Origin: Campylobacterales bacterium
GTDB lineage: Bacteria > Campylobacterota > Campylobacteria > Campylobacterales > Sulfurospirillaceae
NCBI GenBank assembly: GCA_016930915.1
Contig: JAFGFU010000023.1
Location: 1-44,255 of the forward strand
Direction: 5' to 3'
Length of the DNA stretch: 44,255 nt
Below the pieces are notes generated by a model. That model saw nothing but the letters and a program-made list of their open reading frames with translations, was not told the DNA's origin and searched no databases. The first letter of the stretch is position 1. Every line of letters starts with the position of its first letter. A program made the position numbers and the translations under genes. Positions 1 through 44,255 of this stretch are shown here, piece by piece.

Positions 1-297
1 AAAACTATAATCATCAGTTTCTGCATAACGTTTTTTTAAATTTACAAGCTCTTTAGCATGTTCATCAAAATTACCGAATAAGATTGAATAATCAGCTTTA
101 AGTAACACTGTATTTACAAATTGCCTATAAAAAGGGTTTAAATCAACAGCACTCCCTAATTCTAGAACAATATTTTTTTCGTACAGTTCAAAAGGGATAT
201 TTTTGGAGTGCACAGAAGTTGGATTTTTATAAATTTTATCAATCAATTCATTGTTGGCACTTAGCAGTTCGATTAATTTTTGATGATTTGTTTTCAA
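1..297 (-). CDS. Unrecognised protein, partial (C-terminal part outside the window)
   Basis: The frame is open from a TTG at 297 to the left edge, giving at least 99 residues. The TTG is preceded by an AGGA ribosome binding site six bases upstream, inside the end of the extended nuclease frame. The visible peptide starts LKTNHQKLIELL and later reads NPFYRQFVNTVLLKADYSIL. It is mostly helical in character, with no signal peptide or membrane segment. I do not recognise the family. It lies directly downstream of the OLD-type ATPase gene on the same strand and shares its AT-rich composition, so the two are probably co-transcribed. Its role is unknown; a partner in the same accessory locus is an inference from position only. 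Confidence 0.55.
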   Translation of the reverse strand, partial: MKTNHQKLIELLSANNELIDKIYKNPTSVHSKNIPFELYEKNIVLELGSAVDLNPFYRQFVNTVLLKADYSILFGNFDEHAKELVNLKKRYAETDDYSF

Positions 298-299
298 AA

Positions 300-422
300 T
301 TATCCTCGGGTTGCTTCTTTAATTTTTTCAAACCATTCTTTGATTTCTTCAAATGCTTCGAGTTCTTCAAGGTGTTGTTTAGTTAGTTGTTTAGACAATT
401 CTTCATTAAATCTTTGCTTCAC
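300..422 (-). other. In-frame continuation of the OLD-type nuclease beyond a TGA stop
   Basis: Beyond the TGA at 423-425 the same frame stays open for 40 codons and closes at the TAA at 300-302. The peptide is charged and helical (RFNEELSKQLTKQHLEEL, then EEIKEWFEKI). This resembles the conserved C-terminal tail I remember from related ATPases (an R-hydrophobic-N start, an MT-like turn, L-E-E, then E-I-x-x-W-hydrophobic). The next gene's ribosome binding site lies just at its end. This suggests the TGA is a recent nonsense mutation, a recoded codon or a base error, and not the ancestral stop. Confidence 0.6.
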
Positions 423-2246
423 TCAACTAACTTTTTTCTTCTTTATGTCTTTATTTTCAATCTCATCCCAATTCTGTTCAGAAGTAGGTGCATTATTATG
501 CACATATTTAGCTACTTCTTCCCCTAAATCTAATTTATTCCAATTGTCATCATAAACAATAGGAAAACCTTCATAAATACTATTTATAATATGTGGATGT
601 ATATAGTTTTCCATTTCTCTTTTTGTGGTTTCAAAGGTGAAATTTCTTAATCCTTGGCTATGAATAGATGCAAAATAAGGACTATATTTATTGGGTTTTT
701 CAGATCCTATGTCACTATCATAAATATGAACTTGATTTATTTGTAAATTTTTTAATAAATTTTTATTTACCCAATACTGAATTGCACTTCCACCCATAGG
801 GATCATAAGTATTTCATCATTATTTTTTAATTGAATAATTGTTTTATATTCATTAATTTGTTCATTGATATTTAAAAGAAACTCTATATCTAATTTGCCT
901 TCTAAACAAACTATACATTTTACTTTTGAAATATTTTGAACATCTATACTTGGTAATACACCTAGCGTATTTTTTATATCTTCAAATAACAATTCAGAAT
1001 CTTCATATTTTTTTATATTCCCATTATGGTCTCTAATTATTGCAATTACATTTTGAAGCTCAACCATTTTTGCAATATTGGGCGTATGTGTAGTTATGAT
1101 AACTTGATGATCTTTATGATTCGAAAGTTCTAGTAGTGATTCAATTAGCATTTTTTGATAGTCAGGATGTTGTGAAGTTTCAGGCTCTTCAATTGCATAA
1201 ATTACACTTTGATTGTATCTGTCATTTATTTTTCTGTCAGCTTCAGCTCGGAAGTAATTTAAAAGAACTAATCTTCTTACCCCACTACCTCTTTTGTTTA
1301 AAGGGATATCATCTCCTCCTGTAAAAGAAAATTTAAAAACGGATTTCCAATCAGGTTCTTTAGAATAATTTGGATTTAACGATGAAGCTATTGCAGGATC
1401 CATCTCTTGAAGTTTCAATAATGTGCTATCTCCAACTTCTTTTATTTGTTTTTGCATTAATTTCTCAACTTCATCAAGTTTTTCTTTTATTTCATCACTT
1501 TGAAGTGCCTTTTGTATAGCAATTTTTAATGGATTTTGTACGTCATCATCGCTATCTTTATTGGCACGATCGGATTGAAATAAAAAATATAAAGGTAAGT
1601 TTTTATCAATACTCTCTTTTAAATTCTTAGACTCATCACTTTTAGCTAAATCAATTGTAATTGTTGTTCGCTCCTCTTTATCTTCATCTTCAAGTTTATA
1701 TCGATACAGCTCTTTTCTCATTAAAGCGTTAATTTTTTTGGGAAGTCTATTAAATTCTTCTTCATTTAAAAACTCTTCCAATTCTTCTATTTGCTTTTGA
1801 AGTTCTTTCTCTTTCAACATAATTAATGGTTTATCTTTCCAAACGGTAGGGTATTCACACTCTAAAAAATATTTTTTACTAGTAGCTTTTATAGGTTTTG
1901 AACAATCCCATTCTTGAATTAGAGTTAAAAAGTTATTTTTATCTAACAAAAACTCTTCTTCTAAATTTGTAGGATTTGAAGAATCAATTACTATTGTATC
2001 AAAAGGTTCAATTTCAAAAGACAATGTAATTTTAAGTGTATTTATTCCATCGTTCTTTGCATAAATATTTAAATCATCTTGTAAAAGTTTCACTAAATCA
2101 TTATTAAAAAAAATCTCTAATGCTTCTAATATGGTAGATTTTCCAATATCATTCTTGCCAATTATTACATTCATATTATTATCAAAACTAATATCCAATT
2201 CTCTATAACTTCTAAAATTTTCTAATCTCAATTTTTTTAGTTTCAT
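423..2246 (-). CDS. OLD-family ATPase/TOPRIM nuclease, probably truncated
   Basis: This 607-residue protein belongs to the overcoming-lysogenization-defect (OLD) group: an SMC/ABC-like ATPase fused to a TOPRIM nuclease domain. Visible motifs are Walker A GKNDIGKST (30-38), an ABC signature-like region around GSGVRRLVLL (320-329), Walker B IYAIEEPE (349-356), and an H-loop TTHT (385-388). The TOPRIM acid is in CLEG (E449), with DSD at 510-512 and a family-typical REMENY stretch near 543-548. I chose the ATG at 2246 because GGA lies just upstream; an earlier in-frame ATG at 2294 would overlap sbcC and start inside it. The gene follows sbcC by 25 bases and probably reads through from that operon. 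It is more AT-rich than sbcCD and lacks the TTACATGTAA repeat, which suggests acquisition. Many OLD-type enzymes act in phage defence or DNA processing; that role here is inference. The stop at 423 appears premature. Confidence 0.85.
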   Translation of the reverse strand: MKLKKLRLENFRSYRELDISFDNNMNVIIGKNDIGKSTILEALEIFFNNDLVKLLQDDLNIYAKNDGINTLKITLSFEIEPFDTIVIDSSNPTNLEEEFLLDKNNFLTLIQEWDCSKPIKATSKKYFLECEYPTVWKDKPLIMLKEKELQKQIEELEEFLNEEEFNRLPKKINALMRKELYRYKLEDEDKEERTTITIDLAKSDESKNLKESIDKNLPLYFLFQSDRANKDSDDDVQNPLKIAIQKALQSDEIKEKLDEVEKLMQKQIKEVGDSTLLKLQEMDPAIASSLNPNYSKEPDWKSVFKFSFTGGDDIPLNKRGSGVRRLVLLNYFRAEADRKINDRYNQSVIYAIEEPETSQHPDYQKMLIESLLELSNHKDHQVIITTHTPNIAKMVELQNVIAIIRDHNGNIKKYEDSELLFEDIKNTLGVLPSIDVQNISKVKCIVCLEGKLDIEFLLNINEQINEYKTIIQLKNNDEILMIPMGGSAIQYWVNKNLLKNLQINQVHIYDSDIGSEKPNKYSPYFASIHSQGLRNFTFETTKREMENYIHPHIINSIYEGFPIVYDDNWNKLDLGEEVAKYVHNNAPTSEQNWDEIENKDIKKKKVS

Positions 2247-2271
2247 ATTGTTCCTTTTTGTAATAATTTTT

Positions 2272-4641
2272 TTACAACTCCACAACTCTCTCAAACATCT
2301 CTTTTATCTCTATCTCATGACTTATCAAAAATATCTGTCGGTACTGTTCTTTTATGGTATGAAACGCTTCTAGGATTTGCATTCTTCGGTTTTCATCTTG
2401 GCTTCCGAAGACTTCATCGAAGGCTAAAAATCCCACGCTACTTGCACCGTTCAGTTCACTCAGTGTTTTGGAGATGGCGATGCGAAGCACTAGGTTGGCA
2501 AGGTCTATCTCGCCGCCGCTGAAGCGTTCTATGGGGTAGCATTTGCCCTCGTCGTAGATGAAAAAGTCAAAGTCGTTGTTCACTTCGATGGTTTGGTATT
2601 TACCTTTGGTGATGGTGGCGTACATCTGCGAGGCGATTTGCGAGATGCGTGGGGCGATTTTTGAGTTGAGTTTTGTTTTAAACTCGCTAAGGCTTAGTTT
2701 GATTTTCTCATAGTCTTGTAAATCATCTTTTTTACTCTGTACTTTTTTGAGTTGTATGTCGTTATTTTCCAGAGCGTTTTGTAAGGTTTTTATCTCGCCC
2801 TCATTTTTGGCTATCTTTTCTTTTAGCTCTGAAATAACACTGTATTGTTTCTCTTTTTGCTTTTGGAGTTCGTCGTATTCACTTTGTTTGGCTGTATGTT
2901 TTGGCTCATCGTACAGTGTTTTTGAAACTTCCAGTTCTTTCTCTTTTGCCTTTACATGTAAAGCTTCTGCACTCTTACATGTAAGCGAGAGATCCTCCCT
3001 CACGCCCTGCTCTCGTTTGAGTTCAGTTTCAAGGCTTAGTACGGTTTCATACTTTGGTTTTAGCTCTAAAAAGCTTTTTTGTAGGCTTACATGTAAGGCT
3101 TCATCGTAAGTGTGTTTTGAGAGGGTGTCTAGCTCTTCTTTGTTGTGTTTGCCTTGTTCACTGACTTTTGTAAAATGCTCTTTGGCACTTGCCAAATCTT
3201 TTTGCTTGCTTCCTATCAAACTAAGAGCCGTTTCGTTTACATGTAAGGCTTTTTGCGTTTGCTCTTTTTGAAGTTCGAGCTCTCCTATCTGTTTGGTGAG
3301 GAGTTCAAGCTTTTCTTTGGTTTTGTCTATCTTTTGGCTTTGTGTCTTTTGCACGATGTCATTTAGAGATGCGATGACATTGTCGTATTCATCCAGCAGT
3401 TGTCGTGTACATGTCGGACAGTTTGATTCTCGACCTAAGCTTTGTATCTTGGCTATCTTTTGTTGCGTGTCTAAGACAACTCGCTGTTCTGCTGAGAGTT
3501 CGTTTTGAAGTTGTTTTTGCTCTGTTTGCTTTGCCAAAAGTTCGGTTTTTAGCTTCGTTGACAAGGCTTCATGTTCTTTTTTTTGTCCTAATAGTGTCTC
3601 ATACGGTTTGGTTTGTTCTTCCAAAGTTGCGATGTCTGCTTTGGCTTTGGTGTACTGGGCACGCAATTGGGTTTGCTCTTTTTCCAAGCCCTCTTTTTTG
3701 ATCTGTATATTTTTGAGATTTTCTTGCTCTTTTAGCTTTACATGTAAAGATTCGTACTCTTTTTTGACAGTGCTTAAACTTTTAAGCTCTTTGGCTTTTA
3801 TTTCTAAGTTTTTGAGCTCGGTGGTGAGTTTGGTTTGCGTGGCTAGGTTTGAAGTTATCGTGTTTTTGATGAGGGAAAGTTCGCTGATGAGTTTTTGTTT
3901 TTGCTCTTTTGTTTTGACAAAGAGTTCGAGTTCTTGCTTTACATGTAACTCTTGTTTTTTGGTGGTTCCTAGCTCTAAGGATTTGATTTTTACCTCTTTT
4001 TCAAAGGCTTGTTTTATGGAGGTATTTTCTTTTATCAACGCTGTTTTGCTTTTGAGTTCTTCTTCGCCTAAGAGAAATTCCGCAGAAGCTGCGATGTCAC
4101 GTTTGAGTTCTCTGCTTTTTTCGATGAGTTCATTTTCCACAAAGTCTATCTTTTCAAGCCCCAAAAGGCGGCGTATCATCTTTTTTCGATCTTCATTTTT
4201 AAGCGTGCTGAGGCTGGTAAGCTCTTTTTGAGAAGCGAATAGTGTATGCAAAAAAGCATCTTTGCTCATCTTCGTTAGTTTCGTGATAGCCATCGTCACC
4301 TCTTTGGCTCCACTGGTAGTCATCGCTTCATTTTTATAAAGCTTAGCATTTGGTTTTAAATCTTTCCCACGAAACTCACGAATGACTTTGTACGCCATGT
4401 CTTCAAATTCAAAATCAAGCTCGACCACAACGGCATCTTTATCACTGGCGTTGACGTTTCGCATTACTTCTTTGTACTTTCTATTTTTCAGCTCACCATA
4501 CAAGGCAAAGAGTATCGCTTCAAAAAGCGTGGATTTGCCACTGCCATTTTTACCGATGATACCGATAAGCCCCTCGCCAAACTCGATGTCAAAAGAGGTG
4601 TAGCGTTTGAAGTTTTCAAGGTGAAGGCTAGAGAGTATCAT
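2272..4641 (-). CDS. sbcC: Exonuclease SbcC, ATPase subunit
   Basis: This is the SMC-like ATPase subunit of the SbcCD nuclease, which opens and cuts DNA hairpins and palindromic cruciforms and processes double-strand ends. The 789-residue protein shows Walker A GKNGSGKST (30-38), long heptad-rich coiled coils on both sides of a zinc hook CPTC (408-411), an ABC signature FSGGE (707-711) and Walker B FLAFDE (D742, E743). It is shorter than the E. coli protein (just over 1000 residues) through shorter coiled coils. The start overlaps the end of sbcD by 14 bases, so translation is coupled. Six perfect copies of TTACATGTAA lie within it. Five are read Leu-His-Val and one Leu-Thr-Cys, all in the coiled-coil arms, where such insertions or drift would be tolerated. 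Confidence 0.95.
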   Translation of the reverse strand: MILSSLHLENFKRYTSFDIEFGEGLIGIIGKNGSGKSTLFEAILFALYGELKNRKYKEVMRNVNASDKDAVVVELDFEFEDMAYKVIREFRGKDLKPNAKLYKNEAMTTSGAKEVTMAITKLTKMSKDAFLHTLFASQKELTSLSTLKNEDRKKMIRRLLGLEKIDFVENELIEKSRELKRDIAASAEFLLGEEELKSKTALIKENTSIKQAFEKEVKIKSLELGTTKKQELHVKQELELFVKTKEQKQKLISELSLIKNTITSNLATQTKLTTELKNLEIKAKELKSLSTVKKEYESLHVKLKEQENLKNIQIKKEGLEKEQTQLRAQYTKAKADIATLEEQTKPYETLLGQKKEHEALSTKLKTELLAKQTEQKQLQNELSAEQRVVLDTQQKIAKIQSLGRESNCPTCTRQLLDEYDNVIASLNDIVQKTQSQKIDKTKEKLELLTKQIGELELQKEQTQKALHVNETALSLIGSKQKDLASAKEHFTKVSEQGKHNKEELDTLSKHTYDEALHVSLQKSFLELKPKYETVLSLETELKREQGVREDLSLTCKSAEALHVKAKEKELEVSKTLYDEPKHTAKQSEYDELQKQKEKQYSVISELKEKIAKNEGEIKTLQNALENNDIQLKKVQSKKDDLQDYEKIKLSLSEFKTKLNSKIAPRISQIASQMYATITKGKYQTIEVNNDFDFFIYDEGKCYPIERFSGGEIDLANLVLRIAISKTLSELNGASSVGFLAFDEVFGSQDENRRMQILEAFHTIKEQYRQIFLISHEIEIKEMFERVVEL

Positions 4642-5746
4642 CGCTCACCTCTTCGTAGCTGACAAATAATTCTTGAATCTTTGATTTGAGTCGTTCAAAC
4701 TCCTCGGATTTACTACCTTCTTTGATGTGTTCTAAAAAATACGCTTCCAAAGAGAGTGCTTCGATGTCGTTTAGTGTGGCTTCACCGTTGGTTTGTTTGA
4801 ACTCTCTTTTGATAGTTACATGTAACGCTTCGCTAAAGAGATTTTTGATGTCACGGGTTTGGATGTCGATTGACTGCAATGGGGTAAGATTGGTCAATTT
4901 GACTTCGACAAGAGCGTCTTTTGTATCTTCTACATGTAAAGCCTCAACAGCGTTCTCATAGTCTTTACAATCAATCTCGTAGGTTTTGATGGGGCGTATA
5001 GCTATCTCGTGGTAGTTTACATGTAAAGACGCATCTAGCGTGAGTTCAAGGAAACCTTTGGAGTTTCGTTTGTCATTTAAACTGGTGCGCTCGGTTGAGC
5101 CTGCATAGTAAACGTTTTCGTGCTTACCGACTTTTCCAAAGCCATGCCAATGCCCAAGAGCGACATAATCCACTTTGGAAAAAAGGCTCTCTTTATCGTG
5201 CGGATACACCCATTCGCCAAACTCTGCCATGAGATAGTGCGCACCGACAGAACAGTGAAGCATCATGATATTGCGTTTAGTTGTATCGATGTTTGCTTCG
5301 CACAGTTCAATTTGAGAAAGTGCTTTGCTCTCATCGTGCATATGCGGTAAAGTGTGAAAGACCACATCGTCAAACTCAATTTTTTTGTACTCTTGATTGT
5401 ATGAGACATAAATGTTTTTAAAGTTTTCAAATATTTTGAGGATGGGGGAGCTTAGATTGGTACGAGGTGTGCTGTGATTGCCCGCTATCATGATAAAGGG
5501 GATATTCAGTGCTTCGATGATTTTAAATTGCTCAAGCGCAAAGGTGATGGCGCGATTGCTAGGAGATGGGCGGTGAAAAAGATCACCCGTATGGATGATA
5601 TAGTCAGGTTTTATTGCTTTAATCTGTTCAATGACTTGCATAAAAGCATCGTAAAAATCAGCCTCTCGTTGGTTGATACTTGCGTTATTGATAGCATCTA
5701 AATCGTTAAAGCCTAAATGCGTGTCCGAAAAATGAATCAGTCTCAC
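4628..5746 (-). CDS. sbcD: Exonuclease SbcD, metallophosphoesterase subunit
   Basis: This is the Mn-dependent nuclease subunit of SbcCD. The 372-residue protein opens with the phosphoesterase motifs FSDTHLG, GDLFH and GNHSTPR, followed by LHCSVG and GHWHGFG, which supply the metal ligands. The start is a GTG at 5746; the protein begins directly with the first motif (RLIHFSD), as usual in this family. The C-terminal third is variable and carries two perfect TTACATGTAA copies (4816 and 5017, both read Leu-His-Val) plus a nine-of-ten copy at 4930. It is the first gene of the sbcD-sbcC pair. Confidence 0.95.
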   Translation of the reverse strand: MRLIHFSDTHLGFNDLDAINNASINQREADFYDAFMQVIEQIKAIKPDYIIHTGDLFHRPSPSNRAITFALEQFKIIEALNIPFIMIAGNHSTPRTNLSSPILKIFENFKNIYVSYNQEYKKIEFDDVVFHTLPHMHDESKALSQIELCEANIDTTKRNIMMLHCSVGAHYLMAEFGEWVYPHDKESLFSKVDYVALGHWHGFGKVGKHENVYYAGSTERTSLNDKRNSKGFLELTLDASLHVNYHEIAIRPIKTYEIDCKDYENAVEALHVEDTKDALVEVKLTNLTPLQSIDIQTRDIKNLFSEALHVTIKREFKQTNGEATLNDIEALSLEAYFLEHIKEGSKSEEFERLKSKIQELFVSYEEVSDDTL

Positions 5747-5850
5747 GATACTTCTTTATGATTAATTCTTTCGATTATAGCCAATATTATTACAGCTTAG
5801 AAGAAATTTGTGAGGAAAAGGAAAGGATGTGGGGAGATTGGAAAAAAAGA

Positions 5851-5877
5851 AACGCTCGAATGGGCAGTTCGAGCGTT
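5851..5877 (-). terminator. Intrinsic terminator downstream of tRNA-Asn
   Basis: A perfect 10-bp inverted repeat (AACGCTCGAA / TTCGAGCGTT) with a seven-base loop is followed on the minus strand by TCTTTTTTTC. It therefore acts on leftward transcription, most likely that of the tRNA-Asn gene at 6030-6104, and shields sbcD. The rest of 5747-6029 holds no credible gene. It has a weak A/T dyad around GGAGG at 5901-5919 to which I cannot assign a role. Confidence 0.75.
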
Positions 5878-6029
5878 GATATAAAATTGATAGATTGTTC
5901 ACAAAAAGGAGGTTTTTGTCTTACAAGTGAAAGTATAGGGGATTAACTTAAATGATAAACTAACAGTTATTAAACAAATCATAAATCAATGCGAGAAAGA
6001 AAAAAATTTAAAGGAAAATTTAAAAAGAG

Positions 6030-6104
<75 letters not shown>

Positions 6105-6123
6105 ACACCTGAATGAGGTCGAA

Positions 6124-6152
6124 ATTATAGTAAAAAAATATTTGATTGTCAA
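6124..6152 (-). promoter_or_regulatory. Consensus sigma70 promoter of tRNA-Asn
   Basis: On the minus strand TTGACA (6147-6152) and TATAAT (6124-6129) are separated by exactly 17 bases, a full match to the housekeeping consensus. The -10 box lies 19 bases before the mature tRNA 5' end. A perfect -35 is uncommon in this phylum and fits a strongly expressed stable-RNA gene. Confidence 0.9.
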
Positions 6153-6268
6153 GAGATTTTAGAGAAAAAATTAAAAAAAGGCTTATTGCTTATTTTTCCA
6201 TCACTCTATTCAAGAAAAAGTCAGTCAAAAAAAGGTACTATTATAACCTATACTAATAAGGAGTTATC

Positions 6269-7219
6269 ATGAAAAGACAACTTGCTCTATTGACACTTAC
6301 AGGAGCGTTAAGCGTTCCAATGTTTGCGGCTGAGTTTATCACGATTGGAACGGGTGGCGTTACAGGAACGTACTATCCAACAGGTGGTGCCATTTGCCAG
6401 ATGGTCAACAAAAACAAAAAAAGCACAAACATTCGTTGTTCTGTTGAATCAACAGGTGGTTCTGTTTACAATGTAAATACCATTAAAGCAGGTGAACTTG
6501 ATTTTGGTATCTCTCAAAGTGACACAGCCTATCAAGCGTACAAAGGAGAAGGTAAATTTGAAGGCGCTGCTGCTGTTCCAGAACTTAGAAGTGCCATTGC
6601 TATTTACCCTGAACTTTTAGCGCTCGTTGTCAATCAAAAATCAGGTATCAAAACTATTAGTGACCTTAAAGGTAAAAAAATCAATATGGATTCACCAGGT
6701 TCTGGTACTCGCATGACAGCAGAAATGGTTTTTGATGCATTTGGTCTTAAAACTTCTGATTTAGCCCTTGCGAATGAACTTAAATCAAGCGAAGGTCCAA
6801 CCATGCTTCAAGACAACCACATTGATGGTTACTTTTTTATGGTAGGACACCCAACTGCAAATATCAAAGATGCAGCGAATTCTGTTGATATTTCTATCGT
6901 TCCTATTGAAGGAGCAGGAATTGATGCTATGATTAAAAAATACCCTTATTTTGCGAAAGGAACTATTTCTGGCTCATTTTACAAAGGTGTGCCTAATGAT
7001 GTTCCAAGCATTGGTGTAAAAGCAGTATTAGTTACAAGCACAAAAGTAAAAGATGAAGTTGTTTATCAAGTGGTTAAAACGATTTTAGATAACTTTGAAA
7101 AATTCAAAGAACTACACCCTGCATACAAAACCATTACAAAAGAAAGTCTACTTGAGGGCTTAAGTGTGCCACAACACCCAGGTGCGATTAAAGCATTTAA
7201 AGAGGCTGGACTCCTCTAA
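6269..7219 (+). CDS. TAXI-family TRAP transporter solute-binding protein
   Basis: This is the periplasmic receptor of a TRAP transporter, which captures a substrate and hands it to the ion-driven permease encoded next. The 316-residue precursor has an N-terminal signal peptide (MKRQLALLTLTGALSVPMFA, cleavage probably before AEF). It continues with the TAXI-type opening ITIGTGGVTGTYYPTGG, CSVESTGGSVYN, and DFGISQSDTAYQAYKG. The ATG has a good AAGGAG site. The substrate cannot be read from sequence; glutamate/glutamine and other small acids are known for related systems. A hairpin separates it from the permease gene, and a possible TATAAC -10 box lies near 6242. Confidence 0.93.
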   Translation: MKRQLALLTLTGALSVPMFAAEFITIGTGGVTGTYYPTGGAICQMVNKNKKSTNIRCSVESTGGSVYNVNTIKAGELDFGISQSDTAYQAYKGEGKFEGAAAVPELRSAIAIYPELLALVVNQKSGIKTISDLKGKKINMDSPGSGTRMTAEMVFDAFGLKTSDLALANELKSSEGPTMLQDNHIDGYFFMVGHPTANIKDAANSVDISIVPIEGAGIDAMIKKYPYFAKGTISGSFYKGVPNDVPSIGVKAVLVTSTKVKDEVVYQVVKTILDNFEKFKELHPAYKTITKESLLEGLSVPQHPGAIKAFKEAGLL

Positions 7220-7229
7220 TTTTTTTTTA

Positions 7230-7257
7230 CATGTAAGGCTTGAGAGAGTCTTACATG
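7230..7257 (+). promoter_or_regulatory. Hairpin between TRAP binding protein and permease genes
   Basis: An 8-bp inverted repeat CATGTAAG / CTTACATG extends inward by GC and GU pairs to a GAGA loop. Its left arm shares most of a TTACATGTAA copy (7227-7236). No T-run follows on the plus strand, so this is more likely an mRNA-stabilising or partial-attenuation hairpin. It could raise the yield of binding protein over permease, as is common for such pairs. Confidence 0.6.
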
Positions 7258-7285
7258 AGTTTATTTATTTATAAAGGTTACGCTA

Positions 7286-9361
7286 TTGAAGACATTAACA
7301 CAAAGATTGGATGACGAGAAGCTCATCAATGAATTTGAGGGACAAAGAGACTTTGAAAAAGGGAGTTGGCAATACTGGCTTATTTCAGTCATTGCTTTTT
7401 CATGGTCGCTCTACCAACTCTACATTGTTTTAGACCCAGGTAATAGTGCGCACGTTAGGTCTATTCACCTTGCTTTTGCCATCATTCTTGCTTTTTTGAT
7501 ACACTCTATGTATAAAAGCGTTACACTTAAATCAAAAATTACATGGTACGATTTTTTAATTGCCCTCATAGGTGTTACAGTAGTTCTCTATCAGTGGTAT
7601 GCTTATAGAGACTTAGCGATGCGTTCAGGTGCCTGGACACAAACTGATGTTATTGTAGGTGTTTTAACGATGCTTACTGTTCTTGAAGCCTCTCGTAGAG
7701 TCATGGGACTTCCTTTAATGATTGTTGCTATCGTTTTTCTTGCATATGACTATTTTGGTCCCTATCTTCCTGATTTGATTGCCCATAAAGGTGCTAGTCT
7801 TAATAAAATCGTTGGTCAAATGGTTCTTACAACAGAGGGTATTTTTGGTGTACCGCTAGGCGTTAGTGCTAGTTTTGTCTTTTTGTTTGTTCTCTTTGGT
7901 GCCTTACTTGATAAAGCAGGGGCTGGTGAGTATTTTATCAAACTTGCCTATACTCTTTTGGGTCGTTTTGATGGTGGTCCTGCAAAAGCTGCCGTTGCTT
8001 CTTCAGGACTAATGGGTGTTATTTCAGGCTCTTCCATTGCCAATACGGTGACCACAGGAACTTTTACCATTCCTCTTATGAAACGCTTAGGTTTTAGCGC
8101 ACACAAAGCAGCTGCAGTTGAGACAGCTTCTTCGGTTAATGGTCAATTGATGCCCCCTATTATGGGAGCCGCTGCGTTTATTATGGCAGAGTTTTTGGGG
8201 CTTGATTATACGGACGTGGTCTATGCAGCGTTTATTCCTGCGTTTACCTGTTACTTTGCTCTTTTTTATATTGTACATTTAGAGGCTAAAAAGCAAGGGA
8301 TTAAAGGCGAAGATCAAAGTGTTTTGGGGCGTGCTTTTCCGCTCTTTCTTAAAGGCTTACACTATTTTATTCCTATTTTCTTTTTGATGTATACACTGAT
8401 TATTTTAAGACAATCCGCCCAAAGTGCAGCCTTTAGTGCCATTATGTTTCTTATGATTATCATGGTAGTTCAAAAGCCTTTTAAAACGTGGATAAATAAA
8501 GAAAAGATAACTTTAGCCATTTGTTTAGAGGGTTTTTCAGATATTGGCATTGGCATGGTAAACGGCGGTAAAAATATGGTCTCAATTGCCATTGCGACTT
8601 CTGTTGCTGGAATTATCGTAGGTTCGGTTACATTAACAGGTATTGGGCTTATTTTATCTGAGGTGATTGAGCAGTTATCAGGTGGCTATATTTTGGCAAT
8701 TTTATTTATGACAGCCATTGTTTCTTTGATTTTGGGTATGGGATTGCCAACCACGGCGAATTATATCGTTATGGCGTCACTCACTGCACCTATTATTGTT
8801 GAATTGGCAGGAAACAGCGGTATTATTGTTCCTTTAATTGCGGCGCATATGTTTGTCTTTTACTTTGGTATTTTAGCCGACGATACACCCCCCGTGGGTA
8901 TGGCAGCCTATGCGGCGGCGGCTATTGCCAAGAGTGATCCTATCGTAACAGGTATTCAATCGTTTATTTATGACATACGAACAGCAGTTTTACCATTTAT
9001 GTTTTTCTTTAATAATGAACTCTTACTGATTCATAGTGTCAATCCGGAAGATCCGAATGATGTTTCAGCTTGGGTTTGGATTACCAATCCTTTAGAAATT
9101 TTAGTGATTTTTACAGGGGCTGTTTTAGGTATGTTTGCATTTACTTCTGTTACACAGAGTTTTGTTCTCATGAAAATCCACACGTTTGAGCGCATTTTAC
9201 TGATTTTGGTTGTTCCATGTATGATGCTTCCTAAAATAGTCGCAAGTTATTTAGGACTTCCATCGCATTATTTAGCTTATGCTATTGGGTTAATTCTTTA
9301 CGGAGTGGTTTATATGGGGCAGCGTATTAAGTATCAAAAAAGACATACGCTTGTAGCTTAA
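7286..9361 (+). CDS. TRAP transporter permease, fused DctQM type
   Basis: This polytopic inner-membrane protein of 691 residues combines the small (DctQ-like) and large (DctM-like) TRAP permease subunits, the arrangement usual for TAXI systems. Family landmarks are the hydrophobic N-terminal four-helix part, then GGPAKAAVASSGLMGVISGSS, VETASSVNGQLMPPIMGAAAFIMAE, LGMGLPTTANYIVMA and ADDTPPVGMAAYAAA. The last two are the repeated discontinuous-helix motifs that line the transport site. It starts at a TTG preceded by AAAGG eight bases upstream. It works with the receptor encoded upstream to import a small organic acid-like solute using an ion gradient (family knowledge). Confidence 0.93.
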   Translation: MKTLTQRLDDEKLINEFEGQRDFEKGSWQYWLISVIAFSWSLYQLYIVLDPGNSAHVRSIHLAFAIILAFLIHSMYKSVTLKSKITWYDFLIALIGVTVVLYQWYAYRDLAMRSGAWTQTDVIVGVLTMLTVLEASRRVMGLPLMIVAIVFLAYDYFGPYLPDLIAHKGASLNKIVGQMVLTTEGIFGVPLGVSASFVFLFVLFGALLDKAGAGEYFIKLAYTLLGRFDGGPAKAAVASSGLMGVISGSSIANTVTTGTFTIPLMKRLGFSAHKAAAVETASSVNGQLMPPIMGAAAFIMAEFLGLDYTDVVYAAFIPAFTCYFALFYIVHLEAKKQGIKGEDQSVLGRAFPLFLKGLHYFIPIFFLMYTLIILRQSAQSAAFSAIMFLMIIMVVQKPFKTWINKEKITLAICLEGFSDIGIGMVNGGKNMVSIAIATSVAGIIVGSVTLTGIGLILSEVIEQLSGGYILAILFMTAIVSLILGMGLPTTANYIVMASLTAPIIVELAGNSGIIVPLIAAHMFVFYFGILADDTPPVGMAAYAAAAIAKSDPIVTGIQSFIYDIRTAVLPFMFFFNNELLLIHSVNPEDPNDVSAWVWITNPLEILVIFTGAVLGMFAFTSVTQSFVLMKIHTFERILLILVVPCMMLPKIVASYLGLPSHYLAYAIGLILYGVVYMGQRIKYQKRHTLVA

Positions 9362-9363
9362 AG

Positions 9364-9388
9364 GTTGGTGGGTTAAACACCCACTAAC
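9364..9388. terminator. Bidirectional terminator between permease and radical SAM genes
   Basis: A 10-bp stem (GTTGGTGGGT with ACCCACTAAC, one G-T pair) and a five-base loop lie between the converging genes. The right arm includes the stop codon of the radical SAM gene. T-runs are weak, so efficiency is uncertain. Confidence 0.6.
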
Positions 9389-10295
9389 TTACTTTATAAA
9401 AATTAACTCCTGCAATACTTTTTACATGTAAAACATTTTCATCCACTAATGCATTAAGATTTTTCAAACTCTCTTCATCAAAACAAAGTGCTATATCTTC
9501 AAAACTTTGAGGTCTTCGTTTTAATAACGCAACAATCTCTTCCTTGCAAAAATGACGTCTCGTTGGAATGTAATTTTTCTTATATGCAATAGTAACATGT
9601 AGATTTTCAAGGAAATGGGAAAGTTCAATTAAACGCTCAATGCTCACGCCCTTAACAGCATAAGCAGGCGGGCGGTCAATAGTGCCTACATCAATACGAT
9701 CAGGTTTAATCTCTTGTAACACAGCATTAAGTGCTTGAAACTCTACCTCACTATCATTCAAGCCTTCAACAACCAATATTTCAATTACAAGCTCACCACG
9801 ATAATGCGCTCTAAACTCTTTCATTCCCTCTATAATCTTAGCAATATCAATCCCTTTATGTGCGCGATCCAATTTTTTAAAACACGTCGGATTCACACAA
9901 TCTAAAGAAAGTTTAACAATGTCTAATTTTGAGAGAATGGACTGAATTTCAGGTTGATCAATAGTGGATCCATTTGAGAGAATGAGCAGTTTATGTTCTT
10001 TTTTTATTTTCAAAATCTCATCCACTAAATGCGCTAAATCAGGATAAAGTGTCGGCTCTCCATTGGCTGTAATCGTAATAACATCTATATTCTCATACTT
10101 TAATAATGCTTCTTTAAGTTCATCTATAATCTCCTCTACCAAAGGCGCTTGACTTACTTTTTGAACCGTTTTAGCCCCTTTTAACTCACAATATAAACAA
10201 TCAAAATTACACTGTTTATTTTCAGGACTCAAGTCAATGCCTAAAGATTGTCCAAAACGCCTAGAAGTAATGGGACCGAAAATCAAAGAGCTCAT
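9384..10295 (-). CDS. Radical SAM protein, COG0731-like
   Basis: The 303-residue cytoplasmic enzyme carries the 4Fe-4S cluster motif CNFDCLYC (C29, C33, C36). The typical barrel stretches TANGEPTLYPDL, LSNGSTI and VKLSLDC follow. The C-terminal 60 residues (RRHFCKEEIVALLKRRPQSFEDI...) look like a small winged-helix domain. Proteins of this class are annotated as wyosine-like or uncharacterised Fe-S oxidoreductases; the substrate is unknown. The ATG at 10295 has an AAGGA site that overlaps the end of a TTACATGTAA copy (10305-10314). Another copy (9422) encodes Leu-His-Val in the C-terminal domain. It is separated from hemE by a terminator. Confidence 0.85.
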   Translation of the reverse strand: MSSLIFGPITSRRFGQSLGIDLSPENKQCNFDCLYCELKGAKTVQKVSQAPLVEEIIDELKEALLKYENIDVITITANGEPTLYPDLAHLVDEILKIKKEHKLLILSNGSTIDQPEIQSILSKLDIVKLSLDCVNPTCFKKLDRAHKGIDIAKIIEGMKEFRAHYRGELVIEILVVEGLNDSEVEFQALNAVLQEIKPDRIDVGTIDRPPAYAVKGVSIERLIELSHFLENLHVTIAYKKNYIPTRRHFCKEEIVALLKRRPQSFEDIALCFDEESLKNLNALVDENVLHVKSIAGVNFYKVS

Positions 10296-10321
10296 AGAAA
10301 ATCCTTACATGTAAAAAGAGG

Positions 10322-10344
10322 TTTGCCCTCAAAAAGAGGGCAAA
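10322..10344 (-). terminator. Intrinsic terminator after hemE
   Basis: A perfect 9-bp stem (TTTGCCCTC / GAGGGCAAA) with an A5 loop lies four bases after the hemE stop. On the minus strand it is followed by CCTCTTTTT. It closes the asd-yqhA-hemE operon ahead of the radical SAM gene. Confidence 0.8.
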
Positions 10345-10347
10345 AGA

Positions 10348-11373
10348 TTAGAGTTTTTTAGTGCGAGTTTGAACTTGTTTTATAAAGTATTTTGCATGTT
10401 CTACTGGAATATCTGGCAAAATACCATGCCCTAAATTAAACACATGACGCTCATTTTTCATCACCTCAATAATGTGAGAAATACCTGCATCAATCGCCTC
10501 TTTACTGTAAAGACGGGTAGGTTCCATATTGCCTTGAAGCACATATTTATGCCCTAGTTTCTCTTTAGCCAACTCCATAGGTGTTGACCAATCCACACCA
10601 AAAACATCAAATTCACCATCAATTTTATCGAGGTATCCGCTGATACCTTTAGGAAATAAAATGACAGGAACGTGCGGATATTTGCCTTTGAGATAGGCAC
10701 TTATCTCTTTCATATACGCCCAGCTAAATTCAAAATACGCATTCTCTTCGAGCGCTGCTGCCCATGAATCAAATATCATCACGACATTCGCACCACTTTG
10801 AATCTGACGCTCCATATAGCCCTTTAATACTTCTGTTACTTTAGTCAACAAGGCATGCATAAAAGCTGGGTCAGAATAAATAAGCTTTTTAACCAAAGCA
10901 TACGTTTTAGTGCCTTGCCCTTCAATCATATACGTAGCGAGCGTCCAAGGCGCACCACAAAAACCAATCAATGCTTTATCGGCTGCTAGTTTTCCACGAA
11001 TGAGGCGAATCGTCTCATACACATACGCCAAACCATCAATTGCTTTTTGCACATCAAGTTTATCAAGGTCAGCTTGATTTTTGATGGGATGTGAAAAGAC
11101 AGGTCCTTCACCTTTTAAAAACTGTAACTCCATACCCATCTCTAAAGGAACCACTAAAATATCACTAAATAAAATAGCTGCATCAACCCCTAAAATATCC
11201 ACAGGCTGAAGGGTGACTTCACACGCTTTTTGGGGGTCTTTACACAAAGAGAGAAAATCACCCGCTTGTGCTCTTACTTCCATGTACTCAGGTAAATAAC
11301 GCCCCGCTTGACGCATCATCCACACAGGTGTGTAAGGCGTTTTTTTACCAAAACATGCATCAACAAAAATCAT
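10348..11373 (-). CDS. hemE: Uroporphyrinogen decarboxylase
   Basis: It converts uroporphyrinogen III to coproporphyrinogen III in haem synthesis by removing four acetate carboxyls. The 341-residue protein has the family signatures [15 protein letters not shown] near the N-terminus, [24 protein letters not shown], and the C-terminal [11 protein letters not shown]. The start ATG overlaps the stop of the upstream YqhA-like gene by one base (TAATG), so the two are translationally coupled. It is the last gene of the asd-led operon. Confidence 0.97.
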
Positions 11374-11882
11374 TAGTGTTTTCCACCTTTATGTAAAAAA
11401 TAGAGTCCAATAGAAAGCGTGGCAATTGAAATGGAAAAATAAAGCATCTCCAAAGCACCCTTATATTCCGTATGCAAAATACGTTGAAAAAAGCTTACAA
11501 TAAGTACCATCACAATCACTTTTGCAATCTTGTCTTTAAGCTCGTCTAAGGAGCTCACATACAGAATTTTATCGCCACCGCTCCCTTTTGCCACATCGAT
11601 ATCAGAGACAAAAAGTTCGTAAATACCAAATCCAAAAATAAGTAAAACAACTGCGATGAGATACAAATCAATTGCACCGATAATTTCAGCCACAATATCA
11701 GCATGGAAATTTTCAGGATGCACCCCTTGAAAAAAATACTGATACGTTTCTATCACAACATGGTACAAATCTGCACTACCAATTAAAAACAAAGCGAAAG
11801 ATGACAAAATACTAAAAACAACTGCTAAAAGAATGATCAGTCTGCTTGACCATAATCCCTTTTCAAAAAGTTTTTCTATCAT
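11373..11882 (-). CDS. YqhA/UPF0114-family inner-membrane protein
   Basis: The 169-residue protein has four predicted membrane segments: about 16-36, 66-86 (less certain), 103-125 and 140-165. It shows the family phrases [35 protein letters not shown] and the polar [21 protein letters not shown]. The function of UPF0114 proteins is unknown to me. It is wedged between asd and hemE with one-base stop/start overlaps on both sides, so it is co-expressed with them; the co-occurrence gives no clear functional clue. Confidence 0.85.
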
Positions 11883-12910
11883 TAGGCCTCTTCTAATTTA
11901 ATCCATTTTTGTGCAATTCTTACCGCATTGGTCGCCGCACCCACACGAATCTGATCTGCTACACACCATAAATGAAGCACGTTATCACGGTTAATGTCTT
12001 TACGAATTCTTCCTACATAGGTATCATTTGTATCGGTTGAAATAATTGGCATTGGGTACTCTTTTTTGGCTGGATTATCAATCACAATAACATTTTCTGC
12101 ATTTTTAAGTGCCTCAACTGCTTTTTCAACATTAACATCTTTTTCAAAATGAATTGTAATGGCTTCAGAGTGACTTCGCATAACAGGAACACGTACACAT
12201 GTTGCACTAATTTCCATTTTTTTACCCAATATTTTTTGAGTTTCATTCACCATTTTCATCTCTTCTTTGGTGTAATCATTGTCCATAAAAACATCAATAT
12301 GAGGAATAACATTCAAAGCAATTTGGTGGGCAAATGTTTTAGGTTCACATTGATCTAATTTAAACGCAAAAAAGTCTTGCATTTGATTAACTAACTCTTC
12401 CATACCACCTTTTCCAGCACCACTTACCGCTTGGTAGGTTGCGACATCCACACGCGTAATATTAAAAAGTTCATCCAATGGCTTTAAAACTTGAACCATT
12501 TGAATGGTTGAACAATTTGGATTGGCAATAATACCTTTCGTTTGCCATTGCTCAATATCCCCAGGATTACACTCAGGAACAACCAAAGGAACATCTGCAT
12601 CCATTCTAAAATGGCTGGTATTGTCAATTACAACAGCGCCCGCTTCTGCTGCGAAGGGAGCATAATGTGCCGAAATATCACCGCCCGCACTAAAAAATGC
12701 AATTTCAACATCATTTTCTTCAAACGCTTTTTCAGTAAGTTCAAGAACTTTATAGGTTTTACCTTTTAATTCAACTTCCAAACCAACACTCTTACGGCTT
12801 GCAAGTGGAACTAAATTATTGATAGGAAAATCAACCTCTTCTAATACACGAACTAACTCTTCACCCACGGCACCCGTAGCTCCAACGATGGCTACATTGT
12901 ACTTTTTCAT
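11882..12910 (-). CDS. asd: Aspartate-semialdehyde dehydrogenase
   Basis: This NADPH-dependent enzyme makes aspartate-4-semialdehyde for lysine/diaminopimelate, threonine and methionine synthesis. In its 342 residues I see the Rossmann start VAIVGATGAVGEELVRVLEE, the active-site NPNCSTIQ (C133), and YQAVSGAGKGG. The ATG follows an AAGGT site. The position beside flgR and gyrA matches C. jejuni. A large hairpin (12936-12986) separates it from flgR, so its promoter should lie between that hairpin and 12910; I could not place it confidently. Confidence 0.97.
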   Translation of the reverse strand: MKKYNVAIVGATGAVGEELVRVLEEVDFPINNLVPLASRKSVGLEVELKGKTYKVLELTEKAFEENDVEIAFFSAGGDISAHYAPFAAEAGAVVIDNTSHFRMDADVPLVVPECNPGDIEQWQTKGIIANPNCSTIQMVQVLKPLDELFNITRVDVATYQAVSGAGKGGMEELVNQMQDFFAFKLDQCEPKTFAHQIALNVIPHIDVFMDNDYTKEEMKMVNETQKILGKKMEISATCVRVPVMRSHSEAITIHFEKDVNVEKAVEALKNAENVIVIDNPAKKEYPMPIISTDTNDTYVGRIRKDINRDNVLHLWCVADQIRVGAATNAVRIAQKWIKLEEA

Positions 12911-12935
12911 TTCTCTTACCTTGTTTTTTATATTA

Positions 12936-12986
12936 AGACTTTTTTAATAACCTAATAGCACGAATATTAAGTTATCAAAAAAGTCT
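12936..12986 (-). terminator. Long AT-rich hairpin between flgR and asd
   Basis: Two 16-base arms (AGACTTTTTTAATAAC at 12936-12951 and its near-complement at 12971-12986) pair with one mismatch, and five further inner pairs follow. The stem contains its own U-run on the minus strand. It probably terminates the gyrA-flgP-flgQ-flgR transcript. Confidence 0.7.
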
Positions 12987-12997
12987 ATTGTATTACT

Positions 12998-14161
12998 TTA
13001 TGCACTAAACCAATGACGACTTTCCAAGAAAAGATCTTCTTTGCTAATTGCCTCACCCTCACTCAATATAACAGCTCGCTCCACTACGGAAATCAACTCT
13101 CTAATATTTCCTGGCCAGCGGTAACTCATTAATGATTCAACAGCTTCTTCCGAAAAATAACGCTTTTGTAAGCCATATTTTTGAATGACTCGCTCCAAAA
13201 TCACCTCACAAATTGGCAAAATTTCTTCTTTACGTTGCCTAAGAGGAGGAATTTCAATAGGAATCGTATTGAGTCTATAATATAAATCCTCACGAAATCG
13301 CCCTTCTTTAATACTTTTTTGGATATCAGCATTGGTTGCGGAGACAATGCGCACATCAATCGGAATCTCTTTGGTTCCACCCACACGCACCATCACACGC
13401 TCTTGAATAACCCTAAGAAGTTTAGCTTGCAACATCATAGGCATTTCACCAATTTCATCTAAAAAAAGTGTTCCGCCATTGGCAACTTCAAAATACCCTT
13501 TTTTTTCAGCAATTGCGTCTGTAAATGCCCCTTTTTCATACCCAAAAAGCTCACTTTCCAACAAATTTTCAGGAATTGCCGCCATATTAATGGCGACAAA
13601 AGGGTTTTTAGCACGTGGAGAGTTTTTGTGAACATAATTCGCAAATAACTCTTTACCCACACCACTCTCACCTAAAAGAAGTACGCTTACATCTGTTTTG
13701 GCAGCTTTCCTTGCAATATTTAATGCTTTTTCAAGTTCTGGTGATGTTGCAATAAAATCACCTGCATCCTCTTTCGTCGTATCTATTTTTTCAAAACTCT
13801 CTTTAACTTTCGTTCGAATTTTATCATGGCGCTTAATTGCTTCTACAAGTGTTTCAATTTCAAATGGCTTGGTAAGAAAATCTTTCACACCCAAACGAAC
13901 CGATTCAATGGCACGACTCAATGTTGCATTACCCGTAATGACAATCACATCATACTGACCATCAAGTTTTTTAATAAACTCAATGCCATCCATCCCAGGC
14001 ATATTGATATCTGTGACAATCAAATCTACACTAGTATCAATTTTTTTAAGAGCATCTAAAGCACTTTTATAGGTCGATATTTTAAATTCTGCATATTCCC
14101 CTAGAGCAATTTCCAGAGATTTTCTCATATTAATATCATCTTCTACAATGGCAACGTGCAT
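12998..14161 (-). CDS. flgR: FlgR-type sigma54 response regulator without a DNA-binding domain
   Basis: This is an NtrC-family activator of sigma54 (RpoN) flagellar genes. The receiver domain (1-120) has the phosphoacceptor D51, T76 and K98. The AAA+ domain has Walker A GESGVGKE (164-171), a sigma54-contact loop GAFTDA (211-216), Walker B TLFLDE (D235, E236) and an arginine-rich sensor region. The protein stops at 387 residues with no C-terminal Fis-type helix-turn-helix. This is the state known for Helicobacter pylori FlgR, which activates from solution. The loop reads GAFTDA where GAFTGA is usual. The partner kinase FlgS is not in the window. It is downstream of flgP/flgQ, as in C. jejuni. 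Confidence 0.92.
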   Translation of the reverse strand: MHVAIVEDDINMRKSLEIALGEYAEFKISTYKSALDALKKIDTSVDLIVTDINMPGMDGIEFIKKLDGQYDVIVITGNATLSRAIESVRLGVKDFLTKPFEIETLVEAIKRHDKIRTKVKESFEKIDTTKEDAGDFIATSPELEKALNIARKAAKTDVSVLLLGESGVGKELFANYVHKNSPRAKNPFVAINMAAIPENLLESELFGYEKGAFTDAIAEKKGYFEVANGGTLFLDEIGEMPMMLQAKLLRVIQERVMVRVGGTKEIPIDVRIVSATNADIQKSIKEGRFREDLYYRLNTIPIEIPPLRQRKEEILPICEVILERVIQKYGLQKRYFSEEAVESLMSYRWPGNIRELISVVERAVILSEGEAISKEDLFLESRHWFSA

Positions 14162-14188
14162 ACTTAAATATTCCTGCTTAAAAGAGTT

Positions 14189-14578
14189 TTACCGAATGGT
14201 TTTTATGGTAGCGAATTCATCTTTAAAATCTACTGTAAAACGGACAGGTTCAATGACAAGCTCAACTCTGTCGTTGCCGTGTTTTAGGTACTGTTCTCTG
14301 CGAGAAAGGAGATGTGTTGAGAGAGGGTAAAAACACGGAAGAATTTCATCATAATGTTTTCGAAGAAACTGCTCTAAGGGAAGCTTTTGTGTATTATAAA
14401 GCGGAAGTGTGCATAACACTTTTGCTTCACCTTCATAAGGAACACTTACTGAGGCAATATTTTTTTGCTCATATACAACAAGAGCGTTTACAGTCACAAT
14501 TTTGTAGGAAAACCAAAAAAGTTCACTGCAAAAAAGCCCTTGTGCAAGAACGACTAGTAAGCAAAAAGTTCGTGCCAC
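14189..14578 (-). CDS. flgQ: FlgQ-like exported flagellar protein
   Basis: This small protein (129 residues) has a hydrophobic N-terminus (ARTFCLLVVLAQGLFC) that fits a signal peptide; the rest is soluble with no motif I recognise. I name it from position: it sits between the LPP20-like lipoprotein and flgR, exactly where C. jejuni has flgQ, which is needed for the basal disk and motility. The only plausible start is a GTG at 14578 inside the end of flgP (25-base overlap) without a clear ribosome site, so translation is probably coupled to flgP. Sequence similarity to known FlgQ could not be tested here. Confidence 0.7.
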   Translation of the reverse strand: MARTFCLLVVLAQGLFCSELFWFSYKIVTVNALVVYEQKNIASVSVPYEGEAKVLCTLPLYNTQKLPLEQFLRKHYDEILPCFYPLSTHLLSRREQYLKHGNDRVELVIEPVRFTVDFKDEFATIKTIR

Positions 14579-14991
14579 CTACGTGCGCTCATTGTGATTT
14601 CCATACGAACACTGTACAAACCATCTTTTAACGTAGCATCTGTAATGGCTGCATCTTTTACGAGTGCATTAACAGAGGCAACAATACGTGAATCCTTCAA
14701 TGCCGCATCTTTAACGGTCTCATTTGAATTAATTTTTACGCCGTATAGTTTTTCGCCCAACTGGCGATAGCCATCCGTAATAGCTGCTCGTTTTGCCAAA
14801 GCAATGGCCTGAGCTGGAGAAACCGTATTTTGTGGTGCAATGCCCTCACCATAGACAACAAAAGATTTCTCATTACTAAAATCATACGCTGCAGCTTTTG
14901 GATCTTTCACAGGCGCTTCTTTACTGGAACATCCAGAGACCAATATGACCAAACCCAAGCTTGCCAAAAGTGTTATAAACCATCTACTCAT
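14554..14991 (-). CDS. flgP: FlgP-like LPP20-family outer-membrane lipoprotein
   Basis: This 145-residue lipoprotein has a signal sequence ending in the lipobox LVSGC (C21). A compact domain follows with SPAQAIALAKRAAITDGYRQLGEKLYG, typical of the LPP20 family. In C. jejuni FlgP forms the large basal disk under the flagellar motor. I chose the ATG at 14991 because AAAGGTG lies six bases before it; the in-frame ATG at 15027 would place a charged stretch before the signal peptide. It lies 39 bases downstream of gyrA on the same strand and overlaps flgQ. Confidence 0.88.
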   Translation of the reverse strand: MSRWFITLLASLGLVILVSGCSSKEAPVKDPKAAAYDFSNEKSFVVYGEGIAPQNTVSPAQAIALAKRAAITDGYRQLGEKLYGVKINSNETVKDAALKDSRIVASVNALVKDAAITDATLKDGLYSVRMEITMSARRWHELFAY

Positions 14992-15030
14992 GCATACACC
15001 TTTAAATATTTTTATTTTTTTAAGCAACTA

Positions 15031-17568
15031 CTATTCCAACTCTTCACTGGCAGGATTTTCATCCGAAAGCAAAGAAACGTCCTGTGTTGCACTCTCTTCG
15101 TCTATTCCTTCAATGTCTAACTCCTCATCCTCTTCTTTAGGACAACGTGCAAGACTCTGAACCACATCTTTACCTTCAACAGAAACTACTTTTACGCCAC
15201 TGGTATTACGTCCCGCTTTTCGGATGGTTTCCATATCGACACGGATCATTTTACCACTACTGGTGAGTGCCATCAAATCTTTATCTTCATCCACAATAAC
15301 AACACCCACTAAATCGGCTGTTTTTGGTGTAAGTTTCATAGCAATAACACCTTTACCACCACGATTTTGCAGTCGATACTCTTCAGCTGTTGTTCGCTTA
15401 CCAATACCTTTTTCTGTTACTGTTAAAAGCTCTTCTTGGTCGTTATAAATAACCGCTGCACCTACAACACAATCATTCTCTTCTTTGAAACGAATACCTG
15501 TCACACCACGTGCTGTTCGTCCAATTTCACGTGCATCACCCACTTCAAAACGAATACACATACCTTTTTTTGTCACAATAAAGAGATTTTTCGCCTCTTG
15601 CGTCACAATTTTAGCCGTTACTAAGCCATCATCATCATCTAAGGTAATGGCTCTCACACCTACGGAGCGAATATTTTTAAACTCACTTAAATTAGTACGT
15701 TTAATGACACCATTTTTGGTAAAGAACGCCAATGATTTGGTTTCATCAAAATCTGTCGTTGGAATAATTGCCATAATTTTTTCATCGGCTTGTAGCTGAA
15801 TCAAATTGACAACTGCTTTTCCTTTTGCAGTACGACTTCCCTCAGGAATTTTATACACTTTTAACCAGTAGAGCTGCCCACGGTCTGTTACAAACATCAA
15901 GGTATCGTGCGTGTCAGAGACGAAGAAATTTTCAATAAAATCATCATCATAGGTAGTAACAGCAATTTTACCTTTGCCACCACGTTTTTGTTTTTCATAC
16001 TGTTTGAGAGGAACTCGTTTAATGTACCCACGGTGCGTAATGGTCACAACCATTGGCTCATTGGCAATCAAATCTTCTACGTCAATATCATCATAATCAT
16101 CCACAATTTCAGTAATACGTTTAGATTTGAACTTATCTTTTAGCTCAACAAGTTCTTCTTTAATAAGATTGTTTAACAATGCTTCACTACGTAAAATGTC
16201 ACTCAAACGCTGAATTTCAAGTAACAATTCTGCCAATTCATTTTCAATTTTATCTCTCTCAAGTCCTGTAAGACGTTGAAGTCGCATATCTAAAATGGCA
16301 CCTGCTTGAACTTCACTCAGGTTAAAACGCTCAATCAAGCCATCTTTTGCACTTTTGGTATCCGCACTGCCTTTAATGAGCGCAATGATTTCATCGATAT
16401 TATCCAGAGCGATTTTTAAACCCTCTAAAATGTGCGCTTTGGCTTTAGCTTTTTCAAGTTCAAAAATGGTACGGCGAATAATAACCGTTTTTCGGTGACG
16501 TAAAAAGAGTTTTAATAACTCAATTAAGGTAAAGATTTTCGGCTCTTTATTTTGAATCGCAAGTAAAATCACACCAAATGTGACTTCAAGATTGGTGGAT
16601 TTATAGAGATTATTGAGAACAATATCACTCATCGCTTCACGTTTGAGCTCGATGACCAAACGAATACCATCTCTATCACTCTCATCACGAATTTCGCTAA
16701 TACCTTCTATCATTTTCTCTTTAACAAGCCCTACAATTTGCTCAATAAGGCGAACTTTATTGACTTGATATGGCAACTCATCAATGACAATAATGTCTTT
16801 ATTCCCTTTTTTCTCAATATGCACTTTTGAACGAATACGCACACGACCTCGCCCCGTACGATATGCTTCTAAAATACCTTTTTTACCAAAAATAATACCA
16901 CTCGTTGGAAAATCTGGCCCTTTAATAAACTCCATAATCTCTTCTAGCGTTGCATCTGGATTCTCAATTAAAAGTAAGAGTGCGTCTAAAAGCTCATCCA
17001 AACAATGCGGAGGAATATTGGTCGCCATACCAACGGCAATACCGCTTGAACCATTTAAAAGTAAGTTAGGTACACGGCTTGGTAGAACATCAGGCTCAAT
17101 CATACTGTCATCGTAGTTAGGTACAAAATCAACCGTATCTTTGTCCAAATCACGCAATAACTCTTCTGCAAGGACTGTCATACGAGCTTCGGTATAACGC
17201 ATTGCAGCAGCACTATCGCCATCAATGGAGCCAAAGTTTCCTTGACCATCGACCATAGGAATACGCATAGAAAAGGGTTGAGCCATACGAACAAGAGCAT
17301 CATACACCGCTGTATCACCGTGTGGGTGGTACTTACCGATAACATCACCCACGATACGGGCTGATTTTTTATAGGGACTTCGTGAAGAAATGGCAAGGTC
17401 GTTCATTGCATACAAAATTCTTCGATGTACAGGCTTTAAACCATCACGTGCGTCAGGAAGCGCACGCCCGATGATAACGCTCATTGAATAATCAAGATAA
17501 CTGGTCTTTATCGATTCTTCGATATTAATTGTTTTAATATCTTGGTTGGTATTGAAAATATTGTCCAT
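15031..17568 (-). CDS. gyrA: DNA gyrase subunit A
   Basis: This is the DNA breakage-reunion subunit of gyrase, which introduces negative supercoils. The 845-residue protein has the catalytic tyrosine Y125 in [10 protein letters not shown]. The quinolone-determining region reads [17 protein letters not shown] with T86 and D90, the wild-type state for this phylum. The C-terminal beta-pinwheel contains the gyrase-specific QKRGGKGK box. The tail is acidic. No TTACATGTAA copies occur in this long essential gene. A -10 box lies close upstream. It heads the gyrA-flgP-flgQ-flgR block. Confidence 0.98.
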
Positions 17569-17596
17569 TCACTAACCTTATTATGTAGTATGTTCT

Positions 17597-17602
17597 ATTT
17601 TA
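17597..17602 (-). promoter_or_regulatory. Probable -10 box of the gyrA promoter
   Basis: On the minus strand GCTAAAATAG contains TAAAAT, about 29 bases before the gyrA start. The same GCTAAAATA string precedes prs. No -35 consensus is visible, which is normal in this phylum. The RAYT element ends only 21 bases upstream of this box. Confidence 0.55.
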
Positions 17603-17623
17603 GCGCCCTTTTCCTTTCTTTTC

Positions 17624-17657
17624 AATAGGGGTCAGGGCTAAACTTTTAACTTTTTAA
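17624..17657 (+). repeat. Left 34-bp terminal inverted repeat of the RAYT element
   Basis: It begins AATAGGGGTCAGGGCTAAAC and continues to an AT-rich tail. It is an exact reverse complement of 18444-18477. The transposase stop codon (17646-17648) and its last codons lie inside this repeat. The GGGGTCAG core is reminiscent of ends seen next to other RAYT genes. Confidence 0.95.
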
Positions 17658-18404
17658 GATTTTACTTACGCCTGCAACGCTTAAATGAAGAAATCGAGAA
17701 ATTTCACTTTTTGTATATCTATCTGCATAAGCATTGTTTATGGCAATGTTTCGTTCTGCTTTCTCCTTTACATGTAAAAAATACTCTGTCAATTCTTTTA
17801 CATGTAAAGGTGTAATTTGACCCTCTACCTGCTTATATCGTGTACGATGAAATGCCTCAATACGTTCCACTTCAGTTTCATTTAAAGGGATATTTAAAAC
17901 CTCGAAAAGTTCCTGCGTATGGTATTCTCGTAACACAAAGCTATTTTCTAAAAACAAAGGTATCGCATCTTTAAAAATACTGTAGGTTGCACAATAAGGA
18001 TATGCACCAATTCTTTCACTCATTTTGGCTTTTACAGGATTATTTTCAATGTATTTAAAGAGTGTAAAAAGGTATTGCTCGTCTAAAACAAACCATGACT
18101 TAAAGCGGTCTTGCCACAAATGCCCTACACGGTTATGGCGTTTGTTAAAATAACTAGCATACTGAGCGTTAAGTTGGCGCATGCCTGATGAGAGATTTTC
18201 ACGTTTGTTTTCAAGAAGAATATGGTAGTGATTGTCCATTAAGCAAAAGGAGTGAATGTTAAACTTAAACTCCTTAGCCACAGTTGCCATCAGTTCAATA
18301 AATTTTGCTTTGTCTTTTTCATCTTCGAAAATATTCCCTTTAGCAACGCCTCTGTTATAGATATGATGATACCCTAAACTTTCAATACGTAAACGTCGTG
18401 ACAT
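17646..18404 (-). CDS. REP-associated tyrosine transposase (RAYT, IS200-like)
   Basis: The 252-residue HUH-type single-strand transposase has the opening GYHHIYNRGVAKGNIF. The metal-binding HxH is in MDNHYHILLE (H59, H61), and GHLWQDRFKSW follows. The catalytic tyrosine is in KYIENNPVKA (Y118). Its C-terminal 35 residues look like a small helix-turn-helix (TKSEISRFLHLSVAGVSKIL). RAYTs bind hairpin REP-like DNA and are usually single-copy genes flanked by their recognition palindromes. The start ATG has GAGGGT upstream. Two TTACATGTAA copies (17768, 17798) encode Leu-His-Val-Lys in the linker between catalytic and C-terminal domains. Confidence 0.92.
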   Translation of the reverse strand: MSRRLRIESLGYHHIYNRGVAKGNIFEDEKDKAKFIELMATVAKEFKFNIHSFCLMDNHYHILLENKRENLSSGMRQLNAQYASYFNKRHNRVGHLWQDRFKSWFVLDEQYLFTLFKYIENNPVKAKMSERIGAYPYCATYSIFKDAIPLFLENSFVLREYHTQELFEVLNIPLNETEVERIEAFHRTRYKQVEGQITPLHVKELTEYFLHVKEKAERNIAINNAYADRYTKSEISRFLHLSVAGVSKILKS

Positions 18405-18427
18405 AAAGACCCTCTTTTTTTGATAAA

Positions 18428-18433
18428 ATTATA
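18428..18433 (-). promoter_or_regulatory. -10 box of the transposase gene
   Basis: A perfect TATAAT on the minus strand lies 24 bases before the transposase ATG. The region 17 bases upstream of it, where a -35 would fall, is within the right inverted repeat. Confidence 0.65.
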
Positions 18434-18443
18434 GCACAGTACG

Positions 18444-18477
18444 TTAAAAAGTTAAAAGTTTAGCCCTGACCCCTATT
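18444..18477 (-). repeat. Right 34-bp terminal inverted repeat of the RAYT element
   Basis: Exact reverse complement of 17624-17657. Its outer end (CCCTATT) abuts AAGGA, the ribosome binding site of the plus-strand gene at 18489. Confidence 0.95.
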
Positions 18478-18488
18478 AAGGAAATTTT

Positions 18489-19007
18489 GTGTTTGCTCAT
18501 TTAAATGAAACGCTTCTTAAAGTTGTCGTAATTATTGCTATTCTTGTGATGTTCGTTGTTCTTTACCTTACAGGTATTCTTTTTGTCCTAGGGGTGACAT
18601 CGTATCCTTACATTTTTCTTCATAAGTTCGCTGCACTTTTGATTATTGGGCTTTTAGGTGTGCATGCTTGGTTGCGACGATGCACCATTAAACGGCTATT
18701 ACAAGAGTCTTTTGCGATTCTTACTAATACGCATATTCGCCATGAAGATAACATTGAGTTTTTGATTCATAACACTAAAAACCAATCGTTTCACGAGCTC
18801 TGCTTATGGTTTCAGTGGGATAGTGCTTGGCTTCAAGCAGAGCTTTTAAAAAACCATGTTCACATTCACCGAGTGGAAGATACGTTAAAAACCATTGCCA
18901 AAGCCAATAAAAAAGATATGTTTGAGATATTTTTATTGATGATGAAATTACATGTAGAAAAAAAGAATCCATCTCCTGTGTATAAAAGTTCCTGTTCGAG
19001 TCTGTAA
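18489..19007 (+). CDS. Two-helix membrane protein of unknown function
   Basis: The protein has 172 residues. The N-terminal part has two membrane segments (about 10-33 and 42-60). The second contains YIFLHKFAALLIIGLLGVHAW, similar in style to the histidine-bearing helices of DUF4405/cytochrome b-like proteins. The C-terminal 110 residues are soluble and helical, ending in a Leu-His-Val near-copy of the palindrome motif (18948). The start is a GTG with AAGGA eight bases upstream. The RAYT element ends only 11 bases before the GTG, so any native promoter would lie inside or beyond the element. I do not know the function. Confidence 0.75.
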   Translation: MFAHLNETLLKVVVIIAILVMFVVLYLTGILFVLGVTSYPYIFLHKFAALLIIGLLGVHAWLRRCTIKRLLQESFAILTNTHIRHEDNIEFLIHNTKNQSFHELCLWFQWDSAWLQAELLKNHVHIHRVEDTLKTIAKANKKDMFEIFLLMMKLHVEKKNPSPVYKSSCSSL

Positions 19008-19014
19008 CATTAAT

Positions 19015-19365
19015 TTATTTGTTCGCATCTACAATACGTGAACGGGTAATGAATTGATACCCTTCGTCAATTTCTAATGAAAAAGAGTTTCCAAAGGCAC
19101 TTTTTTCCTCTTTAACATCTAAAATCAGTTGTGAATAACGAAAATATTCAAACTGTTCAGCATCAATAAAAAATTCGCATCCGCCCACTTCACCCATTTT
19201 CACGTTACGAGAGGGGACATGAAAATCTTTTTTTTCATAACACATGGGTGCAGTGCCATCGCAACATCCACCACTTTGGTTAAAAACAAGCTCTCCATGC
19301 TCTTTTTTCAACATCTCAATAACCTTTAAGGCTTCAGGGGTAGCAACAACTCTTTGAAATGACAT
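19015..19365 (-). CDS. DUF779 family protein paired with an aldehyde dehydrogenase
   Basis: The 116-residue protein has the conserved cysteine-rich stretch VFNQSGGCCDGTAPMC (C34, C35, C42) and GEVGGCEFFID. DUF779 genes are typically found beside aldehyde or alcohol dehydrogenase genes, as here; the biochemical role is unknown to me. I use the ATG at 19365, which has AAGGAAG upstream, and not the longer frame from 19395. It lies downstream of the dehydrogenase gene on the same strand, separated by a hairpin. Confidence 0.85.
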   Translation of the reverse strand: MSFQRVVATPEALKVIEMLKKEHGELVFNQSGGCCDGTAPMCYEKKDFHVPSRNVKMGEVGGCEFFIDAEQFEYFRYSQLILDVKEEKSAFGNSFSLEIDEGYQFITRSRIVDANK

Positions 19366-19384
19366 GATACTTCCTTCTAAGGTG

Positions 19385-19411
19385 GCACGGAGCAAAACTC
19401 CGTGCTTTTTT
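19385..19411 (+). terminator. Hairpin between aldehyde dehydrogenase and DUF779 genes
   Basis: An 8-bp perfect stem GCACGGAG / CTCCGTGC with a five-base loop is followed on the plus strand by TTTTTT, a good rightward terminator. On the minus strand, along which both neighbouring genes are read, there is no T-run. There it could act as a stabilising or attenuating hairpin that lowers DUF779 relative to the dehydrogenase. Confidence 0.6.
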
Positions 19412-19414
19412 GGT

Positions 19415-20911
19415 TTAAAAAAATCCTAACGGTTTAAGTGCGTAGGAGGTTAAGATATTTTTGGTATGACGATACGCATTTAACATCATCATATGTGTCT
19501 CTCGCCCAATACCTGATTTTTTATAGCCACCAAAAGAGGCATGCGATGGATAGAGATGATAACAATTCACCCATACACGACCCGCCTCAATACCTCGTGA
19601 CATACGGTGTACTTCATGCACATCCCTAGACCAAACACCTGAGCCTAAACCATAAATCGTATCATTCGCAATAAAGAGCGCTTCTGCCTCATCTTTAAAG
19701 GTTGTCACACAAAGTACAGGTCCAAAAATTTCTTCTTGAAAAATGCGCATTTTATTATGACCTTTAAAAATAGTAGGCTTAATGTAATTACCCTTTGGAA
19801 AGGTTTTATTGTCATACGCTTCACCCCCAATCAAACACTGAGCACCCTCTTCTTTACCAATACGAATGTACTCTAAAATTTTCTCTTTTTGATTGAGTGA
19901 GGCTTGTGCTCCCATTTTTGTGGTTGAATCCAGAGGATTTTCTTGACTAATTGCTTTTACCCTCTCAAGTACACGTTGCATAAAAGGCTCATAAATAGAC
20001 TCATGAATGAGTGCGCGTGATGGGCATGTGCACACTTCACCACTGTTAAAAGCAAACAAAACAAGACCCTCAATGGCTTTGTCCAAAAAGTCATCATCGT
20101 ATGCCATCACCGAAGGGAAGAAAACATTGGGTGATTTTCCACCCAATTCAAGCGTGGATGGAATAATATTTTCCGTAGCATATTGCATAATAAGCTGACC
20201 CGTGGTTGTCTCACCTGTAAAACCTACTTTTTTAATATCAGGATGCGTGGAGAGGTGTTTACCGATTTTTCCACCCGCACCGTTGATAACATTGATGACA
20301 CCTTTGGGTAAAACTTCTTGAATCGTCTCCATCAAAAGTAGAATGGATAAAGGTGTCGCACTCGCAGGTTTAATCACCACGCAGTTTCCAGCAGCCAAAG
20401 CTGGAGCAATCTTCCATGCCGCCATTAAAAGTGGAAAATTCCACGGGATAATTTGCGCAACAACGCCGAGTGGTTCATAAATTTCTTGAGAGATGGTATT
20501 TTCATCCAAATCCGCCACACTTCCTGCTTCACTGCGAATCACTGCGGCAAAGTAACGAAAATGATCCACCACCAAAGGTAAATCCGCTGCTAAGGTTTCA
20601 CGAACCGCTTTTCCATTATCTAAGGTTTCAGAAATCGCTAAAAATTCTAAATTTGCTTCTATTTTATCGGCAATTTTATTGAGCATGTCACTTCTTTGAA
20701 TGACTGAAAAATGTTTATAGCTCTCAAATGCCCTTTTAGCAGCCGCAACAGCTGCATCTACATCAGCCGTGCTTGAACGAGGAATCTTCGTTAAAAGCTC
20801 TCCATCTACAGGAGAAAGATTGTCAAAATATTCACCATTTACGGGCGGAACCCACTTTCCCCCAATAAAATTCTCATACTGTGATCGATAAACAGGTTTA
20901 CTGTACACCAT
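19415..20911 (-). CDS. NAD-dependent aldehyde dehydrogenase, ExaC/AldB type
   Basis: It oxidises acetaldehyde or similar short aldehydes to acids. The 498-residue protein has IPWNFPLLMAAWKIAPALAAGN, VGFTGET, ELGGKSPN (general base E255 in the chosen numbering), and the catalytic region NSGEVCTCPSR (C294, followed by the AldB/ExaC-typical second cysteine C296). The C-terminus reads PFGGYKKSG-like (ASFGGYKKSGIGRE). I chose the ATG at 20911 because AAAGGTGG sits just before it; a GTG at 20920 overlaps that site. It shares a promoter region with the divergent MFS gene. The DUF779 gene downstream supports the ExaC-like assignment. Confidence 0.9.
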   Translation of the reverse strand: MVYSKPVYRSQYENFIGGKWVPPVNGEYFDNLSPVDGELLTKIPRSSTADVDAAVAAAKRAFESYKHFSVIQRSDMLNKIADKIEANLEFLAISETLDNGKAVRETLAADLPLVVDHFRYFAAVIRSEAGSVADLDENTISQEIYEPLGVVAQIIPWNFPLLMAAWKIAPALAAGNCVVIKPASATPLSILLLMETIQEVLPKGVINVINGAGGKIGKHLSTHPDIKKVGFTGETTTGQLIMQYATENIIPSTLELGGKSPNVFFPSVMAYDDDFLDKAIEGLVLFAFNSGEVCTCPSRALIHESIYEPFMQRVLERVKAISQENPLDSTTKMGAQASLNQKEKILEYIRIGKEEGAQCLIGGEAYDNKTFPKGNYIKPTIFKGHNKMRIFQEEIFGPVLCVTTFKDEAEALFIANDTIYGLGSGVWSRDVHEVHRMSRGIEAGRVWVNCYHLYPSHASFGGYKKSGIGRETHMMMLNAYRHTKNILTSYALKPLGFF

Positions 20912-20937
20912 AAAAGCCACCTTTCATTGAGTATATT

Positions 20938-20954
20938 CGGATAGTTTTTATCCG
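20938..20954. promoter_or_regulatory. Dyad in the aldehyde dehydrogenase/MFS divergent promoter region
   Basis: CGGATA and TATCCG form a 6-bp inverted repeat around a five-base spacer, next to a TATACT-like box (20930-20935, minus strand). Such a dyad could be a regulator site for the dehydrogenase, but no regulator gene is adjacent. Confidence 0.35.
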
Positions 20955-21059
20955 TTAAAAACTCTATTCCTTTCATCTTTAAACTTGTAGATAAAAGCGA
21001 AACTAACTCTTTTTCTTAACTTTTTACTCTTTTCTTTCATCGAATTATCAAGATTTTGT

Positions 21060-21065
21060 TATACT
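21060..21065 (+). promoter_or_regulatory. Probable -10 box of the MFS transporter gene
   Basis: TATACT in the context GTTATACTTTG lies 31 bases before the ATG at 21096, a spacing that fits a short leader. Confidence 0.5.
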
Positions 21066-21095
21066 TTGCTCTTTTATTGACGAAGGACTTTCACT

Positions 21096-22409
21096 ATGAA
21101 ACACCATACCTCTGCTTCTAAACGGCTTTTAAATACGCAAGATTACAAAACACTCTCACTCTCTGCTTTTGGTGGTGCTTTGGAGTTTTACGATTTTATT
21201 ATTTTTGTTTTCTTTTCTAAAGTGATTGGATCACTCTTTTTCCCTGCTGATATGCCTGTGTGGCTGAGCCAACTTCAAACCTTTGGAATTTTTGCCGCAG
21301 GCTATTTGGCTCGCCCTTTTGGTGGCATTGTGATGGCACACTTTGGCGACCTTTTTGGTAGAAAACGCATGTTTACCTTCAGTATTCTTTTAATGGCTAT
21401 TCCGACACTGCTGATTGGTTGTTTACCCACCTATAGTGAACTAGGATATATTGCACCTGTGTTGCTTCTTCTTTTAAGAATTTCTCAGGGTTTAGCAGTA
21501 GGCGGTGAGATTCCAGGTGCTTGGACATTTGTGGCAGAACATGTTCCCAAAGATAAGGTAGGGCTTGCGTGTGGAACGCTGACTTCTGGACTCACGCTTG
21601 GAATTTTATTGGGTTCCTTGGTTTCTATCTTGATGCAGAGCAATTTTAGCGCTCAAGAGATGCACGACTGGGCGTGGAGAGTTCCTTTTATTGTCGGCGG
21701 TATCTTTGGCTTTATTGCCATGTATCTAAGACGTTGGTTAAAAGAAACGCCTATTTTTCTTGAAATGCAAAAACGAACCAAACAAGAAGAGTCCAAAAAG
21801 CTCCCTGTGTGGAACGTCCTTTCTCATCACCTACCGCAAACCATCCTCTCTATACTTCTTACATGGGTACTCTCTGCTGGGATTATGGTTATTATCGTCA
21901 CGGCGCACGTTTACCTACAAGGGCAGTTTCACTTTGAAGAAATGGATGTTTCCTTTTCACGTCTTTTAGCCACAGCGGGTTTAGCATTGGGCTGTGTTTT
22001 TTATGGGTATCTAGCCGATAAATTTTCCATTGGAAAAGTGATTTTGTGGGGCTGTATTTTCGTTATTTTAGCCACTATTCTTTTCTTTTTCACCCTCTCT
22101 TTTGGTGTCACATTTTTATACGTTGCTTATCCTATTGTCGGCTTTAGCATTGGTATCGTGGGTGCGTTTCCTTACTACATGGTGAGAGCCTTCCCTGCAA
22201 AAGTGCGTTACAGTGGTGTCGCATTTTCTTTTAACATCTCTTATGCGATTACAGGGGCTTTAACCTCGTTCCTCATTCCTATTTTGGCGAATTTCTTTAA
22301 TAAATACGCTGCAGGATTTTACGTTATAGCTGTTTATGTTTTAGGTGCATTGATTGGCTGGTACTTGATGGCTAAAAATGTGGAAGAGACACTCTGCGAG
22401 GATATTTAA
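21096..22409 (+). CDS. MFS transporter, metabolite:H+ symporter (MHS) family
   Basis: This 437-residue, probably twelve-helix importer belongs to the ProP/KgtP/ShiA group. It shows the MHS opening GGALEFYDFIIFVFFSKVIGSLFF, the loop 2-3 motif HFGDLFGRKRMF, RISQGLAVGGEIPGAWTFVAEH (helix 4-5) and the cytoplasmic RRWLKETPIFLEM. Substrates in this family are organic acids, betaine-like osmolytes or shikimate; which one applies cannot be read here. The ATG has GAAGGA eight bases upstream. It is divergent from the aldehyde dehydrogenase. Its stop codon is part of a palindromic terminator. Confidence 0.9.
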   Translation: MKHHTSASKRLLNTQDYKTLSLSAFGGALEFYDFIIFVFFSKVIGSLFFPADMPVWLSQLQTFGIFAAGYLARPFGGIVMAHFGDLFGRKRMFTFSILLMAIPTLLIGCLPTYSELGYIAPVLLLLLRISQGLAVGGEIPGAWTFVAEHVPKDKVGLACGTLTSGLTLGILLGSLVSILMQSNFSAQEMHDWAWRVPFIVGGIFGFIAMYLRRWLKETPIFLEMQKRTKQEESKKLPVWNVLSHHLPQTILSILLTWVLSAGIMVIIVTAHVYLQGQFHFEEMDVSFSRLLATAGLALGCVFYGYLADKFSIGKVILWGCIFVILATILFFFTLSFGVTFLYVAYPIVGFSIGIVGAFPYYMVRAFPAKVRYSGVAFSFNISYAITGALTSFLIPILANFFNKYAAGFYVIAVYVLGALIGWYLMAKNVEETLCEDI

Positions 22410-22434
22410 AAGGCTTTACATGTAAAGCCTTTTA
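22407..22434. terminator. 28-bp perfect palindrome forming a shared terminator
   Basis: A 28-base perfect palindrome centred on TTACATGTAA (22416-22425), with arms TAAAAGGCT and AGCCTTTTA, lies between the converging MFS and comF genes. It begins with the MFS stop codon TAA and ends with the comF stop (TTA on the plus strand). In RNA it would form a long G/C-anchored hairpin ending in U residues in both directions. Confidence 0.8.
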
Positions 22435-23004
22435 TCCCTCCTTGGCATCGGCTAAAACCAGTGCGAAGAGGACATTGATACCTTGTGTTTGTAATACTTT
22501 ATGCGCCTCTTGTAAGGTACACCCTGTCGTAATAATATCATCAATCAAAATGACATCCATTCCTTCTTGACATGTAAGAACAAAATCTCGTTTATTTGCT
22601 TCTCTAAATGCTCTACTTTTTCCCGAATAGCTCTCATGATTTTGTGCTCTTAAACTTCCATATAGAGGCGTAAGATAGGGTTTGGTTGCCTTGGCTAAAA
22701 TGGCGCTATGCGAATAACCGTGTCTTACATGATCATCAATAGGGAGCGCATAAAGCTCTTTGGGAAGTTCAAAGGTTTTGAGAAATTCATAAAAGGTATG
22801 ACGTCCTAATTGAGCAAAAATCTTTGCACCCACAAAGGTGTGTTTGGTATGTAATAAAGGAGCAATATCGCTGTAACGATAGAATGAGTAAACCCGAAGC
22901 CCATCTTCGAGGATTCTAAAAGCAGGTGTTGGTGTTAAAAGGGTTGAAAGACAGGTTTTGCAAAGAGGTTGCCAACTGAGGTTTAAACAAAGATGGCAAC
23001 GCAT
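22432..23004 (-). CDS. comF: ComF-family phosphoribosyltransferase-like protein
   Basis: The 190-residue protein has an N-terminal zinc-finger pair (C3, C6, C15, C18) and a type I PRTase fold with the PRPP loop VILIDDIITTGCTL. ComF relatives are needed for natural transformation in several bacteria; C. jejuni has a homologue called CtsW by some authors. The start ATG directly abuts a TTACATGTAA copy (23005-23014) and lacks a clear ribosome site. It lies 13 bases after lepA, so coupling to lepA is likely. Confidence 0.85.
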   Translation of the reverse strand: MRCHLCLNLSWQPLCKTCLSTLLTPTPAFRILEDGLRVYSFYRYSDIAPLLHTKHTFVGAKIFAQLGRHTFYEFLKTFELPKELYALPIDDHVRHGYSHSAILAKATKPYLTPLYGSLRAQNHESYSGKSRAFREANKRDFVLTCQEGMDVILIDDIITTGCTLQEAHKVLQTQGINVLFALVLADAKEG

Positions 23005-23017
23005 TTACATGTAAAGA

Positions 23018-24811
23018 TTAGTCGATTTTAAGAATGGTTAAAAAAGCCTCTTGCGGAAGCTGCACTTTGCCAATCGCTTTCATACGCTTTTTACCCTCTT
23101 TTTGTTTTTCTAAAAGTTTTCGCTTCCTCGTAATATCTCCACCGTAACATTTTGCGGTGACGTTTTTACCCATTGATTTAACCGTTTCTCGTGCAATGAC
23201 TTTATTGCCAATGCTCGCTTGAATCGCCACTTCAAAAAGTTGCCTTGGAACAATCTCTTTCATCGCTTTGACAAAATCACGCCCTCTGGTTTGCGCACTC
23301 ACACGTGGCACAATAATGGAAAGTGCATCCACAGGCTCACCAGCAACTAGTAAATCAAGCTTCACCAAATCACCGACTTGGTACCCAATAGGCTCGTAAT
23401 CAAAGCTGGCGTACCCTTTAGAGACCGATTTGAGTTTATCGTAAAAGTCCATTACGATTTCATTGAGGGGAATCTCATACTCCAAAAGTACACGCTCTGG
23501 GCTTAGATAGTCCATCTTTTTTTGCATACCGCGTTTGTTATTCATCAAAATGATGATGTTACCCAAAAACTCCGTTGGCGTTAAAACCGTCGCTTTAACA
23601 TACGGCTCTTGAATCTCTTCAAATTCATTGACAGGCGGAAGTTGACTTGGATTTTGAATCTCTAAAATAGCCCCTTTGGTCGTTTTCACTTTATAGGTAA
23701 CGGTTGGTGCTGTGGCGATGAGATCAAGGTCAAATTCCCTCTCCAAACGCTCTTTAATGACTTCCATATGCAGTAGGCCTAAGAAACCAACCCTAAAACC
23801 AAAACCAAGCGCTGCTGATGTTTCAGGCTCATAAGAGATGCTTGAGTCATTGAGCTTCAGTTTATCCAGTGCATCTCTTAGCTCTTCAAATTTATCGGTT
23901 TCAATCGGATAGAGTCCCGCAAATACGAACTGTTTGACCTCTTTAAAGCCACCCACAGCTTCAGCAGTTTTATTGCGATTGTCAGTGATGGTATCGCCCA
24001 CTCTGACATCACCTACGTTTTTAAGCCCAAGAACAACAATACCCACTTCACCCGTTTTGATGATAGGTGTTTTTTCAAGCACAAGGGGATGCGGATACAT
24101 AAGGTTCAACACTTCGTGTTTTTTACCCGTACCCATGACATAAATTTCTTGTCCTTTTTTAATCGCGCCATCATAAACCCGAACCAACGCAAGAGCGCCC
24201 AGATAGTTATCAAACCAACTATCGTAAATCAATGCCTTTGTTGGGGCATTCTCATCACCTTTTGGTGCAGGAATTTTATCGACAAGGGTGTCAAGAAGTT
24301 CTCTAATACCAATACCACTTTTAGCACTTACGCTTAAAGCTTCAGAACAATCAAGCCCAATAGTATGCTCGATCTCATCTTTCACACGCTCAGGATCAGC
24401 CGCAGGTAAATCTATTTTGTTGATGACGGGGATAATTTCTAAGTTATTTTCAAGAGCGATATAGACGTTTGCAATCGTTTGCGCTTCAACACCTTGGCTT
24501 GCATCAACCACTAAAAGTGCGCCATCGCTGGAAGCCAAAGAGCGACTGACTTCATACGAGAAGTCCACGTGACCGGGAGTGTCGATAAGATTGAGAATAT
24601 AAGGCTCTCCATCTTTCACATAGGTCAAACGTACACTTTGCGCCTTAATCGTAATACCACGCTCTTTTTCGATGTCCATGGTGTCCATCATCTGCGTGGT
24701 CATTTCACGCTCACTGACCGCACCACACTCTTGAATCAAACGATCCGCTAAGGTACTTTTACCATGGTCAATATGCGCAATAATTGAGAAGTTACGAATA
24801 TGTTTCTGCAT
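23018..24811 (-). CDS. lepA: Elongation factor 4 (LepA)
   Basis: This ribosome-associated GTPase of 597 residues acts on translating or assembling ribosomes. GTPase motifs are AHIDHGKST (G1, 12-20), the switch I threonine in ERGITI, DTPGH (G3) and NKIDLP (G4). The C-terminal LepA-specific domain includes [22 protein letters not shown]. The start overlaps the prs stop by one base (TAATG), so the two are translationally coupled. Confidence 0.98.
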
Positions 24812-25740
24812 TAGATAAAGAGTCCATTGACGCTTTCATTGTGGTAGACACGACGAATGACTTCGGCAAAAACGGGTGCTACGCTGAGCACTTTAATTCT
24901 TTCATTGGCTTCTTTTAATGGAATGGTATCCGTAACGACCAATTCGTCCAATTCACCTTTTGCCAAACGCTCATACGCAGGACCGCTTAAAACCGCATGC
25001 GTACAACATGCCATGACGCTGGTTGCACCTTTTTTCTTTAAGACTTCCGCTGCTTTAACAATAGTTCCAGCGGTATCAATCATATCATCGACTAAAATAA
25101 CATCTTTACCTGTAACATCTCCGATGATATTCATCACTTCAGATTCATTGGCTTTTTCACGGCGTTTATCGACAATGACCATATCCACGCCTAGAAGTTT
25201 TGCAAAACTTCGTGCACGAGCAACGCCTCCAATATCAGGGCTTGCGATAATAGGATTTTTAAGATTTTTAGCTTTCACATAATCATTAAAAACGATAGAG
25301 CCATAGAGGTTATCGACGGGAATATCAAAAAAGCCTTGAATTTGACCTGCGTGCAAGTCAATCGTAACCACACGATCAATTCCTGCAGTTTGCATCATAT
25401 TCGCAACGAGTTTGGCTGTAATAGGAACACGAGGGGCTGCTTTTCTATCTTGTCTTGCGTATCCAAAGTAAGGGACAACAGCGGTAATGCTATTGGCTGA
25501 ACTTCGTCTTAGGGCATCTGTTAAAATTAACAACTCCATCAAGTTAATATTAGCAGGTGCACACGTTGACTGAATAATAAACACATCTTTACCACGTACA
25601 CTTTCACTCACTTGAACACTGATTTCTCCATCGCTAAAACGCTTAATTTCAGCTGCCGAAAGAGGCAAAGAAAGATGTTTAGCTACTCTTTTTGCAAACT
25701 CTGGATTTGCTGTTCCTGCAAAGACTTTATAGCCTCTCAT
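24811..25740 (-). CDS. prs: Ribose-phosphate pyrophosphokinase
   Basis: It makes PRPP from ribose 5-phosphate and ATP for nucleotide, histidine and tryptophan synthesis. The 309-residue protein shows [19 protein letters not shown], the catalytic flexible-loop region SRVPITAK-like (PRVPITAK), the ribose-binding KRR and the PRPP loop [14 protein letters not shown]. Two in-frame ATGs lie two codons apart (25746 and 25740). The AAAGGA site is too close to the first, so I prefer the second. A TAAAAT box lies upstream. Confidence 0.97.
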
Positions 25741-25772
25741 ATTCATATTTCCTTTACATTAAATAATGCTTT

Positions 25773-25778
25773 ATTTTA
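25773..25778 (-). promoter_or_regulatory. Probable -10 box of the prs-lepA-comF operon
   Basis: TAAAAT in the context GCTAAAATAAAG on the minus strand, 32 bases before the chosen prs start, matches the box before gyrA. The opposite strand of this 120-bp divergent gap has a CATAAT box (25828-25833) that may serve the DUF4405 gene. Confidence 0.5.
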
Positions 25779-25860
25779 GCGCATAGGGACTTAAGGTAGC
25801 GTTAATACTTTTTTAATCCAAAAGTGCCATAATGTCATAAGAGTTCTTAGGAGGTTTCTC

Positions 25861-26325
25861 ATGAACAGCTTGCGTCGCTTTATTTCCCTCTCGCTTTTTT
25901 TCTCATTTCTTATCATGTCATATACGGGTATCATTCTTTTTTTAGCGCCCAAAGGACGTGTGGCAAACGCTACAAACTGGGAACTTTTCGGGTTGGATAA
26001 AACACAATTTTCCAATTTACATGTAAGTGTTATGGTACTTTTTTTAATAGGCATGCTTTTTCATATCTACCTCAATTGGAACGCACTTTTTAACTACTTA
26101 AAAAACAAAAGCAGAGAAGTTTCACTTCTGAACAAAGAGTTTCTTTTAGCCTTAGGTATTAATCTTTTGTTTGTGATAGGAACCCTTTTGTATTGGGTGC
26201 CGTTTGAAACATTTTTTGATTTTCAAGACCAACTTAAATCTTCATGGGAAAAACCACAAACCTCTTCCAATCAAAAGAGTGATACACATACCTATGGAAG
26301 ACAAAAGCTGAAAATACACCCTTAA
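25861..26325 (+). CDS. DUF4405-like membrane protein
   Basis: The 154-residue protein has three predicted membrane segments (about 7-29, 52-72 and 95-115). Histidines are placed as in DUF4405 and cytochrome b-like membrane proteins: H54 in the Leu-His-Val copy and H68 in LFHIYLNWNALFNYL. A proline-, lysine- and histidine-rich soluble tail follows. It may bind haem, but this is inference. The ATG has a very strong TTAGGAGG site. A TTACATGTAA copy (26017) lies inside a membrane helix. It is followed by the EF-hand gene 23 bases later. Confidence 0.75.
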   Translation: MNSLRRFISLSLFFSFLIMSYTGIILFLAPKGRVANATNWELFGLDKTQFSNLHVSVMVLFLIGMLFHIYLNWNALFNYLKNKSREVSLLNKEFLLALGINLLFVIGTLLYWVPFETFFDFQDQLKSSWEKPQTSSNQKSDTHTYGRQKLKIHP

Positions 26326-26348
26326 AAAATCTCAAACAAGGAGTCAAC

Positions 26349-26657
26349 ATGAAAAAAATTGGTGTGCTCTTAGCACTCATCGGGCTATTAAATGCTGCGG
26401 ATACGACAAGGGGACCTGTTGCCTTTGAATCCTACGACACAAATAAAGATAATATCATTACTCAAGAAGAATTTCAAGGAGTAAAAAACGAACGCATGAG
26501 TGCTAAAGCAGAGGCAAACATGCCCATGCGGAATGCGGTCAATACTCCTGAATTTAGTGTTTTTGATACCAATAATGATGGTAAAATCACCAAAGAAGAG
26601 TATCAAAAAGGGCAGTTAGATCGTATGCAAGACAGACGTGGTAAAGGCAGACAATAA
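26349..26657 (+). CDS. Exported EF-hand protein
   Basis: This is a 102-residue protein with a signal peptide (MKKIGVLLALIGLLNAA). It has two canonical calcium-binding loops: DTNKDNIITQEE (30-41) and DTNNDGKITKEE (73-84), each with acidic residues at positions 1, 5 and 12. It probably binds calcium in the periplasm as a small calmodulin-like module; the partner is unknown. An ACAAGGAG site precedes the ATG. It is co-directional with the DUF4405 gene and ends before a strong terminator. Confidence 0.88.
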   Translation: MKKIGVLLALIGLLNAADTTRGPVAFESYDTNKDNIITQEEFQGVKNERMSAKAEANMPMRNAVNTPEFSVFDTNNDGKITKEEYQKGQLDRMQDRRGKGRQ

Positions 26658-26674
26658 TCTTTACATGTAAGAAC

Positions 26675-26700
26675 AAAAGGCGAATTGATTTTCGCCTTTT
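26675..26700. terminator. Bidirectional terminator after the EF-hand gene
   Basis: A perfect 10-bp stem (AAAAGGCGAA / TTCGCCTTTT) with loop TTGATT and T-runs on both strands lies between converging genes. A TTACATGTAA copy (26661-26670) lies just before it. Confidence 0.88.
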
Positions 26701-27063
26701 TTACGCACGACTGGAGATAAAAATTCCTAAGACAATCAAAGCAAGCCCAAGAACTTTATAGAGTGTCACACTCTCTGAAAAAAGAAACACGGAAGAGACA
26801 AAGACAACCACAAACGTGAGTCCCATAAAGGGATACGCATAGCTTAGTTCAAACTTTGTCATCGCCGCCATCCAACACAAGGAGGCGACAAAAGCAGAGA
26901 CAAAGCCACTCAAAATAAAAGGGTCTAAAAAGAGCTTCAATAAAAAAATAAGTTTCTCAAACGTTTCTTCAGGCAAATGTCCATAATTTGGAATACGCCA
27001 CTTAATAACCAACTGCCCATAAACGGTAAAAAAAATCGTTCCAAAAATGTATAAATGCGCCAT
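26701..27063 (-). CDS. Small four-helix EamA/SMR-like membrane protein
   Basis: The 120-residue protein has four predicted membrane helices, the layout of SMR exporters and of ArnE/ArnF-type lipid-sugar flippase subunits. The second half reads SYAYPFMGLTFVVVFVSSVFLFSESVTLYKVLGLALIVLGIF, typical of EamA-like halves. I chose the ATG at 27063, which overlaps the aminotransferase stop by one base (TAATG). The genomic setting with a sugar aminotransferase and glycosyltransferases makes lipid-linked sugar flipping more likely than drug export (inference). Confidence 0.75.
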   Translation of the reverse strand: MAHLYIFGTIFFTVYGQLVIKWRIPNYGHLPEETFEKLIFLLKLFLDPFILSGFVSAFVASLCWMAAMTKFELSYAYPFMGLTFVVVFVSSVFLFSESVTLYKVLGLALIVLGIFISSRA

Positions 27064-28196
27064 TAACGTGCACTCCATTGCCTTAAAATTTCACACACTG
27101 CATCTATCTCTTCAAGGCTAATACCATAATAAAGGGGCAAACGAAGAAGCCGTTCGCTCTCTTTGGTCGTATAGACATCTTCACCAAACATACGACCGTA
27201 TTTTAAACCAGCAGGAGCGCTGTGCAAAGGAATATAATGAAAAACAGCCCCAATCTCAGCTTCTTTAAACTTCTCCAAAAGTGCGGTTCGCTCTTCTAAA
27301 TTTTTCACTTTAATATAAAACATATGCGCATTATGCACACATCCTTCTGGTATATATGCCACTTCAATGAACCCTTTTTGAGCCAAAGGCGCAAGCCTTT
27401 CATGGTACGCTTTCCATGCCTCTAAACGGTGATTTTGTATGGTCTGTGCTTTTTCAAGTTGCCCCCAAAGATAAGCCGCTTGAAGCTCACTAGGCAGATA
27501 ACTACTTCCTATATCCATCCAACCGTATTTATCCACCATGCCTCTAAAAAACTGACTGCGATTGGTACCTTTTTCACGAATAATCTCCGCCCTATGCGCA
27601 AACTGCTCATCGTTAATCAGCAACAATCCACCCTCTCCGCCACTGGTCACATTTTTGGTCTCATGGAAACTAAACGCTCCTAAATGACCAATCGTCCCTA
27701 ACGGCTTGCCTTTGTACGTTGCTTCAAAGCCTTGCGCTGCATCTTCTACCACAAAAAGGTTGTGACGTGTTGCAATCTCCATAATCACATCCATCTCGCA
27801 TCCAACCCCTGCGTAATGCACAGGAACAATCGCCCTTGTTTGAGGAGTAATCGCCGCTTCAATCAAACGCTCATCGATATTCATTGTCTCTGGTTTGACA
27901 TCGACAAAAACAATTTTTGCCCCACGAAGTGCGAAAGCATCAGCCGTACTCACAAAGGTGTAGCTGGGCATAATCACCTCATCACCCTCTTTGATGTCTA
28001 AAAGCAGAGCTGCCATTTCAAGGGCATGGGTACAAGAAGGCGTCAACAAAGTTTTCGCACATCCATAACGCTTCTCAAACCACTCTTGACATGCTTTACC
28101 AAAGGCACCATCGCCTGAAATTTTAAGGCTATTCATCGCTTCTAAAACGTATTTGTCTTCATTGCCTGTTCGAGGCGGTTTATTAAAATGTATCAT
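27063..28196 (-). CDS. wecE: WecE/RffA-type sugar aminotransferase (DegT family)
   Basis: This PLP enzyme is likely to transaminate a dTDP-4-keto-6-deoxyhexose. The 377-residue protein has LTPSCTHALEMAALLLDI, MPSYTFVSTADAFALRGAKIVFVD, HYAGVGCEMD, EDAAQG, and the PLP lysine in FHETKNVTSGGEGG (K181). The family resemblance is to dTDP-4-amino-4,6-dideoxygalactose transaminase. The synthesis genes for dTDP-ketosugar are not in the window. It sits downstream of a WbqC-like gene after a 130-base gap full of inverted repeats. Confidence 0.85.
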   Translation of the reverse strand: MIHFNKPPRTGNEDKYVLEAMNSLKISGDGAFGKACQEWFEKRYGCAKTLLTPSCTHALEMAALLLDIKEGDEVIMPSYTFVSTADAFALRGAKIVFVDVKPETMNIDERLIEAAITPQTRAIVPVHYAGVGCEMDVIMEIATRHNLFVVEDAAQGFEATYKGKPLGTIGHLGAFSFHETKNVTSGGEGGLLLINDEQFAHRAEIIREKGTNRSQFFRGMVDKYGWMDIGSSYLPSELQAAYLWGQLEKAQTIQNHRLEAWKAYHERLAPLAQKGFIEVAYIPEGCVHNAHMFYIKVKNLEERTALLEKFKEAEIGAVFHYIPLHSAPAGLKYGRMFGEDVYTTKESERLLRLPLYYGISLEEIDAVCEILRQWSAR

Positions 28197-28228
28197 TCTT
28201 TACTCTTCAATAAATTTTATAGAGTTGT

Positions 28229-28319
28229 GAGAACTCTTGACACGCTTTTAGAGCTAAGCTCTAAAAGCTACGCTAACGCTGAGTTCTCTTCGGCAGAGTG
28301 CCCAGCGCACCTTTGGTGC
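28229..28319. repeat. Nested inverted repeats in the wbqC-wecE gap
   Basis: An outer dyad (GAGAACTC 28229-28236 with GAGTTCTC 28281-28288) encloses a nearly perfect 25-base palindrome (12-base arms GCTTTTAGAGCT around one A, 28244-28268). A short hairpin GCACC-TTT-GGTGC (28307-28319) follows, with a T-run on the plus strand. It may be a transcript-processing region, the trace of a small mobile repeat, or the 3' end of a plus-strand RNA. Confidence 0.55.
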
Positions 28320-28326
28320 TTTTTTA

Positions 28327-29022
28327 TTAATGAATCTGAATACTTTTAAGAAAATTTTTGGCGTTTTCGCCCTCATTGAAAATCACATCAATCACACTCA
28401 CCCCATGCTCAAAAGGAGGGAAGAGCTGATGATACTCTTTGTACCCACTATAATCCATCCATTCCACACGAATCCCTGCTGCTTCAAAAATGGACTCATC
28501 CAAATAATCCCGTGCCGCTGGACCACTGAGATAGGTCGTTGCACCCAATTCTTGACACAATGCCAAAAGCCTTTCACTTTTGCCCTCAGCCAAAACAAAC
28601 TCTCTAGAATCTCGAATCTTCGTTTGAATGTCTAGCATTTCACACAACGCCTCAATAAAATAACGATTAATCTCACTAATATGCGTCTGTGTCGCTCCTG
28701 CGTACAACACTTCAAATTGCTCTTTATACGCTTTAAAATAAGGTGCTTTAGCATAACTTTGCGCAATGCTTTTCCAATGATTGACATGCCATTTCGCATC
28801 CGTAATCATTGTTTCATTGATTTTTTGATGCAAACTTTCTTGACGTACAGGAATACTCAGCCACTGCAAGCCATTTTGCGTCTTAATTTTATTGCGGTTA
28901 CGCCAATCATTTTTCGTGTATTGCATATCATCGTACAACACGAACTCATCCACACTGCCAATAATGTCAAAATACCCCTTCCACGGGATATAGTTTGACT
29001 GTAAAATCGCTACTTTTTTCAT
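28327..29022 (-). CDS. WbqC-like protein
   Basis: The 231-residue soluble protein starts VAILQSNYIPWKGYFDIIGSVDEFVLYDDMQYTKNDWRNRNKIK, the hallmark of the WbqC family found in polysaccharide and glycan gene clusters. Its precise reaction is not firmly known to me; some members are thought to act in modified-sugar transfer or synthesis. The ATG overlaps the stop of the GT2 gene (ATGA), so it is translationally coupled to it. Confidence 0.85.
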   Translation of the reverse strand: MKKVAILQSNYIPWKGYFDIIGSVDEFVLYDDMQYTKNDWRNRNKIKTQNGLQWLSIPVRQESLHQKINETMITDAKWHVNHWKSIAQSYAKAPYFKAYKEQFEVLYAGATQTHISEINRYFIEALCEMLDIQTKIRDSREFVLAEGKSERLLALCQELGATTYLSGPAARDYLDESIFEAAGIRVEWMDYSGYKEYHQLFPPFEHGVSVIDVIFNEGENAKNFLKSIQIH

Positions 29023-29948
29023 AAATTAATCGTCTCTTCAATAATATAAAGCGGTCGTCGTTTGACCTCATCGAAAATCTTGCCAATGTAAAGTCCTACA
29101 ATGCCAATAATGGCGAACAACAGTCCAAACATAAAAAACATGGATACCATTAAACTCGTCCAACCCTCTGTGGCAGTACCAAAAAGAAAATAACGAAGTA
29201 TCAACCAACTGGCATACATCAAACTCACCAAAGCAATGCTAAAACCTAATTGAATCGAAAGACGAAGCGGTTTATTAGAGTGCGACACTATCGAGTCAAT
29301 GGCTAATTTAAAAAGTTTTGAGAGATTATACGACGAATTTCCATACGCTCGTGGCGCATGTTCAATATCAATTTCTGTTTTTTTAAACCCAACCATTTGA
29401 GCAAAAAGGAGAAAATCACGACTATGTTCTCGATAACGATTAATTGTTTGAACCACTTTTTGAGAGTAAATGCCAAAATTAGCAATTGAATTATCATGTT
29501 TACTATCAGTAAAATAGTCCAATACCTTGTTAAACGCACGAGAACCCAAACGTTTAAAGAAACTATCTTGCCTCTCTACGCGTCTGCCAAACACAATGTC
29601 ATAGCCATCACGTGCCGTGTTGTAAAGCTTAATAATCTCTTCAGGCTTATCTTGCAAATCACAATCCATCACCACTACCCACTCGCCTTTGGCATGATCA
29701 AGCCCTGCTGTGATGGCATAGTGTTGACCAAAATTGCGGGAGAAATTAATACCTTTGACCCTTTCATCGCGTGCGCAGAGCATTACAATGCGCTCCCAAG
29801 AACCTTGAGGGCAAGCATCATTCACAAAAATAATTTCAAAATTATTACTAATTTGAGATAGAGATGTAACTAAACGCTCATACAGCTCAACCAAAGACTC
29901 TTTCGAGCCATACACAGGAGAAACCACACTAATCTTGATAGACTCCAA
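29019..29948 (-). CDS. GT2 glycosyltransferase, polyprenyl-phosphate type
   Basis: The 309-residue enzyme resembles GtrB/ArnC-like enzymes that load a sugar onto undecaprenyl phosphate. It has SVVSPVYGSKESLVELYERL, the DxD-containing MDCDLQD (D94, D96), and two C-terminal membrane helices (about 228-250 and 262-285) that anchor it. The start is a TTG at 29948 with AAAGGT upstream; that site overlaps the end of a TTACATGTAA copy (29959-29968). Together with the polytopic protein upstream and the small four-helix protein downstream it resembles a gtr-type glycan modification set (inference). Confidence 0.85.
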   Translation of the reverse strand: MESIKISVVSPVYGSKESLVELYERLVTSLSQISNNFEIIFVNDACPQGSWERIVMLCARDERVKGINFSRNFGQHYAITAGLDHAKGEWVVVMDCDLQDKPEEIIKLYNTARDGYDIVFGRRVERQDSFFKRLGSRAFNKVLDYFTDSKHDNSIANFGIYSQKVVQTINRYREHSRDFLLFAQMVGFKKTEIDIEHAPRAYGNSSYNLSKLFKLAIDSIVSHSNKPLRLSIQLGFSIALVSLMYASWLILRYFLFGTATEGWTSLMVSMFFMFGLLFAIIGIVGLYIGKIFDEVKRRPLYIIEETINL

Positions 29949-29969
29949 GCAAAGACCTTTACATGTAAA

Positions 29970-31643
29970 TTATGGAGCCGTTATTATACGCTTTTTCTTT
30001 GGTGGTTTTGCTGTTTTCTTTTCATAGAGTGGATTTTTTTCAAAAATGAAAATGGTGTACTTTCCATAGTTAAATTGTTCGATAAAATCAGGCATGTTCG
30101 ATGCCTTAATCCCTTCATTAAATGCTTCGATATTATGTTTATCGGTTATAAAAAAGACTTTACCATCGGTTGAATCCTTTTGGTACCAACGGTCATTAGA
30201 GAGCCAATGTTCAAGTTTAATGCCCTCTTTGGAGATAATAATAGGGCGAATATCCACCTCGCTGTCACTAAAAACGGTGTAAATATGTGAATCCCAATAG
30301 CTTGCGTAACCAAAATGAAGTCCTTTGCTTTTGAGTTCTTCCACAAACGCAATACGCTCATCTACAAGACCTCTCCATTCTTTAGGAGAAACATACTGCC
30401 ACGACAACCCAATAGCCAGCAATAAACAAAAAGAAAGAACCATTTTTATAAACGTCGAAAAAAAGCGCCACATCATCACATTACAGACTAAAATCATCAT
30501 GATAAAAGGAGAAATATAGCGAATATTATTACGAGCTGCCCATGCATGTTCATGCAAAGAAGTTGTTGCATAAAGTATAAAAATCAAGAAAAATCCCACA
30601 TAAGAAAAGAAAACAAAAAAGCGTTCCGTTGCACTCATTTGAAAGAAAGATTTCTTTACATGTAAAAGAGGAATAATCAGTACAAAAGGATAAAGAAAGA
30701 ACTTCAGTAACGAGATTCCTCCTTCTAAAGAAGAGGCACAAATACCTTCATTCCATTCAGCCCCTATAAAATTAAAAAGTCCTAAAAAGGCGTGTGCGAT
30801 ATGCACGGGTAGCTGTTCAAGAGGAACTAGCACGGCTTGATTTGCACCCCCTGAAACTTTAAGGCTCTCTAAAAGCGTTTGATGTGCCACAACACCTATA
30901 CCCACAACCCCTATGGCAAAAAGAATAATAACAATTCTCTTTACTGAGCGAAAACGTCTGATGACACCTTGAAACGTTTTATAAGAATCTTTTGCAAAAT
31001 AAAGGGTTAAAACTAAAGCACCCAAAAAAGGAACCACATAGTAAACAAAAAAGCGTACAGGATTGGCAAGAACAAGCAAATATAACAACGCCATAAAGAA
31101 GATAAAGGCTTTAATCTGTGTCGCTACACTCAGTACATGAGGGCTTAATTTACGAAAAATAAACATAAAAGCTATCATAAATAAAAAGTACCATGTATAC
31201 GCTGCTTCACCATAGAGTTCTCGCAAATACATCGGTGAATATCCCACACATACAACGACACCACCCATTAAAGAGGCCACACGTGAAAACATTAAAGAGC
31301 GTAAAAATGCATACAAAAAAACTACCATGAAAAGCGTTACAAAAAAGACCGCAAACGCATGAGCAAAATACCCATTTTTTCCCAATAAAACCCAAGGAAT
31401 CACTAAAATTTGTTTATAAAAAACCCATAAATCATTATTAACATACCACCAATGTGTTGGGAAAAAAGTTCTAGCATGTACAATCTCTTCCGCTAAAATA
31501 TTAGCAATGGCAGCGTCTGAATTAAAAAAAGCCCGATAAGTTTTAAAAATATAAAAACTCACCTCATAAAGAACAAGACTTAAGAGAGAAAAAGCACCCA
31601 ATAATGGCAGTGTTTTTTTGAATAATTGCTTTTTTGAGCGCAC
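29970..31643 (-). CDS. Polytopic membrane protein, possible GT-C glycosyltransferase
   Basis: The 557-residue protein has about ten or more hydrophobic helices and a C-terminal soluble region of some 130 residues. The layout is like that of lipid-sugar-using GT-C enzymes. An acidic residue pair lies in the first external loop (FNSDAAIANILAEEI), reminiscent of the catalytic Asp of that class. I see no decisive motif. The start is a GTG, two bases after the LOG-family gene's stop. A TTACATGTAA copy (30656) gives Leu-His-Val in a loop. It could be the transferase that moves a lipid-linked sugar onto a surface glycan. Confidence 0.65.
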   Translation of the reverse strand: MRSKKQLFKKTLPLLGAFSLLSLVLYEVSFYIFKTYRAFFNSDAAIANILAEEIVHARTFFPTHWWYVNNDLWVFYKQILVIPWVLLGKNGYFAHAFAVFFVTLFMVVFLYAFLRSLMFSRVASLMGGVVVCVGYSPMYLRELYGEAAYTWYFLFMIAFMFIFRKLSPHVLSVATQIKAFIFFMALLYLLVLANPVRFFVYYVVPFLGALVLTLYFAKDSYKTFQGVIRRFRSVKRIVIILFAIGVVGIGVVAHQTLLESLKVSGGANQAVLVPLEQLPVHIAHAFLGLFNFIGAEWNEGICASSLEGGISLLKFFLYPFVLIIPLLHVKKSFFQMSATERFFVFFSYVGFFLIFILYATTSLHEHAWAARNNIRYISPFIMMILVCNVMMWRFFSTFIKMVLSFCLLLAIGLSWQYVSPKEWRGLVDERIAFVEELKSKGLHFGYASYWDSHIYTVFSDSEVDIRPIIISKEGIKLEHWLSNDRWYQKDSTDGKVFFITDKHNIEAFNEGIKASNMPDFIEQFNYGKYTIFIFEKNPLYEKKTAKPPKKKRIITAP

Positions 31644-31645
31644 AA

Positions 31646-32380
31646 CTACTCTTTGTTCGATAAAAATTCAATCGCACGTTGATAATAACGGCTTTGCTCT
31701 AACCCTTCTTCTTTAAGCGCATTAATGTAAAGCACCAAACGTTCATCAATTTTACTAACAATTTCATCTATATCATCGGTGAGAATAATTAACTCAACAT
31801 CTTCAGGACGAATTGCATGATGTTCCACCAGAGTGGTTTTAATAAAATCATAAAGCTTTTCCCAATAATTTTTTCCGTATAAAAATATGCTTATTTTTGT
31901 AATTTTCTTTGTTTGGGTTAGTGTTAAAGCTTCAAAAAGTTCATCGAGCGTTCCAAATCCTCCTGGAAAAATAACATAGGCTAAGGAATATTTAATAAGC
32001 ATGACTTTACGCACAAAAAAATAGTCAAAACTTAAATGCTTCGTGGTAAAATCATTGCCTGATTGTTCGTGAGGCAGATTGATATTAAGCCCAATGGATT
32101 CACATTTACCAGATTCCAAGCCCCCTTTATTGGCTGCTTCCATAATTCCTTTGGAACCACCTGTTACAATGGCATAGCCTTTATTACCAAGCCTATGGGC
32201 TAAGGTATAAGCATCTTTATAATACCGATTATTGGCATGAAACCGTGCACTTCCAAAAAAGGTAACAGCAGGTCCTAAATCATGCAGTTCATCAAAGCCT
32301 TTGACAAAATCAGACATAATACGAAGCACACTCCACTCATTGGTATGTTCAATATCTTTAATACGCTTTGATTCACTCAT
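31646..32380 (-). CDS. LOG-family (TIGR00730) Rossmann-fold protein
   Basis: The 244-residue protein has the LOG signatures VTFFGSARF, GGSKGIMEAANKG and PGGFGTLDELFEALTLTQ. Family members are nucleotide 5'-monophosphate phosphoribohydrolases or related nucleotide hydrolases; the substrate is not known for this one. It lies nine bases downstream of fliY and so is likely transcribed from the flagellar operon. Confidence 0.88.
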   Translation of the reverse strand: MSESKRIKDIEHTNEWSVLRIMSDFVKGFDELHDLGPAVTFFGSARFHANNRYYKDAYTLAHRLGNKGYAIVTGGSKGIMEAANKGGLESGKCESIGLNINLPHEQSGNDFTTKHLSFDYFFVRKVMLIKYSLAYVIFPGGFGTLDELFEALTLTQTKKITKISIFLYGKNYWEKLYDFIKTTLVEHHAIRPEDVELIILTDDIDEIVSKIDERLVLYINALKEEGLEQSRYYQRAIEFLSNKE

Positions 32381-32389
32381 ACTACTTCT

Positions 32390-33250
32390 TTAACGTAATT
32401 TTTCTAAACGTTCACGCTTAGTGCCAATCTCTCCAATTTGCACACCAAAGTTACCATCTACAATGACCACTTCACCCATCGCAATGACTTTATCACCTAC
32501 CAAAATTTCTAAAGGATCATTCGCCAATTGGTCTAACTCAATGACCGAGCCTATATCCATACTCAAAACATCTTTTAAAAGCATTTTCTTTGAACCAATA
32601 CGTACACGAATAGGCAATCTTACATCTTTAATTAATTCTATATTACTTATTTCTTCTGGACTCATATTAGGAACTACTTTTTTAGGCTCTATCGGAGCAG
32701 ATTCTTGAACAACTTCTTTAGGTGCAGAAGCCTGAGGTTCTTCTTCAACAAGAGGAATAAGCTCATGAGAAATAGCAAATGCAATCGTATCATGTGAATT
32801 TTGAACCGCTAAATTGTAAATAAAAAGCTTTTCATAGCCTTTAAAATCAATCTGATCATTAGGTCCAATATACTCTATACTCTCAATATCAAAGTCAAGT
32901 TTTGGCATATTTTTCTGGCTACCAAGCGAACGGGAAAAAGAGCTTAAAATATTGGAGATAATCTCTTTGGTTGCATCTAAATCTTCTGCATCCATCTCCT
33001 CTTTTTCAGCACCATCTCCACCGAGCATCATATCGCCAACTGCTGTTGCAATAGATGTTGCCATAGTGACACGCATACGCCCTTGCATATCACCACCCAC
33101 ACTCACATCTAATTTGGCTAATGGAGGGCTGAGTCTAAGCTTACTCTCTGTGCTCTCTTCTTTATTCAGTTCAACATGAGGGGCAATACCTGTTAAGCCT
33201 TCAATGGTTGAAATAATTTCTTGTTGCAATAATTGTACAAATGTATTCAC
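32390..33250 (-). CDS. fliY: Flagellar motor switch protein FliY/FliN
   Basis: This 286-residue component of the C-ring switch has two parts. The N-terminal CheC-like part (up to about 165) includes MLGGDGAEKEEMDAEDLDATKEIISNIL. The C-terminal SpoA/FliN domain reads KDVRLPIRVRIGSKKMLLKDVLSMDIGSVIELDQLANDPLEILVG. A proline/glutamate-rich linker joins them. The GTG start is preceded by an AAGG-containing site just after the fliM stop. It works with FliM in setting rotation direction. The order fliA-fliM-fliY matches C. jejuni. Confidence 0.93.
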   Translation of the reverse strand: MNTFVQLLQQEIISTIEGLTGIAPHVELNKEESTESKLRLSPPLAKLDVSVGGDMQGRMRVTMATSIATAVGDMMLGGDGAEKEEMDAEDLDATKEIISNILSSFSRSLGSQKNMPKLDFDIESIEYIGPNDQIDFKGYEKLFIYNLAVQNSHDTIAFAISHELIPLVEEEPQASAPKEVVQESAPIEPKKVVPNMSPEEISNIELIKDVRLPIRVRIGSKKMLLKDVLSMDIGSVIELDQLANDPLEILVGDKVIAMGEVVIVDGNFGVQIGEIGTKRERLEKLR

Positions 33251-33253
33251 ACC

Positions 33254-34315
33254 TTACCCCTGTTGTGGTATATCAAACGATGAAATTTTTGACTTACGAA
33301 TTTGCTCTAACTCTTCGAGTTCATCTTTAACTTCATCTTTATCGGTTTTCACCAAACGCTCTATCTTAATCGACTTATGAAAACGATGCAAGCCAATTTC
33401 CGCTAGAAAGAGCTCTTTTTTATCAATCATAACAATGGCTTTATCATCCGCTGCACGATCTAAGCGAATAATATCCCCTTTTTTAAGCTCTAAAAGTTCA
33501 CCCACACTCAAATCTGCTTGACCAATAATCGCCTCGTTAAAGACTTCTGCACGAGAAATAAGGGTATTAAGCTCTTTATTGCGACTCTTTTTTGCACTGG
33601 TCTCCCCTAGCATGATATCACGATTGGCAAGACGAGAGAGAATAGGCTCCAAATAAATAACAGGATAACATAAGTTAATCATTCCGCTGGAATTTCCAAT
33701 AATAATCTCCATCACTACCATAATGACAATCTCATTTTGTGAGACAATTTGTACAACGTTAGGGCTAGACTCTTTGGTTTCAATGGCAGGGTACATATCC
33801 GTAATGGGTGCCCATCCTTCTTTAAGACGCTGCATAATAATACGTAAAATGGCATCAAGCAAATTAAGTTCAATATCGGTTAATTCTCGTGTTGACTCAT
33901 AGGATTCTCCTAAACCTCCTAAGAGTCTATCTATCATTGGAAAAGCGATGGAAGGATTGATTTCTATAATGCAGTTACCATCCAGTGGTTTAATGGAAAA
34001 AACGTTAAAACTCGTAGGACTAGGAAGTGACATCAAAAACTCACCATAGGTCATCTGATCTACCGAATGAAGCTGAATTTCAACGATACTCCGCATAATA
34101 GAGGAGATTTGAGAGGCTAAATTTCGTGCCATTTTGTCATGGATGCCCTTAACCGCACGTAATTGCTCTTTAGAGACACGATTAGGACGTTTAAAGTCAT
34201 AGAGAATAACTTGTTTACTCTCCGTATTATCCATTTCACTAGAGAGCGTATCGCCTTCTTCTTCAACCACTTCTAAAAGGGCATCTATCTCTTCTTGACT
34301 TAATATATCAGCCAT
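33254..34315 (-). CDS. fliM: Flagellar motor switch protein FliM
   Basis: This 353-residue C-ring protein binds CheY-P and couples it to the rotor. The N-terminal LSQEEIDALLEVVEEE is the CheY-binding peptide. The middle domain has YDFKRPNRVSKEQLRAVKGIHDKMARN, and the C-terminal SpoA-like domain has LSVGELLELKKGDIIRLDRAADDKAIVMI. The start overlaps the fliA stop by eight bases. Confidence 0.96.
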   Translation of the reverse strand: MADILSQEEIDALLEVVEEEGDTLSSEMDNTESKQVILYDFKRPNRVSKEQLRAVKGIHDKMARNLASQISSIMRSIVEIQLHSVDQMTYGEFLMSLPSPTSFNVFSIKPLDGNCIIEINPSIAFPMIDRLLGGLGESYESTRELTDIELNLLDAILRIIMQRLKEGWAPITDMYPAIETKESSPNVVQIVSQNEIVIMVVMEIIIGNSSGMINLCYPVIYLEPILSRLANRDIMLGETSAKKSRNKELNTLISRAEVFNEAIIGQADLSVGELLELKKGDIIRLDRAADDKAIVMIDKKELFLAEIGLHRFHKSIKIERLVKTDKDEVKDELEELEQIRKSKISSFDIPQQG

Positions 34316-35021
34316 GAGCTATTCCTAACTCTTCTTTAATTTTTGCTAACAGCTTTTTATGTATTTGTGAAATTCTTGACTCGCTAATCTCTAAAATATC
34401 GCTAATCTCTTTTAAATTGAGTTCTTCAAAATAGTAAAGTTGAATAATCATCTGTTCACGCTCACTAAAACTAGAAAGAATCCCCTGAACCATCTCCATT
34501 AGTTCATCTTTTTCCACTTTTTGTGCAGTATCTTCTTCGGAGAGAATGGTGATTTGTTCGTTCAGTGACATCACAGAGACAATCATAGAACTATTTCTTG
34601 CTTCAGCTATTTTTTCAATATCTTCGCCCAACACTTTTGCCAAATAAGCATCATCAGGTTCACTCCCATGCTCACCTAAATAGGCTGTAATTTCATGATC
34701 AACTAGTTTAATGAGACGCCTATTGGCTCTGCTCATCGTATCAAGGGAACGTAAAAAATCAAGCATGGAACCATAAACTCTCTTTTTTCCATAACCCCAA
34801 AAAGAGTCATTTTGGTCTTTATCGTAACGACGGGAGAGTTTTATCATCTCCTCCGTACCAATGGAAATCAAATCATTCACATCCACGGAAGCTGGCAAAC
34901 GCTCACGCAAACGATACGCCATAGCACGTACGGCAGGAAGGTACTGCAAGACCAATTCATCTTGCTCTTTTTTAAGATTTTGGCTGTATGGGTTAGGCTG
35001 CTTTTTGACCATAGGATTCAT
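34308..35021 (-). CDS. fliA: Flagellar sigma factor FliA (sigma28)
   Basis: This 237-residue sigma70-family factor transcribes late flagellar genes. Region 2 shows YLPAVRAMAYRLRERLPASVDVNDLISIGTEEM and FWGYGKKRVYGSMLDFLRSLD. Region 4 shows FSEREQMIIQLYYFEELNLKEISDILEISESRISQIHKKLL. FlgM is its usual anti-sigma factor and is not seen here. The start overlaps the preceding small membrane-protein gene by 29 bases. An alternative ATG three codons in is possible. Confidence 0.95.
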   Translation of the reverse strand: MNPMVKKQPNPYSQNLKKEQDELVLQYLPAVRAMAYRLRERLPASVDVNDLISIGTEEMIKLSRRYDKDQNDSFWGYGKKRVYGSMLDFLRSLDTMSRANRRLIKLVDHEITAYLGEHGSEPDDAYLAKVLGEDIEKIAEARNSSMIVSVMSLNEQITILSEEDTAQKVEKDELMEMVQGILSSFSEREQMIIQLYYFEELNLKEISDILEISESRISQIHKKLLAKIKEELGIAHG

Positions 35022-35361
35022 TACTATCAGTTGAGCCTTTCATAAACTTTTCATATTGTTGGTTCATATTATCTAAACTGGCTAAGAGATTATCCATCAC
35101 TTTTTCTCTGCTCTCAAGCTCTTGAATAAAATAATCTCCAATGTTTTCATGATCTTTTTTATCAAAAATAAATGTCGCAATTTTGTCAAAATCAAAGAAA
35201 CTAATGACCGCTACGTGAATAATAAGATAAAACACTAATGTTATCTCTAAAGTATAAAAGAGTATCTCTTCAGGTTCTGAAAAATTGAGTATCGAGAACA
35301 TTAATCCTATAAAAAAACCACACGTTGTAAAAAAATAGATGAAATTTTCTGATTTGACCAT
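34993..35361 (-). CDS. Small membrane protein between flhG and fliA
   Basis: The 122-residue protein has two N-terminal membrane helices (about 8-27 and 33-56) and a charged, helical cytoplasmic tail ending SNESYGQKAA. C. jejuni has an unnamed membrane-protein gene at the same place between flhG and fliA. No motif is recognisable. AAAGG lies upstream of the ATG. Its place within the regulatory flagellar genes suggests a flagellar role, but that is inference. Confidence 0.8.
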   Translation of the reverse strand: MVKSENFIYFFTTCGFFIGLMFSILNFSEPEEILFYTLEITLVFYLIIHVAVISFFDFDKIATFIFDKKDHENIGDYFIQELESREKVMDNLLASLDNMNQQYEKFMKGSTDSNESYGQKAA

Positions 35362-35383
35362 GAATTGCCTTTACAAAATGTAT

Positions 35384-36256
35384 CTAAAATTGCTCAATAA
35401 TCCGCTTAAAAAAGCTTCCAAAGCCCTTTGACGTATCCGTTTTAAGCACTTTTCGTTCCAATTTATAAACCAAATTATTGACAATACGTTTCATATCTAA
35501 AGATGCCAAGGAATTAGGGGCATCATTGGTAAAAAGCGTACGCTGTTTAATACTTTTTGAAATGAGCTTATCTTCAGGCAATTTACCAATCAAATTAAGT
35601 TTTAATCCATTACCAATATTTGCCATCGCAACTTTATTAATTTTATCAAAGATGAGTTGCGCCTCTTTCTCACTTTTGGTCATATTTAAAATCAGATGAA
35701 TATAAGACTGTGTCTTACTGGTAATTTTAATCGTTGCGTACGCATCCGTAATAGCCGCAGGATCTGGAACAGTCACCACAATCACCTCATCAGCCGCTTC
35801 TAAAAAGAGCTGAATATGCTCCCCAATTCCAGCACCCGTATCAATAATCATAAAATCAATATCATCGAGTACTTTTGTCTCTTCCAAAAATCGCTCATAC
35901 ACAAACTGTTCAGAGTATTTTAAAATTTCATCACCACTCTCCCCTGGAATGAGCAGAAGATTTTTTTTGATAGGCACGATAATATCGCTTAAGGAACACT
36001 CCCCCTTGAGTACATGTAAAATATTTTTATCAATACGAACATTTAAGATGACATCTAAATTGGCAAGCCCAATATCCGCATCAAAAAGAGCAACTTTATA
36101 GCCATTATTAGAGAGCACGTTTGCCATATTCGCACTCACAGTACTTTTACCAACACCGCCTTTACCACTGGTAATGGCAATAAATTTTGTACGACTCTGC
36201 GTCTTGTATGAGGCAGAACCGACGAGTTCTTGAAGTTTATTCGCCTGTGTTTCCAT
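35384..36256 (-). CDS. flhG: Flagellar number regulator FlhG (MinD-like ATPase)
   Basis: The 290-residue ParA/MinD ATPase works with FlhF and limits flagellar number; in Campylobacter it also influences division-site choice. It has the deviant Walker A SGKGGVGKST, switch I ALFDADIGLANLD and MIIDTGAGIG. I chose the ATG at 36256 because AGAGGT lies before it; this start overlaps flhF by 20 bases. The longer frame would begin seven codons upstream. A near-copy of the palindrome (GTACATGTAA at 36010) encodes Leu-His-Val after the switch region. Confidence 0.93.
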   Translation of the reverse strand: METQANKLQELVGSASYKTQSRTKFIAITSGKGGVGKSTVSANMANVLSNNGYKVALFDADIGLANLDVILNVRIDKNILHVLKGECSLSDIIVPIKKNLLLIPGESGDEILKYSEQFVYERFLEETKVLDDIDFMIIDTGAGIGEHIQLFLEAADEVIVVTVPDPAAITDAYATIKITSKTQSYIHLILNMTKSEKEAQLIFDKINKVAMANIGNGLKLNLIGKLPEDKLISKSIKQRTLFTNDAPNSLASLDMKRIVNNLVYKLERKVLKTDTSKGFGSFFKRIIEQF

Positions 36257-37517
36257 CTTTACCTCTTTTTTTCTCAAAGCCCTCTAAAATACACTCCACC
36301 AAAAAGTCACTAGACGCTGGGACAATATCATCAGGAACCTCTTGCCCAATAGAGAAGTAACTCACAGGTTTATCCGTATCGTAAATCAAAGAAAAAATCG
36401 TTCCAAATACTTTGGTTTCATCAAATTTCGTAAAAATAAGGGTATCAATGTTTAAAAAAGAGAAATTCTTGTAAATCTCTTTTAAATCTTCGAGTTTACA
36501 TCCTGCAGAGAGCACTAAATTGACATCAATTTGCATCTGAGAATTTTGTAAAAACTTATTGAGTTTGATTAATTTTTCTTTATCATACTGTGAACTTCCT
36601 ACTGTATCAATCAAAATAACATCACAATGACCTAACGAAGAGAGAGCACTATTAAAATCACTAGGGTCTACGACATCTTCAATGGGCAAGCGCATCATTT
36701 TTGCATACGCAAAAAGTTGTTCTACTGCACCAATTCGGTACGTATCAAGTGTAATGATGCCAACTTTTGAGCGCTTTTCTTGAATATAAGAGTAACGAGC
36801 AGCGAGTTTGGCAATCGTGGTTGTTTTTCCCACGCCCGTAGGTCCTACAAACATCATCACCCGTTTACTCCCTTTGGCTAGTTCGACTTCCACACGTACA
36901 GGAATGAGCTTGCGAAGCAATACCTGAAAATAGCGTTTAATGGTCTCTGAGCTATTTTTCATGCGTACAGGCATATGCTCTAGGGTTAAATTCATAATGT
37001 TCTCTAAATGATCCTCCCCCATACCACTGGTTTTTGCCAATTTATAAATTTCTGAAAATTCAGAGGGAATGGCTAAATGGTTGCGATGGGGTGCTTTTTC
37101 TTCCCAAAACATCTCTTGAATCAGTTTGATTTTATCGGCAAGTTTATTGATTTCATTTTTAATGTCACCCAAATCTTCATTAGGAACTATTTTTTCAGCA
37201 ACTTTTGTGCTCCCTGAAAAACTTGCGTCGCTAGTTGCTTGCGCAATTTGAGAAATTTGTTTTGCTGCCTCAGAGAGGCTAAAGAGAACATCTTCACCAC
37301 TTTTATTGTATTTGGGTTCTGCTTTTGGTTCAATTCTAGGTGCACCTTGCATCGGAGCATCTTCAATCGCCACTACCACCTCATAAAGTGCGGAAGAGCT
37401 AATGGTTTTTTTGCGAATCTGTTTGGTGCTAATCACCAGCGCATTTTCTCCGCACTCTTGTTGTGCTCTTTTTAGCGCTTCTGCTGGCGTTTCACCACTA
37501 AACGTATGAAATTTCAC
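36237..37517 (-). CDS. flhF: Flagellar GTPase FlhF
   Basis: This SRP-type GTPase sets polar flagellum placement and, in Campylobacter, supports RpoN-dependent gene expression. The 426-residue protein has a variable N-terminal B domain (MKFHTFSGETPAEALKRAQQECGENALVIS). The NG domain has GPTGVGKTTTIAKLAARY (G1), DTYRIGAVEQL, DTVGSSQYD (G3) and TKFDE (G4). The start is a GTG; its AAAGGA site spans the folK stop codon. It is the first of the flagellar genes after folK. Confidence 0.95.
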   Translation of the reverse strand: MKFHTFSGETPAEALKRAQQECGENALVISTKQIRKKTISSSALYEVVVAIEDAPMQGAPRIEPKAEPKYNKSGEDVLFSLSEAAKQISQIAQATSDASFSGSTKVAEKIVPNEDLGDIKNEINKLADKIKLIQEMFWEEKAPHRNHLAIPSEFSEIYKLAKTSGMGEDHLENIMNLTLEHMPVRMKNSSETIKRYFQVLLRKLIPVRVEVELAKGSKRVMMFVGPTGVGKTTTIAKLAARYSYIQEKRSKVGIITLDTYRIGAVEQLFAYAKMMRLPIEDVVDPSDFNSALSSLGHCDVILIDTVGSSQYDKEKLIKLNKFLQNSQMQIDVNLVLSAGCKLEDLKEIYKNFSFLNIDTLIFTKFDETKVFGTIFSLIYDTDKPVSYFSIGQEVPDDIVPASSDFLVECILEGFEKKRGKDGNTGE

Positions 37518-37521
37518 CCTT

Positions 37522-37989
37522 CTATCCTTTAAAACGTTTTAACGCCAAAAGCGGTACACCTACAGATAAACGCTCCTGCCATTGTGGATGGGGAATCGTT
37601 ACATGTTTTTGGTGACGCCTCTCATGATTGAAAAATATTATATCTAAATCAAGGGTTCTTGGACCATTTTTAAAAAGCCGCACCCGTCTAAAGCGCTTCT
37701 CTACATATAAAAGCATCTTCAATAACGCATTTACATGTAAAGAAGTTTCAATGACCATCACCGCATTGTAAAAATCATTTTGATGCACATAGCCAAAAGG
37801 TGGATTTTTAAAAAGAGGAGAACTCTCCTGCACATGTAAACGGGGGTCATCTTGAAGCAAACGATAGAGTGCCACAAAACGCTTTTTGACATCGCCCTCA
37901 TTACCACCCACGCCTATAAGTGCACGGTAACGATAAGGGCGAGAACTCTCTTGAAAGTTAGGGAAAAAACGAATTTTCTCTAATTTCAC
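37522..37989 (-). CDS. folK: Dihydropterin pyrophosphokinase
   Basis: It transfers pyrophosphate from ATP to 6-hydroxymethyl-dihydropterin in folate synthesis. The 155-residue protein has the HPPK landmarks GVGGNEGDVKKRF, SPLFKNPPFGYVHQNDFYNAVM and the signature GPRTLDLDIIFF. The GTG start overlaps the pepQ stop (GTGA). A TTACATGTAA copy (37731) encodes Leu-His-Val-Asn in the segment before the metal-binding signature. Confidence 0.95.
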   Translation of the reverse strand: MKLEKIRFFPNFQESSRPYRYRALIGVGGNEGDVKKRFVALYRLLQDDPRLHVQESSPLFKNPPFGYVHQNDFYNAVMVIETSLHVNALLKMLLYVEKRFRRVRLFKNGPRTLDLDIIFFNHERRHQKHVTIPHPQWQERLSVGVPLLALKRFKG

Positions 37990-39017
37990 CCTAAAATCTC
38001 CGCTCCATCATGTCGCACCACAATCGTATCTTCAATGCGCACCCCAAATTGATGCGGCAGATAAATACCTGGTTCTATGGTAAAGACCATATTTTCCTCA
38101 ATGATGGCGCGTGAGCGTGCGCTAATCACGGGTAATTCATGAATATCAAGCCCCACACCATGCCCTGTGGAGTGCACAAAATAACTTCCAAATCCCGCTT
38201 TTTCAATCACCTCACGTGCGGCTTTGTCAATCTCACTGGCTTTCACACCTACTTTTACCGCTTTGATGGCAGCTTCTTGCGCCCTTAAAACCGTATCGTA
38301 GACCTTTTGTCTTAGTGTATCGCTAAAGTGCTGCTCTTTTTCAAACGAAAGAGTGCCATCAAAAAAAGCGGTACGGGTTCTATCGGAACAGTAACGCTCA
38401 TATTTCACCCCTGCGTCCATGAGCACCAAACTTCCCTTGCGAAGCGTGGTATCCGTGGGCAATGCGTGGGGTTTAGCGGCATTTTCATCAAACGCTACTA
38501 TGGGTTCAAAACTCAGCCCTAAACTGCCTTGGCGTTTTAAAAGCATCTCCGCCTCAAAAAAAGCTCTCTTCTCATCCACACCCTCACCCAAAGCGGACAG
38601 ATGCTTCGCAAAAGCATCAAACGCCTCTTTGCCAAACTCTGCTGCTCTTTGGAGCTTTCTTAATTCAGCTTCGGTTTTAATGATGCGTTTTTCTTGTGAG
38701 AAATTGGGTCTTTTTTGAAACGTGATGGAGAGTTTTTCACTCAACTTTGCAAAACGCTCTACATTCCACTCCACAGGGTTATAGGCGAGGGTTTGAATCT
38801 TACTTTTGCGCATGAGTAACCGAGCCGTTTTAAGCAAGTCACCTCTATCCCCTTCTAAAACTTCCGCATTGGAAATGAGACTTGAAGCTTCTGTCGTATA
38901 GCGTCCATCGGTGATAAAAAACGCTTCACTGCCGAGTTTTAAAAACAGAGCGTTATCGCACGAGAAACCGCACTCATAAAAGAGTGCGTTCTCATCCATC
39001 AGAATGTAGTTATTCAC
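37986..39017 (-). CDS. pepQ: M24-family Xaa-Pro aminopeptidase/dipeptidase
   Basis: This metalloenzyme cleaves peptide bonds next to proline. The C-terminal pita-bread domain holds the metal ligands in LMDAGVKYERYCSDRTRT (two Asp), STGHGVGLDIHE (His), TIEPGIYLP (Glu) and VRIEDTI (Glu). The N-terminal creatinase-like domain begins NYILMDENALFYECGFSCDN. The open frame extends upstream into aroQ; I place the start at the GTG at 39017, one base after the aroQ stop, giving 343 residues, although no clear ribosome site is visible. Coupling to aroQ is likely. Confidence 0.88.
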   Translation of the reverse strand: MNNYILMDENALFYECGFSCDNALFLKLGSEAFFITDGRYTTEASSLISNAEVLEGDRGDLLKTARLLMRKSKIQTLAYNPVEWNVERFAKLSEKLSITFQKRPNFSQEKRIIKTEAELRKLQRAAEFGKEAFDAFAKHLSALGEGVDEKRAFFEAEMLLKRQGSLGLSFEPIVAFDENAAKPHALPTDTTLRKGSLVLMDAGVKYERYCSDRTRTAFFDGTLSFEKEQHFSDTLRQKVYDTVLRAQEAAIKAVKVGVKASEIDKAAREVIEKAGFGSYFVHSTGHGVGLDIHELPVISARSRAIIEENMVFTIEPGIYLPHQFGVRIEDTIVVRHDGAEILG

Positions 39018-39018
39018 G

Positions 39019-39504
39019 TTAGGCTTGTGCTGCTTGTTGGTGTGCCACTTGCGCTTTTTTAAGGGCATCAAGTTCACCCAACATTTGCATCATAGAAATC
39101 ATCGCAAGGTGGTAACCAAAAGGACCAAAACCACTGATTTGACCTGTACATACTGGGGCTGTCATGCTTTTTTGACGAAACTCTTCACGTCGATAAATGT
39201 TGCTAATGTGTACCTCAATCGCAGGCAAAGAAACCGCACTAATCGCATCACGAATCGCAATTGAGCTATGTGTGTACGCCGCTGGATTGATGATAATACC
39301 ATCCGCATCGCCTAAGCACTCTTGAATTTTATCGACAATCTCACCCTCTAGGTTTGATTGAAAAAACTCAATTTCAAAATTGTTTTGCTTTGCAACCGCT
39401 TCCATTTGAGAATGTATTTCCTCTAGTTTCATCGCACCGTAAACATTTTGCTCACGGTGTCCGAGCATGTTAAGATTGGGACCTTGAATCACGACTATTT
39501 TCAT
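39019..39504 (-). CDS. aroQ: Type II 3-dehydroquinate dehydratase
   Basis: This is the third step of the shikimate pathway. The 161-residue protein carries the type II landmarks [12 protein letters not shown] (catalytic Tyr in NVYG follows), [29 protein letters not shown] and VEVHISN-like [21 protein letters not shown] box lies 31 bases before the ATG. It begins the aroQ-pepQ-folK-flhF... transcription unit. Confidence 0.97.
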
Positions 39505-39534
39505 GAATAACCTTTGATTTAAAATTTATTCTTA

Positions 39535-39540
39535 ATTATA
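39535..39540 (-). promoter_or_regulatory. -10 box of the aroQ-led operon
   Basis: A perfect TATAAT on the minus strand (context GTTATAATTAAG), 31 bases before aroQ. The other strand of this divergent gap has TACAAT at 39559-39564, a possible -10 for the deaminase gene, though its leader would be long. Confidence 0.65.
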
Positions 39541-39622
39541 ACGAGGCTTACATTAGGATACAATTACGCCACTTTGTCGTCTAAAAAACGGCATTTTATG
39601 ATTCATTCTCTAAAGGAAAAAT

Positions 39623-40849
39623 GTGACACTAATAACCGCCGATTTTGTTCTTACATGTAATGAACATTTCGAAATCATAGAAGAGGGTGCGGTGCTGTTT
39701 GATGCACAGATTTTAGAGGTAGGAAAAGCCTCCCTCCTCAAAGAAAAACACCCCACCGTAACGCTACTAGAAACCCCAAAAAACAGTGTTCTTTTACCAG
39801 GACTTATTAACAGCCACGTGCATTTAGAATTTAGTGCGAACCAGAGTATCTTACACTATGGCGATTTTATCCCATGGCTTCAATCGGTCATCGCCCACAG
39901 GGATGAGCTGAGCGCCCTTGCGACCACAGAGCTGATTACATGTAAACTCACTGAAATGCTTAAAAGCGGTACCACAACTCTTGGTGCCATTAGCAGTTTT
40001 GGCGCTGATTTGGAAGCGTGTGTCAACGCCCCGCAACGGGTGGTTTATTTTAATGAAGTGCTAGGCTCAGTCCCTAGTGCCGTCGATGTGATGTACAACG
40101 ATTTTAGAGGACGATTGGAAGCGAGCAAGGAGTTTACATGTAAAGACTTTATCCCTGCTATTTCGATACATTCACCCTACTCTACCCATCCGATTTTGGC
40201 AAAGAAAGCTCTCAAATTAGCCGAAGATGAGGGATGTGTGGTTTCCACACATTTTATGGAGTCTCAGGCGGAGCGGGCATGGATAGATGAGGGAAGTGGG
40301 GATTTTCAAACCTTTTTTAGCGCCTTTAACCCTCACGCCAAACCAATGTGCACAAGCATGGAATATCTTGCTCTTTTTGAAAACAATGCCACCCTTTTTA
40401 CCCACGGTGTTCAAGCGAGTAAAGAGGAGCTAAACGCCATCTCTAAACAAAACGCAACCCTGACCCATTGCCCTGTTTCCAATCGACTCTTAGGTATAGG
40501 AAAACTGGATGTGGAGCGTGTCGAAAATGAAAAGATTAACCTGACACTTGGAACCGATGGGCTGAGTTCCAACATTTCCCTAAGCCTCTGGGATGAGATG
40601 CGAAGTGCGTTGATGATGCACACCAGTATGGAGCTTAATGCCTTAGCAAGAACCCTGCTTCAAAGCGTTACATGTAACGCCGCACATGCGTTAAAACTTC
40701 CCTGCGGTGCTTTAAAAGAGGGCTTAGCTTCGGATATGATTGTCGTAACCCTCCCCCAATCATGTGAGCTTTCCACCCTGCCTCTACATCTTATTTTACA
40801 TACACAAAACACCCATTTAACCTTTATTGACGGAGAAAAACAATGTTAG
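39623..40849 (+). CDS. mqnX: Aminodeoxyfutalosine deaminase-type amidohydrolase
   Basis: This metal-dependent deaminase of the TrzN/MtaD/SsnA group has 408 residues. It has NSHVHLEF (H65, H67), THFMES (His), HGVQAS and GTDGLSSN (Asp). Campylobacter and Helicobacter lack classical menaquinone synthesis and use the futalosine route; the orthologue at this locus deaminates 6-amino-6-deoxyfutalosine (established for close relatives; orthology here is by position). The start is a GTG with AAAGGA upstream. Four TTACATGTAA copies (39651, 39936, 40134, 40668) all fall in the Thr-Cys frame. It overlaps sppA by seven bases. Confidence 0.85.
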   Translation: MTLITADFVLTCNEHFEIIEEGAVLFDAQILEVGKASLLKEKHPTVTLLETPKNSVLLPGLINSHVHLEFSANQSILHYGDFIPWLQSVIAHRDELSALATTELITCKLTEMLKSGTTTLGAISSFGADLEACVNAPQRVVYFNEVLGSVPSAVDVMYNDFRGRLEASKEFTCKDFIPAISIHSPYSTHPILAKKALKLAEDEGCVVSTHFMESQAERAWIDEGSGDFQTFFSAFNPHAKPMCTSMEYLALFENNATLFTHGVQASKEELNAISKQNATLTHCPVSNRLLGIGKLDVERVENEKINLTLGTDGLSSNISLSLWDEMRSALMMHTSMELNALARTLLQSVTCNAAHALKLPCGALKEGLASDMIVVTLPQSCELSTLPLHLILHTQNTHLTFIDGEKQC

Positions 40850-41703
40850 ACCTACTCAAAAAACCTTTTATCTGGATAGGTGCCATTTTAGGCTACATCC
40901 AAAACCATTTTAAAGCGATGCTTTTTTTACTGCTTTTAGTACTGATTTTTGGTTCACAAGACGAGCTTAAAACGCCCAATCTTGCCATCGTGAAACTTGA
41001 GGGAGAAATCTTAAATATTGAAGAGATTTTAGAAAACATCGACAAAGCACAAAACGATGAAAATATCAAAGGAGTGCTTTTACATGTAGACTCCCCAGGG
41101 GGTGCGCTGGCTCCTTCCATTGAACTCTCCATGGCAGTCAAACGCCTTGCAGAGAAAAAACCTGTCGTGGCATACGCAGGTGGCAGTATGACCAGTGGGA
41201 GTTACTATGCTTCGATTTGGTCGAACTATATCATCGCCAATCCCGGAGCGTTCATTGGCTCGATTGGCGTTTTGTTTCAAGCACCCAATGTGGCAGAATT
41301 GGCAAAAAAACTAGGCATCTCTGAGCAGGTGTTAAGTGCAGGTGAATATAAACAAATGGGCACTTTTACTCGTGAATGGACACCCAAAGAGCGAGGGGCA
41401 CTCAAAAATTTAATTGACGATGCCTATGATTTGTTTGTCAAAGATGTTGCAACAGCACGAGGACTGAACCTTGCCAAACCCGATGAGTTTGCCAACGCAC
41501 AAGTTTTTATCGCCAGTAAAGCACTCAATGTGCATCTCATCGATGAAATTGGCTCTTTAGCAAGTGCCAAAACGAAAGTCGAAGAGCTTGCCAATGTCAC
41601 CCATCCTGTATGGCAAAAACCAGATGCAATGGATAAATGGATGAAAAAATTAGAGAGCAGTGCGAAACTTCCTCTTTTAAACACCATGGGTTACTTAAAA
41701 TAA
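40843..41703 (+). CDS. sppA: Signal peptide peptidase SppA
   Basis: This membrane-anchored serine protease of 286 residues degrades released signal peptides. One N-terminal membrane helix (about 23-37) is followed by VDSPGGALAPS, the nucleophile region AGGSMTSGSYY (S118 by family alignment) and the catalytic lysine in SAGEYKQMG (K170). It is the single-domain short form. A TTACATGTAG near-copy (41080) encodes Leu-His-Val just before DSPGG. It overlaps the genes on both sides, indicating an mqnX-sppA-yitT operon. Confidence 0.95.
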   Translation: MLDLLKKPFIWIGAILGYIQNHFKAMLFLLLLVLIFGSQDELKTPNLAIVKLEGEILNIEEILENIDKAQNDENIKGVLLHVDSPGGALAPSIELSMAVKRLAEKKPVVAYAGGSMTSGSYYASIWSNYIIANPGAFIGSIGVLFQAPNVAELAKKLGISEQVLSAGEYKQMGTFTREWTPKERGALKNLIDDAYDLFVKDVATARGLNLAKPDEFANAQVFIASKALNVHLIDEIGSLASAKTKVEELANVTHPVWQKPDAMDKWMKKLESSAKLPLLNTMGYLK

Positions 41704-42554
41704 TGAAAAAACCCTCCGCCTCCCTTGCCCTTTTGCAATACGTTTATGTGTTACTAGGAACAATGTCCATGGCGTTTGCCGTTGTCTGCTTCCTCTCCCC
41801 GAACAATATGGTCACGGGAGGAGGCATTGGCATTGCGCTCATTTTGCACTACATCATTGACTCGCTCACCCTTGGAACGCTTATCATTGGCGTGAGCATC
41901 CCTTTTGTGATTTTAGGCTTTGTCTATTTTGGAAAGCAGTACACCTTCAAAACCCTCCTTGCCATGCTTGGAACCTCGTTTTTTACGGACTTCTTTCGTG
42001 AATTTTTACATCTTGCTCCCATTACCGATGACATTCTTTTAGCCGCCATTTTTGGGGGTATGTTTATAGGACTGGGCGTGGGATTAGTCATCAAAGGGCG
42101 CTCCTCCACAGGAAGCACTTCTGTGGTGGGTGAAATCGTGGCAATGAAGAGTAAATTTAAAGCTTCCGAAGTGCTTTTTGCGATTGATATCAGCATTATG
42201 TTTGCGTTTATTCTCACGCACGGTGACATCAAAAAAGCGCTTTACAGTATGTTAGGTGTCTATGTGACCGCGAAGATGATTGATGTGATTTTAATAGGTC
42301 GTCCGCCTCGCAAAGTAGTGCAAATCGTCTCCAACAATGTTGAAACTTTGACCGAGCAGATTAGAGAGCGCATCGAAGAGCATGGAACAATTTTTACAGG
42401 GGTAGGACTGCATCACCAAAAGCAAGTGAAAACGGTGATTTTGGTGACCGTAGAGAGTGCAAAAATCCAACTGCTAAAAGACATCATCCGAGAGTATGAC
42501 CCTGAAGCGTTTTTGATTATCTCCGAAGCCTCGGAGTTTTTGGGAAGAGACTAA
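41703..42554 (+). CDS. YitT-family membrane protein
   Basis: The 283-residue protein has five or six membrane helices in the first 180 residues (GTMSMAFAVVCFLSPNNMVTGGGIGIALIL is the family opening). A C-terminal DUF2179 domain follows (TLTEQIRERIEEHGTIFTGVGLH...). The role is unknown; transport of a small solute has been suggested for the family. I use the ATG at 41703, which overlaps the sppA stop by one base (TAATG). The longer frame from 41637 lies inside sppA. Confidence 0.92.
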   Translation: MKKPSASLALLQYVYVLLGTMSMAFAVVCFLSPNNMVTGGGIGIALILHYIIDSLTLGTLIIGVSIPFVILGFVYFGKQYTFKTLLAMLGTSFFTDFFREFLHLAPITDDILLAAIFGGMFIGLGVGLVIKGRSSTGSTSVVGEIVAMKSKFKASEVLFAIDISIMFAFILTHGDIKKALYSMLGVYVTAKMIDVILIGRPPRKVVQIVSNNVETLTEQIRERIEEHGTIFTGVGLHHQKQVKTVILVTVESAKIQLLKDIIREYDPEAFLIISEASEFLGRD

Positions 42555-42681
42555 AATTCTCTTCATTTTAAGTGTTTTGCATGGTTTCTTAGATGGCGTA
42601 ATACGAGTATGGTATGTTTTATTTTTTGGCTATTTCATATACAATGTGTGTTTAATAAATAGTTATACATAAGGAGCAACA

Positions 42682-43620
42682 TTGAGATTACACTTTTTAA
42701 ATGTAAAAAATGGAGATTGTTCAATTATAGAACATTCAACAGGTAATACAACAGTAATAGATATATCAAATGGGAAAGAAGAAGGCTTTGAGATTTCATT
42801 AGAATCAGCTTCACAAGGAAATTATCATCAAAAGAATAATCCAGAAAACCCTATTTCTTATTTGAAAAATTTAAACAAAAAATCTATTATGAGATTCATA
42901 TTAACTCACCCAGATATGGATCATATGGATGGACTAAAAGCATTATTTAAAAATTTTAGTGTTGCTAATTTTTGGAATACTGAAAATAATAAAACAATTA
43001 CAACATTTGAATCTTTTGGTTTTAATAAAGAAGATTGGCAGTTTTATCAGACATTGAAAAAATCAACAGAAAATCCAAAGACATTGCATTTAACAGATGA
43101 AAATAAGCACGGAGAAGATGATGGACTTTATATTTTAGCACCAACAAAAAACATTATAGAACAAGCTAATAGAACTGGTAATTATAATGAATTGTCTTAT
43201 GTAATTTTATGGATAACAAATAATTTCAAAATAATGATTAGTGGTGATTCAGAAAATTTAGCATGGCAACATATTATAGAAAACTATTCAGGATTTGTTT
43301 CTGATATTGATGTATTACTAGCTCCACATCATGGTAGAAATAGTAATAGAGATTTCAGTTTTTTAGATATATTAAAACCAAAATATACATTGCTCGGTAA
43401 TGCAAAAAGTGAACATTTAGAATATAGTAAATATAAAAAATATGGGAAAACTATAACGAATAATCAAGGTGGAAATATTATTTTAGAAGTTGATAAAGAT
43501 GGATTAAATATTTTAATAGAGAACTATAATTTCGCCAAGGATAATCATAATATGAACGGATTATATGAGAAAAAAATTGCAAATAAGACATATTATTATA
43601 TGGATATAATAAGTGGGTAA
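42682..43620 (+). CDS. ComEC-like metallo-beta-lactamase-fold hydrolase
   Basis: The 312-residue soluble protein has no signal peptide. It begins MRLHFLNVKNGDCSIIEHSTGN, the ComEC/Rec2-type MBL opening. The metal site reads THPDMDH (H76, D78, D80, H81), with an Asp in the second position as is common in this subgroup. GDS follows at 188-190 and PHHGRNS with H216/H217. Relatives include phosphodiesterases and nucleases. The start is a TTG with AAGGAG seven bases upstream. The gene is strikingly AT-rich, has no TTACATGTAA copies and overlaps the following membrane-protein gene by eight bases. These features fit a horizontally acquired two-gene unit, perhaps defensive (inference). Confidence 0.85.
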   Translation: MRLHFLNVKNGDCSIIEHSTGNTTVIDISNGKEEGFEISLESASQGNYHQKNNPENPISYLKNLNKKSIMRFILTHPDMDHMDGLKALFKNFSVANFWNTENNKTITTFESFGFNKEDWQFYQTLKKSTENPKTLHLTDENKHGEDDGLYILAPTKNIIEQANRTGNYNELSYVILWITNNFKIMISGDSENLAWQHIIENYSGFVSDIDVLLAPHHGRNSNRDFSFLDILKPKYTLLGNAKSEHLEYSKYKKYGKTITNNQGGNIILEVDKDGLNILIENYNFAKDNHNMNGLYEKKIANKTYYYMDIISG

Positions 43621-44203
43621 AATTTATATAAAAATCATTAACCTAGTTAAATATAACTATGAATTTACTGCAAGGTATTTACCTGCATTAATATTTACGA
43701 TTATTTTAGAAACTTCAATATTGTATTTTAATAAAATAAATTTTGATTTAGGAATATTTGATTTAGCCAAAATTCCATTATTTATTATGTTTTCTCTTCT
43801 TATTTCGGTTATACCTAAAATAATTGCAACAAATATATCAGGATTCATGCAAACATTATACTGGGATAAATTTGGAAATTCAATCATTACTTTTTTACAA
43901 AAAACAAATAATATAAGCTATAAAGAATTATTGAATAAATTTAAAACAACTGATGAGCTGATTGTAAATTTATTAAAAGAAACTAGAAATGATAAAAAGT
44001 TATTATCTAAAAATATTTTTTATGGATTTTTTAGAAATTTTACTTTTTTAGTTTTAATATTTTTAATTATCAATTTAATATATTTTCAATATTTTACTAT
44101 TGAAAATATGATTTTAATGATTTTTTGTATTATTATGCTTTATATATCAAACCAAAGATATATAGAGCAAATTTGTAAAAGTTATATAGAAAAAATTGTA
44201 TAA
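43613..44203 (+). CDS. Four-helix membrane protein, partner of the MBL hydrolase
   Basis: The 196-residue protein has two pairs of predicted membrane helices (about 22-40, 52-73, 142-160, 163-179). A hydrophilic, lysine-rich central domain (80-135) probably lies in the cytoplasm, and the tail is short and charged. I recognise no family. The GTG start overlaps the end of the MBL gene by eight bases, so the two products are made together. It is even more AT-rich than the MBL gene. The architecture would suit a membrane effector or receptor controlled by the MBL enzyme, but there is no direct evidence for this. Confidence 0.8.
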   Translation: MGKIYIKIINLVKYNYEFTARYLPALIFTIILETSILYFNKINFDLGIFDLAKIPLFIMFSLLISVIPKIIATNISGFMQTLYWDKFGNSIITFLQKTNNISYKELLNKFKTTDELIVNLLKETRNDKKLLSKNIFYGFFRNFTFLVLIFLIINLIYFQYFTIENMILMIFCIIMLYISNQRYIEQICKSYIEKIV

Positions 44204-44213
44204 CAAATCAGTG

Positions 44214-44250
44214 GAGCCAATAAATTACCCTGCGGGCAATTTATTGGCTC
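44214..44250 (+). terminator. Strong terminator closing the MBL/membrane-protein cassette
   Basis: A 13-bp perfect stem (GAGCCAATAAATT / AATTTATTGGCTC) is capped by CCC-TGC-GGG after one mismatched pair and followed by ATTTT. It lies ten bases after the membrane-protein stop. The symmetry would let it act in both directions. Confidence 0.85.
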
Positions 44251-44255
44251 ATTTT

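What the first reader, a model, noticed from the sequence alone, without database searches (positions are those of the whole stretch)
300..2246. In-frame TGA cuts an OLD-type nuclease before a conserved-looking tail
Beyond the TGA at 423 the frame remains open for 40 codons with a charged helical peptide that resembles the tail of related ATPases, and the next gene's ribosome site lies exactly at the end of this extension. Options are a fresh nonsense mutation, a base error, or TGA recoding. Members of this phylum can make selenocysteine, but I see no obvious adjacent stem-loop, and UGA selenocysteine here would be unexpected.
Basis: partly seen in the sequence, partly recalled or inferred. 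Interest (0 to 1): 0.65.

Follow-up and report, generated by a model that had tools for sequence, protein, structure and literature searches.

The report
OLD nuclease gene cut by stop
A bacterial anti-phage-type nuclease gene carries a premature stop codon that removes its last 41 residues, which all aligned relatives keep; this looks like ordinary gene decay (or possibly a base error near a contig end), not a hidden recoding event.

Summary
On the minus strand an OLD-type gene (423-2246) stops at TGA 423-425 after 607 codons, and its frame stays open for 40 more codons to TAA 300-302, where the next gene's ribosome site (GAGG, 304-307) lies. The 40 codons are the genuine conserved C-terminus: all 27 full-length relatives aligned continue past the TGA column and none ends there; the nearest tail is 26/40 identical; K610 and W638 are essentially invariant.

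The residue at the TGA column varies freely (Cys once, Trp never). The genome does encode tRNA-Sec, SelB and a Sec-UGA formate dehydrogenase, but that site folds at -15.1 kcal/mol while the window site reaches about -2 and fails the published bSECIS model (-7.5 or lower). Recoding is unlikely.

Best reading: a recent premature stop in a Class 1-like OLD nuclease inside a variable cargo site behind sbcC. It cuts mid-helix and probably removes the catalytic lysine and final helix, so nuclease activity is probably lost. A base error cannot be excluded: the window is a whole contig and the TGA lies 423 nt from its end. Ordinary; low interest.

The parts
423..2246 (-). OLD-type ATPase-TOPRIM gene as encoded (607 codons + TGA)
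   Evidence: Pfam AAA_15 E=1.5e-74
2136..2159 (-). Walker A, GKNDIGKS (residues 30-37)
   Evidence: invariant positions in A1/A2
711..902 (-). TOPRIM acidic residues E449, D453, D510, D512 (first to last codon)
   Evidence: invariant in A1, A2 and A3
423..425 (-). premature in-frame TGA (codon 608)
   Evidence: no relative ends here
303..422 (-). cut-off conserved C-terminal tail, 40 codons
   Evidence: 26/40 identical to L040; BLASTP 2e-14
417..419 (-). K610, invariant lysine two codons past the TGA; candidate catalytic lysine (equivalence to BpOLD K562 / GajA K541 inferred)
   Evidence: K in 21 of 21 non-redundant sequences
300..302 (-). TAA that ends the read-through frame
304..307 (-). ribosome-binding site GAGG of the next gene, inside the last codons of the tail
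1..297 (-). next ORF (TTG start), cut by the contig end; N-terminus of a 352-392-aa protein that elsewhere precedes a 175-aa gene and an SMC-like ATPase
2272..4641 (-). sbcC, directly upstream of the OLD gene; border of a variable cargo site

Best explanation
A Class 1-like OLD nuclease gene, carried in a variable cargo site behind sbcC, has recently gained a premature stop. Shown: the frame stops at codon 608, relatives do not stop there, and the lost 40 codons are the conserved C-terminus. Inferred: the 607-residue product keeps the ATPase and the TOPRIM acidic residues but loses an invariant lysine (probably the catalytic one) and the terminal helices that complete the nuclease domain. It should therefore be nuclease-dead or unstable, and the 125 untranslated nucleotides before the next start may weaken translation of that gene. 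The stop is read as a stop.
For: Tail present in 27 of 27 full-length relatives, ending at the TGA in none. Tail identity to L040 26/40 against 177/383 for the ATPase and 65/155 for TOPRIM; the tail has not drifted more than in intact relatives (mean tail-minus-body identity -0.08, others -0.03 to -0.17), so the stop is recent. The predicted helix 599-615 (599-620 in the domain model) is cut at residue 608; the tail is modelled at pLDDT 87-95 and 93-98. The C-terminal domain model matches OLD C-terminal domains end to end (6nk8 Z 10.3, rmsd 3.2, 164 aligned, model 11..218; TsOLD Z 8.6, rmsd 3.4, 135 aligned). Known OLDs carry a catalytic basic residue in this region: GajA K541A abolishes activity (PMC8136825), BpOLD K562A/E impairs it (PMC6755086). 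No bSECIS; variable residue at the site. Other relatives in the phylum also carry internal stops (L042, L043, L048).
Against: Not verified on reads; a base error would give the same picture. No close intact allele is known (the nearest relatives are about 47% identical), so the ancestral codon is unknown. In E. coli YbjD, deleting the whole TOPRIM domain kept the anti-phage phenotype (PMC13261556), so the truncated product may still do something. The equivalence of K610 to K562/K541 rests on its being the only invariant basic residue there and on its distance from the C-terminus, not on a residue-level superposition.
Confidence: 0.78

Rival explanations
1. Base error in the assembly: the living cell has a sense codon and makes the intact 648-residue protein.
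For: The window is a whole contig of 44,255 bp and the TGA lies 423 nt from its end; the tail shows no drift and the operon junction is intact.
Against: The rest of the contig is densely coding with no obvious broken genes; 423 nt is further in than a typical short-read edge. Neither point is decisive.
Confidence: 0.17
2. UGA recoded as selenocysteine, giving a 648-residue selenoprotein.
For: The genome has tRNA-Sec (55.2 bits, anticodon TCA), SelB, and a formate dehydrogenase with a Sec-UGA.
Against: Best fold behind the TGA is -1.5 to -2.2 kcal/mol; the best hairpin of the right geometry is +1.7 (fdh control: -15.1 and -6.2). The published bSECIS model asks for -7.5 or lower (PMC13188914). 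Cys at the site in 1 of 27 relatives; no conservation of the column.
Confidence: 0.01
3. Partial stop read-through: mostly a 607-residue product plus a little full-length protein, with the tail kept by selection.
For: Tail not drifted; UGA is the leakiest stop (general knowledge).
Against: No relative shares the TGA, so there is no conserved arrangement; no structured element follows it. A recent mutation explains the undrifted tail equally well.
Confidence: 0.04

Closest known systems
Class 1 OLD nucleases (T. scotoductus OLD 6P74, P2 Old, E. coli YbjD/OldB)
   Same: Single gene, N-terminal ABC ATPase plus C-terminal TOPRIM with E...DxD; the full read-through model aligns to 6P74 over residues 2..647 (Z 17.8, rmsd 16.3, 417 aligned).
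   Different: Lies in a cargo site beside other defence-like genes, and the encoded product lacks the last 41 residues.
Class 2 OLD / GajA (Gabija), incl. BpOLD and XccOLD C-terminal domains
   Same: Best match for the C-terminal domain model (6nk8 Z 10.3, 6njw Z 10.0), with a helical part behind TOPRIM.
   Different: No UvrD-like GajB seen downstream; the next gene is unrelated to it (but the contig ends there).
PARIS AriA/AriB (fused AriAB exists)
   Same: The ATPase half scores best with an AriA model, which covers only the AAA_15 part (E=7.3e-66); AriB 8ux9_A matches the C-terminal model at Z 8.0, rmsd 5.7, 171 aligned.
   Different: PARIS usually has two genes; no AriB family model matches the C-terminal half.

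Membership tests
OLD family nuclease | N-terminal ABC ATPase with Walker A/B and H-loop | tested here: met
   AAA_15 E=1.5e-74; invariant Walker A (G30...S37), E353-E356, H387
OLD family nuclease | C-terminal TOPRIM with invariant E and DxD | tested here: met
   E449, G450, D453, D510, D512 invariant
OLD family nuclease | C-terminal domain fold of solved OLD proteins | tested here: met
   6nk8, 6njw, 6njv, 6njx, 6p74 are the top five, Z 8.6-10.3, on the read-through model
OLD family nuclease | catalytic basic residue behind TOPRIM present in the encoded product | tested here: inconclusive
   The only invariant basic residue there, K610, lies past the TGA; equivalence to K562/K541 is inferred
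Class 1 OLD | stand-alone gene, no GajB helicase and no retron | tested here: inconclusive
   Next ORF is not helicase-like, but the contig ends inside it
Gabija (GajAB) | adjacent UvrD-like GajB | tested here: inconclusive
   Not seen in 1-297 or upstream; the contig end prevents a full test
PARIS | AriB-type TOPRIM partner | tested here: inconclusive
   Single fused frame; no AriB model hit, but fold match Z 8.0
Selenoprotein | bSECIS hairpin 16-37 nt behind the UGA, MFE -7.5 kcal/mol or lower | tested here: not met
   -1.5 to -2.2 kcal/mol; the genome's own fdh Sec site passes at -15.1
Selenoprotein | Cys at the UGA column in homologues | tested here: not met
   Cys in 1 of 27, column unconserved
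Selenoprotein | host has tRNA-Sec and SelB | tested here: met

The most novel reading that the evidence does not exclude
The TGA is read through at a controlled level, so that the cell makes a nuclease-dead 607-residue form and a small amount of active 648-residue OLD nuclease, with the stop acting as a safety catch in front of the catalytic lysine.
Probability: 0.03. Interest if true: 0.7.

Novelty: new member of a known kind. Interest (0 to 1): 0.15.

Why it matters
If true as read, it is one more case of a defence gene being lost by a point mutation in a cargo site, and it marks the C-terminal tail as a required part of this OLD subgroup (an invariant Lys and a near-invariant Trp). It also gives a clean negative example for selenoprotein prediction in a genome that does use selenocysteine.

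Tried and rejected
Selenocysteine: tested against the published model and the genome's own fdh site; rejected. Shuffle z-scores of the fold are not discriminating: the fdh control itself gives z = -0.14, so I relied on absolute energy and geometry. Trp (TGG to TGA) idea: no relative has Trp. Rfam around the TGA: only chance matches. Close intact alleles: none in 24 genus genomes, 44 family genomes, IMG/VR, or phage DNA; the first viral scan with the single protein found nothing, the alignment query found 23 loci. A sequence search with the C-terminal profile against PDB gave only chance hits, so the residue-level match of K610 to K562/K541 could not be shown. Two family searches failed on a wrong frame and were redone.

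Full report
WHAT IS THERE. The minus strand from 2246 to 423 is a single open frame of 607 codons with a good start (AAAGGAACAAT-ATG) that ends in TGA at 423-425. In the same frame 40 codons follow, then TAA at 300-302. The next ORF starts with TTG at 295-297, and its GAGG lies at 304-307, within the last codons of the extension.

IS IT MORE THAN CHANCE. An open run of that length is not: 8 of 46 long ORFs in this AT-rich window are followed by 40 or more open codons. The homology is. The 40-aa tail alone matches the C-terminus of L040 with 26 identities of 39 aligned (E 2e-14) and of L036 with 19 of 35 (E 4e-11). Shuffled tails never exceed 30.8 bits, against 74.9 for the real one.

WHAT THE GENE IS. 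The protein has an AAA_15 ABC-type ATPase (E=1.5e-74) and a C-terminal TOPRIM region with invariant E449, D453, D510 and D512. A predicted model of the C-terminal 219 residues (pLDDT 89, pTM 0.86) has solved OLD C-terminal domains as its top five matches: 6nk8 Z 10.3 (rmsd 3.2, 164 aligned), 6njw Z 10.0, 6njv 9.8, 6njx 8.8, 6p74 8.6, all running to residue 218 or 219 of the model. It is an OLD-type nuclease. By context it is Class 1-like (single gene, no GajB seen), but the contig ends in the next gene, so this is not settled (class definitions from PMC10568477).

THE TAIL. I aligned 27 full-length relatives from genomes of the same phylum, plasmids, a clostridial genome and viral contigs. All 27 continue through the tail; none ends at the TGA column. 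In the 21 non-redundant sequences (window included) K610 is present in 21, W638 in 20 and E634 in 19. The identity of the tail to the nearest tail (26/40) exceeds that of the ATPase (177/383) and TOPRIM (65/155) parts to the same protein. Across all pairs the window's tail has not drifted faster than tails of intact relatives. The stop must therefore be recent, or an error, or read through.

THE RESIDUE AT THE STOP. The column holds K 6, A 4, D 3, I 3, N 3, G 2, T 2, C 1, H 1 and two gaps. It sits at the edge of a variable linker. No Trp, no conserved Cys.

SELENOCYSTEINE. The host does use it: tRNA-Sec with anticodon TCA, SelB, and a formate dehydrogenase interrupted by one TGA in the context HVARI-UGA-HSAS. 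This gave a positive control. The 51 nt from the fdh UGA fold at -15.1 kcal/mol, with a hairpin loop GUG 19 nt behind the UGA; the window site reaches -1.5 over the same length and -2.2 over 66 nt (one 66-nt stretch beginning three bases upstream gave -3.8), and its best hairpin that obeys the geometry is unstable at +1.7. The published bSECIS model demands -7.5 or lower (PMC13188914). Shuffle z-scores did not separate the control (z -0.14), so they are not used as evidence.

HOW IT MOST LIKELY WORKS, OR FAILS. In the full model the helix 599-615 is cut at 608, and the following helices, including the last one at 632-646, are lost; all are predicted with high confidence. In BpOLD the last helix packs along the TOPRIM sheet and K562 of the helix before it reaches the active site; K562A/E impairs processive cleavage (PMC6755086). 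GajA K541A abolishes cleavage (PMC8136825). GajA K541 lies 37 residues before the end of its 578 residues; K610 lies 38 before the end of the read-through frame, and it is the only invariant basic residue behind the acidic motifs. That K610 is the same lysine is inference. If so, the product cannot be a normal nuclease. The ATPase part is intact, and in E. coli YbjD the ATPase part alone kept an anti-phage phenotype (PMC13261556), so residual function is possible.

SETTING. sbcC ends 25 nt upstream of the OLD start. In nine loci from eight other genomes of the genus sbcC is 89-94% identical and each carries a different gene set directly behind it, several with AAA or OLD-like ATPases. The OLD gene is cargo of this variable site; no other genome of the genus or family has a close copy. 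Related genes in the phylum also carry internal stops (L042, L043, L048), so decay of such cargo is not rare.

VERDICT. A premature stop in an ordinary defence-type gene, probably a real recent mutation (0.78), possibly a base error near the contig end (0.17), with about 0.05 left for recoding or read-through. Interest is low.

Noticed in passing
window 2272 (3' end of sbcC) and L058-L066: The 3' side of sbcC is a variable cargo site in this genus: nine loci from eight genomes keep sbcC (89-94% identical) and each carries different, often defence-like genes directly behind it.
   Followed up: partly
window 1-297 (-); L113 1077-7028; L112 10463-12150: The next gene is the N-terminus of an unnamed 352-392-aa family (no Pfam, PADLOC or NCBIfam hit). 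In L113 it precedes a 175-aa gene and a 1190-aa SMC-like ATPase (JetC model E=2.9e-6): possibly a divergent Wadjet/Mks-like operon that current models miss.
   Followed up: partly
L112 148-12150: In genome G158 a relative of the OLD gene (4201-6036) and the putative Wadjet-like genes lie in one stretch of about 12 kb with other large ATPase-like genes.
   Followed up: no
L035, L037, L039: Plasmid relatives of this OLD gene lie next to restriction endonuclease and/or DNA methyltransferase genes.
   Followed up: no
L004, L031-L033, L041, L044-L046, L092-L094: A related group shares the ATPase half (about 40-47% identical) but has a different C-terminus with a motif like IRHQIHHPEN in place of TOPRIM.
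   Followed up: no
G000:C23:117607-118473 (L070): Formate dehydrogenase with an in-frame Sec-UGA and a bSECIS-like hairpin; used as positive control.
   Followed up: yes
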